From Desulfobacula sp. (GTDB lineage: Bacteria > Desulfobacterota > Desulfobacteria > Desulfobacterales > Desulfobacteraceae): DNA of 52,603 nt. Positions 1 to 52,603 of the stretch are shown here, piece after piece (within the stretch, counting starts at the first letter, position 1; each line of letters opens with the position of its first letter). The stretch spans positions 1-52,603 of the forward strand of contig JABGOU010000025.1 of the NCBI GenBank assembly GCA_018645325.1. Direction: 5' to 3'. Under the pieces are notes generated by a model that was given only the letters and a program-made list of their open reading frames with translations, had not been told where the DNA came from and ran no database searches. The position numbers and the translations under genes are program-made.

Positions 1-322
1 GTTTTGCAGCAGTTCGAGATGCCAGCAGGTGCCAGAAATAATGATATAGCATGACCCCTCTTGCTCCACGTTTCCAGAATCGCAGCCACGCAGGCAGATC
101 AACGCCAACAACGCTGATATGCGATATTTTTTCAGAAAGGATCTCTTTTTCTATAAGCTTCACATTGTTTTTCCGTGTTATCAGACAGATATTAACATAC
201 TTGGCAAGACCGGTGGCCCACCCCCATCCCACTCCCTCTTCAGAGCCGAGTCCTGGTGCGCAACTGTAAGCAATAAGACAAACATGTTTTCGTTTGTTCT
301 TGAGAATTAATCGATCCATCAT
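1..322 (-). CDS. Glycosyltransferase, N-terminal part (runs off window)
   Basis: An open frame reads from ATG at 322 (tandem ATG codons at 322 and 319) to the window edge, giving 107 residues without a stop. The N-terminus has the pattern SCAPGLGSEEGVGWGWA followed by LITR, which is typical of GT4-type glycosyltransferases of surface-polysaccharide loci, and later a W-rich stretch (LRFWKRG, YHYFWHLLA) also seen in that group. The donor-binding C-terminal half lies outside the window. It is the last visible gene of the minus-strand polysaccharide operon. No strong Shine-Dalgarno is seen before the start. It probably transfers a sugar to the lipid-linked repeat unit on the cytoplasmic side; donor and acceptor are unknown. 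Confidence 0.72.
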   Translation of the reverse strand, partial: MMDRLILKNKRKHVCLIAYSCAPGLGSEEGVGWGWATGLAKYVNICLITRKNNVKLIEKEILSEKISHISVVGVDLPAWLRFWKRGARGVMLYHYFWHLLASRTAAK

Positions 323-396
323 TGGTAAAGTCTTAAATAAATATTTATCATAGATAACAGGTAGGCATACTAACATGCTGCAATTATCATTAAATT

Positions 397-1728
397 TTAT
401 ACCTGAAAAAAATGTGATATTCTTTGGGACATGGCTTTTGTTATCCTATGGATGCCCGGTTGGGCAACTGCATCAATTTGTCCATCATTTTTCAGCAACA
501 GGAAATTATTATCTTTTGCAAGATTGTTGTATCCTGACACTTGGCGTGCTGTTTCAAACAAAGGTACTTCAGCTTTGCGAAGCTGTATAGTATCAGGAGA
601 AGAAACAACAACGGCAATTATATCAATCTTGGGGCTTAATTTAAGCAATCCAGATAGCAGGGTTCTGCTCCCATTAAATCTGTAGCGTTTAGGATCAATG
701 AGAATATCCCACATGCAACGGTCAAAAATATCAAGAGTCATGGTTTTGGGAAATTTGGTGATTCGGTCAAACCACAGCTCAAACCACCATAATATAATTT
801 TTAAATTTGACATTGCCCATCCACGTAAAGGTTTTGCATGGGGCTCGGTCACAACACCGCGTGATGTTGTCCTTTTTTTAAAAATATAGACAGGTTTCAG
901 GTGCCGAATATTTATTTTTCCGGCAATGCCATTAAGCTTTAAAGCAATTTGTGAAATCAGTGTACTTTTTCCAGCACCATCCGGCCCAAGAAATGCAATG
1001 GTAAACAGATGACGCTTGAAAAGTCTTATAGACAGTTCTCTTGCAATATGAACTATCGTCTGTTTTGATGTATAAAAAGGGTGTTTTATAAAAGCCCGGC
1101 TGATAAGCGTGTAAACCAGACTGCTACGCTCTGTCATGACATCTTTTAAATCCTTTTTATGGATTAGATCCAATAATTTTTTTGCTTTTGCGGTACCCAG
1201 GGAAGGTTCAAGCCTTTTGACAGCAGTAATAGCGGAATCCATTCGTCTGATAATTTTTTTCCAGTATGCATCACGAATACTCCCGCCGACAATAAGGCCT
1301 TCCATCAAAAGGATCAGGTCTTCATCAATCGCATCAGGAATCCAGAATGTTAATCCTCTGCCAGGATACAGTCGCTTTCTTTTCAAGACATCTAACAAAT
1401 CAAGATAAGGAGCACCTTTATAATTTAATTTGTGAACAAGGTCCAAACCCAGAGATAGATGATTGTTCCAGCAGATTCCCGCACAGAAAATCGAGGTAAC
1501 GTACTCACGCTGGACAAAACCTGTAATGGTTATGCCTAACCGGCTGATAAATGAGATAACAGGATTGATATTTTTTTCTTCCAGCAGTATATCAATATCC
1601 CTGCCTGGGTTTCCACAGTCAAGCTCTTCGTAGTTGCGCGCTACAGCATATTGAATTTTTTTAATTTCCAGAAAGTCAAATAAAAAATGAAGAAATTCTG
1701 TTAATTCAATGGTTGGCAACTTGTGCAT
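397..1728 (-). CDS. Nucleotidyltransferase-like/thymidylate kinase-like two-domain protein
   Basis: 443 residues. The first ~200 residues resemble a nucleotidyltransferase-like fold, with GRDIDILL at 42-49. The C-terminal part from ~240 begins with a P-loop, FLGPDGAGKST (Walker A about 248-256), as in thymidylate kinase-like NTPases. Proteins of this build occur in polysaccharide and lipopolysaccharide clusters, where they may phosphorylate a sugar or lipid; no substrate can be read from the sequence. The start overlaps the end of the upstream GT4 gene by 23 bp, which suggests translational coupling. It is unlikely to be the housekeeping thymidylate kinase because the N-terminal domain is fused and the TMP-binding motifs are not evident. 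Confidence 0.65.
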   Translation of the reverse strand: MHKLPTIELTEFLHFLFDFLEIKKIQYAVARNYEELDCGNPGRDIDILLEEKNINPVISFISRLGITITGFVQREYVTSIFCAGICWNNHLSLGLDLVHKLNYKGAPYLDLLDVLKRKRLYPGRGLTFWIPDAIDEDLILLMEGLIVGGSIRDAYWKKIIRRMDSAITAVKRLEPSLGTAKAKKLLDLIHKKDLKDVMTERSSLVYTLISRAFIKHPFYTSKQTIVHIARELSIRLFKRHLFTIAFLGPDGAGKSTLISQIALKLNGIAGKINIRHLKPVYIFKKRTTSRGVVTEPHAKPLRGWAMSNLKIILWWFELWFDRITKFPKTMTLDIFDRCMWDILIDPKRYRFNGSRTLLSGLLKLSPKIDIIAVVVSSPDTIQLRKAEVPLFETARQVSGYNNLAKDNNFLLLKNDGQIDAVAQPGIHRITKAMSQRISHFFQV

Positions 1729-2839
1729 AAATATCCTTTAATATCCTGTTCCCTGCATAATCCCAACTAAACTTTTCCTTAACCAGTTTTTTTGCAGATA
1801 AAGAAAACTGGTTAATCGTTCCTTCAGTTGATGCCACCTGAGCAAGCTTCAATGCCTCTGCAAGGCCTTGGACGTCATCGTTGGGAATTCTCCATCCTGC
1901 ATTGTATTGTGAAACGATATCGGCAAGATTGGTTCCATAACTTACAATGGCAGGAATACCCATGGCAAAGGATTCCAAAAGTGCCATAGCAATTCCTTCC
2001 CAACGGGATGGATGAACAACAGTTGTTATGGTATCTCTTATGTCCTGTAGGTCTTTATTAAATAATGGACCTGTCACGCTTACCGACTGTTCAAGGCCAA
2101 AGTACTTAATTTTTTTTTTCATCCATTCCATGTCAGGGCCATTTCCTACAATAACCAGTCTTCCGATCCCTTTATTATTACGATAGATTACAAACCCTTC
2201 CAATAGTATATCCAGTCCTTTTTGGTATTGTTCGATTCTGCCGACATACCCGAATATGGGTGGATCTGTTTGATAATAGATTTTTTCTTTTGTTGCAGAT
2301 TTTTTTGGAAGGTCGATCCCGTTGGGTATGATGGTAATGCTTGATTCATAGGCCAGTTTTTTAATGTCAAGAGCTTCATTGTCTGCCAGGGCTTGTACCC
2401 GTGCGGATCGTATAAGATGCGATTTTTCAAACAGTTTGATATAAAATTTTTTTCGCCAGGATCTACGTTGTAAAGCCTGATGGGATAGGGCGCTATGGGG
2501 GGTAATAACATAGGGTAAACCCAACTGGATGGAAAGAATTGCTATTTTTGAAAAAACCGGTATCAGAACGCCATGGAAATGGATAATGGTATCTTTTGAA
2601 AGCTTTTCCATTTTATTGATCAATTCTTTTGGGGGGAGAAAAGAAAGCATGTTAGCCTTGAAAAGTTTCAAGGGATATGGTCTGTCAGGTGTGGTTGCAA
2701 ACGGTGTAGTAGTGATACCCCATACTTCTGTCTTTATACCTTTGTTATGCAGCCAACAGGATAAGGAGTGGACCACTTTGTTGACTCCATTTGCGCGGGA
2801 AGGGTTTGCTTTTCCTAAAACAATATGAATTATTTTCAT
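1706..2839 (-). CDS. Glycosyltransferase family 4 (GT-B)
   Basis: 377 residues with the two Rossmann halves of a GT-B retaining glycosyltransferase. Visible landmarks are IPNGID at 171-176, the GYVGRIEQYQKGLDILL segment at 197-213, and an EX7E-type motif (SRWEGIAMALLES, E281 and E289) that binds the nucleotide-sugar donor. The N-terminal acceptor domain starts MKIIHIVLGKANPSRANGVNKVV, a common GT4 opening. The gene sits one base after the flippase gene and overlaps the next gene, so it belongs to the same transcript. The expected role is adding one sugar of the repeat unit at the inner membrane face; the donor cannot be assigned. Confidence 0.9.
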   Translation of the reverse strand: MKIIHIVLGKANPSRANGVNKVVHSLSCWLHNKGIKTEVWGITTTPFATTPDRPYPLKLFKANMLSFLPPKELINKMEKLSKDTIIHFHGVLIPVFSKIAILSIQLGLPYVITPHSALSHQALQRRSWRKKFYIKLFEKSHLIRSARVQALADNEALDIKKLAYESSITIIPNGIDLPKKSATKEKIYYQTDPPIFGYVGRIEQYQKGLDILLEGFVIYRNNKGIGRLVIVGNGPDMEWMKKKIKYFGLEQSVSVTGPLFNKDLQDIRDTITTVVHPSRWEGIAMALLESFAMGIPAIVSYGTNLADIVSQYNAGWRIPNDDVQGLAEALKLAQVASTEGTINQFSLSAKKLVKEKFSWDYAGNRILKDIYAQVANH

Positions 2840-2840
2840 T

Positions 2841-4097
2841 TCAATACTCTAATTGTTTGATTAGGTGACAGGCAAAGATACTTAAAACCAATGCACTGAC
2901 AAATTGGACAAGCATTAGGCCTATTGCAGCACCCAGAATACCATAATGGGAAACCAGCTTTCCTGCACTGGATAGGGTCATAATGGCAATGAGTATCTGG
3001 GTAATGAAAATAGGGCGAACTATTTCAACTGTCCTGAAAATGACTTTTAATAAAAAAACAACCAGACTCATAATGTAGGTTATGGACACAAGAGCCAGCA
3101 CAAAACCAAATTTACGATACGCTTCAGTATAGACCAAAGCCATAATATCAGAAGAAAATATGACCAGGAAAAAAGTGATGATAGATCCTGTTCCAATGGT
3201 GAGGCTTCCGATACGCATTACATATTGAAAAGAGGCTTTTGTCCCTTTGTTCGCCATTAGTCTGGCCGCTTTGATCGGCACAACGTTTTCCATGATCTGC
3301 ACTATAATTCCGGTAATCCCTGCAATATTTTGAGCGGCTTTTAATACGCCAATGGAGGCAGTACCCATCATAGTGCCGGTTATGGCAATAAACCAATTGG
3401 ATCCGAACCAGTTGATGGCAGCAGCGCCAAACAACCATTTCCCAAAATTCAAATGCTTTTTGAGGGCAAGTAGAAAAGGAAAATTTTCTCTTACTTTTGC
3501 TGGCCACCATAAAAAAGTTGTCAGAAAAGCAGCAATAAGGCCGGAAACCCCCAAGGCGATAAGGTGTAATTCCGGGCTATTTTTAAAATTGGCGTATCCA
3601 ATAAAAATAGCAGCAATAAGATGTATGAAATAACGAAAGCTGCTTCCGATTGCTGCAGCTGTTATCTTATTACAAACATATGCAATACGTCTTGCCCAGA
3701 GATGCAATTGCATCCCGGCAGCGGCAAGTAAATACAAAAAGCCTTTAACCAAAGGGGCTTCCAGGCCGTATATAAAACCGTATATTATCGTTCCGCAGAA
3801 AATAGCAATGGCGGTCATACTAGCTAAAAATAAGGAAAGTTGTGCAGTTGAGCGACAATATCCTTTGAGTTGATCGGCGGACAGCTTTGGACCAATGGTC
3901 TGTGCAGGGGCTGCAACCAACGTCTGGCATGCTTCCATAGATAACATGCCAAGTAAAAGTCCGATACTATAAAAACCGAAATCAGACGGGTTTAATAGCC
4001 GTGCAATAATGATTGTTAATAAAAGATTACCGCCACTATTGGCAGCTTGATCAATCAAGGTGAGAATTCTATTTGATTTAGGTATTGAGATATTCAA
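2841..4097 (-). CDS. Oligosaccharide flippase (Wzx-like, MOP superfamily)
   Basis: 418 residues, almost entirely hydrophobic, with about 12 membrane spans. The N-terminus (LIDQAANSGGNLLLTIIIARLLNPSDFGFYSIG) has the 'GN..l...ar.L.p.dfG.ys' pattern of polysaccharide flippases. The likely role is moving the undecaprenyl-linked repeat unit across the inner membrane. Its neighbours downstream are glycosyltransferases, as expected. Upstream, instead of more polysaccharide genes, lie a decayed ATPase fragment and the ParB/methyltransferase pseudogene, so the operon seems to have been interrupted just before this gene. Family assignment is secure; the exact substrate is unknown. Confidence 0.88.
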   Translation of the reverse strand: MNISIPKSNRILTLIDQAANSGGNLLLTIIIARLLNPSDFGFYSIGLLLGMLSMEACQTLVAAPAQTIGPKLSADQLKGYCRSTAQLSLFLASMTAIAIFCGTIIYGFIYGLEAPLVKGFLYLLAAAGMQLHLWARRIAYVCNKITAAAIGSSFRYFIHLIAAIFIGYANFKNSPELHLIALGVSGLIAAFLTTFLWWPAKVRENFPFLLALKKHLNFGKWLFGAAAINWFGSNWFIAITGTMMGTASIGVLKAAQNIAGITGIIVQIMENVVPIKAARLMANKGTKASFQYVMRIGSLTIGTGSIITFFLVIFSSDIMALVYTEAYRKFGFVLALVSITYIMSLVVFLLKVIFRTVEIVRPIFITQILIAIMTLSSAGKLVSHYGILGAAIGLMLVQFVSALVLSIFACHLIKQLEY

Positions 4098-4154
4098 TAT
4101 GAAATTTTCTAATATTTAAACTTCACTATAATTTAATCAAAAAAAAGCGATCTT

Positions 4155-4350
4155 TGCATGACCACTTCTTGGGATCTTTGATTAATGCTCTGTTTTAAAA
4201 TTGGCTCGGGAAATCTACCAAAATCAAATAGAACATTGAATTCATCATCAAGTGAATTATTATTAAAAACAAGTTCCGGCAAAGGCTATATCACTTATTC
4301 TATCCAAGTTGTAATAACTTGGTTTTGATATTCTGGGTAACCATTTTTTT
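4155..4350 (-). pseudogene. Decayed remnant of a DUF4143-type ATPase gene
   Basis: This non-coding stretch is visibly related to two separate parts of the ATPase gene at 5078-6250. Bases 4184-4283 match about 5725-5823 (shared run ttgaattc-tcatca-gtgaa-t, then ttaaaaacaagttcc). Bases about 4284-4345 then match about 6083-6140 (ctatcacttattctatcc, agttgtaataact). Roughly 260 bp present in the intact gene are missing at the junction. Stops and frame breaks prevent translation. It is therefore the deleted and diverged leftover of a second copy or close homologue, on the same strand as its neighbour. Confidence 0.7.
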
Positions 4351-4379
4351 TGCTCCATGACGAGTTAATGAATCAGTTA

Positions 4380-5035
4380 TCATTTACAAATATTTTTTTT
4401 TACGATCAGGAGTGTTCTTCCGATGGTTCTGAGAATGCGTTTGTCCTGCATTTTCTGCACCATTTTCCCGGTTAAGCGCTCAGAGGACAGGGGGCATTCT
4501 ATTCTATGGGTTGTTTTCCATCCTGTTTTTGACAGAAGCCTGTGGTAATCAAATATTGTGATTGATTTGTCAGGCTTTTCTTCTGCGGCTGGTGTGGATT
4601 CAAAATTGCGCCAGTCTGAATTCAGAAAGGCCATGGTGGTTGCGGGTTTTGCATTTTTATGGGCTTGGGCAAAGAAATCCTTAAAAAACCTTTTATAGTC
4701 TTCTTTTGGAAAGGATGATATGGAAGGGGCGTTTTTCTTTGCTTTTTCTTTGTATTCTTTGGCTTGTCCCATTCAACAGCTGCAATCTCTTTGATTCCCT
4801 TTTTCTTAAATGCAGGCCAGCGATGGATGCCGTCCAGGATTATGGTGGCCTGGGTTGTTTCATTGCCTTCTGCATCTGTATAGTTGAAGAACTTTTGAAT
4901 CTTGACTGGGGGAAATTGAGCACCAATTGCAAGGGCTTCGATATACGCATCAATGGTTTGCCCGCTTTTTGTGCATCTCGGGTAGATGAACTGGTCCCAG
5001 GTCAGGTCTGCGGTATTAATTTTAATTTTAGCCAT
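4380..5035 (-). pseudogene. Frameshifted ParB-domain/DNA methyltransferase remnant
   Basis: Two overlapping minus-strand frames make up one broken gene. Frame one (start 5035) gives an N-terminal ParB-like domain with the motif ATIILDGIHRWPAFKKKGIKEIAAVEW, then turns to low-complexity residues. Frame two (to 4380) continues as FFAQAHKNAKPATTMAFLNSDWRNF and ends HRIECPLSSERLTGKMVQKMQDKR...GRTLLIVKK, which looks like the C-terminal part of an N4/N6 DNA methyltransferase. ParB-domain/methylase fusions are common on phages and mobile elements. The catalytic DPPY-type motif is absent, so an internal deletion plus a frameshift is likely. The ParB part is convincing; the methylase call is weaker. 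Confidence 0.6.
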
Positions 5036-5077
5036 CTAAAAGCCATTTTTTGGGTGTTTAGTAATGGACTTATTTGA

Positions 5078-6250
5078 TCAAATAAGTCCGGTTAGAAATT
5101 TATCTGCCGGCATTATTCTTATCCCATTTTTAAGTCTTTCATTTCTGCATTTTTTTACAACCTGATAATTAAATGGTATGGATAGTTTATCTCGAAAATA
5201 ATACAAATTCTTGGAAATTGTTGAATCACTGTTTTTAACTTCAACAGAAAACCATGGTTTGTTATTGAAGGTAACTATGAAATCAACTTCTTTGCCTGTG
5301 GAATCTCTTAAAAACGACAGTGCGACATCATATCCTTCATAGGAATAAAGGTAATTGCAGAATTTTAAAAGGTGGCAGGCAATAAAATTTTCCAGTTTTT
5401 GTCCATCATTCTCAATGGCTGACCAATCCCACAAATATAATTTTTTCTCTTTTCTTACAGCGGCTATTTTTTTTGACTGAAATGGCGGAATTCTAAAACA
5501 ATAATAAAATTGTTCAAAAGTATCAAGCCAGTTTGCAACGGTCCTGAAATTTACCTGAAGATCTTCAGCCAGAGAATTGATCGATAATATAGACGATGTT
5601 TTATCAGGCAGTATATCAGCCAGCAGGGCTAGATTGCCGAAATCTTTAATAAATGTAAGTTCGCGAATATCTTCAGAAAAAAACCGTTCAGTCTTTTCCA
5701 TGTGCCACCTTCTCAAAAAACGGCGGTTCTGTTTTAAAAATGGTTCAGGAAATCCACCAAAATCAAACAGGGCATTGAATTCTTCATCATGTGAACTTTC
5801 ATTAAAAACAAGTTCCTGCATCGGTTTAACTGCGGTTTTTGAGTTCATTAACTCTGCGATGGAAAATGGATGCAGGGTATAATAATGATATCTCCCCTGC
5901 AGGGAATCACCGCCACGTCGAAAAATATTAAGACGGGCACTGCCTGTTAAAAGAAACTGGTATATATCCTTATGTGTATCAAATTCGCCCTTTATCCATG
6001 TTTTCCATTTTGAATGTTTATGAAATTCGTCAAGAATAATCAGCTTGTAGTCAGGAACCCATTCTCCTCTTAATGCAGCAGTTCTATCACTTATTCTATC
6101 CCAGTTGTAATAACTGCTTTTAATATTCCGGGCAACAAGTTCTTTAGCTGCGGTTGTCTTCCCTACCTGTCTTGGGCCTCCAAGAAAGACCATCTTTTCA
6201 TTGAGGTCTTCTATTATATTTTCAGTTAGATATCTGGGTTTTATATTCAT
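5078..6250 (-). CDS. AAA ATPase with C-terminal DUF4143 domain (first of three)
   Basis: Walker A GGPRQVGKTT is at about 24-33 and Walker B KLIILDEFHK at about 69-78, followed by sensor-like LLTGSARL and an SLA.DLQVNFRTVANWL winged-helix-like part. The C-terminus has KEVDFIV...FSVEVK, the restriction-nuclease-like core of DUF4143. Proteins of this family are widespread, mobile and poorly understood. A longer frame opens at TTG 6268, but I choose ATG at 6250 because a consensus promoter (6257-6284) ends six bases before it, implying a leaderless mRNA; there is no Shine-Dalgarno. It is the intact relative of the remnant at 4155-4350. Confidence 0.8.
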   Translation of the reverse strand: MNIKPRYLTENIIEDLNEKMVFLGGPRQVGKTTAAKELVARNIKSSYYNWDRISDRTAALRGEWVPDYKLIILDEFHKHSKWKTWIKGEFDTHKDIYQFLLTGSARLNIFRRGGDSLQGRYHYYTLHPFSIAELMNSKTAVKPMQELVFNESSHDEEFNALFDFGGFPEPFLKQNRRFLRRWHMEKTERFFSEDIRELTFIKDFGNLALLADILPDKTSSILSINSLAEDLQVNFRTVANWLDTFEQFYYCFRIPPFQSKKIAAVRKEKKLYLWDWSAIENDGQKLENFIACHLLKFCNYLYSYEGYDVALSFLRDSTGKEVDFIVTFNNKPWFSVEVKNSDSTISKNLYYFRDKLSIPFNYQVVKKCRNERLKNGIRIMPADKFLTGLI

Positions 6251-6256
6251 ATTTTT

Positions 6257-6284
6257 ATTGTAATGCAAAACATTTTACTGTCAA
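6257..6284 (-). promoter_or_regulatory. Consensus sigma-70 promoter, predicted leaderless
   Basis: On the minus strand TTGACA (6284-6279) is followed after 16 bases by TACAAT (6262-6257). The ATG at 6250 lies six bases past the -10 box, about where transcription should begin. No ribosome binding site is visible before that ATG. A palindrome (6281-6314) overlaps the -35 box. Confidence 0.65.
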
Positions 6285-6314
6285 GTATTTTGTATGTGTC
6301 TGCAAAATACTTGA
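6281..6314. repeat. Perfect 12-bp inverted repeat over the -35 box
   Basis: TCAAGTATTTTG (6281-6292) and CAAAATACTTGA (6303-6314) are exact reverse complements around a 10-base centre. The palindrome abuts and overlaps the -35 element of the ATPase promoter, so it is a candidate operator for repression, perhaps by the ATPase itself or by a host regulator. It is not followed by a T-run on either strand that would make it a clear terminator. Confidence 0.6.
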
Positions 6315-6337
6315 TACTATTTTGTATGTGCATGCAA
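6286..6337. repeat. Two 20-bp direct repeats upstream of ATPase gene
   Basis: TATTTTGTATGTGTCTGCAA (6286-6305) and TATTTTGTATGTGCATGCAA (6318-6337) differ at two positions and are 32 bp apart, about three helical turns. A shorter look-alike (TATGTGTTGCAA, 9253-9264) lies upstream of the third ATPase gene. Spacing on one helix face suggests iterated protein-binding sites. Confidence 0.55.
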
Positions 6338-6342
6338 TAATT

Positions 6343-7638
6343 TTAGTCATCTAAGAGCCATTTCCAGATCGGGACTGCGTTAATATTGTTGTCTAATTGA
6401 ACTTCGTCATCCCAGGTGACAATTGTACCGGAAGGGATTGAAAGTTCTTCCATGGCACTTTTCAATCCGCGGTATTCCCGGTCAAAGGTTTTTGGGTCTG
6501 TTATCTGCCAGCACACCTGAATCAGTTTAACTTTATTTGTTTTGGGGTTGCGGGCAAAGAAATCCGTTTCAAATCCCTTTTTGGTATTGATGTATTCTAT
6601 CTGGTATTTGTTCCGGCGCAAATGCATAAATACCATATTTTCCAGAATCGGGCCAAAGTCTGAACTGTTAAGAAAGGTCATGGCATTTAAAAGACCGGTA
6701 TCAATTGTATAGATTTTTACAGGGTTGATCATTCTTGATTTTTCAGATCGGCTGTGGATGGGTACCCGGTAAAAGACAAAGGCATCTATCAGGTGATCCA
6801 GATAAGCGTACAGGTTGTTCTTTGTACATTTTACTGACATGCTTTTCAGGGTGTTGTAAAATTTGTTTACGCTGAATTTTCTGCCGGATGAATGCATCAG
6901 TGTCCTGACCAGGTGTTTTATCGCTGTGATGTTATTCACCCGGTGCCTTTCTATAACATCTTTTAAAAGAACTGAATCTATATAACCTTGTAATATTTCA
7001 GTTTTAATATTGGGATCAAGGTTTTGAACTTCAGGAAATCCACCGTTTTGAAAGTATTCTTTTACAGCCTTTCTCAGGGTTGCGGCTGTTTTTGATCCAA
7101 ATGTTCCGGGTTTATCAGCAAACAGGCCATGATATCTTAAAAACTCCTGGAAACTGAATGGGAAAATTTCTGTTGTCAGAGAGCGGCCTCGAAGACTTGT
7201 GGCAATTTCTGTGCTTAGCAATTTTGAAGATGATCCCGTAATAAAGATTTGAATGTTTTCTGAGTCAAGCAAACGCCGGATGAACAATTCCCATTGATCT
7301 ATCTTCTGCAGTTCATCAAGGAAAAAATAGCAGGTTCTGTTTTTGTTTTCAGGGAACTTACCATAATACACATCAAGAATTTCCTGAAAATTGCTGACGG
7401 CAAATCCAAGCAGCCTTTCATCTTCAAAATTCAAGTATAGGATTTGATTTTGAGGAATATTTTTTCGGAGCAGTTGATTGATTTTTTGGAAGCAAAACCA
7501 GGTTTTTCCGGAGCGGCGCATGCCAATGACAACATCGGCTTTTCCTTTTATTTCGGAAAAAACCTTTGTCCGGGGAACAGGCGCCGGCAGATTTCGTTCC
7601 TGGAAATCATCAATGAGTTGTGAAATGATGGTTTTCAT
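6343..7638 (-). CDS. AAA ATPase with DUF4143-type C-terminus (second of three)
   Basis: 431 residues. Walker A is GMRRSGKT at 39-46 and Walker B FFLDELQK at 105-112, followed by the sensor stretch IFITGSSSKLLSTEIATSLRGR and the PFSFQEFLRYHG segment typical of this family. The C-terminal part carries FETDFFARN...LIQVCW where the sister proteins have E-x-D-F...(V/P)xEVK, so one nuclease-like acidic position appears replaced. It is only distantly similar to the proteins on either side, so the three were probably acquired separately rather than duplicated. Function is unknown. An AT-rich palindrome (7649-7671) lies just upstream and no Shine-Dalgarno is visible. Confidence 0.8.
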   Translation of the reverse strand: MKTIISQLIDDFQERNLPAPVPRTKVFSEIKGKADVVIGMRRSGKTWFCFQKINQLLRKNIPQNQILYLNFEDERLLGFAVSNFQEILDVYYGKFPENKNRTCYFFLDELQKIDQWELFIRRLLDSENIQIFITGSSSKLLSTEIATSLRGRSLTTEIFPFSFQEFLRYHGLFADKPGTFGSKTAATLRKAVKEYFQNGGFPEVQNLDPNIKTEILQGYIDSVLLKDVIERHRVNNITAIKHLVRTLMHSSGRKFSVNKFYNTLKSMSVKCTKNNLYAYLDHLIDAFVFYRVPIHSRSEKSRMINPVKIYTIDTGLLNAMTFLNSSDFGPILENMVFMHLRRNKYQIEYINTKKGFETDFFARNPKTNKVKLIQVCWQITDPKTFDREYRGLKSAMEELSIPSGTIVTWDDEVQLDNNINAVPIWKWLLDD

Positions 7639-7648
7639 ATATTGTATA

Positions 7649-7671
7649 TTTATCTCTTATTTAGAGATAAA
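7649..7671. repeat. 9-bp inverted repeat upstream of second ATPase
   Basis: TTTATCTCT (7649-7657) and AGAGATAAA (7663-7671) are exact reverse complements separated by TATTT. It ends 10 bases before the ATG at 7638. A TATACAAT run between palindrome and ATG could be a -10 box, which would again leave almost no leader. Operator or attenuating hairpin are both possible. Confidence 0.45.
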
Positions 7672-7842
7672 TTAAGCTATTTTTATCTTCTTTTTCGACC
7701 TGATTCTGTGTATAGGGTCTGACCCTGCTAAGTGAGTGTTTTTTTAAGGTGAATCGCTCTAAAAAATTCCATTTCCGTCTCTTAGGGCCCACTTTTGGGG
7801 ATCAAAAACAACATTTTAAGTATCATTTGATCTTCAAGTTTT

Positions 7843-9231
7843 TTATAAAAAAGACTCAACAATTATTTTTAAGCGTTCAATTAGATATAATGGCAAAGAG
7901 ATTAGGTTATAATCAACGTTCCTGCGTTCTCGACCAATATTAATCATAGTATTTATCCGGCTGACAGATGGCAGGGATGCATCAAATCGAATGGCAAATG
8001 GTGCCTGTTTGCTGCCCATAAATTGATGCAGAGATTTAAGATTTCCTGTCGCTCCTGCTTTTACCTCTATGGGAATAACAGTGCCGGCTATCCCGATAAC
8101 AAAATCTATTTCAGCATTGGATGAACGGCCTTCACGTAGCCAATAAGTTAATTCCCGGTTTGGTGTGTCCGCAAGCAGGCTTTGTAAATGTTGACCGATG
8201 AACTGTTCAGCGATTGCACCTTCATTTATCAATTTCACATCATTCATTTGAGAAACAACACGCCAGTCTAAACCGCAAACAGCATTCATTAAACCAACAT
8301 CAAGGAAAAGTGCTTTATAAACTTTTTCATTAATATCAGCCTGTAATGGCAGCCCTGAACAATGGCTGTGAGTCACTTTTCCAATAATACGAGCCATGGA
8401 CAGCAACTCGAGATCTTTCTTTATGGTGGCACTTTGATCTTGAAACGAAATATTGCTGTATTTAATTTTTTGTCCCACGTTTCTGGCAACAAAATTAAAT
8501 ACATTGCGCATACGAAGCAAATTTCTTGAGCCTGCATATTTTGAAAAATCTTCACGATAAGTTTCGATAATGGAATTATGAACTTTACTCACATCCTTAT
8601 AGCTGTGACTGTCAACAAAGACAGCAACTGCTTCCGGCATTCCACCAATATAATAATAAGAGCGCATTAAACTCAATAAACGCTTATGCACAACTTCACC
8701 GATCTTTTGACCCGGCTCATACTGCATTATAAAAGACTTGAGTTTTTCCTCTTGAACTGCGCCCAGAAATTCAGTAAAGGTCATGGGTCCCATGTGTAAA
8801 TACTGTATTCTTCCTACAGGCATGGAAAAAGAGTGATCAGATAAGACAAATTCTAATAGAGAACCTGCACTCACAACGGGAAGATCCGGCTTATCCTCAT
8901 AAAAATATCGCAGCGCTGGAATAGCCTCGGGAACAGCCTGGATTTCATCAAGAAACAAGAGAACGTCCTTATTGATGTTTCCCATGTTCGGTAAAAATTC
9001 AATCTGCTGAATAATCTGGGCAGGGTCTTTATCAGAAAATATCTGCGATAGTTCAGGATGACGTTCCAAATTTACATTGATCAATGTTTTCTTATATTCT
9101 CTGGCAAACATTTCTACTAATGTTGATTTACCCACCTGTCGGGCACCACGAATAATGAGCGGTTTACGGTTGTTGTCGTGCACCCAGTTATGAAGAAATT
9201 GTAATTGTTGTCTATGCATATTTGTAACCAT
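7843..9231 (-). CDS. AAA ATPase with DUF4143 domain (third of three)
   Basis: About 460 residues. Walker A is RGARQVGKST and Walker B is VLLFLDEIQAVPEA, followed by VVSAGSLLEFVL and the PMTFTEFLGA segment of the family. The C-terminus has SSNAEIDFVI...VIPIEVKAGATGNLKSL, an intact E-x-D/E-V-K pair of the DUF4143 nuclease-like core. A longer frame starts at TTG 9264, but that codon falls inside a motif shared with the other ATPase promoter; ATG 9231 or ATG 9219 is more likely, the latter with AGGG upstream. It is not similar enough to its neighbours to be a recent copy. Role unknown; defence, mobile-element or stress functions have been suggested for relatives but nothing here proves one. Confidence 0.78.
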   Translation of the reverse strand: MVTNMHRQQLQFLHNWVHDNNRKPLIIRGARQVGKSTLVEMFAREYKKTLINVNLERHPELSQIFSDKDPAQIIQQIEFLPNMGNINKDVLLFLDEIQAVPEAIPALRYFYEDKPDLPVVSAGSLLEFVLSDHSFSMPVGRIQYLHMGPMTFTEFLGAVQEEKLKSFIMQYEPGQKIGEVVHKRLLSLMRSYYYIGGMPEAVAVFVDSHSYKDVSKVHNSIIETYREDFSKYAGSRNLLRMRNVFNFVARNVGQKIKYSNISFQDQSATIKKDLELLSMARIIGKVTHSHCSGLPLQADINEKVYKALFLDVGLMNAVCGLDWRVVSQMNDVKLINEGAIAEQFIGQHLQSLLADTPNRELTYWLREGRSSNAEIDFVIGIAGTVIPIEVKAGATGNLKSLHQFMGSKQAPFAIRFDASLPSVSRINTMINIGRERRNVDYNLISLPLYLIERLKIIVESFL

Positions 9232-9358
9232 ACCCTTAGTTTTTGTTTTATATATGTGTTGCAAGTATCAAATAACAGGGCATTTAACAAGCTTTGAGTA
9301 TTGTTTTATGGGTGTGTTTTCATATTTTCAAAAGTTTTTGATTGAGTTCTTCGGCAAT

Positions 9359-10219
9359 TTATTTGAGTTCCCTTAACATGGATCGAAGCTGAACACGCCA
9401 GTGAACAGGTTTTATGTCTGCGGTCTGCCAAAAGGATGTTTTATCAAGCACACTGTACATTGGCCTTTTTGCAGGGGTTGGGTATTGAAGGGTCGGGACG
9501 GGTAAAATGGGTATGGATTTATCAAGCAGTCCTGCGTTGACCCCTTCTTCCTGGATGGCCATGGCAAAATCATACCAGGATGCAACACCTGCATCTGTCC
9601 AGTGAAAGGTTCCAGTCAGGTTTTTAGAAAGAGCCGTCCAAATGGCATGGGCAAGGCCTTTTGCCCAGGTGGGTGTTCCGATCTGTTCATCTATGACATT
9701 CAGGCTTGGTTTCTCTTTCATGAATTTGAGCATGGTTTTTACAAAATTGAGTCCATGGGCTGAATAGAGCCAGGCTGTTCTGATGATCAAAGCTTGATCG
9801 TTTAAAATTTTGCGGGCTGTTTGTTCCCCTTCAAGTTTTGATTTGCCATACACTGATTTTGGGTCTGGTCGATCATCGGGCTGATAGGGTTTAAAGTTTT
9901 GCCCGTTAAAAACAAAATCTGTGGAAATGTGAACCAGGAAAATTTTATTTTTTTTGCAAAGTTCTGCTATTTCAAGAACTGCAAGGTGATTTATCCTGTA
10001 GGCTAAATCCTTTTCCTGTTCTGCTTTGTCTACAGGGGTGTAGGCGGCAGCGTTTATTATGCAGTCTGGTTTATTTGCATTTATGCAGTGTTCTATACTA
10101 TTGCTGCTGCAGAAATCTACTTTTGGAAAATCACAGGTTGTAAGGCTTATGTTTTCAGGGCAGGTGCGAATAAGCTCCCACCCGAGCTGCCCGTTTGAAC
10201 CCAGTAACAGGATCTTCAT
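9359..10219 (-). CDS. rfbD: dTDP-4-dehydrorhamnose reductase
   Basis: 286 residues of the extended SDR fold. The NADPH-binding motif GSNGQLG is at 7-13, the STDFVF strand at 99-104 and the catalytic YGKSK at 124-128. It carries out the last step of dTDP-L-rhamnose synthesis, reducing the 4-keto group. It overlaps the epimerase gene by 4 bp and lies last in the sugar-nucleotide part of the operon, just before the ATPase insert. Length and motifs match the family, with nothing odd. Confidence 0.96.
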   Translation of the reverse strand: MKILLLGSNGQLGWELIRTCPENISLTTCDFPKVDFCSSNSIEHCINANKPDCIINAAAYTPVDKAEQEKDLAYRINHLAVLEIAELCKKNKIFLVHISTDFVFNGQNFKPYQPDDRPDPKSVYGKSKLEGEQTARKILNDQALIIRTAWLYSAHGLNFVKTMLKFMKEKPSLNVIDEQIGTPTWAKGLAHAIWTALSKNLTGTFHWTDAGVASWYDFAMAIQEEGVNAGLLDKSIPILPVPTLQYPTPAKRPMYSVLDKTSFWQTADIKPVHWRVQLRSMLRELK

Positions 10220-10782
10220 GCAAATACCTCTGCTGTTTCAAAGGTTGTTCCTTGTTCATCCTTTTGTGACAGTATTGGGGATGATCCAGGGATGATGGGC
10301 CAGTCAATTGCAATGGAGGGATCATTCCACAGGATGCTTCTTTCGTATTCAGGTGCATAATAGTCTGTGCATTTGTATGTAAACTGTGCTTCATTGCTCA
10401 ACACATAAAAACCATGGGCAAAACCGGGTGGAACCCAGAGTGCTTTTTTGTTTTCTGCTGAAAGTAAGACACCCGCCCATTTTCCAAAAAAAGGAGAGGA
10501 TTTTCTGATGTCAACAGCCACGTCAAAGACTTCACCTGAAATCACCCGGACCAGTTTGCCCTGGGGATGTTTGATCTGGTAATGAAGTCCCCTTAAAATG
10601 CCCTGGGTGGACTTGCTGTGATTGTCCTGAACAAATGGTTTATCAGCTGTATTTTTTTTGGGTGTAACCTTCAGGTTAAATTCGTCTTCCCGAAATGTTT
10701 CCATGAAGAATCCGCGGTGGTCGCCAAAGACCTGGGGCTCCATTAAAAAAATATCCGGAATATTCAGTTGAGTATATTTCAT
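10216..10782 (-). CDS. rfbC: dTDP-4-dehydrorhamnose 3,5-epimerase
   Basis: 188 residues, the normal size of this cupin-fold enzyme. The active-site segment QGILRGLHYQ (60-69, with the catalytic His at 67) and the later WVPPGFAHGF strand are intact. It epimerises C3 and C5 of the 4-keto-6-deoxyglucose nucleotide made by RfbB. It is encoded between rfbA and rfbD with a 4-bp overlap to rfbD, so the two are probably translated together. Confidence 0.96.
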   Translation of the reverse strand: MKYTQLNIPDIFLMEPQVFGDHRGFFMETFREDEFNLKVTPKKNTADKPFVQDNHSKSTQGILRGLHYQIKHPQGKLVRVISGEVFDVAVDIRKSSPFFGKWAGVLLSAENKKALWVPPGFAHGFYVLSNEAQFTYKCTDYYAPEYERSILWNDPSIAIDWPIIPGSSPILSQKDEQGTTFETAEVFA

Positions 10783-10804
10783 TTTCTATCCGTAAGTTTG
10801 ATTT

Positions 10805-11689
10805 TCAGGTTAGGCGTGATCTTTTGGTTAAAAGGTCTAACAGGTATTGGCCATAGCCGTTTTTCTTCATGGGTTCGGCTATTTTTTTGAGTTGATCTGC
10901 ATTGATGAGTTTCATTCTAAAGGCAATTTCTTCAGGACAGGCAATTTTTAATCCCTGGCGGTCTTCAACCACTTTAATAAAGGTTGCTGCATCCAGAAGG
11001 GATTCGTGGGTCCCCGTGTCAAGCCAGGCTGTTCCCCGGCTGAACAGTTCTACATTCAGGCGGCCTTGGGCAAGATAGGTGTTGTTGACATCTGTTATTT
11101 CAAGTTCTCCCCTAGAAGAGGGTTTAATCTGTTTTGCAATCCTTATCACATCATTGTCAAAAAAATAGAGTCCTGTGGCTGCATAGTATGATTTTGGAAC
11201 TTCAGGTTTTTCTTCCAGGCTGGTGACACAGCCGCTTTTGTCAAATCCGATAACGCCATATCGCTGGGGATCTTTGACATAGTATCCGAAAATGGTTGCG
11301 CCTGTGTCTTTTTTAGCAAGTAACTGCAGCCTGTCTGACAACCCTTCGCCATAAAAGATATTATCTCCAAGGATCAAGGTGACAGTATCATTTTGTATAA
11401 AATCTTCTCCGATTATAAATGCCTGGGCAAGTCCGTCAGGAGAAGGCTGGATTGCATATTCCAGAGATATGCCCCACTGGGACCCATCACCCAGAAGATG
11501 CTTGAAGCTCTCATGTTCATGGGGAGTTGTGATGATTAGTATCCGGGTTATGCCTGAAAGCATGAGTGTTGAAAGGGGATAATAAATCATGGGTTTGTCA
11601 TACACGGGCATGAGCTGTTTGCTGACTGAATATGTCAGGGGATAGAGCCGGGTTCCTGATCCCCCTGCTAATATTATTCCTTTACGCAT
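10805..11689 (-). CDS. rfbA: Glucose-1-phosphate thymidylyltransferase
   Basis: 294 residues. The nucleotidyltransferase signature [11 protein letters not shown] begins at 9, and the [11 protein letters not shown] and LGDNIFYG segments match RfbA/RmlA. The enzyme joins dTTP and glucose-1-phosphate and is the committed, usually feedback-inhibited step to dTDP-L-rhamnose. It begins two bases after the fcl gene ends. Full length, no anomalies. Confidence 0.96.
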
Positions 11690-11691
11690 TA

Positions 11692-12657
11692 TTAATCTGC
11701 CTTTTTTATATGAGATGTCTCTTTTTTAAAAGCATCAGCAATGCTTTTTAACCCATTTCTCAATGGGGTTGCCGCCTGCCAGTTCAATGTTTTTAATTTA
11801 GAAACATCCAAGCATTTTTTGGGTGTTCCATCCGGTTTTGAAATGTCAAAAACAATTTTTCCTTTAAACCCTGTTATCTCTTTTATCATCTCTGCCAGTT
11901 CTTTTATGCTGATATCCATTCCTGAACCTATATTGAAAAGAGGCTTGTTTTCATATTCTTTGTCTGAAAAATGCGTTTGCATGATAAAGACACATGCATC
12001 AGCCAGATCATCAACATAAAGGAATTCTCTTTTGGGTTTGCCTGTTCCCCAGACCATTACGGATTCCGCATTTTTTTGTTCAGCTTCATGGAATTTTCTG
12101 ATCAGTGCCGGCAGTACATGGGAGGTTTCAAGGTCGAAATTATCATTCGGGCCATAAAGGTTTGTGGGCATGACAGGGATAAATTTTGTTCCATATTGCC
12201 GGTTATAGGCCCAGCACATTTCTATTCCGGCTATTTTTGCCACGGCATAGGGTGAATTGGTGGGTTCCAGGGACCCTGTCATCAGGTATTCCTCTTTCAT
12301 GGGCTGGGGGCAGAGTTTGGGGTAGATGCACGAAGAGCCGAGAAAAAGCAGTTTTTTTATACGATGAATATGGGACTGGTGAATGATATTGTTCTGGATC
12401 ATCAGATTCTGGTGAATGAAATCCGCAGGGAAGGTGCTGTTGGCTAAAATTCCCCCCACTTTTGCTGCGGCCAGAAATACATATTCGGGTTTGTTCCTGT
12501 CAAAATATCCGGATACTGCCTGGCTGTCCATGAGTTCAAGTTCTGAATGGGAAGGGACAAGCAGATTTGTGTAGCCTTTTTTTTCAAGATGCCGGATAAT
12601 GGCTGATCCAACAAGGCCTTTAGGGCCTGCTATGAATATTTTAGCGGATTTTTTCAT
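11692..12657 (-). CDS. fcl: GDP-L-fucose synthase
   Basis: 321 residues, extended SDR. NADPH motif GPKGLVG at 11-17, the GSSCIYPK segment near 107, and catalytic SPYAVAK with Tyr137 and Lys141. It performs epimerisation and reduction of GDP-4-keto-6-deoxymannose to GDP-L-fucose. Its partner gmd lies 2.2 kb upstream in the same operon, with rfbB between them, so GDP-fucose and dTDP-rhamnose are made together. Confidence 0.94.
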
Positions 12658-12692
12658 GAATTATTCTTTTGTGTGTATGTTTCCCTTTAGAT

Positions 12693-13727
12693 TCATTCTT
12701 GTGCCAAAAACCATTGCAGGGTTTTGGGCAGGCCTGTTTTAAAATCCTCTCCAGGTGAATATCCTAAGTTTGAAGATATTTTATCTGCATTGACGGCATA
12801 GCGGCGATCATGACCTAATCTGTCTTTCACATGGCTAATCAGTATTTTGGGATGATTGCCCCTGGATGAAGGACAATTCGGGAACCGTTGTACAAGCTTT
12901 CTGTCTTGTGAAAATTCTTCATGGATTAAATCACATACTCGATTAACGATGTCTATATTGGTCCATTCGTTGTTCCCGCCTATATTATATGTTTCTCCTG
13001 TTTTGCCTTTGTCAAGAATCAGATCAACACCCCGGTTGTGATCATCCACATAAAGCCAGTCACGAATCTGTCTGCCGTCTCCATAAACAGGCAGAGGTTT
13101 TCCATTCAGGATATTTGTTATGATCAAGGGTATCAGTTTTTCAGGAAACTGAAAGGGTCCATAATTGTTGGAGCAGTTACTGATAGTCACCTGAAGTCCA
13201 TAAGTTTTGTGATAAGCCCGCACCAGATGATCTGAAGAGGCCTTGCTTGCCGCATAGGGAGAATTGGGTGCATAGGGTGTGTTTTCGTTAAAGGCTGGAT
13301 CATCTTGTTTTAAAGATCCATAAACCTCATCTGTTGATATATGGTGGAACCGATGATTTTTAGGATTATCATCCAGCCAGATTTTTTTAGCTGCTTTAAG
13401 AAGATTGTGGGTTCCAACAACATTGGTTGTGATGAATTCATCAGGACCATTTATGGATCTGTCCACATGGGATTCTGCAGCAAAATGGACCAGGGTATCA
13501 ATTGTATGGTTTTTGATCAAAGATTCAACAAGGGTCTGGTCCAGAATATTGCCATGGACAAATTCGAATTTTGGGTTTTTTTGAGCCTTAGTAAGATTGT
13601 CTTTGTTTCCAGCATAGGTTAAAGCATCTAAAACAACTATATGATCGTCTTTATATTTATTGAGCCAGTAGTAGACAAAATTTGTACCGATAAAGCCTGC
13701 ACCGCCTGTAACAAGGAGATTTTTCAA
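12693..13727 (-). CDS. rfbB: dTDP-glucose 4,6-dehydratase
   Basis: 344 residues. The NAD motif TGGAGFIG is at 7-14, STDEVYG at 131-137 contains the catalytic Asp-Glu pair, and YAASK (158-162) provides the Tyr/Lys couple. It converts dTDP-glucose to the 4-keto-6-deoxy form, the second step to dTDP-L-rhamnose. With rfbA, rfbC and rfbD the pathway is complete in this operon, although rfbB is separated from rfbA by fcl, an unusual order. Confidence 0.96.
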   Translation of the reverse strand: MKNLLVTGGAGFIGTNFVYYWLNKYKDDHIVVLDALTYAGNKDNLTKAQKNPKFEFVHGNILDQTLVESLIKNHTIDTLVHFAAESHVDRSINGPDEFITTNVVGTHNLLKAAKKIWLDDNPKNHRFHHISTDEVYGSLKQDDPAFNENTPYAPNSPYAASKASSDHLVRAYHKTYGLQVTISNCSNNYGPFQFPEKLIPLIITNILNGKPLPVYGDGRQIRDWLYVDDHNRGVDLILDKGKTGETYNIGGNNEWTNIDIVNRVCDLIHEEFSQDRKLVQRFPNCPSSRGNHPKILISHVKDRLGHDRRYAVNADKISSNLGYSPGEDFKTGLPKTLQWFLAQE

Positions 13728-13760
13728 GGGGTAAGTTCCTTTAGCTTGATTTTTACAAAA

Positions 13761-14849
13761 CTATTCATTGTAGTTAAAAGTATTAAATCCATGGGTTTGG
13801 CATAAGTGATCTTTTTTGGCTTCAACAAGGTCCTGGTTGACCATTTCTGTTACCATTTCCTGAAATCTTATTCTGGGTTCCCACCCAAGTTTTTGTTTTG
13901 CTTTTAAAGGATTACCCAGGAGAGTTTCCACTTCTGTCGGCCTGAAATATTTGGGATCAACGGCAACAATCTGATTATTGGTTTTTTTATCAAAGCCTTT
14001 TTCATCCACACCTTTGCCTTTCCAGGTGATTTCCATGTTCAGCCCTTTGGCGGCAATGTTTACAAAGTCTTTAACAGAATATTGTTTTCCCGTGGCAATG
14101 ACAAAGTCTTCGGGCTGGTCCTGCTGAAGCATCAGCCATTGCATTCTGACATAGTCTTTTGCATGGCCCCAGTCCCTTTTTGCATCCAGGTTGCCTAAAA
14201 AAAGGCAGTCCTGCAGTCCAAGGCTTATCCTGGCAAGAGCCCGGGTGATTTTGCGGGTAACAAAGGTTTCCCCGCGAAGGGGGGATTCGTGGTTGAACAG
14301 GATGCCGTTGCAGGCATAAATATTATACGCTTCCCTGTAATTGACTGTGATCCAGTAGGCATAAAGCTTGGCAACACCATAAGGGCTCCTTGGATAAAAA
14401 GGTGTTGTTTCAGTCTGTGGGGTTTCCTGGACCTTGCCAAAGAGCTCTGAAGTGGATGCCTGGTAAAACCGGGATTTGTTTTCAAGGCCAAGGAGCCGGA
14501 TGCCTTCCAGAAGACGAAGAGTGCCAAGTGCGTCTGTGTCTGCTGTGTATTCCGGAGATTCAAAAGAAACAGCAACATGACTCTGGGCAGCCAGATTATA
14601 AACCTCATCAGGCTGTACCTGCTGGAGTATTCGGATAAGGTTGGTTGAATCTGTCAGATCTCCATAGTGAAGTATAAGGTTCCTGTCTTTTTCGTGGGGA
14701 TCCTGGTAAAGGTGGTCTATCCTGTCTGTGTTGAAGAGTGAGGATCTTCTTTTTATACCATGGACTTCATATCCCTTATCCAGCAGGAACTCGGCAAGAT
14801 ATGCCCCGTCCTGTCCTGTGATACCTGTTATCAATGCTTTTTTTGTCAT
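13761..14849 (-). CDS. gmd: GDP-mannose 4,6-dehydratase
   Basis: 362 residues. [11 protein letters not shown] (8-18) is the hallmark N-terminus; ASTSELFG near 131 and Tyr157-Lys161 (SPYGVAK) complete the active site, and the FNHESPLRG segment is characteristic. It makes GDP-4-keto-6-deoxy-mannose for fcl. It is the first gene of the visible polysaccharide operon and has a good ribosome binding site (GAGGTGAT just before the ATG). Upstream lies only repeat-rich non-coding DNA. Confidence 0.96.
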
Positions 14850-14870
14850 ATCACCTCTTATCTGGTGTTA

Positions 14871-14911
14871 GGGTCCACTCAAAAATTGGTTATTAATTTT
14901 TGAGTGGACCC
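14871..14911. repeat. 17-bp perfect inverted repeat (GGGTCCACTC family)
   Basis: GGGTCCACTCAAAAATT (14871-14887) is matched exactly in reverse complement at 14895-14911 with a 7-base loop. The first ten bases resemble the repeats at 15310 and 33661 (GGGCCCACTCAA). It could act as a hairpin, but two abutting inverted ends also look like the collapsed remains of an inserted element. Confidence 0.6.
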
Positions 14912-14983
14912 TTAGAATTAAATAAAACTTTTCCTGCTAAAGATGAGAAAACTCTGGTTGTCACTATTATATATAGAAAAATT

Positions 14984-15118
14984 GTAATTATTCAGCTCTT
15001 ACGCAAGAAACCGCCCTGTCTGATAGATATTTGTTTCGAGGCTATTCGCTTAACCTCCTGCAAACATACATCATACAGGGCTTTGGGTATATTTTTTTTT
15101 AACGGGCTGAATAATTAC
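14984..15118. repeat. 135-bp palindromic dispersed repeat, copy 1 (MITE-like)
   Basis: The ends GTAATTATTCAGC (14984-14996) and GCTGAATAATTAC (15106-15118) are a perfect 13-bp inverted repeat. Inside is a second imperfect stem between CCGCCCTGTCTGATAGATAT and its partner near 15065-15081. Copy 2 at 18116-18251 has the same layout and high identity. No reading frame is conserved. Confidence 0.72.
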
Positions 15119-15309
15119 GAAAAATTTTGTATAAACTTAAAGGTTCAAACATAGCTCCGCTCTGTTAGTTACAAAAAACTTTGCCCCGGATACACAATGC
15201 CCTGATTTTATGAACAACAAGTTTAGTTTTAAAACCTGCTTAAAACAAATTGAATATTTTGATCAATTTTATCAGTTTTGTCAGGGAAAATCCCTATCTA
15301 TTTAAATTA

Positions 15310-15344
15310 AGGGCCCACTCAAAAATAACTTTTTACATTTTTGC
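15310..15344. repeat. Short dispersed repeat (GGGCCCACTC family)
   Basis: AGGGCCCACTCAAAAATAAC followed by a T-run and ACATTTTTGC matches 33661-33693 with one substitution and a two-base gap. It overlaps the last codons and the stop of the gene at 15333-15737, so that C-terminus may be repeat-derived. Confidence 0.6.
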
Positions 15345-15737
15345 ATTTTCACAGGCCTGGGAAAGCCTGTTTTTAATGTAATTAATTTCATCCATGTCAT
15401 ATTCATCCATGTCAAAGCAATATCCGTCTTCTCCAAGCAGGCCTTCAGGGATGAGATCTCCTTTTTCATCAGGATCTGTTATCATGTCTTTGTAGAAGCA
15501 GACAGACAGCCATCTATCATCCGGGTCATCATCAATGACATCCACCATGGCAAAGAGAGAGCGGTTTTTCTGGCTGTTGTGCCTGGGGCGCAAAGAAAAG
15601 CTTACCTTTGGTCGTGCATTAAATGCAAGGCTTGTATCCTCAAGAGTTTTCAAGTGTTCATAAATTTGGATAAAAGCCTGTTTTGTTTTTGACTGGGTCT
15701 CTTTCCAGCTATTGATAAAATCTTCAAGCTCCTTCAT
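15333..15737 (-). CDS. Conserved-looking hypothetical acidic protein
   Basis: 134 residues, soluble, unrecognised. The N-terminal ~45 residues look helical (KELEDFINSWKETQSKTKQAF). The middle has RPRHNSQKNRSLFAMVDVIDDDPDDRWLSVCFY, and the C-terminal third is rich in Asp/Glu (EDGYCFDMDEYDMDEINY). It follows moaB by four bases and is therefore likely co-transcribed with pyrR and moaB. The final four codons fall within a dispersed repeat. Codon pattern and tight spacing support a real gene; no function can be proposed. Confidence 0.65.
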   Translation of the reverse strand: MKELEDFINSWKETQSKTKQAFIQIYEHLKTLEDTSLAFNARPKVSFSLRPRHNSQKNRSLFAMVDVIDDDPDDRWLSVCFYKDMITDPDEKGDLIPEGLLGEDGYCFDMDEYDMDEINYIKNRLSQACENAKM

Positions 15738-15741
15738 CTTT

Positions 15742-16245
15742 TTATTCCTTAATATGTTTTAACAGGTGTCCAAGTTCTGGAAATATAAGACTATTGCAGG
15801 CCAGTTTGCAGGCTTTTATGCTGCCGGGCATGCAGAATATCATCGTTTGTTTAATGATTCCTGCTGTGGCCCGGGAGAGAATAGCGGCAGAATCGATTTC
15901 TTCAAAGCTTAATTGAGTGAAAAGAGTGCCAAAGGCGGTAAGTTCTTTTTCAAACAAGGGCCTGACAGCTTCAATTGTAACATCTTTGGGACTGATGCCC
16001 GTACCCCCGGTCATTATGATTGCATCCGGGCAGATTTTGTCAATTACATGCAGAGCTAATTCCCTGATGGCATCAATATCATCTGTGACAGTCTGATGAA
16101 CCACTACTTCATGGCCTTCTTTTTTTGCTTGTTTTTTTATCCAGGTGCCTGATTTGTCTTCAGACAGACCCCTTGTGGTTGAAATTGAAATCACTGCAAT
16201 CTCAATATTTTCGGGCAGATTTTGTTTGTGTAAAAATGTAGTCAT
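15742..16245 (-). CDS. moaB: Molybdenum cofactor biosynthesis protein B (MoaB/MogA family)
   Basis: 167 residues of the MoCF-binding fold. The molybdopterin-binding signature MTGGTGISPKDVT is at about 78-90, and the later ALLSRATAG-like segment (AILSRATAGIIKQTMIFCMPGS) is also conserved. It is expected to adenylylate molybdopterin before metal insertion. It lies between pyrR and the small acidic protein with 3-4 base gaps, and divergent from mobA, so Moco genes flank the pyrR start on both sides. Confidence 0.9.
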   Translation of the reverse strand: MTTFLHKQNLPENIEIAVISISTTRGLSEDKSGTWIKKQAKKEGHEVVVHQTVTDDIDAIRELALHVIDKICPDAIIMTGGTGISPKDVTIEAVRPLFEKELTAFGTLFTQLSFEEIDSAAILSRATAGIIKQTMIFCMPGSIKACKLACNSLIFPELGHLLKHIKE

Positions 16246-16248
16246 ATC

Positions 16249-16785
16249 TTAATCCTGTTCTATGTAGACCCCGTCTTGTTTGTCATGTTCAGCCACCAAA
16301 ACGTTGATCATGTCATTGTGTTCTGTGTTTATGGAGAGCCCTTTGTAATCGGCCTGGATGGGGAGCTCCCTGTGCCCCCTGTCAATCAGAATGGCAAGCT
16401 CAATGCGTGAGGGCCTGCCAAAATCCATTAAAGCATCCATGGCAGCCCTGATGGTTCTGCCTGTAAAAAGCACATCATCCACAAGAATAATATCCATGTC
16501 ATCAACGCTAAAAGGGATATTGGATGGTCGTACAATGGGCTGGTGGCTTATCTTTGTCCAGTCATCCCTGTACATGTTGATGTCCATACTGCCAACAGGA
16601 AGGACTACATCTTCTATTTTCCGGATCTGGTCTGCCAGTCTTTTGGCAAGAAAATCTCCCCGTGTCTGAATCCCGACAAGGGCAAGATTTTTAGTCCCCT
16701 TATGTTTTTCTATGATTTCATGGGACATCCTGGTGATGATCCGTTTGAAATCCTGATCGGTCAGGATGGTTTTTCTCTTTTTCAT
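16249..16785 (-). CDS. pyrR: PyrR-type uracil phosphoribosyltransferase/regulator
   Basis: 178 residues. The PRPP-binding loop IILVDDVLFTGRT (about 99-111) is exact, and the IQTRGDFLAKRL and AILIDRGHRELPI segments are typical of PyrR. In Gram-positives PyrR attenuates pyr operons by binding RNA; many proteobacterial homologues are known only as enzymes. No pyr gene and no obvious PyrR-binding attenuator is present nearby, and it shares an operon with moaB instead. Upstream salvage activity is the safer assignment. Confidence 0.9.
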   Translation of the reverse strand: MKKRKTILTDQDFKRIITRMSHEIIEKHKGTKNLALVGIQTRGDFLAKRLADQIRKIEDVVLPVGSMDINMYRDDWTKISHQPIVRPSNIPFSVDDMDIILVDDVLFTGRTIRAAMDALMDFGRPSRIELAILIDRGHRELPIQADYKGLSINTEHNDMINVLVAEHDKQDGVYIEQD

Positions 16786-16854
16786 ATAACAGCCTTCCCT
16801 TGATTTATATGTGTCTTAGAATCTTTATCATCTTTTTTTATGGCGGGCAACACC

Positions 16855-16881
16855 TTGATTTTAAGTTTTAGTTGCTATAAT
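16855..16881 (+). promoter_or_regulatory. Possible promoter for mobA
   Basis: TTGATT (16855-16860) and a perfect TATAAT (16876-16881) are separated by 15 bases, shorter than ideal. It lies 43 bases before the mobA ATG. Confidence 0.35.
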
Positions 16882-16923
16882 CAGTATAGGATGAAAAATT
16901 ATTTTTGAGCAGGGCAGGTGTGA

Positions 16924-17535
16924 ATGAAATTTGACTGTACAGGTGTGATTCTGGCAGGTGGAAAAAACAGCAGGCTTCCAGGGGGAAAAAAAGCCTTTCG
17001 AAAGATCGGTGATGCCATGATCCTTGAAACCATTTATGACTTGTTTTCAAGACTTTTTAAAGAGGTCATTATAGTGGTAAACGAGCCCAGGGAGTTTTCA
17101 GGCTGGGATATGATGGTTGTAACAGATATTATACCGTCAAAGTGTGCCCTTGCAGGCATTCATACAGGGCTTTTTTATGCATCCTATCCCTATGCTTATG
17201 TAACTGCCTGTGATACGCCTTTTGTCAAACAATCTGTTGTAGAATATATTGTAGGCAGTATAAGCCCCGGGTATGAAGTAATTATCCCCCGAACAGATGA
17301 TGGTCTTGAGACATTGTTCGCAGTGTATTCAAAAGAATGTATCCCATTGATAGAAAAGACCCTCAATAATAATGTATTCATGATTAAAAAATTTTTTCGA
17401 AAAAAAAAGGTTAAGGAAATCCCTGTGGATAAATTGAAATTGATAGATCCCAAAATGCAGTTTATCTTTAATGTAAATACACCAAAAGATCTTGAAAAAG
17501 CGAAAATAATGGCAAAACAACAGACAAATAAATAG
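16924..17535 (+). CDS. mobA: Molybdenum cofactor guanylyltransferase
   Basis: 203 residues, a GT-A-like nucleotidyltransferase. LAGGKNSRLPGGKKA at 10-24 is the GTP-binding signature; ALAGIHTGL near 85 and TACDTPFV near 94-101 complete the active site. It attaches GMP to molybdopterin-metal to give the bis-MGD cofactor of formate dehydrogenase-like enzymes. It lies divergent from pyrR-moaB and upstream of a moaE-like gene, fitting the cofactor theme. Confidence 0.88.
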   Translation: MKFDCTGVILAGGKNSRLPGGKKAFRKIGDAMILETIYDLFSRLFKEVIIVVNEPREFSGWDMMVVTDIIPSKCALAGIHTGLFYASYPYAYVTACDTPFVKQSVVEYIVGSISPGYEVIIPRTDDGLETLFAVYSKECIPLIEKTLNNNVFMIKKFFRKKKVKEIPVDKLKLIDPKMQFIFNVNTPKDLEKAKIMAKQQTNK

Positions 17536-17584
17536 TGTTTGAATAAAAATTTTTAGATTTTCGATCAAAATTAAGGAGTGAGAT

Positions 17585-17953
17585 ATGGATATAGGAACAT
17601 TAATTGATCAGATAAAACAACATCCTGATTACCATAAGGCCGGGATGATTTTATGCCATAATGGTGTGGTAAGGGCAACATCAAGGGAAGGCGATGAAGT
17701 TACAGGTCTTGAAATCGTTGTTGATCATAAAAGGCTGAGTCAAATTATTTCAGAGCAGAAAAAAAGACCAGGTATTGTCGATATTCTGATTCATATTAAT
17801 GAAGGCAAACCACTTTCCGTTGGAGAAGATGTGATGTTTCTTGTAGTTGCCGGGGATATAAGGGAGAATGTGCTTGAAACATTGACTGACACCTTGAACC
17901 TGGTTAAGGCGGAAGTGACCAGCAAAAAACAATATTTTGTTGAAAGACCATAA
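17585..17953 (+). CDS. moaE: MoaE-like molybdopterin synthase large subunit homologue
   Basis: 122 residues, shorter than the ~150 of E. coli MoaE. The pattern GVVRATSREGDEVTGLEIVVDHKRL...GKPLSVGEDVMFLVVAGDIRENVL...VKAEVTSKKQYF follows MoaE through its core, including C-terminal lysines where the family keeps its catalytic ones; the usual LEYEAY and PIWK motifs are diverged. The start has a clear AAGGAG site. It should move sulfur from MoaD onto the pterin precursor. No moaD is visible, so the partner is elsewhere or this is a specialised paralogue. Confidence 0.75.
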   Translation: MDIGTLIDQIKQHPDYHKAGMILCHNGVVRATSREGDEVTGLEIVVDHKRLSQIISEQKKRPGIVDILIHINEGKPLSVGEDVMFLVVAGDIRENVLETLTDTLNLVKAEVTSKKQYFVERP

Positions 17954-17955
17954 TT

Positions 17956-18056
17956 TTCCCAACTACTGCGTTAAATTGCAAATTTTAATCCTCAAAGTAC
18001 CTTAGTACTACTCTGGTTAAAATTTTTATTTGCCTTGTATTTGTAGAAAATTCTGG
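17956..18056. repeat. GTAC-centred hairpin repeat, copy A
   Basis: A run of imperfect complementary arms centres on CTCAAAGTACCTTAGTACTACTC. It aligns along its whole length with 24990-25095: CCCAxCT, TGCGTTA, AATCCTC, GTACxxTAGTAC, CTCxGGTT, TGCCTTGxAT. It starts three bases after the moaE stop and may also end that transcript. Confidence 0.6.
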
Positions 18057-18115
18057 CCTTTCAAGAAAATCAGGCTTTAGAAACAATCATTTAAGTATGG
18101 ATATGAAAAAATATT

Positions 18116-18251
18116 GTAATTATTCAGCTCTTAAGATTGAAACCGCCCTGTCTGATGGATATTTTTGTTCGATGCTAAACGCTTAACCTCCTGCAAATAT
18201 CCATCAGGCAGGGCTTTGGAGATAACTTTTTTTAACGGGCTGAACAATTAA
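18116..18251. repeat. 136-bp palindromic dispersed repeat, copy 2 (MITE-like)
   Basis: Begins GTAATTATTCAGC and ends GCTGAACAATTA, with inner arms GCCCTGTCTGATGGATATTT (18145-18164) and the near-perfect complement 18195-18214, around the loop containing GCTTAACCTCC. It is homologous to 14984-15118 and sits 20 bases before the moaC start, so it would be transcribed as part of the moaC leader. Confidence 0.72.
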
Positions 18252-18271
18252 AAAATATAAAAGGTTAGAAA

Positions 18272-18748
18272 ATGACTGATTTTACGCATATTGATAAAGA
18301 CGGCAGGGTTAGAATGGTGGATGTCGGAGATAAGGCCATGACAAAGAGGGTTGCCGTTGTTGCAGGCAGAATTTCAATGGAGAAGGGCACCCTTGCAAGG
18401 ATCATGGATGAAAAAGTGAAAAAGGGAAATGTCCTTGAAACAGCAAGAATTGCAGGTGTGATGGCGGCAAAGAGAACATCGGATCTTATCCCCATGTGCC
18501 ATCCCTTAAATATAAGCCATGCCAGGGTGGATTTTGCTTTTGATGTTAAAAATTGTGCCATTGATATTGAGGCTGAGGTTTCGTTGACGGGTAAAACCGG
18601 TGTGGAAATGGAAGCTTTGACAGCCGCTTCTGTTGCTGCTTTAACCATATATGACATGTGCAAATCCTATGACAGGGCAATGAGAATATCAAATATTTAT
18701 TTGAAATCCAAATCAGGGGGTAAAAGCGGAACATATACTGCAAAATAA
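18272..18748 (+). CDS. moaC: Cyclic pyranopterin monophosphate synthase
   Basis: 158 residues, matching MoaC length. The signature MCHPLNISHARVDF begins at 75, and Asp128/Lys131 in ALTIYDMCK are the expected catalytic pair. It converts the MoaA product to cyclic pyranopterin monophosphate, the first committed Moco step. moaA is not in the window. The leader contains a long palindromic repeat whose 3' end is 20 bases from the ATG. Confidence 0.96.
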   Translation: MTDFTHIDKDGRVRMVDVGDKAMTKRVAVVAGRISMEKGTLARIMDEKVKKGNVLETARIAGVMAAKRTSDLIPMCHPLNISHARVDFAFDVKNCAIDIEAEVSLTGKTGVEMEALTAASVAALTIYDMCKSYDRAMRISNIYLKSKSGGKSGTYTAK

Positions 18749-18767
18749 TATAGCCACCCTTGAAAAT

Positions 18768-19925
18768 TTGACCTATCTTGGGATTGGCTTTTTTGTGGGG
18801 GTTATTGTCTGCGGCATTCTTGCAAGGTCAGGGGTCTTATTATCTTCAAAAAAATTGAAAACACTTTCCCACGAGGCTTTGTTTGATAATTCTGCCAGAT
18901 TCATGGAACTTGCGGATAAATATTTTTCTTCTTATGTGAAAGAAGCCAAAAAAGATTTTGATATCAAGGGAAATGAGATATTACGAACGGTAGACCCTGT
19001 GAGACAGACCCTTGATAAGTACGAAGCCCATCTTAATATCATGGAAAAAGACAGGGAAAAAGCATATGGTTCCATTTCTGAAAAACTTTTGGAAATGGGA
19101 AAAAACCAGACCCTTCTTCACATTGAAACAGGAAATCTCGTAAAAGCGTTAAGGGTTCCCCATGTCAGGGGGCGGTGGGGAGAAATTACCTTAAAGAGGG
19201 TGGCGGAACTTGCCGGTATGACCGAGTATTGTGACTTTTACGAGCAGGTTTCATCAGGAGGGGGCAAAGGGTCCATTCGCCCTGATATGGTTGTCACACT
19301 TCCTGAAAACCGAAAAATTATTATTGATTCAAAGGTTCCATTGATGGCCTATCTGGATGCCCTTGAAGCTTCCGGCGAAAAGGAAAAACAAGAACGTTTG
19401 AAAGATCATGGCCGCCAGGTAATGATGCATATTTCAAACCTGTCATCCAAGAATTATTTTCAACATATTTCCCCTAGCCCTGAATTTGTTGTCCTGTTCA
19501 TACCAGGGGAAAATTTTTTTTCAGCTGCTTTAACTATTCATCCGGACCTGATTGAAAAAGGGATTGAAAAAGGGGTGATTCTTGCTACCCCCACTACGCT
19601 GATAGCCATGTTAAAGTCGGTTTCATATTCCTGGAGACAAAAAAAAGGTTATGAAAATGCTGAAGAGATTAGAAACCTGGGCAAAGAACTTTTTTCAAGG
19701 CTCTGTAGTATGACCGACAATATCAACCACCTTGGAAAGGATATTGAAAAGTGCACTGCAACCTATAACAGGGCAGTGGGTGCAATGGAGACAAGGGTTA
19801 TGACTACAGCAAAAAAACTAAAAGATCTTGAAGTATCTTCCCAGTCAATGGAAGACCTGCAGAAAATAGAGGATTCAAAGACAAATACTAAAGAATTTAA
19901 CAGACTGTATCAAAAGAATGAATAA
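18768..19925 (+). CDS. rmuC: DNA recombination protein RmuC
   Basis: About 385 residues. An N-terminal membrane anchor (GIGFFVGVIVCGILA) is followed by a helical region and the RmuC domain, recognised by VRGRWGEITLKRVAELAGM, SIRPDMVVTLPENRKIIIDSKVP and the GVILATPTTLIAMLKSV segment. RmuC limits inversion events and carries a restriction-nuclease-like fold. The frame has no ATG near its start; TTG at 18768 is used here, with poor Shine-Dalgarno, and a non-standard start slightly upstream is possible. It follows moaC by 19 bases and overlaps mltA by 8. Confidence 0.88.
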   Translation: MTYLGIGFFVGVIVCGILARSGVLLSSKKLKTLSHEALFDNSARFMELADKYFSSYVKEAKKDFDIKGNEILRTVDPVRQTLDKYEAHLNIMEKDREKAYGSISEKLLEMGKNQTLLHIETGNLVKALRVPHVRGRWGEITLKRVAELAGMTEYCDFYEQVSSGGGKGSIRPDMVVTLPENRKIIIDSKVPLMAYLDALEASGEKEKQERLKDHGRQVMMHISNLSSKNYFQHISPSPEFVVLFIPGENFFSAALTIHPDLIEKGIEKGVILATPTTLIAMLKSVSYSWRQKKGYENAEEIRNLGKELFSRLCSMTDNINHLGKDIEKCTATYNRAVGAMETRVMTTAKKLKDLEVSSQSMEDLQKIEDSKTNTKEFNRLYQKNE

Positions 19926-21138
19926 AATTCCATTAAAGTCCATCTGGATTTTTGGGTTTGTGGTCATTATCTGTTTTTTTAATGGGTGCCATCCCGGGAT
20001 CAAAAAAGACACAACACCTTTTGGCTCCTTGAAAAAACTAAGCACTGAATCCTATCCTGTATTTGTTGATAATAATGAATTTCAAGGCTTAACAGATTCA
20101 ATAAATAAAAGTCTTTTGTATTTTAATAAAGTTCCTTTGACAAGAAAGTACCATTATGGAAGACAGATATATACGGCCGCACATATGATTTTGTCTTTGG
20201 AAACCTTTAAAAGTTTTCTGGAAAAAAAACCTTCGGTAAAAGCTTTAAATGATTTTATAAAATCTGATTTTATTGTTTATGAAGCAGCAGGAAATGAGGA
20301 TGGCAAAGTCCTTTTTACAGGATATTTTGAGCCGGTCTTTGACGGACGGATTAAAAAGAGTGCTGATTTTCAGTATCCGGTTTATTCAAGACCTGAGGAT
20401 TTGCTGGAAATTGATTTGTCTGCATTTTCCAATAAATACAAGGATAACAAAAGGCTTATGGCAAGGCTTATAGATTCAAGGCGTGCAGTGCCTTATTATT
20501 CAAGAAAGCAAATTAATGCTATAGAAGATTTTTATACAAGATCCAAGCCTGTTGTATGGCTTAAAAGCCGTGTGGATAGGTTTTTTCTGGAAGTTCAGGG
20601 ATCGGGTAGAATTGATCTGGGCCAGGGTGATGTGTTAAGGGTTCACTATGCTGCAAGCAATGGAAAAAAATACCGATCAATAGGGAGATACCTGATCAGG
20701 AAAAATGAAATTTTAAAAGAAAATATGTCCATGCAGGCAATAAGAAACTGGCTTGAGCTGCATCCTCAAAGGATGGATGAAGTTTTGCACCACAATGAGA
20801 GTTTTGTTTTTTTCAAAAAAGAAGATGGCGGGCCTTATGGAAGCCTTGGTGTAGAAGTCACAGCTTTTCGTTCAATTGCAACTGACAGCAGGTTATTTCC
20901 AAAAGGAGCATTATGCTTTATGCAGGCCCAATTGCCGGATAAAAATAACAACCCTGATTTAAAGCAATGGAAAAACTCCTCTCTTTTTGTGTTGAATCAG
21001 GATACAGGAGGTGCCATTAAAGGGACTGCAAGGGCTGACCTTTTTTGCGGGAATGGTGAGTATGCCGAATTTACAGCAGGCCGCTTGAATAAATATGGAA
21101 AGTTATTTTTTCTTGTCTTGAAGGAGACTTGGAAATAA
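19918..21138 (+). CDS. mltA: Membrane-bound lytic murein transglycosylase A
   Basis: 406 residues. A hydrophobic signal ends in FFNGC, giving a lipobox Cys at 24, so an outer-membrane lipoprotein is expected. The MltA barrel spans roughly 110-300 (VLFTGYFEPVFDGR, FFLEVQGSGRIDL), and the C-terminal 3D domain ends with LNQDTGGAIKGTARADLFCGNG, containing the catalytic Asp region. It cleaves the glycan strand of peptidoglycan, leaving anhydro-muropeptides. It overlaps rmuC by 8 bp and converges on tupC. Confidence 0.93.
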   Translation: MNKIPLKSIWIFGFVVIICFFNGCHPGIKKDTTPFGSLKKLSTESYPVFVDNNEFQGLTDSINKSLLYFNKVPLTRKYHYGRQIYTAAHMILSLETFKSFLEKKPSVKALNDFIKSDFIVYEAAGNEDGKVLFTGYFEPVFDGRIKKSADFQYPVYSRPEDLLEIDLSAFSNKYKDNKRLMARLIDSRRAVPYYSRKQINAIEDFYTRSKPVVWLKSRVDRFFLEVQGSGRIDLGQGDVLRVHYAASNGKKYRSIGRYLIRKNEILKENMSMQAIRNWLELHPQRMDEVLHHNESFVFFKKEDGGPYGSLGVEVTAFRSIATDSRLFPKGALCFMQAQLPDKNNNPDLKQWKNSSLFVLNQDTGGAIKGTARADLFCGNGEYAEFTAGRLNKYGKLFFLVLKETWK

Positions 21139-21141
21139 TCT

Positions 21142-22170
21142 TTAAATCCATTCAACATCGTGTGCGTGAAATTTTAAGACAACCTTTTTGCCCGGATAAA
21201 GATTAAGAAGGCGGATCTTTTCCGGGGAAAGCTTTAGTATTAAAGAAAGATCGTTGATAGATATGGTGGCCATGATGGTTTCGCTCTTTTTTTCCAGAAG
21301 CATGGAAGCGATATGGCCGGATAATTGATTGAGATGGCCATTGCCGGGTTGTTTTTCAAGATCAATGGAAATATGTTTCTTTTTGATAATGGCTGTGCAT
21401 GCAGTTTGTTCAGGAAGGTTCAGGGTTATGATCTGCCCATCCTCAAGATTTTTTATAAGGGTTTTTTTATCCTGTTTTTCAAAGGGACCTGTGATAATAT
21501 TTTCAATGCCCGTGGAAAAGATATTGCCTTTGAATATCGAAAGCTGCCGGTCACTTATGGAGTACAGCCATTGAAGATCATGGCTTGCTATAACCAGAGT
21601 GGTCCCCCAAAGCTTTCTTGCGTTTAAGGATGCCTCGCGGATCAGCCTGGCACTTTCCGTGTCAACGCTTGCGACGGGCTCATCAAGCAGCAGGACTTCA
21701 GGCTTTAAGATCAGCCGGGCTGCCATGGCAACTCTCTGGGCTTCTCCACCGGAAAGTTCGTGCCAGAGTCTTGCGGCAAAATTTTCATAGTCAAGCCCGA
21801 CATTTAAAAGTGCTTTTTTAACCCTTTTTTCAATATTGTTTTTTTCTTTTCTGATTTTTAATCCATAGGCTATGTTTTCAAAAACAGTTCGTTTTAACAG
21901 ATAGGGTTTCTGGGTTAAAAGGGTCACCCGCGACCGGACAGTGGAAGAAAAGGGCAGTTCCGGTCGTCCTTTGTAAAGGATGCTTCCCATACTTGGTTTC
22001 TGGGCAAAGGCCAAAAGCTTTAAAAGCGTGCTTTTACCGCTGCCGTTAGGTCCGATAAGACCTGTAATCGACCCGTTTTCAATTTTCAGGCGATCAATAT
22101 CAAGCACTTTTTTGTCACCATAATAGTGACGAATGTCTTTTAAATGGTATGCCGGCTCAAGGTTTGTCAT
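21142..22170 (-). CDS. tupC: Tungstate ABC transporter ATP-binding protein
   Basis: 342 residues. Walker A GPNGSGKST at 40-48, ABC signature LSGGEAQ at 139-145 and Walker B LLLDEP at 160-165. From ~235 there is an extra C-terminal region with a molybdate/tungstate-binding-like TOBE pattern (CTAIIKKKHISIDL, IMATISINDLSLILKLSPEKI), which may sense the oxyanion in the cytoplasm. The ATG overlaps the tupB stop by 4 bp. Substrate assignment rests on the adjacent TupA. Confidence 0.87.
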   Translation of the reverse strand: MTNLEPAYHLKDIRHYYGDKKVLDIDRLKIENGSITGLIGPNGSGKSTLLKLLAFAQKPSMGSILYKGRPELPFSSTVRSRVTLLTQKPYLLKRTVFENIAYGLKIRKEKNNIEKRVKKALLNVGLDYENFAARLWHELSGGEAQRVAMAARLILKPEVLLLDEPVASVDTESARLIREASLNARKLWGTTLVIASHDLQWLYSISDRQLSIFKGNIFSTGIENIITGPFEKQDKKTLIKNLEDGQIITLNLPEQTACTAIIKKKHISIDLEKQPGNGHLNQLSGHIASMLLEKKSETIMATISINDLSLILKLSPEKIRLLNLYPGKKVVLKFHAHDVEWI

Positions 22171-22853
22171 TGTTTCCTTAAAAAAGACAGGGACAGGTTC
22201 ACGATAAATGCAATGCTTATTAAAACAATCCCCAGGGCAATACCATTGGCAAAAAGTCCTTTGTTTGTCTCAAGTGCAATGGCTGTGGTAACTGTCCGGG
22301 TGTGGTATTTAATATTGCCTCCAACCATCATGGATATGCCGACTTCGGTCAGCACTCTTCCATAGGCTGTGACGGCTGCAGCCAGGATGCCAAACCTGAC
22401 TTCCCAGAGACAGGTGGCAATGATATTTCGTTTGCCGGCACCAAGAGAGACAAGGGTCAGTTTCAGATCTGTATCAATGCCTTCAATGGTGGAAGCTGTA
22501 ATTGCCGCCACTATTGGAAATGCAAGGATGGTCTGACCGATGGCAATTCCAGTAAGGGTAAAAAGAAGGCCCAGTCCACCCAGGGGTCCCTGGTGTGAAA
22601 TAAAGGCGTATACTGCAAGGCCGATAAATACAGTTGGCAGGGCAAGCATGGTATCAAGAAGAGTTCTCAGCTGTTTTTTGCCCGTAAAATCGAAATATCC
22701 AATAAGGAAACCACAGGGCAGTCCTGCTCCAATGCTCAAAAGCATGGAGCAGGTGGATACTTTTAATGTTGCCCAGACAGCAGTCCAGGTTGAGCTGTCA
22801 CCGCTTACCAGAAGCTCAAAAGCTTTGATAAAGCCTGCAACAATAAAGTCCAT
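22167..22853 (-). CDS. tupB: Tungstate ABC transporter permease
   Basis: 228 residues with about five or six membrane spans. TVFIGLAVYAFISHQGPLGGLGLLFT and the EAA-like loop LVSLGAGKRNIIATCLWEVRFG fit the TupB/ModB permease group. It forms the inner-membrane channel with TupC as motor. It overlaps tupC by 4 bp and follows tupA by 12 bases. Confidence 0.9.
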   Translation of the reverse strand: MDFIVAGFIKAFELLVSGDSSTWTAVWATLKVSTCSMLLSIGAGLPCGFLIGYFDFTGKKQLRTLLDTMLALPTVFIGLAVYAFISHQGPLGGLGLLFTLTGIAIGQTILAFPIVAAITASTIEGIDTDLKLTLVSLGAGKRNIIATCLWEVRFGILAAAVTAYGRVLTEVGISMMVGGNIKYHTRTVTTAIALETNKGLFANGIALGIVLISIAFIVNLSLSFLRKQ

Positions 22854-22865
22854 AATATCCTTTAA

Positions 22866-23696
22866 CTATTTTGCGTTTGGTATAAACAGCTCTTTGCCAA
22901 GCAGCCTGAACTCTTTTATCAGGTTCTGGGCATTTTGTGAAGCCATCCAGTTTGAGAATTGAATCGCTAAATCATATTTGGCGTTGGGACAGTTTTTTGG
23001 ATCAAGGGTTAATACACTGTATTGATTCAAGAGGATCTTGTCTCCCTCAACCAGAACTTTTAAGGGCGCGTTGCCGCCTTTCTGGGACTGGTACTTAATA
23101 TAGGTTCCCCTGTCTGTCATGGTGTATCCATTCCTTTCCTGGGCAACATTGATGGTGGCAAGCATCCCCTGTCCTGTCTGAACATACCATTTTTCTTTGT
23201 CAGGTATTGAGATACCGGCATTTTCCCATAAAAGCTTTTCTTTTTTGTTTGTTCCGGAATCATCGCCCCGGCTCATGAACATGGCCTGTTTGTTTTTAAC
23301 AGCGTTTAAGGCATCGGATATGCTTTTGCCCTTTATGCCTGCGGGATCACTTTCAGGTCCGATGATAACAAAATCATTGTACATGACCTGTCTTCTGTCT
23401 TTTCCATATCCCTTTTCAATGTATTTTTTTTCTGCAGGGGGGGCATGAACCAGAAGGACATCAACGTCACAGTTCTGACCCAGTTTTAACGCCTTACCCG
23501 TTCCTGTGGCAGTCCATTTCAGGGCAATACCGGTTTCTTTTTCAAAGTGGGGGATAAGATAATCCAAAAGGCCTGTGTTATCCGTGCTGGTTGTTGTTGC
23601 CATCATTAGATTTTTGTTCTGGGCCTGGGCATTGATGGCCAGAATCATCACTAAAAGAGCTGCTAAAATACTTAGAAAAATTTTCTTCTTATTCAT
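22866..23696 (-). CDS. tupA: Tungstate-binding periplasmic protein
   Basis: 276 residues from ATG 23696, chosen because GGAGG lies eight bases upstream; a longer frame to 23729 lacks a site. The signal peptide ends AINAQA at 25. TTTSTDNTGLLDYL starting at 34 is the oxyanion-binding signature of TupA, and ATGTGKALKLGQNCDVDVLLVHAP is also family-typical. It captures tungstate for TupBC. Together with the Moco genes this suggests tungsten-containing oxidoreductases in the host. Confidence 0.92.
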   Translation of the reverse strand: MNKKKIFLSILAALLVMILAINAQAQNKNLMMATTTSTDNTGLLDYLIPHFEKETGIALKWTATGTGKALKLGQNCDVDVLLVHAPPAEKKYIEKGYGKDRRQVMYNDFVIIGPESDPAGIKGKSISDALNAVKNKQAMFMSRGDDSGTNKKEKLLWENAGISIPDKEKWYVQTGQGMLATINVAQERNGYTMTDRGTYIKYQSQKGGNAPLKVLVEGDKILLNQYSVLTLDPKNCPNAKYDLAIQFSNWMASQNAQNLIKEFRLLGKELFIPNAK

Positions 23697-23850
23697 TATT
23701 AAGCCTCCATATTCCAATAAACTATTCAAAAGTGCTCAGTCAAAATGTGGTAGGGATATGTTAATATTGGATAGGAGTCAAGGGTATCTTTGAAAATATT
23801 GGAGAATATAGAAAACAATAACCTATACAAACCAAAAATTACAATTAATA

Positions 23851-24099
23851 TTATCGATCTTTTAGAAAAAGACTATGATATTCATCTTCTAAGAGATGAA
23901 GTTTTAATTTGTCGTTAATGAACAGGTAAATTTCTTCGAGCTCCGGATCAGACAGTCTTGGCAAAAGCGCTTCTAAAAAAGAGTCTTCAGAAAATTTTTG
24001 AAGATAAAACATGATGGTTTCTTCATCTGTTTTCCGGTCGAGCCCAAAAGCTCCAAGACCTTTATATTCCTGAACAAAATTGTGTGTATCTTTTTTCAT
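23851..24099 (-). CDS. Small hypothetical soluble protein
   Basis: 82 residues from ATG 24099 (GAGG about 12 bases upstream); a longer version starts at 24120 inside the upstream gene. The sequence (FVQEYKGLGAFGLDRKTDEETIMFYLQKF...LSDPELEEIYLFINDKL) has no membrane span or known motif. It is coupled to the amidohydrolase gene just upstream and is probably its operon partner. Function unknown. Confidence 0.65.
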   Translation of the reverse strand: MKKDTHNFVQEYKGLGAFGLDRKTDEETIMFYLQKFSEDSFLEALLPRLSDPELEEIYLFINDKLKLHLLEDEYHSLFLKDR

Positions 24100-24112
24100 A
24101 AGAATCAATCCT

Positions 24113-24952
24113 CTATTCATAAATCAGGGCAGCATTTTTGCCTAGTATTTGTTCTTTTTGAAAGCCATTAATATTTGAATTGTCAATATCTTTGTAATAC
24201 CGGTCAGGGGAAAGTAATGGGAAATCGGTTCCCAAAAGAATCTTTTCCATTATTCCTGCATCAGCGGCAACGTCATAGATTTGTGAGTCATATAAAAAAG
24301 GGGATGCTGCCGTGTCATACCATATGTTTTTTAAAACGCCTTTTGTTTCCTTTTTCATTGTGTTGTAAAGAAAAATTCCCCCTCCCCAGTGGGCCAATAT
24401 GATCTTATTTTCAGGAAAAGTTTTGGCAAGGGTATATATTTGCTCAAGGGTGATTGGTGTTTTGCCGGGATATTTGTGTCCTACAGGTTCATTTGTGTGG
24501 ATCATGCAGGGCAGGTTTCCTTTTTGCCTTAAAACGGTCATTACAGGCTCAAGGGAAGCCAAAGCCTTCTTGTCAATCCCGGAAAGATAAAATGCCAGTT
24601 CTCCTGCACCGCAGAGGCCTGCGTTGATACATCTCAGGGTTTCATCGGCAGCACCTTCCCAGGTGGCATCAAAACAGGCAAGCCCCTTAAGCCTGTCAGG
24701 ATGTTGTTGTACTAGTTCAATTATAAAGTCATTGTTTTGCTCTGTAAATTGGGGCGTACGCCAGGGAAACCCGCAAATAATGGAGATATCAACCCTGTGC
24801 CTGTCCATTGATTTTAATAAGTCAACAACATTGCATATGTCTGCTTTTGGTGAGTTGTAAAGCAATTTGAACTCAGGCTCATTGTCAAAATATCCGGAAC
24901 GATCCTGTTTGACCTGTTCCGGGAAGATATGGGTATGTGTATCAATTATCAT
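24113..24952 (-). CDS. Amidohydrolase-family (amidohydrolase 2) protein
   Basis: 279 residues with the metal-dependent TIM-barrel hydrolase layout: HTHIF near the N-terminus (5-9), a conserved MIHTNEP strand, KIILAHWGGG, and LLGTDFPL near the end, supplying His, His and Asp ligands. Such proteins cover decarboxylases, lactonases and hydrolases, so the substrate cannot be named. It is followed by a small hypothetical gene. No signal peptide; cytoplasmic. Confidence 0.82.
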   Translation of the reverse strand: MIIDTHTHIFPEQVKQDRSGYFDNEPEFKLLYNSPKADICNVVDLLKSMDRHRVDISIICGFPWRTPQFTEQNNDFIIELVQQHPDRLKGLACFDATWEGAADETLRCINAGLCGAGELAFYLSGIDKKALASLEPVMTVLRQKGNLPCMIHTNEPVGHKYPGKTPITLEQIYTLAKTFPENKIILAHWGGGIFLYNTMKKETKGVLKNIWYDTAASPFLYDSQIYDVAADAGIMEKILLGTDFPLLSPDRYYKDIDNSNINGFQKEQILGKNAALIYE

Positions 24953-24974
24953 GTTAATTATCCTAAATAGTGTT

Positions 24975-25100
24975 TGAACGAAAACTCACCCATCTGCGGC
25001 GTTACTTCGAAATCCTAAAATCCTCATGTACAATAGTACACTCCGGTTTCAGAATTTCTTGTGCCTTGCATATGGGCAACTTTTTGCCCAAACACGGGGT
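24975..25100. repeat. GTAC-centred hairpin repeat, copy B
   Basis: Homologous to 17956-18056. Its core is ATCCTCATGTACAATAGTACACTCC, with nested arms such as GTGTTTG near 24970 pairing with CAAACAC near 25090, and CCCATCTGC with GCATATGGG. The arms differ from copy A yet still pair, so the fold rather than the sequence is kept. Confidence 0.65.
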
Positions 25101-25124
25101 TTCCTTAAATAACCCGTTTAGTTA

Positions 25125-25153
25125 TTGTAAAATATCCTAGGGCAATATATATT
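25125..25153 (+). promoter_or_regulatory. Predicted promoter for the tetrapyrrole operon
   Basis: TTGTAA (25125-25130), 17 bases, TATATT (25148-25153), about 50 bases before the precorrin-2 dehydrogenase ATG. Confidence 0.5.
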
Positions 25154-25205
25154 AATTCATTTATGCAAACAAGAGCTTAGATCAGAACTTAAACAAGAGG
25201 CGGCA

Positions 25206-25874
25206 ATGAAATATTATCCCATATTTCTGGATATAAAAGACAAGGATTGCCTTATTGTAGGAGGGGGAAAGGTCGGTGCAAGAAAAGCTGCCACCCTTGA
25301 AAAATGCGGTGCAAATGTACGAGTGATCAGTGATCGTTTCTCTCACAAGTTTGATGAATTAGAAAAATCATCTATCTGTCTTGAAAAAAAAAAATATGAG
25401 CAAAAAGATATTAAAGGCATGTTTTTTGTTTTTGCCGCCACCAATAATACGAATTTGAATTGGCAGATCAAACAGGATGCCTCATTGTTGAATATCCTTT
25501 GTAATGTGGCTGATGCACCGGATAATAGTGATTTTCTGCTTCCTTCGATAGTGGACAGGGGTGATCTTGTTGTTGCAGTCTCAACATCTGGATCAAGTCC
25601 TGCAATGGCAAAGAAAATCAGAAAGGATCTTGAAAATTATTTTGGTCATGAGTATGAGCAATTCTTATTGTTAATGAGAAATATTCGAAAAAAACTTTTA
25701 TCATCAGGCCGTGCTCCTGATGATAATAAATTAATATTTAATTGCCTTATTGCCAAGGGTATACTTGAGTTGATCCAGTCCAGTGATGACTTAAAGATAA
25801 ACGCGATCTTATGTGATGTTCTTGGAAAGGAATATATTTATGAAGATCTTGTTTCTTCAAGGAGTGATGAATGA
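25206..25874 (+). CDS. Precorrin-2 dehydrogenase/sirohydrochlorin ferrochelatase-like
   Basis: 222 residues corresponding to the N-terminal half of CysG. The dinucleotide motif VGGGKVGARKA starts at 18, and SDFLLPSIVDRGDLVVAVSTSGSSPAMAKKIR is the conserved core. It oxidises precorrin-2 to sirohydrochlorin, feeding siroheme and the alternative heme route of sulfate reducers. The start has a good AGAGG site. An A11 run at 25384-25394 lies in the coding sequence. It overlaps the next gene by 4 bp. Confidence 0.9.
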   Translation: MKYYPIFLDIKDKDCLIVGGGKVGARKAATLEKCGANVRVISDRFSHKFDELEKSSICLEKKKYEQKDIKGMFFVFAATNNTNLNWQIKQDASLLNILCNVADAPDNSDFLLPSIVDRGDLVVAVSTSGSSPAMAKKIRKDLENYFGHEYEQFLLLMRNIRKKLLSSGRAPDDNKLIFNCLIAKGILELIQSSDDLKINAILCDVLGKEYIYEDLVSSRSDE

Positions 25875-26704
25875 ATCTTCAAACTGCAGACATAATCTTA
25901 AAGATAACAACCATGCTATATTTTACAAGCATGGCAGGGTATTTGCTGTTTTTATTTAAACAAAAATCGATTTATCAGAGAACAGCCTTTTATCTTATTA
26001 CAACAGCCGTGGCGTTTCATCTTGTGAGCATGATAATTTACACGATGTCAACAAGGAGTGTGCCCATACAAAATTTATCCCAGAGTTTATCTGTTGCAGC
26101 ATTTTTTCTTGGCAGCATGTTTTTATTTTTCCAATACAGATTTGATCTCAAAATTCTCGGGGTATTTGCTTCTGTCCTGTTATTTGTCATTATGCTGGCC
26201 GTATTGATTATTCCGGATGCACCGGTTGAGAATAATGCCATATTAAAAGGGTTTTGGTTTTATGCTCACATAATCCTGGTGTTTACAGGAGAGGCTGCTT
26301 TGGCACTGGCATGCGGGGCAGGGATTTTATACCTTCTGCAGGAAAAAGGGATTAAGACTAAAAGCCCCGGCTTTTTTTTTAAACGGCTGCCATCATTGGA
26401 TCTTCTGGATAATGTAGGGTATACTTGTTTAGCAACTGGATTTGCCCTTCTTACCATAGGGCTTGTGACAGGATTTATCTATGCAAAAACCATATGGGGA
26501 AGATTCTGGAGCTGGGATACTAAAGAAGTCTTTTCAGTCGGCAGCTGGCTTGTGTATGCTGCTTTACTGCATTTACGCCTTTATTCTGGATGGCGTGGCA
26601 GAAAATCAGCTATAATGACAATTATTGGTTTTTTGATCATTATATTTGTCTTTCTTGGTGTCAATATGCTGTTGGGCGGACATCACCAGGACTTTACAAA
26701 ATAA
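25871..26704 (+). CDS. CcsA/HemX-like cytochrome c assembly membrane protein
   Basis: 277 residues, about eight membrane spans. The heme-handling signature WGRFWSWDTKEV lies near 208-219 and conserved His residues flank it. Relatives act in heme delivery for cytochrome c or, as HemX, modulate HemA level. Its place between the precorrin-2 dehydrogenase and hemA genes matches the HemX situation in other deltaproteobacteria. The two readings cannot be separated from sequence alone. Confidence 0.8.
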   Translation: MNLQTADIILKITTMLYFTSMAGYLLFLFKQKSIYQRTAFYLITTAVAFHLVSMIIYTMSTRSVPIQNLSQSLSVAAFFLGSMFLFFQYRFDLKILGVFASVLLFVIMLAVLIIPDAPVENNAILKGFWFYAHIILVFTGEAALALACGAGILYLLQEKGIKTKSPGFFFKRLPSLDLLDNVGYTCLATGFALLTIGLVTGFIYAKTIWGRFWSWDTKEVFSVGSWLVYAALLHLRLYSGWRGRKSAIMTIIGFLIIIFVFLGVNMLLGGHHQDFTK

Positions 26705-26746
26705 AGAAAGAACAAAATAAAGAAAGAACAAAATAAAGAAAGAATA
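26701..26746 (+). repeat. 16-bp tandem repeat at the hemA ribosome site
   Basis: The unit ATAAAGAAAGAACAAA occurs twice (26701-26716, 26717-26732) and a third time in part (26733-26746), ending right at the hemA ATG. Each unit carries a weak purine-rich ribosome site (AAGAAAG). The first unit includes the stop of the upstream gene. Confidence 0.75.
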
Positions 26747-28024
26747 ATGGCAAAAATTATATTAATCGGAGCAAACCATAAAACTGCACCTGTAGCACTA
26801 AGGGAAAAACTTTCTTTTTCCAGTGAAGAGACAATAGCAGCGCTTGAAATATTAAAACAGGACAAAGACATTAAAGAAAGCCTTATTTTTTCTACCTGCA
26901 ACCGGACTGAGATTTTATACATACCTGAAAAAGGTGACCAGGTTGATAAAATCATTGAGTTTATTTCACGCCAAAAAAAAATTGATATTTCTGAATTTAA
27001 AAGCTCTTTATATGTTTATAAGGAAGATGAAGCTATCTTGCATTTGTTTAAAGTTGCATCAAGCCTGGATTCAATGGTGGTAGGCGAGCCCCAGATTTTA
27101 GGTCAGGTCAAACAGGCTTATAGAGTCGCAGTATCAAACAATGCTTCGGGTGTTTTGCTGAATCGAATGATGCATAAAACCTTTAATATTGCCAAAAAAG
27201 TCAGAAAGGAAACAGGGATAGGAGATAATGCAGTTTCAATAAGCTATGCAGCAACTGAACTTGCAAATAAAATCTTTTCTGATTTATCCCAAAAAAGCGT
27301 TATGCTGCTGGGTGCAGGCGAGATGGCTGAACTTGCCGTGGAGCATTTGATATCCAACAACGTAAGACAGATTATTGTTGCAAATCGAACCTTTAAGAAG
27401 GCAGTGGATTTAGCCGGTAAATTCAATGGAAAGGCTGTCAAGTTTGAGGAAAGAGAGGATACCTTACAGGATGTTGATATTATTATAAGTTCAACCGGTG
27501 CAACAGACTATGTATTGACCGAGACCCAGGTAAAAAAGGCAATGAAAAAAAGGCATCATAACACTCTTTTTTTTATTGATATTGCAGTTCCAAGGGACAT
27601 TGACCCGAAAATAAATAATATTTCCAATGCCTATGTTTATGATATCGATGATTTGAAAAATATTGTGGAATCCAATATTGAGCAGCGGGGAAAGGAAACT
27701 GTAAAAGCTGAAAGATATATTGAAGAAGCAGTGGTAAAATTTCGGAAATGGCTGGAAAGTCTTGCCATTGTTCCTACAATTAAGGCTTTGAATGAAAAAA
27801 TGTCTTCCATTGTTGATATTGAATGTAAAAAAACTCTTTCAAATTTGAAACACCTTTCTCAAGAAGATATCAATGCAATCAAACGCATGACCCAGGCCAT
27901 AGCAACAAGAACCATTCATGACCCAATCCTGTTTTTACGCAATACAGGTGATCACAGAGATGATTCCCTTTATCTCAATGTCACACGCCAATTATTTAAT
28001 ATAGATAAAAGTGAGAAAGAATAG
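26747..28024 (+). CDS. hemA: Glutamyl-tRNA reductase
   Basis: 425 residues. The N-terminal catalytic domain has FSTCNRTEIL with the nucleophile Cys51, GANHKTAPV at the start, and SLDSMVVGEPQILGQVK; the NADPH domain contains LLGAGEMAELA. It makes glutamate-1-semialdehyde, the entry to tetrapyrroles by the C5 route. Its ribosome-binding region consists of a 16-bp tandem repeat, an unusual arrangement. Confidence 0.95.
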   Translation: MAKIILIGANHKTAPVALREKLSFSSEETIAALEILKQDKDIKESLIFSTCNRTEILYIPEKGDQVDKIIEFISRQKKIDISEFKSSLYVYKEDEAILHLFKVASSLDSMVVGEPQILGQVKQAYRVAVSNNASGVLLNRMMHKTFNIAKKVRKETGIGDNAVSISYAATELANKIFSDLSQKSVMLLGAGEMAELAVEHLISNNVRQIIVANRTFKKAVDLAGKFNGKAVKFEEREDTLQDVDIIISSTGATDYVLTETQVKKAMKKRHHNTLFFIDIAVPRDIDPKINNISNAYVYDIDDLKNIVESNIEQRGKETVKAERYIEEAVVKFRKWLESLAIVPTIKALNEKMSSIVDIECKKTLSNLKHLSQEDINAIKRMTQAIATRTIHDPILFLRNTGDHRDDSLYLNVTRQLFNIDKSEKE

Positions 28025-28089
28025 ACAAAAAAACCAAATAAAGTTTAGGTATTCTTTAAAATCCGGCGCAAGATTCGACCATTTAATTC

Positions 28090-28117
28090 TTTACATTTTT
28101 TAAAATTTTAGTATACT
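28090..28117 (+). promoter_or_regulatory. Strong predicted promoter for the dksA-like gene
   Basis: TTTACA (28090-28095), 16 bases of A/T, TATACT (28112-28117). It lies about 45 bases before the start codon, within the gap after hemA. Confidence 0.55.
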
Positions 28118-28162
28118 ATCTCTCTTGGATGTTCGTGTAATTTAAGATAAAGGGCAAATATA

Positions 28163-28525
28163 ATGAAAAAAGAAGATTTAGGATTTTTTAAGAATCTTTT
28201 GACTGACAGGCTTAAAGAGCTCCTTTCCCATGCTGACAGCACAGTCACCGGTATGACCAAGCCAAAAGAAAATTTTGCCGATCCAACGGACAGGGCTTCA
28301 CATGAATCAGACAGAACTTTTGAACTTCGTATAAGAGATCGAGAACATAAACTGATAAAGAAAATAAAAAAAGCGCTTGTACGTATAGAAAATGAAACAT
28401 TTGGAATTTGTGAGGTTTGTGAAGAAGATATTTCCCTTCAAAGGATTATGGCAAGGCCTGTCACTACCCAATGCATTGACTGTAAAACCCGTGAAGAGGA
28501 TATGGAGAAGGCCCTCGGAATTTAA
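28163..28525 (+). CDS. dksA: DksA/TraR-family zinc-finger protein
   Basis: 120 residues. A coiled-coil N-terminal half is followed by a four-Cys zinc finger, CEVCEEDI...CIDCKTREED. The DPTDRASHESDRTFELRIRDRE segment supplies the acidic tip and matches DksA-type transcription factors that bind the RNA polymerase secondary channel. It has its own strong promoter and lies 18 bases before the PHP-RNase III gene, so the two may share a transcript. Confidence 0.85.
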   Translation: MKKEDLGFFKNLLTDRLKELLSHADSTVTGMTKPKENFADPTDRASHESDRTFELRIRDREHKLIKKIKKALVRIENETFGICEVCEEDISLQRIMARPVTTQCIDCKTREEDMEKALGI

Positions 28526-28543
28526 CCCGGATAAGATATTTCA

Positions 28544-30106
28544 TTGATTGATCTTCATGTACATTCTACAGCGTCAGACGGGTCTTTTTTTCCTTTAGAA
28601 ATTATGAACCTGGCTAAAAAGGCCGGGGTTAGTGCCATTTCGATAACAGATCATGACACCATAGACGGTGTTAAAGAAATCCTAAAATTTCCTCTACCCC
28701 TATTCCCTGAATTTATTACCGGGGTTGAAATCAGTTGTGAGCCTCCATCCGAATTCAGTGAAGTGGGAAGCGTTCATCTTTTGGGATATGGTTTCAGTAT
28801 TTATGATAAAAATCTTAATGCTATTTTAGATGATGCAAAAAAAGCCCGTTCCCAGAGAAATCCAAAAATAATTGAAAAATTAAACAGCCTTGGATTTGAT
28901 ATCACTATCCAGCAGGTTGAGGATCGGTTTGGAGCTGACCAGACAGGACGTCCCCACATTGCAGAACTAATGATGGAAAAAGGATTCGTCAAAACCTTTA
29001 GTGAAGCCTTTGACAAGTATCTTGGAAAAGGTAAACCTGCTTATGTGGATAAATATAAAGTCACCTGCCGACAGGCAATTCAAACAATTTTGCAGGCAGG
29101 CGGGATTCCGATTCTGGCGCATCCAGGCCTTTTGAACTTTAATAAAAGCCATCAGATCGAAAATTTTATCGACGTTCTTATGGCAGATGGCCTTTCCGGA
29201 ATAGAAGTATATTATACTGATCATGACAAGCACATGACATCTTATTATCAAGACCTTGCAGATCAAAAGAAGATTCTTATGACCGGGGGTTCAGATTTCC
29301 ATGGGACATTTAATAAAGGTGTTAACCTTGGTTCGGGTAAAAATAATTTGAATATTGAATATTCTTTGTTTAAAAAATTAACTTTTGAGCTGGAAGAAAT
29401 CAAAGAAAAATATTCAGATTTCACCATCCTTGAAAACAATATGGGATATTCATTTAAAAATAAATCATTGCTAAATGATGCCTTATGTCACCGATCATTT
29501 TTAAATGAAAACCAGGACTCGTGTTTTAGTGATAATGAGCGGCTTGAATTTTTAGGAGATGCTGTTCTAGGGTTATGCATCGGGCATTTGCTCATGGAAA
29601 AAAGTCCATCAAAAAATGAAGGGGAACTTTCAAAGCTAAGAGCTAACCTTGTCAGTGAGACTGCTCTTGCTGATATGGCACGGTTTATTGATCTTGGCAG
29701 GTTTATCAGACTTGGAAAAGGAGAAGCCTTTTCTCGTGGTTTTGATAAAAACTCCATATTATCAGATGCCTATGAGGCTGTGATTGCTACAATTTATCTG
29801 GATGCCGGGTTTGATACTACCTACATGCTGATAAATGATCTTTTCAAAGAGACCCTTGAAAAAAATTTGTTTAATGAAAATATTATAGATTATAAAAGCA
29901 TGTTGCAGGAATTTGTTCAGGAGCAAGGTGAGGCAACCCCTCAATATGAAGTTATAAATGAGATCGGTCCTGACCATGATAAAACTTTTGAGATCAGTTT
30001 AAATATTTTGAATATCCATTCCAAAGGGTTTGGGAAAACAAAAAAAGCAGCAGAGCAGGCTTGTGCAAAACAAGCCTTAAAAATGTTGAAAAAAATAGAT
30101 TCCTGA
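28544..30106 (+). CDS. rnc: PHP phosphoesterase-RNase III fusion protein
   Basis: One 520-residue frame holds two enzymes. Residues 1-280 are a PHP domain of the YciV/TrpH type, with metal ligands HVH (5,7), D12, DH (36-37), E62, H79, H193 and D251/H253. Residues ~290-440 are RNase III with NERLEFLGDAVL (E335, D339) and D408/E411; residues ~448-518 are a double-stranded RNA-binding domain. Both active sites are complete. The start is TTG 28544 because the DLHVHST motif begins at once. An internal ATG at codon 300 has no ribosome site, so a separate RNase III is unlikely to be made by initiation there. YciV in E. coli trims 5' ends of rRNA, so the fusion could couple cutting and trimming. Confidence 0.9.
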   Translation: MIDLHVHSTASDGSFFPLEIMNLAKKAGVSAISITDHDTIDGVKEILKFPLPLFPEFITGVEISCEPPSEFSEVGSVHLLGYGFSIYDKNLNAILDDAKKARSQRNPKIIEKLNSLGFDITIQQVEDRFGADQTGRPHIAELMMEKGFVKTFSEAFDKYLGKGKPAYVDKYKVTCRQAIQTILQAGGIPILAHPGLLNFNKSHQIENFIDVLMADGLSGIEVYYTDHDKHMTSYYQDLADQKKILMTGGSDFHGTFNKGVNLGSGKNNLNIEYSLFKKLTFELEEIKEKYSDFTILENNMGYSFKNKSLLNDALCHRSFLNENQDSCFSDNERLEFLGDAVLGLCIGHLLMEKSPSKNEGELSKLRANLVSETALADMARFIDLGRFIRLGKGEAFSRGFDKNSILSDAYEAVIATIYLDAGFDTTYMLINDLFKETLEKNLFNENIIDYKSMLQEFVQEQGEATPQYEVINEIGPDHDKTFEISLNILNIHSKGFGKTKKAAEQACAKQALKMLKKIDS

Positions 30107-30129
30107 TTGTTTTACTATAGGATTCATTA

Positions 30130-31164
30130 ATGATCCAGGTCCAAAAACCCCTTGTTATCCCCGTATTTATTCCCCATGCCGGGTGCCCTCATCAATGCGC
30201 ATTCTGTAACCAGTCTATTATTACCAGTCAAAAATCAAAACTGCCGGATAAAACCGATATCCATAATATTGTACAACAGTATTTACAATATAAAGGAAAG
30301 CGGGAAAGTGTGGAGCTTGCTTTTTTCGGAGGTAATTTTTTGGGTCTGGGCCATGATAAGATTCTTCAGTTGCTGGATATAATCCAGCCTTATATTAAAG
30401 AAAAAAAAATTGATGGCATACGATTTTCCACACGGCCGGATACCATTGCAAGAACTACGTTGGATCTTATAAGGCCTTATAATGTCTCTGTAATTGAACT
30501 GGGTGTTCAGTCCATGAACCAAGAGGTTCTTATAAAATCAAAAAGGGGTCACACGGGCAATGATACGATAAACGCGATAGACATTTTGAAGGCATATCCA
30601 TTTAAAATCGGTGTCCAGGTAATGGTTGGGCTGCCTGGCGATACTGAAGCATCTTTGTTCGAAAGTACAAAAAAACTTGCCCGACTTGCCCCGGATTTTG
30701 CTAGAATTTATCCTTTAATGGTGTTAAAGGGCAGCATGATGGAACGCTGGTATTGCCAGGGCAGATATCAGCCTTTAGGTCTTGAAAAAAGCATCGGGCT
30801 TGTGAAAAAAATGGTTGGCATATTTAGAGCTGCCAATGTCAAAGTGATTCGTATAGGTCTTCAGGCTTCCGACATGATGGAAGATGAATCCATGGTACTT
30901 GCCGGCCCCTGGCATCCGGCTTTTGGCCATCTGGTTTTTTCTGAGATTTTATATGATCTTGCCTGCAGCAAGATAGAAAAATACAAAAGAGAGCCAAAAT
31001 CCAGGAAACTTTTTTTAAGGGTTCATCCAAAATCAGAATCACAATTAAGGGGCAATAAGAATAGTAATTTCAAAAGACTTGGTAAAAGGTATTCAGAAAT
31101 TGAGTTTTCAATTCTTCTGGATGAAATAATTCCTTTATACCAGGTGGAGATAAGTGGGCAATAA
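30130..31164 (+). CDS. Elp3-like radical SAM protein
   Basis: 344 residues. Cluster-binding cysteines CPHQCAFC are at 19, 23 and 26, followed by AFFGGNFLGL, FSTRPDTI and IELGVQSMNQEVL, typical of oxygen-independent Elp3/HemN-type radical SAM enzymes. No acetyltransferase domain follows, so it is not a full Elp3. It lies 23 bases after the RNase III fusion. Relatives often sit next to rnc in deltaproteobacteria, which hints at RNA modification, but the substrate is unknown. Confidence 0.82.
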   Translation: MIQVQKPLVIPVFIPHAGCPHQCAFCNQSIITSQKSKLPDKTDIHNIVQQYLQYKGKRESVELAFFGGNFLGLGHDKILQLLDIIQPYIKEKKIDGIRFSTRPDTIARTTLDLIRPYNVSVIELGVQSMNQEVLIKSKRGHTGNDTINAIDILKAYPFKIGVQVMVGLPGDTEASLFESTKKLARLAPDFARIYPLMVLKGSMMERWYCQGRYQPLGLEKSIGLVKKMVGIFRAANVKVIRIGLQASDMMEDESMVLAGPWHPAFGHLVFSEILYDLACSKIEKYKREPKSRKLFLRVHPKSESQLRGNKNSNFKRLGKRYSEIEFSILLDEIIPLYQVEISGQ

Positions 31165-31178
31165 AATTTTATATCCCC

Positions 31179-33584
31179 CTAAATCCCTTCTTTAAATAGG
31201 TCTTCGGAAGCAGAAGCTGTATTTGGTTTTGGGGTATGTTCCTTAGGTACTGTACCTTCCTTAAAGCATTCAAATATAGTCTTTTCAGATTCTTCAATGG
31301 GAAGCAGCCCGGTTTTTGCATCAATTTTCGCGAAAATGATGCCTTCAGGAACATTAAAGGTTCTGACAGGTTTCCCTTCCAGCGCATTTTTCATAAATTC
31401 AAGCCAGATGGGGCTTGCGGTTCTTGAGCCATTCTCTCCTCTTCCAAGAGGTGCTTCCTGGTCAAGTCCCACCCAGACGCCTGTGGTATACCTGGGAGTA
31501 TACCCTAAAAACCATGCATCAAACAGGTTGTTTGTTGTTCCGGTTTTGCCGGCAACAGGTCGTTTAAGGGCTTTAACTCGCCATCCGGTTCCTGATTTTA
31601 CAACGCTTTCCATTATATTGGTCATAATATAGGCTGTGGTCATATCAATGACTTTTTTTCGGATTAGTTTGGATGTTTCTAAAAGTTTGCCATCACGATC
31701 AAAAATTTTTGTGATAAATACAGGTTCAATCAAATAGCCCAGGTTTGAAAAAACAGAATAAGCATTTACAAGTTCAAGCAGGGATAGTCCGGATGATCCC
31801 AGAGCTATTGATAAATTCCGGCTAATATCCGAAGTTATGCCAAGATTTCGGGCATAATCAATAATATAATCTGTCCCAATGTCCTGAAGGATTTTAATGG
31901 TGACTATATTTCTTGATTTTACAAGGGCTTTTCTGAACAGGGTAGGTCCATAGAATTTTTCTTTATAATTTTGAGGCTTCCAGATATGATCACGTTCAGA
32001 GTCTTCATATACAACCGGGGAATCCATGATGATGCTGGCAACTGTGTATCCCTTATCAAGGGCAGCAGCATAAATAATTGGTTTAAAGGCGCTTCCCGGC
32101 TGTCGTCTGGATTGATATGCTCGGTTGAACTGGCTGTTACTATAATCACGTCCGCCAATCATGGCTTTTACATGGCCTGTTTCAGCTTCAATGCTTAATA
32201 GTGCAGACTGGGCAACAGGTTCCTGTTCCAGGGAGAACTCAATCTTCTTTCCTTCAGCCACTTCATTGAGTACTTTAACCAGGATTATATCGCCAGGTTT
32301 AAATACCTGGGAAGGTTTTTTAATTTTATTTTGATAATGGGCGATTTTATGATTTGGTTTTCGAGCCCAGGTAATGGTTTTAAGTTTGATGACGCCATGG
32401 AAATCCCCCACTCTGATCTGGGACTCACCATTTTTATCATTAATACTTAATACCACTCCTTCATAGGTATCTGCTTTATTCAAAGGTGTATTCCCGGTTT
32501 TTTCTGAAATTGTTGCGCAAAAATTTTCTATTTCAGAGTCTGGAATGTTTTTTAAAGGTCCTCTATAGCCTGTTCTTCGATCAAGTTCGGTCAGACCTTT
32601 TTTTACAGCATTTCTTCCTATTTTCTGGAGCTCTATATTAACAGCTGTGTGGATTTGAAGGCCCTGATTATAGAGAGCATCTTTGCCATAATTGTTTTCT
32701 ACATATCTTCTTACATGCTCTGTATAACAGGGGACTCTTTCAATAAACCAGTTTTTTCTGGGTTTTATATCAAGCTTTAAGTCAATGGCTTCAGTTACTT
32801 CAAGGTTTGTGATTATTCCTTCTTCCTTCATTCGGTTTAAAACATAAATCTGACGCTGTTTTGCACGGTCGGGAAACCTGAAGGGAGAGTATCTGCTGGG
32901 TGCCTGGGGAAGGCCTGCAAGCATTGAGCATTCTGCAAGGTTAAGGTCTTTAGTATGTTTTCCAAAATAATTTTCAGATGCCGATTCCACCCCATACGCC
33001 CCGTGGCCCAGGTATATCTGGTTCAGGTAAAGAAAAAGAATTTCATCTTTTGTGAATTTTTTTTCAATCCGGTATGCAAGAATTGCTTCTTTAATTTTTC
33101 TTTTATAGGTACGTTCAGGGGTCAGTAAAAATGATTTGGTAACCTGTTGTGTGATTGTGGATCCGCCCTGAACAATTGTACCTGCCTTAAAATTTTTTAA
33201 TGAAGCTCTTATTATGGAAATGATATCAATACCCGGGTGTTCCCGAAATCTGGAATCTTCAGCTGAAACAAATGCATTGATAAGATTCTTTGGCATTTCA
33301 GAAAGTGGGATGACAATCCGTCTCTCTTCATAAAATTCTCCAATTTTTCTTCCATCATCAGAAAAGACACTGGTAACAGTTGCCGGACGATAATCCTCTA
33401 AAGTGTTTATTTTTGGCAGGTCCTGGCTGAGATAATAATAAAGTCCTGCGATTCCGGCGCCGACAAAAAGAATCAAGAGGAAGAATAGAATAAAAAACCA
33501 TTTAAAAAGAAAACGAACAAGGTTTGTTTCCTTTTGTTTCTTTCTTTGTTTCAATACCTCGGATTTACTTTTTCTTTTTGACAT
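31179..33584 (-). CDS. mrcA: Penicillin-binding protein 1A (bifunctional)
   Basis: 801 residues. A basic N-terminus and one membrane span (~22-50) precede the glycosyltransferase domain (SAEDSRFREHPG with Glu109; GGSTITQQVTK). An OB-like insert covers ~330-440. The transpeptidase domain carries SAFK (Ser498-Lys501), SRN (557-559) and KTGT (680-683). It polymerises and cross-links peptidoglycan at the inner membrane. It converges on the radical SAM gene with no clear terminator. Confidence 0.95.
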   Translation of the reverse strand: MSKRKSKSEVLKQRKKQKETNLVRFLFKWFFILFFLLILFVGAGIAGLYYYLSQDLPKINTLEDYRPATVTSVFSDDGRKIGEFYEERRIVIPLSEMPKNLINAFVSAEDSRFREHPGIDIISIIRASLKNFKAGTIVQGGSTITQQVTKSFLLTPERTYKRKIKEAILAYRIEKKFTKDEILFLYLNQIYLGHGAYGVESASENYFGKHTKDLNLAECSMLAGLPQAPSRYSPFRFPDRAKQRQIYVLNRMKEEGIITNLEVTEAIDLKLDIKPRKNWFIERVPCYTEHVRRYVENNYGKDALYNQGLQIHTAVNIELQKIGRNAVKKGLTELDRRTGYRGPLKNIPDSEIENFCATISEKTGNTPLNKADTYEGVVLSINDKNGESQIRVGDFHGVIKLKTITWARKPNHKIAHYQNKIKKPSQVFKPGDIILVKVLNEVAEGKKIEFSLEQEPVAQSALLSIEAETGHVKAMIGGRDYSNSQFNRAYQSRRQPGSAFKPIIYAAALDKGYTVASIIMDSPVVYEDSERDHIWKPQNYKEKFYGPTLFRKALVKSRNIVTIKILQDIGTDYIIDYARNLGITSDISRNLSIALGSSGLSLLELVNAYSVFSNLGYLIEPVFITKIFDRDGKLLETSKLIRKKVIDMTTAYIMTNIMESVVKSGTGWRVKALKRPVAGKTGTTNNLFDAWFLGYTPRYTTGVWVGLDQEAPLGRGENGSRTASPIWLEFMKNALEGKPVRTFNVPEGIIFAKIDAKTGLLPIEESEKTIFECFKEGTVPKEHTPKPNTASASEDLFKEGI

Positions 33585-33660
33585 GTCACCTTAAATTATA
33601 ATTCAAAATTAATATATTTTTTCAAATTCTTATCAGATTAGTTGTTGGATGGCAATACTT

Positions 33661-33693
33661 AGGGCCCACTCAACAATAACTTTACATTTTTGC
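33661..33693. repeat. Short dispersed repeat (GGGCCCACTC family)
   Basis: AGGGCCCACTCAACAATAAC then TTTACATTTTTGC matches 15310-15344 apart from one substitution and a two-base length difference. The two copies are 18 kb apart in unrelated contexts. Confidence 0.6.
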
Positions 33694-33718
33694 GTGTGTG
33701 ACTTTTAGGTTGGAAGCC

Positions 33719-33771
33719 GATTCATCCTGTCCGGCAGCGTTGTGAAAACACGACATATGCTGGATGGGACA
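33719..33771. other. Long imperfect hairpin, function unknown
   Basis: GTTGTG-AAAA-CACGAC forms the tip (33739-33754). Outward, GCAGC faces GCTGG and CATCC faces GGATG, with bulges. It lies right after the dispersed repeat and is more GC-rich than its surroundings. It may be an element end, a small RNA or an attenuator; nothing decides between them. Confidence 0.4.
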
Positions 33772-33809
33772 TGTTGACAGACGTTGGCCGGGGTCTGAAT
33801 TTTTAGAAT

Positions 33810-33838
33810 TTGACTTTTTTAACAATATTGGGTATTTA
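33810..33838 (+). promoter_or_regulatory. Predicted promoter for hisI operon
   Basis: TTGACT (33810-33815), 17 bases, TATTTA (33833-33838), 43 bases before the hisI ATG. Confidence 0.5.
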
Positions 33839-33881
33839 ATTAGGTTTTAATATAACACTATATATGGGATAGTTACATGTC

Positions 33882-34256
33882 ATGGTAGAACTTGATTTTG
33901 AAAAAAACAATGGATTGATTCCGGCCATTGCCCAAGACTATAAAACCAAAGAAGTCCTGATGCTGGCTTATATGAACAGGCAGGCTTTTGAATCGACGCT
34001 GAAAACCGGGAAAGCAACTTATTACAGCCGATCAAGGAATGCATTATGGAAAAAAGGGGAAACTTCCGGTCATGTTCAGATCGTAAAAGAAATTCGTGTG
34101 GATTGTGATAATGATACCATCCTCTTAAAAGTTGATCAGGTAGGTGATGCGGCTTGTCACAAAGGGTACAAAACTTGTTTTTTCTCAAAAGTCGTAGAAA
34201 ATGATTTAAAAGTAATGGGATCAAAAATCTTTGATCCAAAAGAGGTATATAAATAA
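33882..34256 (+). CDS. hisI: Phosphoribosyl-AMP cyclohydrolase
   Basis: 124 residues, the single-domain form. [27 protein letters not shown] and the metal-binding [11 protein letters not shown]...[14 protein letters not shown] are diagnostic. It opens the purine ring of PR-AMP in histidine synthesis. Its stop and the hisG start share a base (TAATG), so the two are coupled; hisE is not fused and not visible here. Confidence 0.95.
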
Positions 34257-35131
34257 TGGAAAAAATATTAAAATTAGGGATTCCAAAGGGAAGTCTTCAG
34301 AATGCAACCATAAATCTTTTTAAACGGTCAGGGTGGAAAATTAATATTGAGGGAAGAAGTTATTTCCCTGATATTAATGATCCTACTATTGAGTGTGCCC
34401 TGTGCCGAGCCCAGGAAATGTCCATAAACGTTGAAAGTGGTATAATTGATGTCGGGCTGACAGGTCTTGACTGGGTAGCCGAGCATGAATCCGATGTCCA
34501 TGTGGTAACCGATCTTATCTATTCCAAGGTAAGTGCACGCTCTGCAAGATGGGTTATTGCAGTTGCAAATGATTCTCCCATAAAAACCCTTGAGGACCTG
34601 ACAGGGAAAACCATTTCCACAGAGCTTTTAAAGTTTACAAAACGGTTTTTTAAAGACCGGAATATTGATGTGAACGTGAAATTTTCCTGGGGTGCCACAG
34701 AGGCTAAAATTGTTTCAGGACTTGCAGATGCCATTGTGGAGATCACTGAAACTGAAAGTACCATAAGGGCTCATAACTTAAGAGTGATTCATGAAGTCAT
34801 GGAAACCAATACCCAGTTGATTGCAAATAAAAAAGCCTGGGAAAATCCTGTGAAAAGAGAGAAAATTGAACAGATCGCTCTGTTGTTGCAGGCAGCTTTG
34901 GTAGCGGACAAGCTGGTGGGAATAAAAATGAATGTTCCTGAAAATAAAATTGCAAAGGTGGTGGCGCTTCTACCTAGCCTGAATACACCTACCATTGCAC
35001 CCCTATATCAATCCGACTGGTTTGCAGTGGAAAGCATTATTGATACCGGGCTTGTCAGGGATTTGATTCCACAGCTCTTAAAAGCCGGAGCAGAAGGGAT
35101 TATTGAATATCCTTTAAATAAGGTACTTTAA
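34256..35131 (+). CDS. hisG: ATP phosphoribosyltransferase, long form
   Basis: 291 residues. The N-terminus LGIPKGSLQNATINLF and the PRPP-site ITETESTIRAHNLRVI fit HisG; the extra C-terminal ~75 residues (LVGIKMNVPENKIAKVVALLPSL...) are the histidine-sensing domain of the hexameric long form, so no HisZ is needed. It catalyses the first, feedback-regulated step of histidine synthesis. The PRPP-site sequence reads EITETEST where many HisG have a DLV.TG.T pattern. Confidence 0.94.
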   Translation: MEKILKLGIPKGSLQNATINLFKRSGWKINIEGRSYFPDINDPTIECALCRAQEMSINVESGIIDVGLTGLDWVAEHESDVHVVTDLIYSKVSARSARWVIAVANDSPIKTLEDLTGKTISTELLKFTKRFFKDRNIDVNVKFSWGATEAKIVSGLADAIVEITETESTIRAHNLRVIHEVMETNTQLIANKKAWENPVKREKIEQIALLLQAALVADKLVGIKMNVPENKIAKVVALLPSLNTPTIAPLYQSDWFAVESIIDTGLVRDLIPQLLKAGAEGIIEYPLNKVL

Positions 35132-36289
35132 ATGAAACCTGCCAAAAGATGTGAAAAGATAACGCCTTTTATTGTTATGGAGATCATGGAAAAGATCCAT
35201 AAAATGGAAGCCTCTGGTATTGATGTCATCCATATGGAGATTGGGGAGCCTGATTTTAATGTGCCGGAATGTGTCAATGAGGTTAGTATTGAAGCATTTT
35301 TGGGCAATGAGACACACTATACTCACAGTCTTGGCGATATAAGGCTTAGAGAGGCCATTAGCCAGTACCATAAAATAACATATGACACTACAATTGATCC
35401 TGGTCATATACTTGTTACTTCAGGCACTTCTCCGGCCATGCTGCTTTTGTTTTCCGTCCTTGTAAATCCCGGAGATGAAATCATTATTTCTGATCCCCAT
35501 TATGCCTGTTATGCAAATTTCATCAACTATGTCCAGGGGATTCCGGTTACAGTCCCGGTTTTTGAAGAGGAAGGATTTGTTTATACACCAGAAGCAATAA
35601 AAGAGAAAATCACGCCTAAAACCCGCGGGATATTTATCAATTCCCCTTCCAATCCAACGGGAAATGTCATTCCTAAAGAAAGAATGCAGCAGATTGTGGA
35701 TATTGCAGATGCCAACAATATTTATATTATTTCAGATGAGATTTATCATGGACTTGTTTATGAAGGCCATGAGCATTCAATCTATGAATTTACCGACAAG
35801 GCCTTTGTTTTGAACGGGTTTTCAAAACTTTTTGCCATGACTGGCCTGCGTCTTGGATATTTAATAGCACCGCCTGAATTTGTAAGGGCTTTACAGATCC
35901 TTCAACAGAATTTTTTCATATGTGCAAATTCCGTGGCCCAGCTTTCAGGTGTTGCAGCCTTAAAAGATGCCCATAAAGAAACACAGGAGATGAGAGAGAC
36001 TTACAATAAACGCCGCATCTATGTCATAGATAGATTAAAGAAGATGGGTCTTGGGATTACAATTGATCCAACAGGCGCATTCTATGTGTTTGCCAATGCA
36101 AAACATATTTCACATGATTCATATGCCCTTGCCTTTGATATTCTAGAAAAGGCCCATGTCGGGGTAACTCCAGGGATCGATTTTGGAGAAAACGGTGAAG
36201 GGTATTTGCGGTTTTCCTATGCAAATTCCATGGAGAACCTTAAAACAGGCCTTGACCGACTGGAAGGCTACTTGAGAGAATTGCCATGA
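35132..36289 (+). CDS. Class I/II pyridoxal-phosphate aminotransferase
   Basis: 385 residues, fold type I. SPSNPTG at 171-177, the DEIYHGLVY strand near 202, and the PLP lysine Lys232 in NGFSKLFAMTGLRLGY are intact, as is the C-terminal FGENGEGYLRFSYA arginine motif. The pattern fits aspartate/aromatic/alanine-type transaminases. Being directly after hisG it could serve histidinol-phosphate, but motifs do not single out HisC. It overlaps engB by 4 bp. Confidence 0.88.
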   Translation: MKPAKRCEKITPFIVMEIMEKIHKMEASGIDVIHMEIGEPDFNVPECVNEVSIEAFLGNETHYTHSLGDIRLREAISQYHKITYDTTIDPGHILVTSGTSPAMLLLFSVLVNPGDEIIISDPHYACYANFINYVQGIPVTVPVFEEEGFVYTPEAIKEKITPKTRGIFINSPSNPTGNVIPKERMQQIVDIADANNIYIISDEIYHGLVYEGHEHSIYEFTDKAFVLNGFSKLFAMTGLRLGYLIAPPEFVRALQILQQNFFICANSVAQLSGVAALKDAHKETQEMRETYNKRRIYVIDRLKKMGLGITIDPTGAFYVFANAKHISHDSYALAFDILEKAHVGVTPGIDFGENGEGYLRFSYANSMENLKTGLDRLEGYLRELP

Positions 36290-36879
36290 TAATTAAAAAC
36301 GTAGAGTTTATTAAAAGCGCTGTTAAACCATCCCAGTACCCTGAATATGATTTTCCGGAAATAGCATTTGCAGGCCGGTCCAATGTGGGAAAATCTTCTT
36401 TAATCAACACACTGATCCTAAGAAAAGACCTGGTTAAGACAAGTTCAAAGCCGGGATGTACTCAATTGATCAATTTTTTTCTGGTAAATGAAAATCTTTC
36501 TTTTGTGGACCTGCCGGGATATGGATATGCTAAAGTTTCAAAAAAAATAAAATCTCAATGGCAACCAATGGTTGATTTGTATCTTTCCCATCGCCAAAGC
36601 CTTTTGGGTTTGGTTTTACTGATGGATATTCGAAGGGATCCGGCCAAAGAAGAATTTGATATGATGGACTGGCTGGAAGCCAATAAAATACCATATTTAC
36701 TGATCTTAACAAAATCCGATAAATTGTCAAAAACAAAACAGCAGAAAAGGCTTTTATCCATTTGTTCTAAAATGAACCGGGAAAAGCACAATGTCATTTG
36801 TTTTTCAACCAGGACAAAAATGGGAAGGGATACTATTTTAGAGGAAATTGGGAATTTAATTGGCGGGTATAATGAATAA
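36286..36879 (+). CDS. engB: Ribosome biogenesis GTPase EngB/YsxC
   Basis: 197 residues, a TRAFAC GTPase. G1 is GRSNVGKSS (30-38), G3 DLPGYGYAK, and G4 TKSD. EngB assists 50S subunit assembly. It overlaps the aminotransferase gene (ATGA) and the era gene, so it is part of a tight operon with another ribosome-assembly GTPase. Confidence 0.95.
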   Translation: MIIKNVEFIKSAVKPSQYPEYDFPEIAFAGRSNVGKSSLINTLILRKDLVKTSSKPGCTQLINFFLVNENLSFVDLPGYGYAKVSKKIKSQWQPMVDLYLSHRQSLLGLVLLMDIRRDPAKEEFDMMDWLEANKIPYLLILTKSDKLSKTKQQKRLLSICSKMNREKHNVICFSTRTKMGRDTILEEIGNLIGGYNE

Positions 36880-37768
36880 GAAAAATGAAAATAATTTTCG
36901 ATCAGGATTTGTCGGAATCATTGGTGCTCCCAATGCAGGAAAATCAACCTTGCTGAACCAGTTGCTGGGTCAGAAAATTTCCATAACTTCTAAAAAGCCT
37001 CAGACAACCAGGGATAGAATTCTTGGTATTGTCAACAGGCCAGCTTCCCAGATAATTTTTGTTGATACGCCGGGGATACACAAGAGTACGACCCTGTTAA
37101 ACAAAAGAATTGTTGCCCAGGCCATGCTGGCTCTGGAAGATGTAGATGTAATTTTGTTTATGATTGACTCTTCATCCAGAAATTATTCAGCAGAGAAATT
37201 GATAATATCGCAATTAAAAAAAACAAATAAGACAATTATTCTTGCGTTGAATAAAATTGATCTGGTGAAAAAGGCACTGATCTATAATCTTGTTGAGGAG
37301 TTTCAACAATTGCATGATTTTAAAGCCATTGTTCCGATTTCAGCTAAAAATAATATCCAGGTAAAAAATATACTTGAAGAAGTCGAGGGAGCATTGGCCA
37401 AAGGTCCAAGTTTGTTCTCTGAAGAAACTTTCACTGATGTGTCGGAAAAATTTATGGTGAAAGAGATTATCAGGGAAAAAGTATTTAGATTAACAGGGAT
37501 GGAGATCCCTTATTCAAGTGCAGTGACTGTGGATTCTTTTGAAGTTGAAAAAAAATTGATTGTTATCCATGCCAGCATTCATGTAGTCAGGGACTCTCAA
37601 AAGGGTATCATCATAGGAAAAAAGGGATCCATGCTGTCACAAATCGGGACAAAGGCAAGAAAAGACATTGAACAGATGACCGGGCAAAAGGTGCTTTTAA
37701 AATTGTTTGTAAAAGTGACAAAAAACTGGGTCGACAATAAAAGAATTCTGGATGAGTTTGGTTATTAG
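36872..37768 (+). CDS. era: GTPase Era
   Basis: 298 residues from ATG 36872, preferred over a TTG at 36860 because GGCGGG lies just upstream. G1 GAPNAGKST, G3 VDTPGI, G4 NKID, and a C-terminal KH domain with GIIIGKKGSMLSQIGTKARKDIE. Era binds the 3' end of 16S rRNA in 30S assembly. In many bacteria it lies next to rnc; here the RNase III fusion is 7 kb upstream on the same strand, separated by mrcA and his genes. Confidence 0.95.
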   Translation: MNKKNENNFRSGFVGIIGAPNAGKSTLLNQLLGQKISITSKKPQTTRDRILGIVNRPASQIIFVDTPGIHKSTTLLNKRIVAQAMLALEDVDVILFMIDSSSRNYSAEKLIISQLKKTNKTIILALNKIDLVKKALIYNLVEEFQQLHDFKAIVPISAKNNIQVKNILEEVEGALAKGPSLFSEETFTDVSEKFMVKEIIREKVFRLTGMEIPYSSAVTVDSFEVEKKLIVIHASIHVVRDSQKGIIIGKKGSMLSQIGTKARKDIEQMTGQKVLLKLFVKVTKNWVDNKRILDEFGY

Positions 37769-37772
37769 ATCT

Positions 37773-38066
37773 ATGGATCAATTTTTTACTTTTCCTGAGG
37801 AATCGTTTTTAAAAAAAGAACGGGACAAAGCGCGGAAAATGCGATCCAGTCAATGGTGGAAGCGCAAACGCGCCTCAGGAATCTGTCAGTATTGTAAAAA
37901 TAAGTTTTTGCCAAAAGAATTGACAATGGATCATATCATTCCTCTGGGCCGTGGCGGAAGGTCTGAAAAATTTAATCTTGTGCCATGCTGCAAAGAATGT
38001 AATACGAAAAAAAATCAACTACTTCCCTGGGAGTGGGAAGAGTATATGGCCTTCATAAAACAATAA
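37773..38066 (+). CDS. HNH endonuclease domain protein
   Basis: 97 residues from ATG 37773 (a longer start at 37752 overlaps era). It has CQYC and CCKECN zinc ribbons around LTMDHIIPLGRGGRSEKFNLV, the HNH core with the DH and N residues. Small solo HNH proteins of this type are common and mostly uncharacterised. It lies directly after era and is followed by a clear terminator, so it ends that operon. Confidence 0.82.
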   Translation: MDQFFTFPEESFLKKERDKARKMRSSQWWKRKRASGICQYCKNKFLPKELTMDHIIPLGRGGRSEKFNLVPCCKECNTKKNQLLPWEWEEYMAFIKQ

Positions 38067-38067
38067 A

Positions 38068-38102
38068 CAGCGGAGAAGAAGTTTCTCATCCGCTGATTTT
38101 TT
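38068..38102 (+). terminator. Rho-independent terminator
   Basis: CAGCGGA (38068-38074) pairs perfectly with TCCGCTG (38089-38095), with GAGAA/TTCTC extending the stem, then ATTTTTT. It begins right after the HNH stop and closes the his-era-HNH transcript. Confidence 0.8.
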
Positions 38103-38118
38103 CTAAATTGAAATAAAT

Positions 38119-38880
38119 TTATTTTTTGTTACAGAGCCTGTGAATGGTTTGTGCATGCCATTCTCCGCGCCCGGAAAATGTAGGCTGACCTAACTCAACC
38201 AAACGTTTTGCAACCATATCAAATGTATCTCCTTTGGCTCGCATGCTCTGGATGATATCCATGACAGCATCGCGATTGAGAAGTTTGTTGTCGGTTACTA
38301 TTGTTTTTTCGATTTTTTTTGTCACTATTTTTTTTCTTCTTCTAACAATAGATTTTTTAGGGTTAACAGTCTTAATCAATGGTTTTACCGGTACGAATTT
38401 TTCAAGGGTTTCAGTGATGTCAGGTTCTGATTTCAGAGGGGCTGTAGAATTGTTTTCCAAAGTAATTTTTGGAGCATTGCATTTTTCAGATTTTGTTTTT
38501 TGTCCTGGAATGATATCAAGGTGATCTACAATTCTTTCAATGGCAATAGCCTGTCGTTCTATCATATCCGCTGTTTTTTCATGGATACTGATAAGGTAAT
38601 TCTGATTTTTTGCAAGTGTTTCAACATAGCTGCTTAAGTTCTCAATAGCGTCAGTCAGCAGTGATGTTGTTGACATCTCATCATTGGGAGATTGATTTCC
38701 AGATTGTTGCTGTAAATTTGGGCGTTTCATACCCTGGTTTCTATTATTCTGGTATCCGCCATAAGAATGAAATCTTGGGGAGCTTGTATAATGATAAGAA
38801 TTATCAGAGTTTTTGCGAGTTTTGGGTGTTCGTGGTTTTTCAGCCTGACCATTACGAAGGCTTTGTAAAAAATCGTTCAT
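38119..38880 (-). CDS. Hypothetical protein with recombinase-like C-terminal tail
   Basis: 253 residues. The first ~75 residues are disordered (Asn, Gln, Ser, Tyr-rich). Residues ~80-120 look coiled-coil (LLTDAIENLSSYVETLAKNQNYLISIHEKTADMIERQ). A Lys/Arg-rich stretch (IVRRRKKIVTKK) leads to MRAKGDTFDMVAKRLVELGQPTFSGRGEWHAQTIHRL, which resembles the helix-turn-helix region after the catalytic domain of large serine recombinases. The catalytic part is absent. It has an excellent AAGGAGG, followed by a three-codon ATG-AAC-TAA frame just before the true ATG. A nucleic-acid-binding role is plausible only. Confidence 0.72.
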   Translation of the reverse strand: MNDFLQSLRNGQAEKPRTPKTRKNSDNSYHYTSSPRFHSYGGYQNNRNQGMKRPNLQQQSGNQSPNDEMSTTSLLTDAIENLSSYVETLAKNQNYLISIHEKTADMIERQAIAIERIVDHLDIIPGQKTKSEKCNAPKITLENNSTAPLKSEPDITETLEKFVPVKPLIKTVNPKKSIVRRRKKIVTKKIEKTIVTDNKLLNRDAVMDIIQSMRAKGDTFDMVAKRLVELGQPTFSGRGEWHAQTIHRLCNKK

Positions 38881-39201
38881 TTAGTTCATATCCTCCTTAG
38901 GATAATTTAATAATAACAAAAATGGGGTTATTAAATTTGATAAAAGCGTTTAAATCTTTCAACTTATTGATTTTTTATGCAAGTTTCGAAACATTCTTTA
39001 ATCGTCAGCAAAATATTTCGATACTCTATTTATCCTTATTTTTCCGCCGGATGTCAAGCTTTTTTTACGAAACTTTCTTACGATTTGGCAAATGGCGACA
39101 CAGATAAGCCTTTTCGCTGTTTTTATTCGTTTGAAACCAGATGTATTTTATGGTAAAATTTATTATTTAAAAATTTTTTTAAACTTAAGGCCAACATAAC
39201 C
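38881..39201. other. AT-rich divergent intergenic region
   Basis: The gap between the recombinase-tail gene and queF holds the AAGGAGG leader of the former and a promoter for queF (39131-39159). The rest is AT-rich with no supported gene or repeat. Confidence 0.55.
39131..39159 (+). promoter_or_regulatory. Predicted promoter for queF
   Basis: TTGAAA (39131-39136), 17 bases, TAAAAT (39154-39159), with the queF ATG 42 bases further on. Confidence 0.5.
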
Positions 39202-39606
39202 ATGATTGAAAATAAGACATATAAAATTCCTTATAAAATTGAAGATCCAGATATTGTAAAGATAGATTTTTTAGAACCCATACCATATGCCTATAAATCT
39301 AAACGAAGTATTGATATTATAATCAGACAACCGGAATATACTTCGGTATGCCCGATGACAGGCCTGCCGGATAACGGCAGTATCACTATAAAGTACAGAC
39401 CTGATGAAACCATTATTGAGCTCAAATCATTAAAATATTATCTATTACAATTTAGAAATGTGGGTATGTTTTATGAGCATGTGGTCAACAAGATTCTTGA
39501 TGATCTGGTTCAGGTTTTAAACCCATTGAGAATGGAGGTCACAGGGGAATTTACCCCGAGGGGCGGTGTCAGTTCCATTGCAAATGCCGTTTATGAAAAA
39601 GAATAA
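39202..39606 (+). CDS. queF: NADPH-dependent 7-cyano-7-deazaguanine reductase
   Basis: 134 residues, the short unimodular QueF. SVCPMTGLPDNGSITIKY provides catalytic Cys50 and Asp57, and YLLQFRNVGMFYEHVVN is the substrate and NADPH segment, with Tyr at the position usually His in F-H-E. It reduces preQ0 to preQ1 for queuosine in tRNA. No preQ1 riboswitch-like leader was recognised. It stands alone, convergent with the DusB gene. Confidence 0.93.
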   Translation: MIENKTYKIPYKIEDPDIVKIDFLEPIPYAYKSKRSIDIIIRQPEYTSVCPMTGLPDNGSITIKYRPDETIIELKSLKYYLLQFRNVGMFYEHVVNKILDDLVQVLNPLRMEVTGEFTPRGGVSSIANAVYEKE

Positions 39607-39611
39607 ATTGT

Positions 39612-40577
39612 TTAGGCTGTACAGCTTTCAAATTCCTTGATGATTGCAAGGATATGATTTTTTGAATGGGTGCTGGATAGTTCAGCCCTTAATGCAGAGC
39701 ATCCCGGCATCCCTTTTACAAACCATGAAAGTCTGCTCCGAAGCATTTTGCAGGCAGGTATTTCGCCAAAATAAGCCACATACATCTCAGTCAGTCTTTC
39801 CATTGTTCTAAATATTTTGTAATTTGAAGGGGTTTGATATGATCCAGTTTCAAAGAAATCTTCAATCTGGGAAAGGATAAATGGATTTTTCATGGCTGCA
39901 CGTCCAACCATTACAGCATCACATCCGGTAAGCGTGATCATTTCTTGGGCATCTTCAACTGTATTAATGTCTCCATTGCCAATAACAGGGATTGCCAGTT
40001 TTTGTTTTAAGTTTTTGATTAAATGCCAGTCTGCCTTACCTTTAAATCCCTGTTTCGCTGTCCTGGGGTGCATGATAACAGCATTAACACCCAGATCCTG
40101 GGCAATTCGGGCAATGTCAAATGCCTGTTGGCCTGAAGTATCCCAGCCGGATCTTAATTTTATGGTCATAGGCAGATCTGTTGCTTTTCTGACAGCTCGT
40201 AAAATTTTTGTACTTAGTTTGGGATCCCTCATCAATGCACTCCCGGCACCTTGTTTTATGATTTTTTTAACACTGCAGCCAAAATTAATATCTATAATAC
40301 TCGCGATGTTAAGATTCTCCACAACTTTTGCCCCTTTTGCCATGGAATCGGGATCTGAACCAAACAATTGGACCGACAGGGGCTTTTCTTGTTTCTTTGA
40401 TGTCAAAAGACCGAGTGTTTTTTCAGAATTATAAAAAATTCCCTTTGCACTTATCATCTCAGAGCAAACAACAGCACAACCGCATTCTTTTACAAGGAGC
40501 CGGAACGGCAGGTTGGTTATTCCCGCAAGGGGGGCAAGAAAAGTTTTACCATTAATTTTTAGATCTTTAATTTTCAT
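39612..40577 (-). CDS. dusB: tRNA-dihydrouridine synthase, DusB type
   Basis: 321 residues, FMN TIM barrel. LAPLAGITNLPFR at 14-26, catalytic Cys101 in INFGCSVKKIIKQGAGSALM, and VIGNGDINTVEDA near the phosphate site. It reduces uridine in tRNA. The start overlaps the upstream DUF1848 stop by one base (TAATG). A second Dus gene of a different subgroup is at 44420-45382. Confidence 0.93.
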   Translation of the reverse strand: MKIKDLKINGKTFLAPLAGITNLPFRLLVKECGCAVVCSEMISAKGIFYNSEKTLGLLTSKKQEKPLSVQLFGSDPDSMAKGAKVVENLNIASIIDINFGCSVKKIIKQGAGSALMRDPKLSTKILRAVRKATDLPMTIKLRSGWDTSGQQAFDIARIAQDLGVNAVIMHPRTAKQGFKGKADWHLIKNLKQKLAIPVIGNGDINTVEDAQEMITLTGCDAVMVGRAAMKNPFILSQIEDFFETGSYQTPSNYKIFRTMERLTEMYVAYFGEIPACKMLRSRLSWFVKGMPGCSALRAELSSTHSKNHILAIIKEFESCTA

Positions 40578-41494
40578 TAGAACCCGACTTTATTAATTAT
40601 GGTATCAATTTTAGGATTTGCATAGCAAAAAAGGCAGTTGTGAAAACATGGATGCGCATCATAAGATCCTATATCAATGGATTTGGTACAGTTACACCCC
40701 TTTTTTGAGCGTTGCCCATAGTCTTTTTTAATTTCAGGATTCCCTTTAAATAGTTTTTTTAAAAATTTGCCGTCAACACATGAATTTTGTCGAACCATTG
40801 TATCGGCATCAAGGGTTGAGAATATTTTTTTTTCACAGCAAAGATGAAGACTTATTCCTGCTGAAGCCAAATGTTTCTCCATTTGGTGAATCACAAGTTT
40901 TTTTTTATCCATGGGTGGATCAGTAAAAAAAACAGCCTGATGATTTTTTTTATATAAATATTCAAGCCTTTTTTGGACCTTGCTGTAATTGTCAAAAAAA
41001 CTTGTTACACATTTTTTAATTCCAAGTTTTGAGGCTTTTTGAACAATTAAAGGAAAATCTGAAAGATTATTTTTTATAGGGCCGCTATCATTGGTTCCAT
41101 AAAAACAAATGGGGTCAAACCTCCAGGATATTTTTTCCGGTCCAAAAAGGCAGGCAAGTTTATTTAATTGTTCAAGCCTTTTACTTAAAGGTGGCAAAAG
41201 AGGCTCAAGCAAAGATGATTCAGAGTTTATTGTAAAATTGAAATATATATTGAATCCAAGTTGTATAAGTTTTTCACCAGCTCTGGCTTTGATAAATTCG
41301 TTATAGTTTTTTGACCAGAATACTATTGAATGAATTGAGTCTCTGGATACATCTATTTTTTTGATGGTTTTAGTGAAAGGGTTTTTCACATTGAAAAAAC
41401 CTGAATTGATGTGATCCATGAACCAGTCCATGTAAAAGGCCGGGATATCCGTTCTTCTGGAGGCAGATAAAATTTTATCCGGATTCTGGTTCAT
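40577..41494 (-). CDS. DUF1848 protein, radical SAM-like with C-terminal Cys cluster
   Basis: About 305 residues from ATG 41494, chosen because homologues begin just before SASRRTDIPAFY; a longer start at 41554 lies inside the upstream gene. The N-terminal barrel has FSASRRTDIP-type and VFWSKNY segments, and the C-terminal CNCTKSIDIGSYDAHPCFHNCLFCYA contains a dense set of Cys residues likely to bind an iron-sulfur cluster. The family is uncharacterised. It overlaps its upstream neighbour and is coupled to dusB, so a tRNA or nucleic-acid link is possible. Confidence 0.8.
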   Translation of the reverse strand: MNQNPDKILSASRRTDIPAFYMDWFMDHINSGFFNVKNPFTKTIKKIDVSRDSIHSIVFWSKNYNEFIKARAGEKLIQLGFNIYFNFTINSESSLLEPLLPPLSKRLEQLNKLACLFGPEKISWRFDPICFYGTNDSGPIKNNLSDFPLIVQKASKLGIKKCVTSFFDNYSKVQKRLEYLYKKNHQAVFFTDPPMDKKKLVIHQMEKHLASAGISLHLCCEKKIFSTLDADTMVRQNSCVDGKFLKKLFKGNPEIKKDYGQRSKKGCNCTKSIDIGSYDAHPCFHNCLFCYANPKIDTIINKVGF

Positions 41495-41843
41495 TTTTTT
41501 TAAAATCGGAAAAAGAAATGATTTTACCAGGGACCTTTGTTTCAGTCTCCACATCTCCAGTATTTTTTTTATCAGGAGGACTTTCAGGCTTATTTAACAG
41601 CAGATCTTCCTCAGGTATCTCAACTTTTTCCAGTTTCATCTTCTGATTGTTCATATGAAATTCACTGCCATTTATATAATCATCTTTTAAAATCCAGGTA
41701 ACCACCTGCAAAGGGATTTGAAGCATTAAAAATTTGATATGGTACCAGTCTTTTTTAGCATCAGGAAGGATACTTTCGATCCTTGCAAAAGATATTGGTG
41801 TATCCTCAATATAGATTAAGACGATGTCATTAACAGCAGCCAT
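41475..41843 (-). CDS. Conserved-looking hypothetical protein
   Basis: 122 residues. The N-terminal 70 residues are predicted beta-rich (DIVLIYIEDTPISFARIESILPD, WYHIKFLMLQIPLQVVTWIL) and the rest is charged and probably disordered. No catalytic motif is seen. It overlaps the DUF1848 gene by 20 bp and starts the DUF1848-dusB unit, divergent from the MFS gene. Function unknown. Confidence 0.68.
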   Translation of the reverse strand: MAAVNDIVLIYIEDTPISFARIESILPDAKKDWYHIKFLMLQIPLQVVTWILKDDYINGSEFHMNNQKMKLEKVEIPEEDLLLNKPESPPDKKNTGDVETETKVPGKIISFSDFKKNEPESG

Positions 41844-41927
41844 TGACTCCTCATATGTTTTAATTTTCCTTGTAAACTAATTTTATATAACATAATCTTC
41901 CCATAACGAAAAGAATGGAGTCAAATT

Positions 41928-43337
41928 ATGCTCTCTTCATATGAAAATAGATGGAAAATTTTTTCCCTTGTTGCAATCTCAATTTTTATGTCCACCCTGG
42001 ATTCCAGTATCGTTAATGTTGCCCTGCCCTATATGATGCAAGAGCTTCAAACCGATATTAACACTATTCAGTGGGTAGTGTTGATTTATCTTATGATAGT
42101 TTCTTCTTTGCTTTTAACCTTTGGCAGACTTTCGGATATTAAAGGTAAAAAACCTGTATATGTTCTTGGGTTTACCATATTTGTGGCAGGGTCCTTTTTA
42201 TGCGGCATGGCCCGAACGCATCAGTTTTTAATTATTTCAAGGGCTTTACAGGGGTGTGGGGCATCCATGCTCATGGCATGCTCCCCCGCTTTGATTGTAG
42301 ATGTCTTTCCTGTGCATGAACGTGGAAAAGCACTTGGAATGATAGGTGCTGTCGTTGCAGCAGGGCTTACAACAGGGCCTGTAGCCGGTGGAATCCTTCT
42401 TGAGTATTTTTCCTGGCGGTTTATTTTTTATATTAATATTCCCATCGGGATCATTGCCGCCTTAAGTGGTATCTTTGTTTTGAAAACTGCTCAAAGAACA
42501 GGGGAAAACGAAGAGCCCATGGATAAAATTGGCAGCCTTTTATTGATCATTATTTTATCCAGCCTGATCGCTTTTTTAACACAAATGTCAAAATGGGGCA
42601 TAGTTTCAATTCATTCTATCTCAATTTCAGGGCTTTTTATCCTGGCATGTATTGGTTTTGTTGTAAATGAGACAAGATCGGATTATCCCTTGTTTGATAT
42701 GGACCTTTTAAAAATTAAATTATTTGTATTTCCTGTGATTTCTTCGGCAGTTTTATTTGCCGCTCTTTTTGTTATTGTCTTTATGATGCCTTTCTTCCTG
42801 ACATATCCCTGCGGTTTTTCAGCATCAAAAACAGGTTTGATAATGATCATTCCTTTTTTATTTCTTTTGATTGTCAGCCCCGTATCTGGAATGCTGTATA
42901 ATAAGTTCGGTTCAAGACTTTTATGCATGACCGGTATAAGTATTTTGACATTATCTCTTATTTCATTAATGACGCTTCAACCTTTCATGGGAATTTTATC
43001 AATTTTCTGGCGTATTGCCCTAGCCGGAATTGGAACAGCGCTTTATGTGCCTCCCAATAATACAGCTATAATGAGTTGTGTGCAGCCGTCCAAGCGTGGA
43101 ATTGCATCAGGAGCTGTTGCCACGGCCAGGAACATAGGTATGGTGATAGGGGTAGCCCTTGCCGGTTTGATTTTTACCACTTCTTTTTCAAGTCTTACAA
43201 ATGGCTTGAGCCTTGAAAATTATTTGCCGGGAATGGAGCCTTTTTTTATGATCAGTTTTAAAAGGACAATGTTGATGGGTGCTGTCCTTTCAATTTTTGG
43301 AATAGGAGTGACCTTTGCAAGGGGCAAAGAAGGCTGA
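41928..43337 (+). CDS. MFS drug-type exporter (DHA2, EmrB/QacA-like)
   Basis: 469 residues, about 14 membrane spans. FMSTLDSSIVNVALPYM in span 1 and the loop GRLSDIKGKKPVYVLGF (motif A) plus ALIVDVFPVHERGKALGM with the following GPVAGGIL (motif C) are all typical of DHA2 antiporters. GGAG lies before the ATG. No TolC/EmrA partner is adjacent, so the substrate is open. It ends exactly where the convergent universal stress gene ends. Confidence 0.88.
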   Translation: MLSSYENRWKIFSLVAISIFMSTLDSSIVNVALPYMMQELQTDINTIQWVVLIYLMIVSSLLLTFGRLSDIKGKKPVYVLGFTIFVAGSFLCGMARTHQFLIISRALQGCGASMLMACSPALIVDVFPVHERGKALGMIGAVVAAGLTTGPVAGGILLEYFSWRFIFYINIPIGIIAALSGIFVLKTAQRTGENEEPMDKIGSLLLIIILSSLIAFLTQMSKWGIVSIHSISISGLFILACIGFVVNETRSDYPLFDMDLLKIKLFVFPVISSAVLFAALFVIVFMMPFFLTYPCGFSASKTGLIMIIPFLFLLIVSPVSGMLYNKFGSRLLCMTGISILTLSLISLMTLQPFMGILSIFWRIALAGIGTALYVPPNNTAIMSCVQPSKRGIASGAVATARNIGMVIGVALAGLIFTTSFSSLTNGLSLENYLPGMEPFFMISFKRTMLMGAVLSIFGIGVTFARGKEG

Positions 43338-43868
43338 TCACGACTCCCCTTGAAATGGAACGACAAAAACCGGAACGCTGGATCTTTTTAATACTTTTCT
43401 GACTATATTATCTCCCATGGCTTCTGCCAAAAGTCCTTGCTGTTTGCACCCCATAACGATCAAGTCGCAGTTTTCTTCTTTAACCGTGGATGTCAGTTCA
43501 TCCGCAATAGAACGACTCTCGGCCACCAGAATTTTTGAAATCAGGGAATTATTTTCAAAAACCTCGTTGTCCTGCCCGGTTTCTTCAAAAAATCCGGCAA
43601 TAGCATGACGGATTTTCAATGCATCAACATTTTTACCTATCAGGATGTCTCTTGCTTTGCTCCTTTGCTCTGACCTTAAATTTTTATATAATTGTTCTCC
43701 AAAGGCCATTTGAATTCGCTTCTCAGAACGGGGGTTTTCTTCCATAACATGTATAACGATGATATTTGCATTCTGGCAGACGGCTAAAAAAGCAGCATGC
43801 TCAAAAACCTGTCTCATATTGACAGAAAGATCAGATGCAAAAAGAATATTCTTTGTTGGTTCAACCAT
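43338..43868 (-). CDS. Universal stress protein (UspA family)
   Basis: 176 residues from ATG 43868, preceded by GGAGGAATAAAA; a longer frame to 43901 has no such site. ILFASDLS at the N-terminus and LIVMGCKQQG...GDNIVRKVLKRSSVPVFVVP at the C-terminus are Usp signatures, close to the G-2x-G-9x-G ATP motif. Probably a cytoplasmic stress protein. Confidence 0.85.
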   Translation of the reverse strand: MVEPTKNILFASDLSVNMRQVFEHAAFLAVCQNANIIVIHVMEENPRSEKRIQMAFGEQLYKNLRSEQRSKARDILIGKNVDALKIRHAIAGFFEETGQDNEVFENNSLISKILVAESRSIADELTSTVKEENCDLIVMGCKQQGLLAEAMGDNIVRKVLKRSSVPVFVVPFQGES

Positions 43869-44041
43869 TTTTATTCCTCCAAAGTTATATTTGCGAAACA
43901 ATTATTTTAAACTATTAATTATTTATGTTAATTCAAAAATAAGATGTGCGTATATGGTTTATATATTAAATTAAAATCATAAATATTCAAGTGTTGATTG
44001 CCCTTTTTTATAAAAAAGGAAAAAACAGCAATAGGACAGGA

Positions 44042-44326
44042 TTAATTTGCAGGGTAATCTACCCTTTCTTTCAAATCTTTGCCGCATTTGAAAAACGGAA
44101 GTTTTTTAGAATCAACTTTAACAAGTTTTCCGGTTTTTGGATTTCTGCCTGTATAAGATTGATATTTTTTTAGGTGAAAAGCCCATAATCCTCTGAGTTC
44201 TACACGATCTTCCTTTGCCAGAGCATCTGCAATTTCTGAAAAGAATAAATTAACTATGTCAGTTGCTTCCATTTGGGTGAGTGAGCATCTGTTTTTAAGA
44301 CTTTCAATCAATTTGAGCTTGTTCAT
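44042..44326 (-). CDS. HU/IHF-family DNA-binding protein
   Basis: 94 residues. The HU fold is plain: helical N-terminus, VELRGLWAFHLKKY strand, and the arm GRNPKTGKLVKVDSKKLPFF with the conserved R-NP pair. WAFHL and the missing final helix residues lean towards IHF. It bends DNA and probably works with a partner. It has a promoter (44374-44402) and GGAGGG site. Confidence 0.88.
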   Translation of the reverse strand: MNKLKLIESLKNRCSLTQMEATDIVNLFFSEIADALAKEDRVELRGLWAFHLKKYQSYTGRNPKTGKLVKVDSKKLPFFKCGKDLKERVDYPAN

Positions 44327-44373
44327 GTATTCCCTCCATATTATTAACCTGAATTAAAAATTTACCCAGATAG

Positions 44374-44402
44374 ATATAATAAAAAAATCAATGAAATTTC
44401 AA
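44374..44402 (-). promoter_or_regulatory. Predicted promoter for HU/IHF gene
   Basis: Minus strand TTGAAA (44402-44397), 17 bases, TTATAT (44379-44374), about 48 bases before the ATG. It lies between the dus stop and the HU start. Confidence 0.45.
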
Positions 44403-44419
44403 TAGGTAAAAACCCCTAT

Positions 44420-45382
44420 TTATTTGATAAATTCAAATTCAGTTTTAAAAAAAGTTTCAACCATGTCCTGATATTTCTTGATTGAAGATGCTTTAAATAT
44501 CATTTTAAGCTGTTTCTTACTATCCTTGAACGAAGGCCCAAGGTATCTCCAGAACCCTTTCATCCGTCCAGTTAAATGAGCCGGTCCGGAAAATATTGTT
44601 TGATAGCTGTCAAATAGAGAATCATGAAAAATTTTTAACCTTTCAATTTGATTTTTCTTTACAAGAATACCTTTGATGTCCTCTGCAAGGAATGGATTGG
44701 AAAGAATTCCCCGGCCAATCATGAATCGTTTGATACAGGGGAATTTTTTTTTAACAATATAAAAAGTATTTAAATCTGTAATATCACCGTTATAGGTCAG
44801 TGGGTGGGCGCTGGATAAAAATGCTTTCTCAAACGCATCATGATCTGAGGTCCCCTCATACATCTGTATTCCGGTTCTGGGGTGAAGAATGATTTCATCC
44901 AAGGGATATTTATCCAGAACAGGCAGGACCTTGAAAATTTCATTTTTTGATTTTCTGCCTAACCTCAATTTAACAGAAAGTGTATTTGAAATTCTTGGGA
45001 TCACAGTGTCCAGGAAAGAATCAATTTTATCCGGGTACATTAAGAGTCCAGACCCTCTTTTTTTTTTTGCAATTTTTGAATGAGGACAGCCAAGGTTCCA
45101 ATTTATTTTTTTTATTCCCATTTCAAAGAGGTGGTTCGCAAGGAAAATAAAATCTTCTGTATTATTTCCAAGGATTTGAGGGATAACAAACAATTTTTTA
45201 TTATTTTCAGGATATACATCTTTTATCCTGGATGGTTTTAATCTCTTTTGCCCCATAGTTGAAATAAAAGGCGCCACAGCCTCATCAAGACCTGAAAAAT
45301 GATCAGAAAATACATTTCGAAATGTCAAATCGGTAAATCCCTGAAGAGGGGCAAGTATGATGGTGATACCATCTTTTGTCAT
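44420..45382 (-). CDS. tRNA-dihydrouridine synthase, second type
   Basis: 320 residues. LAPLQGFTDLTFRNVF at 10-25 and catalytic Cys99 in WNLGCPHSKIAKKKRGSG; ILHPRTGIQMYEG and YNGDITDLNTF complete the FMN site. It is clearly not the same subgroup as the gene at 39612. The AAKKK codons contain an A11 tract (45058-45068) right after the catalytic loop, a slippage-prone spot. Confidence 0.87.
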   Translation of the reverse strand: MTKDGITIILAPLQGFTDLTFRNVFSDHFSGLDEAVAPFISTMGQKRLKPSRIKDVYPENNKKLFVIPQILGNNTEDFIFLANHLFEMGIKKINWNLGCPHSKIAKKKRGSGLLMYPDKIDSFLDTVIPRISNTLSVKLRLGRKSKNEIFKVLPVLDKYPLDEIILHPRTGIQMYEGTSDHDAFEKAFLSSAHPLTYNGDITDLNTFYIVKKKFPCIKRFMIGRGILSNPFLAEDIKGILVKKNQIERLKIFHDSLFDSYQTIFSGPAHLTGRMKGFWRYLGPSFKDSKKQLKMIFKASSIKKYQDMVETFFKTEFEFIK

Positions 45383-45438
45383 ATGTGGGAACTTATTTTG
45401 TGTTATCTGTTAAATTCATATAAAATCAGAAAAAAACT

Positions 45439-45467
45439 TTGACAAACATAATTGTTATAAATTATAC
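45439..45467 (+). promoter_or_regulatory. Consensus promoter for acyl-CoA synthetase
   Basis: TTGACA (45439-45444), 17 bases, TTATAC (45462-45467). Transcription would begin near 45474, right at the first in-frame ATG (45473). Confidence 0.6.
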
Positions 45468-45532
45468 AACCCATGTGTTCGGGTCTTAGCTTATATAACA
45501 TTAAAACAGATTGCAAGGAGTGTTTTAAACGG

Positions 45533-47293
45533 ATGAAAGAGCTTTTCAAAGAGGTTATCCAGTTAAATATGATGGAAGAAACCTCAGAAACAGAAGGTTG
45601 CGCAAAAAAATTGTTTGCCCGGTTAAATGCCATGGAACTGCCTGAATATTTTAATTGGGCTTCAGAGATTTTTGAAGGTCTACATGTCAGCCGGCATCCA
45701 GATAAAAAAGCGCTAATCTGGAATGATTTAGATACGTTTGAGACCAAAACCTATTCTTATGGAACCTTATTAAAAAAGGCAAATCAGCTGATAAACTTTT
45801 TTCATAAATCAGGTCTTGAAAAAGGGGATAACCTCTATATGATGAGTCCTGTTTTACCTGAAATATGGTTTGCCAGCCTTGCCTGTATTAAAGCAGGGAT
45901 AGTCAGCGTCCCAACTGCAATAACAATGACTCAAAGAGAATTGGAATTCAGGTTTGAAACTTATTCCCCCAATGTTATCATGGCTGATGAAGATTCTGCA
46001 TGCCTGATTGATAAAGCTCTAAAAGAGACCAATATTGAACCCAAACTCAAGCTGGTATTAGGACAAAAGGAAGGCTGGATACCCATTGATACGATTAAAA
46101 ATGAATCCACTGAAGCTAAGCCTGCAATGACGAGATCCAATGATACGCTTTTCTGCTTTTTTACTTCAGGAACAACGGGTCTTCCCAAAAGAGTAGGACA
46201 CACAGCTGTATCATATCCTGTGGGACATTTGTCAACCACTGTTATGATTGGAATAAAACCTGGAGATGTTCATCATAACCTTAGTGCTTCAGGGTGGTCA
46301 AAATGGGCATGGTCCAGTTTTTTTGCACCATTTAATGTCGGTGCTACAACAACCGGATTTACATTTTCATGCCTGGATGGCGAACAATATCTTGATGCCA
46401 TTTCAAGGCATAAAGTGAATATTTTTTGTGCCCCTCCAACTGCCTGGAGAATGTTTGTGAATATGAATCTTGACTCTTTTAATCTGTCTAGTTTAACCCA
46501 GTCAATCAGTGCTGGAGAACCTTTGAACCCCGATGTGATTGAAAAGTGGGCAAATCATACAAAAATAGAGATAAGAGATTACTATGGTCAGACTGAGTCA
46601 ACAGCCATGATTGGAAACCCTCCCTGGATAAAAGGTAAAATAAGGCCGGGATCTTTTGGATATCCTTTTTATATGTATGATGTGGCACTGGCTGATAATG
46701 AAGGCAATGAGATCATAGAACCAGGCAAGGCAGGTCATATCGTAGTAAAGCTGGGTAAATGGAGACCTATTGGTCTTTTTTCAGAGTATATTGGCAGTCC
46801 TGAAAAAATGAGTTCGGTTTTTGTTGATAATTATTATTATACAGGAGATCGGGCATCATTTGATGAAGACGGGTATTGGTGGTTTGTGGGAAGGGCGGAT
46901 GACGTGATTAAGTCTTCTGATTACAGGATCGGCCCCTTTGAAGTTGAAAGTGCCATTGTTGAGTATCCTGCCGTGGCAGAAGCAGCAGTTGTGGGATCTC
47001 CAGACCCGAACCGATACCAGCTTGTAAAAGCATATGTGATTTTAAATCCAAGTTATAAGGCCTCAAGGGAACTTGCGCTGGAACTTTTTAAACATACCAT
47101 CACCATTTTACCGAAATTTAAAATTCCAAGAATCATAGAGTTTGTTACTGAAGTTCCAAAAACAATGAGTGGTAAAATCAGGCGAATTGAACTAAGGCAA
47201 ATTGAAATTTCCAAACAGGAAAATTCAATTGATGAAGGGATTAAAGAATATTTTTACTGGGATTTTCCAGAACTGAAATCAAAAAAGAAATAA
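45533..47293 (+). CDS. Acyl-CoA synthetase (AMP-forming, medium-chain type)
   Basis: 586 residues from ATG 45533, with AAGGAG 12 bases before; ATG 45473 would add 20 unusual residues. TSGTTGLPKRVGHT is the P-loop, YGQTEST the A5 motif, YYTGDRASFDEDGYWWFVGRADDVIKSSDYRIGP spans A7-A8, and KTMSGKIRR the A10 lysine. It activates a fatty or aromatic acid to acyl-CoA; which one is not readable. Next to the CoA-hydrolase fusion it suggests local CoA-ester metabolism. Confidence 0.9.
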   Translation: MKELFKEVIQLNMMEETSETEGCAKKLFARLNAMELPEYFNWASEIFEGLHVSRHPDKKALIWNDLDTFETKTYSYGTLLKKANQLINFFHKSGLEKGDNLYMMSPVLPEIWFASLACIKAGIVSVPTAITMTQRELEFRFETYSPNVIMADEDSACLIDKALKETNIEPKLKLVLGQKEGWIPIDTIKNESTEAKPAMTRSNDTLFCFFTSGTTGLPKRVGHTAVSYPVGHLSTTVMIGIKPGDVHHNLSASGWSKWAWSSFFAPFNVGATTTGFTFSCLDGEQYLDAISRHKVNIFCAPPTAWRMFVNMNLDSFNLSSLTQSISAGEPLNPDVIEKWANHTKIEIRDYYGQTESTAMIGNPPWIKGKIRPGSFGYPFYMYDVALADNEGNEIIEPGKAGHIVVKLGKWRPIGLFSEYIGSPEKMSSVFVDNYYYTGDRASFDEDGYWWFVGRADDVIKSSDYRIGPFEVESAIVEYPAVAEAAVVGSPDPNRYQLVKAYVILNPSYKASRELALELFKHTITILPKFKIPRIIEFVTEVPKTMSGKIRRIELRQIEISKQENSIDEGIKEYFYWDFPELKSKKK

Positions 47294-47327
47294 AAAAACG
47301 AATACCAATACTAATATAGACGGTTAT

Positions 47328-49199
47328 CTATTGATCTTCATGATTTTGAAAAGGCATTTCAACCTCTATCTCACCGCTGCCGCTCCTTAAAAATTTTGCA
47401 GATGGATATTTTTTTTTGAAGACATTGAGCATTTTTCGATTTTCAGCCAGAACTGTTGCAATAAATTGTTTGTAATTGTTTGCCTTTGCAATGGTTTCAA
47501 GAATTTCAAGAAGGTATGATCCAATTCCCATTCCATGGAGCTTTTCTTTAACAAGAAATGCTACTTCAGCTGAATTTGTATCAGCTTCAGCATAAGAGCC
47601 AATGGCCACAATCTGTTTTCTTTTACCCAGCTGCATAAGTCCTATGATGGTCATATTTCTTCGATAATCAACCTGGGCCCATTGTTTTTGAAGCATGTCC
47701 CTTGAGAAAACTTTTCGTTTGTTAAAAAATCTATAGTAAATAGAGTCTTCCTGCAAAGAATAATAAAAATGCCTTGATTCAAACTCATCAGAAGGCAAAA
47801 GCGGCCTGAAATCAACATTTTTCCCATTGGCAAGTTTTTTTGAATAAAGATAACGATCCAGAAAAAGCAGGTCCTGGGTTGTGGGAGGAAGTTGATCCGG
47901 GAAAATATAATGTCTTTTTTTGGCCTCTTCTATTAGATTTTTTCTAAATTTTGGATGAGTAATCCGGGCAAGTTCCATCACCCGCTGATAGATGCTTTTC
48001 CCTCGCATTTCGGCAATGCCGTACTCGGTAACAATGATATCAATATCTCCCCTGGTTGTTGCAACACCTGCGCCTTCACTTAAATGCGTGACGATTCTTG
48101 AAACCTTGCCGTTTTGAGCGGTCGAAGGAATAATAATTATGGAAAACCCGCCCTTGGACATGGATGATCCCCTGATAAAATCTACCTGATCACCAATGCC
48201 GCTGTAAAAAAGATATCCCTTTGAATCAGTACAGACCTGGCCTGTCAGATCGACCTCAAGAGCGGAACTTATGGAAATAAAGTTATCATTTTTAGCAATG
48301 ACGTTGGGATCATTTACAAATCCAGAAGATTTAAAATAAAATATGGGATTATTGTCAACAAAATCATATAATTCTTTAGAACCCATACACAGAGAGGCAA
48401 CTACTCTGTCCGGTAGGAATGTTTTTTTTTTGTTGGTGATGACTTTTTTTTTAAACAAAGGCAACAACCCGTCAGTGATAACCTGTGTATGGATACCCAG
48501 ATTTTTTTTATCGGAAAGATAGGGCATTATGGCATCGGGCAGATGACCAAATCCAATTTGCAGCGTCGCTCCATTATCCACAAGCATATTGACATAATGA
48601 CCGATTCTTTCAACGACCTTTTGATTTTTCATTTCAGGGAGAGACTCGAGTATGGGCTCGTTATGCTCTACAAGATAATCAATCTCATCAATGTGGACAT
48701 TACTGTCTCCCCATGTTCTGGGCATCTCCTGGTTGATCTGGGCGATGACGATATCAGCATTTTTCATGCCGGAGAGGGTGATATCAACCGAAATGCCTAG
48801 GCTGCAATATCCGTGATCATCCGGAGGGCTTACCTGTATCAGGGCAACATCAAGTCCGATTTCATGATTTGCAAAAATTTCAGGGATCTGTGAAAGATAA
48901 ACAGGGATATAATCAATTTTCCCTTCAAAAGCAGATTGCCGCATTAAAAGGGAAATGAAAAATAGTTTTATGGAAAATCTTGAAAGGAAATTTTCATCAT
49001 TGACATAGTTGGAAAGGGTGGCTGAAAGCATCTGATAGATAACAATATCCTGAATGGATAAATCTTCTACCATTGCTTTTATTAGTCTCTGGGGCTCACC
49101 ACATCCTGTGCCGATAAACACCCTTGATCCATTTTTTATTTTTTTTACACTTTTTTGCGCTGTCAGCAGTTTGTAAGGGCAAACATCTCTAAGATCCAT
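47328..49199 (-). CDS. Acetyl-CoA hydrolase/transferase fused to GNAT acetyltransferase
   Basis: 623 residues. Residues ~1-430 form a CoA-transferase/acetyl-CoA hydrolase, with GTGCGEPQRLIKAM, SPPDDHGYCSLGISVD and IVTEYGIAEMRGKSIYQR near the active site. Residues ~455-610 are a GNAT domain (AEVAFLVKEKLHGMGIGSYLLEILETIA). GGAG precedes the ATG. The fusion recurs in deltaproteobacteria; the GNAT part may acetylate the partner domain or another enzyme using the same CoA pool. It converges on the acyl-CoA synthetase. Confidence 0.88.
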   Translation of the reverse strand: MDLRDVCPYKLLTAQKSVKKIKNGSRVFIGTGCGEPQRLIKAMVEDLSIQDIVIYQMLSATLSNYVNDENFLSRFSIKLFFISLLMRQSAFEGKIDYIPVYLSQIPEIFANHEIGLDVALIQVSPPDDHGYCSLGISVDITLSGMKNADIVIAQINQEMPRTWGDSNVHIDEIDYLVEHNEPILESLPEMKNQKVVERIGHYVNMLVDNGATLQIGFGHLPDAIMPYLSDKKNLGIHTQVITDGLLPLFKKKVITNKKKTFLPDRVVASLCMGSKELYDFVDNNPIFYFKSSGFVNDPNVIAKNDNFISISSALEVDLTGQVCTDSKGYLFYSGIGDQVDFIRGSSMSKGGFSIIIIPSTAQNGKVSRIVTHLSEGAGVATTRGDIDIIVTEYGIAEMRGKSIYQRVMELARITHPKFRKNLIEEAKKRHYIFPDQLPPTTQDLLFLDRYLYSKKLANGKNVDFRPLLPSDEFESRHFYYSLQEDSIYYRFFNKRKVFSRDMLQKQWAQVDYRRNMTIIGLMQLGKRKQIVAIGSYAEADTNSAEVAFLVKEKLHGMGIGSYLLEILETIAKANNYKQFIATVLAENRKMLNVFKKKYPSAKFLRSGSGEIEVEMPFQNHEDQ

Positions 49200-49294
49200 T
49201 TGATTTCTCCTGCCATGCCTGTGAAAAAGATTTAAGTGCGCTGATTATTAAATAATTTTAAACTAAAGTACAGCAAAAATAAGAAATCTATTTT

Positions 49295-50554
49295 TTAAAC
49301 TTTAAGTTTTTTGGGCTCAAACGTGAGGGTTGAAAAATAATCATCCATGGTTTCAGCACGCCTGATCAGTTCAACACTTGAATCTTCTTTTAACAATAAT
49401 TCTTTTGGTCTAAGGTGACCATTATAGTTAAATCCCATGGCATGTCCATGGGCTCCGGTGTCGTGGATAACCAGGATATCTCCTTCAATAGTATCCGGCA
49501 GGCTCCTTTGAACGGCAAATTTATCAATATTTTCACAAAGTGCACCCACCACGTCAACTTTTCCCGTTGCGACTGAATCTTTTTTACCGTGGATATGAAT
49601 GTGATGGTAGGCATCATACATGCCTGGCCGCATCAGTGACGACATTGATGCATCCACACCCACATATTTTCTGTAAGTGTTTTTATGATTAATGACAGAT
49701 GTGACCAAAACACCATGCGGCCCTGTGATATATCGGCCACTTTCCATGTATAGTTTGGGAACCCACCCCTTGCTTTTTTTAAATGTTTTGAAGATAAGGG
49801 CAATTTCTTTGGCCATGGAATCAAGATCAAAGGGTTGTGCCTCAGGAGTGTAAGGGATGCCCAGGCCACCACCAATATTGATAAATTCAAAGGTGATATC
49901 GAGTTTTTCACAGACCAGCTCAACAATACCCAGCAGCATCTGGGTGGTTTCAACCATATATTTGTAATCCAGCTCATTGGATGCCAGCATGGTGTGAATG
50001 CCAAAACGTTTAACCCCAAGTTTTTTAGCTTTTGTATAGGCATCTAAAATTTGATCATGGCTGACACCATATTTTGATTCTACCGGGTTTCCAATTATTT
50101 TATTGCCGTTTCGGCGAAGGCCTGGATTGTACCTGAAGCAGATAAGATCAGGAGTGTCAATTAATTTTGAAATCAAGGAAATATCATCAAGATTAAGTAT
50201 GCATCCGCCATTTTTTATTGCCGTTTCAAACTGGGGCATGCTAGTGTTATTTGAGGTAAACATGATATCATCTCTAAAGCTGCCTATCTGTCTGGACAAT
50301 TGAATTTCCGGTGTGGAACTGCAGTCAAATCCAAAGCCCATTTCCTGCATGATTTTCATGATTGATGGGTTTGGCAGAGCTTTGACCGCAAAAAATTCTT
50401 TGAAACCATCAATGTTTTTAAAGGACGTGCTCAGCTTCTCGCAGGTTTCTTTTATCCCTTTTTCATCATAAATGTGGAAAGGGGTTCCAAAGTTCTCCAC
50501 AATTTGTGGTAAAATTTTTGAAAGTCTTTTTTGATATGAAGTTGACATCGGCAT
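49295..50554 (-). CDS. lysA: Diaminopimelate decarboxylase (PLP, alanine-racemase fold)
   Basis: 419 residues. PLP Lys58 is in FFAVKALPNP; INIGGGLGIPY is the phosphate-binding glycine loop; ESGRYITGPHG and CENIDKFA (the substrate Cys) fit LysA. It makes lysine from meso-diaminopimelate. It follows the Lrp/AsnC gene by 13 bases, so they share a transcript. Confidence 0.88.
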   Translation of the reverse strand: MPMSTSYQKRLSKILPQIVENFGTPFHIYDEKGIKETCEKLSTSFKNIDGFKEFFAVKALPNPSIMKIMQEMGFGFDCSSTPEIQLSRQIGSFRDDIMFTSNNTSMPQFETAIKNGGCILNLDDISLISKLIDTPDLICFRYNPGLRRNGNKIIGNPVESKYGVSHDQILDAYTKAKKLGVKRFGIHTMLASNELDYKYMVETTQMLLGIVELVCEKLDITFEFINIGGGLGIPYTPEAQPFDLDSMAKEIALIFKTFKKSKGWVPKLYMESGRYITGPHGVLVTSVINHKNTYRKYVGVDASMSSLMRPGMYDAYHHIHIHGKKDSVATGKVDVVGALCENIDKFAVQRSLPDTIEGDILVIHDTGAHGHAMGFNYNGHLRPKELLLKEDSSVELIRRAETMDDYFSTLTFEPKKLKV

Positions 50555-50567
50555 GTTAATATATTCC

Positions 50568-51035
50568 TTATTCCAAAGTTTTGGGTAACATTATTTTGGC
50601 GCTTTCCTTAAACGTGGAAAGGGCTATAAAAGTTTTGGTTTCTTTCACAATATCAAGACTGGCTATACGGGTTCTTAAAATAGTTTCAAGTTCACAATTG
50701 TCAGATACCCGAAGTTTGACCATAAGACAGTCTTCCCCTGCCAGGAAGTGTACCTCCTGGATTTGTTCTATTTTTGAAAGTTTTTCGCCGATTTTAATGA
50801 GCTGGTTTGGAAAAGCAACCTTGATCTGAATAAATGCAATCATTGATCCATGAAACATGTTTGGATTGAGGCGAACTTCGTATCCCTCAATTACACCCTG
50901 GGCTTCTAATTTTTTGATTCGTTCCAGAACTGCAGATGGGGCCATTCCTATTTTCCTTGCAACTTCTACATTGGGCACCCTTGCTTTTTTTTGCAGGATT
51001 TTTAAAATTTGTAAATCTGTATCATCCATTTTCAT
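50568..51035 (-). CDS. Lrp/AsnC-family transcriptional regulator
   Basis: 155 residues. The N-terminal helix-turn-helix (LQILKKARVPNVEVARKIGMAPSAVLERIKKLEAQGVIEGY) and the C-terminal RAM ligand-binding domain are complete. Being in one unit with lysA it may sense lysine and control the operon; that is an inference. It has a TTGACA promoter at 51069-51097. Confidence 0.92.
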   Translation of the reverse strand: MKMDDTDLQILKILQKKARVPNVEVARKIGMAPSAVLERIKKLEAQGVIEGYEVRLNPNMFHGSMIAFIQIKVAFPNQLIKIGEKLSKIEQIQEVHFLAGEDCLMVKLRVSDNCELETILRTRIASLDIVKETKTFIALSTFKESAKIMLPKTLE

Positions 51036-51068
51036 TTCTTTTGTATCTTATAATTGAATAATAAAAGT

Positions 51069-51097
51069 ATATTGTTCTTATTGAAAACGATTGTCAA
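51069..51097 (-). promoter_or_regulatory. Predicted promoter for Lrp-lysA operon
   Basis: Minus strand TTGACA (51097-51092), 17 bases, CAATAT (51074-51069). It lies 34 bases before the regulator ATG, in the divergent gap with the HD-GYP gene. Confidence 0.5.
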
Positions 51098-51173
51098 GAA
51101 TAATATTTCTAATTTACATTATATTTTCGAATTATATTCTTTTTTATTAAGAGCGAAAAAGGATTGATTTTTG

Positions 51174-51202
51174 TTGATTAAATAAAAGGTTTAAGATACA
51201 TT
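51174..51202 (+). promoter_or_regulatory. Possible promoter for the HD-GYP regulator
   Basis: TTGATT (51174-51179), 17 bases, TACATT (51197-51202), 48 bases before the ATG at 51250. Both boxes are imperfect. Confidence 0.35.
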
Positions 51203-51249
51203 TTACTATAAAATCATTCTATTTAATAAAAAGGTTGAAATTAACAAAG

Positions 51250-52603
51250 ATGAGAACCGATCCAATTAAAATTCTTATGGTTGATGATGAAAATGTCATT
51301 CTTGAGGTCGCAGAAGAATATTTTCAGAAAAAGGGTTACCAGGTTTATACAGCCGGAAATGGAATCGAGGCCCTTGAAATTTTGAACAGGGAGCAAATCG
51401 GCTGTGTGTTTACCGATATTAACATGCCGGAGATGGATGGCCTGGACCTGGCTGAACAAATCAGGATGAAAGACAATACTCTCCCCGTGGTTATCATGAC
51501 AGGATATCCGTCATTGGAAAATACCATACAGACTTTAAAAAATGGTGTTATTGATTATTTGATAAAACCTGTTAACCTTGAACAAATGGAGTTGACACTT
51601 AAAAGAATATTAAGGGAGCGTGCACTCTTTGTTGAGAACCTGATTTTAAAAGAAGAGGTTGAACGTCAGGAACGGCTAAAAAAACTTAATAATGAGTTGC
51701 TTGAAAGAGTCCAGGAAGTAAATACCTTGAACCGGGTGATGGAGGATTTTTCCTCTGCTGATTCAAGTTATGGTATTTTTAATAATATTGTTGATTTAGG
51801 TGTTGAAGAATTAAAGGCAGATAAAGTATTTTTTCATATATACTCTGATCAGGATAAGTCCCTGGCACTTGTTGCAAGTTCGGACTTAAGTATTGAAAAT
51901 GAAACGGTTTGTTCATTATTTGGAAAAGATCTTTCAAAAGCTGCTTATAAGTTCATTCTTGATATTCTGAAAAAAGATTCCAATCCCTGCCTGATTTCAG
52001 ATGCCGGCAAAAATAAACATCTTGACGATGTGGTCAATTCATTAATGGTCGTACCGGTGAAAATAAGGGATAATATTTTCGGTATTGCCAGTGCCTTTTC
52101 ATTTAGTAAAGACAAGCATTTTAATGAAAAAGATATCTACTATATGAGCTTTATCTCACAGAAAGCATCTTCTGCTATTGAAAATATAGCATTATATGAA
52201 AATATTTATGACAATCTTTTTTCAACGCTATATGCATTTGTAACCGCACTTGAGGTAAGGGATCTGTATACACAAAAACATTCCACAAGAGTTGCAAAAT
52301 ATGCCCATATGATTGCTCAAGAGATGGGCTGTACAGATGAAGAACTGGATATTATCCGTTTTGCAGGGAGTCTTCATGATATAGGTAAAATAGGCATTCG
52401 GGACAATATTCTTTTAAAACCAACTCAACTGTCGGCTGAAGAATATAAGAAAATTAAAGAACACCCGGTAATTGGTGCTGATATTATAAGCAAATTGGGA
52501 CTGTGGGACCGGGAAATGGTTATTATCCGCCATCACCATGAACGTTTTGATGGTAAAGGCTATCCCAGTGGATTAAAAGGGGATGAAATTCCCAAACTGT
52601 CTA
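51250..52603 (+). CDS. Response regulator with GAF and HD-GYP domains (3' end cut)
   Basis: 451 residues are visible and the frame runs off the edge. A receiver domain (1-120) has the acidic pair VDDE, phospho-acceptor Asp56 (FTDINMPEMDG) and Lys near 107. A helical linker (VERQERLKKLNNELLERVQEV) leads to a GAF domain (~165-310). The HD-GYP domain follows with HSTRVAKYAHMIA, SLHDIGKIGI, HPVIGADII and HHHERFDGKGYP, all metal ligands present. It should hydrolyse cyclic di-GMP under phosphorelay control. No histidine kinase is adjacent in view. Confidence 0.92.
   Translation, partial: MRTDPIKILMVDDENVILEVAEEYFQKKGYQVYTAGNGIEALEILNREQIGCVFTDINMPEMDGLDLAEQIRMKDNTLPVVIMTGYPSLENTIQTLKNGVIDYLIKPVNLEQMELTLKRILRERALFVENLILKEEVERQERLKKLNNELLERVQEVNTLNRVMEDFSSADSSYGIFNNIVDLGVEELKADKVFFHIYSDQDKSLALVASSDLSIENETVCSLFGKDLSKAAYKFILDILKKDSNPCLISDAGKNKHLDDVVNSLMVVPVKIRDNIFGIASAFSFSKDKHFNEKDIYYMSFISQKASSAIENIALYENIYDNLFSTLYAFVTALEVRDLYTQKHSTRVAKYAHMIAQEMGCTDEELDIIRFAGSLHDIGKIGIRDNILLKPTQLSAEEYKKIKEHPVIGADIISKLGLWDREMVIIRHHHERFDGKGYPSGLKGDEIPKLS

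Follow-up and report, generated by a model that had tools for sequence, protein, structure and literature searches.

The window, that is, the whole 52,603-nucleotide stretch of Desulfobacula sp. DNA analysed here, carries on its forward strand a fused gene for a PHP phosphoesterase and an RNase III (28544..30106, +), a single open reading frame of 520 amino acids with a TTG start and no internal stop. It is directly preceded by a dksA/traR-like gene of 120 amino acids (28163..28525, +; Pfam DksA_N and zf-dskA_traR) and followed by a radical SAM gene (30130..31164, +; Pfam Radical_SAM and Radical_SAM_C). The TTG start codon (28544..28546, +) is the sole ATG, GTG or TTG between the upstream stop and this point. 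A TTG occupies the equivalent place in the 16 other fused loci read from the same genus (L003-L017 and L021), six of which hold an additional ATG or GTG five codons upstream of it.

The PHP phosphoesterase domain comprises residues 1-270 (28544..29353, +), with its metal ligands and 5'-phosphate pocket (R102, R105, R136 and F156) intact. A linker of residues 271-294 (29354..29425, +) leads to the RNase III nuclease domain, residues 295-445 (29426..29878, +), whose limits are approximate and derive from Pfam and NCBIfam matches and residue alignment, and the double-stranded RNA binding domain (Pfam dsrm) follows at residues 450-515 (29891..30088, +). In the Pfam search the PHP domain (PF02811) is matched at residues 3-146 with 36.1 bits (cutoff 26.4), and Ribonucleas_3_3 (PF14622, 306-432), Ribonuclease_3 (PF00636, 332-422) and dsrm (PF00035, 450-515) are above cutoff. 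Residues 297-514 score 234.8 bits against the NCBIfam RNase III model TIGR02191 (cutoff 166.25), that is, as an RNase III together with its double-stranded RNA binding domain. The fused gene is the sole RNase III match in the source genome, which is 90% complete. The AlphaFold2 model, built on an alignment of 47 rows consisting only of the window protein and fetched related loci, has a mean pLDDT of 92.5 and a pTM of 0.82; in it the two halves are joined by an ordered helix predicted at 273-289, the linker region reaching pLDDT values of 87-96 (means per ten residues). The fusion is a new architecture built from two known enzyme families.

The metal ligands of RNase AM named in excerpts of its structural report are H13, D20, H45, E72, D255 and H257 (PMC9410882). 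In the fused protein they correspond to H5, D12, H37, E62, D251 and H253. H7, H78 and H193 are the equivalents of H15, H83 and H198 of RNase AM, which we take to be the further ligands of the PHP family set, and all nine positions are identical in 36/36 fused loci. The pocket residues answer, in the order given above, to R107, R110, R141 and F161 of RNase AM; these residues stand in 119/119 aligned rows, and the R-R-R-F set is identical across the 36 fused loci. The equivalent of RNase AM R201 is L196; at this position the fused loci have L in 30, S in 3, I in 2 and F in 1, never R. In the RNase AM structure, as excerpts of the same report describe it, R201 makes a salt bridge to a sulfate (PMC9410882). 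Against the NCBIfam models the PHP half scores 148.9 bits for RNase RNM (NF047791, cutoff 375) and 165.9 bits for 3',5'-nucleoside bisphosphate phosphatase (NF041577, cutoff 400), and the latter is its closest PHP model, ahead of RNase RNM; each of the six scanned PHP proteins has this same best match. The preliminary description had proposed one unbroken 520-codon frame encoding a PHP domain with every metal ligand of the YciV/TrpH group, then a full RNase III with its RNA binding domain. The reading frame, Pfam and NCBIfam all agree with this order, and the ligands are indeed intact, but the PHP half falls below the cutoffs of both equivalog models.

On the RNase III side, E335, D339, D408 and E411, presumably the catalytic acidic set, are identical in 36/36 fused loci. 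Position 408, which we take to be the equivalent of E. coli RNase III D114, is D in all fused loci as against D in 50, N in 18 and G in 6 of 74 loci where the two genes are adjacent, these loci being related to each other. Three fused proteins from a single genus (L077, L078 and L079) carry an insertion near PHP position 200, at most about 46 residues long in L078. The source genome also holds a second, stand-alone PHP gene (L002, C83:38953-39849), 31% identical and with the pocket altered to R, K, R and I; a paralogue of this kind is present in many other genomes of the family too.

Among 78 genomes of the same family, several of them consisting of one contig, a full-length single uninterrupted match is found in 64 and two matches sharing one open frame in 5. 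Records with the fusion include assemblies named Desulfobacula, Desulfamplus, Desulfatibacillum and Eth-SRB1, so that the family and order compared here are probably Desulfobacteraceae and Desulfobacterales or near neighbours. A read error or frameshift is ruled out, because the unbroken frame recurs in 69/78 family genomes; homologues split everywhere by a stop near codon 285, named beforehand as the sign of such an error, are not what the family holds. Another four genomes (G067, G070, G025 and G046) show part of the fusion, some at contig ends, and the exceptions are G006, G040, G045 and G049, in which no RNase III part is seen, and G012, which has rnc alone. One draft genome (G050) contains two full-length fused copies (C222 and C339), by duplication or mixed assembly. 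In G012, whose assembly is 88% complete, the locus (L080, 1588-3757) shows the dksA-like gene, rnc and the radical SAM gene in the usual order with no PHP gene between them. Its RNase III is 60% identical to that of the fused gene; since it is naturally PHP-less, RNase III can work without PHP.

Across the order, 66 genomes from 58 families were compared. PHP and rnc are fused in 8 of them (7 families) and are same-strand neighbours with a gap of at most about 460 nt in 50, a finding which points to the origin of the fusion rather than to an error. In the remaining eight (G078, G079, G082, G090, G107, G114, G117 and G123) the genes are on separate contigs or were not both found, and in G079 both lie close to contig ends. 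Further loci were chosen by score and family, not at random: the top family and full-length matches in the order, then about one per remaining family, together with six loci from outside the order. The resulting 123 loci comprise 36 fused, 74 adjacent and 13 with neither state; two E. coli controls and the source-genome PHP paralogue are counted among them. The 110 fused or adjacent loci represent 50 families; a fused locus occurs in 9 of these, both states in 4, and 24/36 fused loci belong to the source organism's own family. The common gene order is dksA-like, PHP, rnc and radical SAM. Upstream of PHP, 109 of the 110 have a dksA-like relative, the remaining locus ending too early to tell, and a same-strand radical SAM relative is present in 104 and absent in 4, the other 2 loci being cut short.

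Outside the order, no full-length PHP-RNase III match was found among the matches listed for 284 genomes of the phylum, where full-length matches rank first. In ten such genomes with both genes visible, the two lie on separate contigs, save in one genome where about 128 kb separate them. In at least 55 PHP relatives whose record titles name neither Desulfobacteraceae nor Desulfobacterales (L148, L150-L203), rnc is absent from the fetched flanks, some of which end at contig ends; some of these record titles omit the order, and other phyla are covered only by this set. None of the database matches listed for the protein is titled as a PHP-RNase III protein, and among the papers listed from open-licence PMC full texts none describes a protein joining the two, in line with the preliminary description, which knew of no described RNase III with an N-terminal PHP domain.

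Among the early steps on rRNA precursors are cuts by RNase III, which acts as a dimer and leaves 5'-monophosphate ends. To our knowledge, the enzymes that finish rRNA 5' ends have been worked out mainly in a few model bacteria. In the mechanism proposed here, one 520-residue protein would place a PHP enzyme binding 5'-phosphate ends ahead of a complete RNase III. The RNase III half would cut double-stranded RNA, such as rRNA precursor stems, leaving 5'-monophosphate ends, and the tethered PHP domain would then remove nucleotides 5' to 3' from those ends, like E. coli RNase AM on rRNA, with cutting and trimming coupled and equimolar. According to excerpts of the respective reports, RNase AM degrades 5'-phosphate RNA processively, as seen on 40-nt RNA (PMC9410882), and takes part in rRNA 5' maturation (PMC10250234; PMC8406224). 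From the conserved residues and the analogy with RNase AM, we infer with roughly even confidence that there is one protein whose PHP half works on 5'-phosphate ends made by RNase III. It is suggested more tentatively, and with some doubt, that a cut-and-trim ribonuclease exists in several lineages of one order, in which a double-strand cut would be followed by shortening of the new 5'-phosphate end in cis; cutting and 5'-end maturation would thereby be coupled for rRNA and for other products of RNase III, and in the adjacent-gene relatives two polypeptides would assemble into the same complex.

Several observations speak against trimming by the PHP half. R201 is replaced by L196, and the PHP half is nearer to the bisphosphate phosphatase model and passes neither cutoff. 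The RNase J-type and two RNase E/G genes of the source genome, the PHP-less G012 and the second PHP gene weigh in the same direction. The source genome has one above-cutoff match to TIGR00649 (MG423), presumably the RNase J model, besides its two RNase E/G matches, and 6/6 family genomes searched have an above-cutoff TIGR00649 match and RNase E/G genes. The PHP domain as the sole possible 5' exonuclease is thus ruled out, and given these genes and G012, the PHP half is helpful, not essential.

No 16S match was found in the source genome. rRNA stems were examined in the genomes G034 and G016, where they do not discriminate between the explanations. In both genomes the 23S leader pairs with the trailer better than in any of 100 shuffles. 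The shuffle-tested 16S stretches show no such excess, and one 16S stretch, before the tRNAs of L204, is given without a shuffle control. Long 23S leader/trailer pairing adjoins the 23S ends in the rRNA operons L204 and L205. These operons also share a similar 16S leader helix, not above shuffles where tested, whose end lies about 60 nt ahead of the 16S start; RNase III products made there would then need 5' trimming.

A different role for the PHP half deserves consideration, although we regard it as rather unlikely. It may be a phosphatase of small molecules or nanoRNA (pAp, or very short 5'-phosphate fragments), clearing end products or inhibitors of RNA decay, with dosage or regulation, not trimming of the same RNA molecule, as the reason for its link to RNase III. 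The best NCBIfam PHP match and the loss of R201 agree with such a phosphatase. CV1693 is, we assume, a nucleoside bisphosphate phosphatase. The residues that contact AMP are common to RNase AM and CV1693 in the excerpted account of PMC9410882; the same excerpts, however, describe RNase AM, with the same pocket, as processive on RNA. Moreover, only the PHP/rnc junction fuses and its neighbours do not, which suggests a substrate path shared with RNase III.

The fusion may also be neutral, a stop between two neighbours having been lost by chance, with each half acting as it did when separate and the tether serving no function. This appears improbable. The median gap between PHP and rnc in the 74 adjacent loci is only 21.5 nt, four families hold both the fused and the separate state, and PHP could be lost in G012. 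Against these points, the two flanking junctions, with median gaps of 10 and 13 nt, are about as tight yet are fused in 0/109 and 1/104 loci (L114, a partial match), compared with 36/110 for PHP/rnc, a contrast among related loci of non-random choice, 24/36 of the fused ones from one family, and therefore not a formal test. Both sets of active-site residues are kept in all 36 fused loci, and the fusion has persisted across a family. Chance proximity is thus less likely as a full explanation, and fusion almost exclusively at the PHP/rnc junction favours a cause peculiar to this pair of enzymes.

The state has changed several times, through gain or loss. In a tree made with a quick method from 103 loci, after exclusion of 13 near copies and with 6 PHP-only outgroup rows, the fused and adjacent states require 8 changes, of which well supported branches make at least 4 unavoidable for the fused label; 37/100 inner branches are unresolved. 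The constraint of the 23 fused rows to one clade is rejected (p-AU 3.5e-5). A few old fusions followed by later splits are possible alongside repeated fusion, because some fused rows branch early and the tree counts changes, not gains.

The internal ATG at codon 300 (29441..29443, +), placed where the RNase III domain begins at its N-terminal edge, is an improbable start; as the preliminary description had noted, it lacks a ribosome site, the computed Shine-Dalgarno pairing being +0.4 kcal/mol. The best other internal candidate in the fused gene is a TTG with a pairing of -4.5, 26 codons before the domain edge. Shine-Dalgarno strength was dropped as evidence, since fused and adjacent loci have nearly the same median best value in the junction region (-2.75 and -3.75, respectively) and a pairing of -6 is attained at 10.6% of 1098 background sites; start codons were used instead. 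Within the 14 codons ahead of the RNase III domain, an ATG is present in 70/74 adjacent but 8/36 fused loci, and any start codon in 20/36 fused loci, with none in 16/36. The separate rnc start region is lost in most fused loci. That the fused frame additionally yields a separate RNase III, through internal initiation or linker cleavage, is very improbable: although start codons are retained as just described, with a good Shine-Dalgarno match in a few such loci (L030 at -10.0), so that internal initiation may occur in some species, the ATG of the source gene is without a ribosome site, 5/36 fused loci are devoid of ATG, GTG and TTG between 35 codons ahead of the domain edge and 8 codons beyond it, and the linker is an ordered helix in the predicted structure.

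The repeated occurrence of this fusion in several families, at almost no other junction of the conserved gene cluster, is evidence at the genome level for joint action of RNase III and an RNase AM-type enzyme, and the fused protein offers one polypeptide on which the coupling of cutting and trimming can be tested directly. With RNase AM (RNM, YciV, TrpH; E. coli rnm, V. cholerae 9etk) it shares the PHP fold, the metal ligands and the R-R-R-F pocket for the 5'-phosphate, whereas its PHP half is only 29% identical to E. coli RNase AM, has L for R201, is joined to RNase III and lies below the RNase RNM cutoff. It differs from the 3',5'-nucleoside bisphosphate phosphatase (CV1693, 2yb1) in being fused and in scoring 165.9 bits where the model demands 400. 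The nuclease domain, the double-stranded RNA binding domain, the catalytic residues and an above-cutoff score are those of bacterial RNase III (TIGR02191; E. coli 7r97, A. aeolicus 2nug), to which the N-terminal PHP domain and linker are added, giving 520 residues as against 226 in the E. coli structure chain. Other proteins carrying an added PHP domain include DNA polymerases, PolX and TrlF. In these as here PHP is an added catalytic module, and the fused protein gives weak NCBIfam matches to their models; in the present case, however, the partner is an endoribonuclease and the PHP sub-group is that of RNase AM and the bisphosphate phosphatase.
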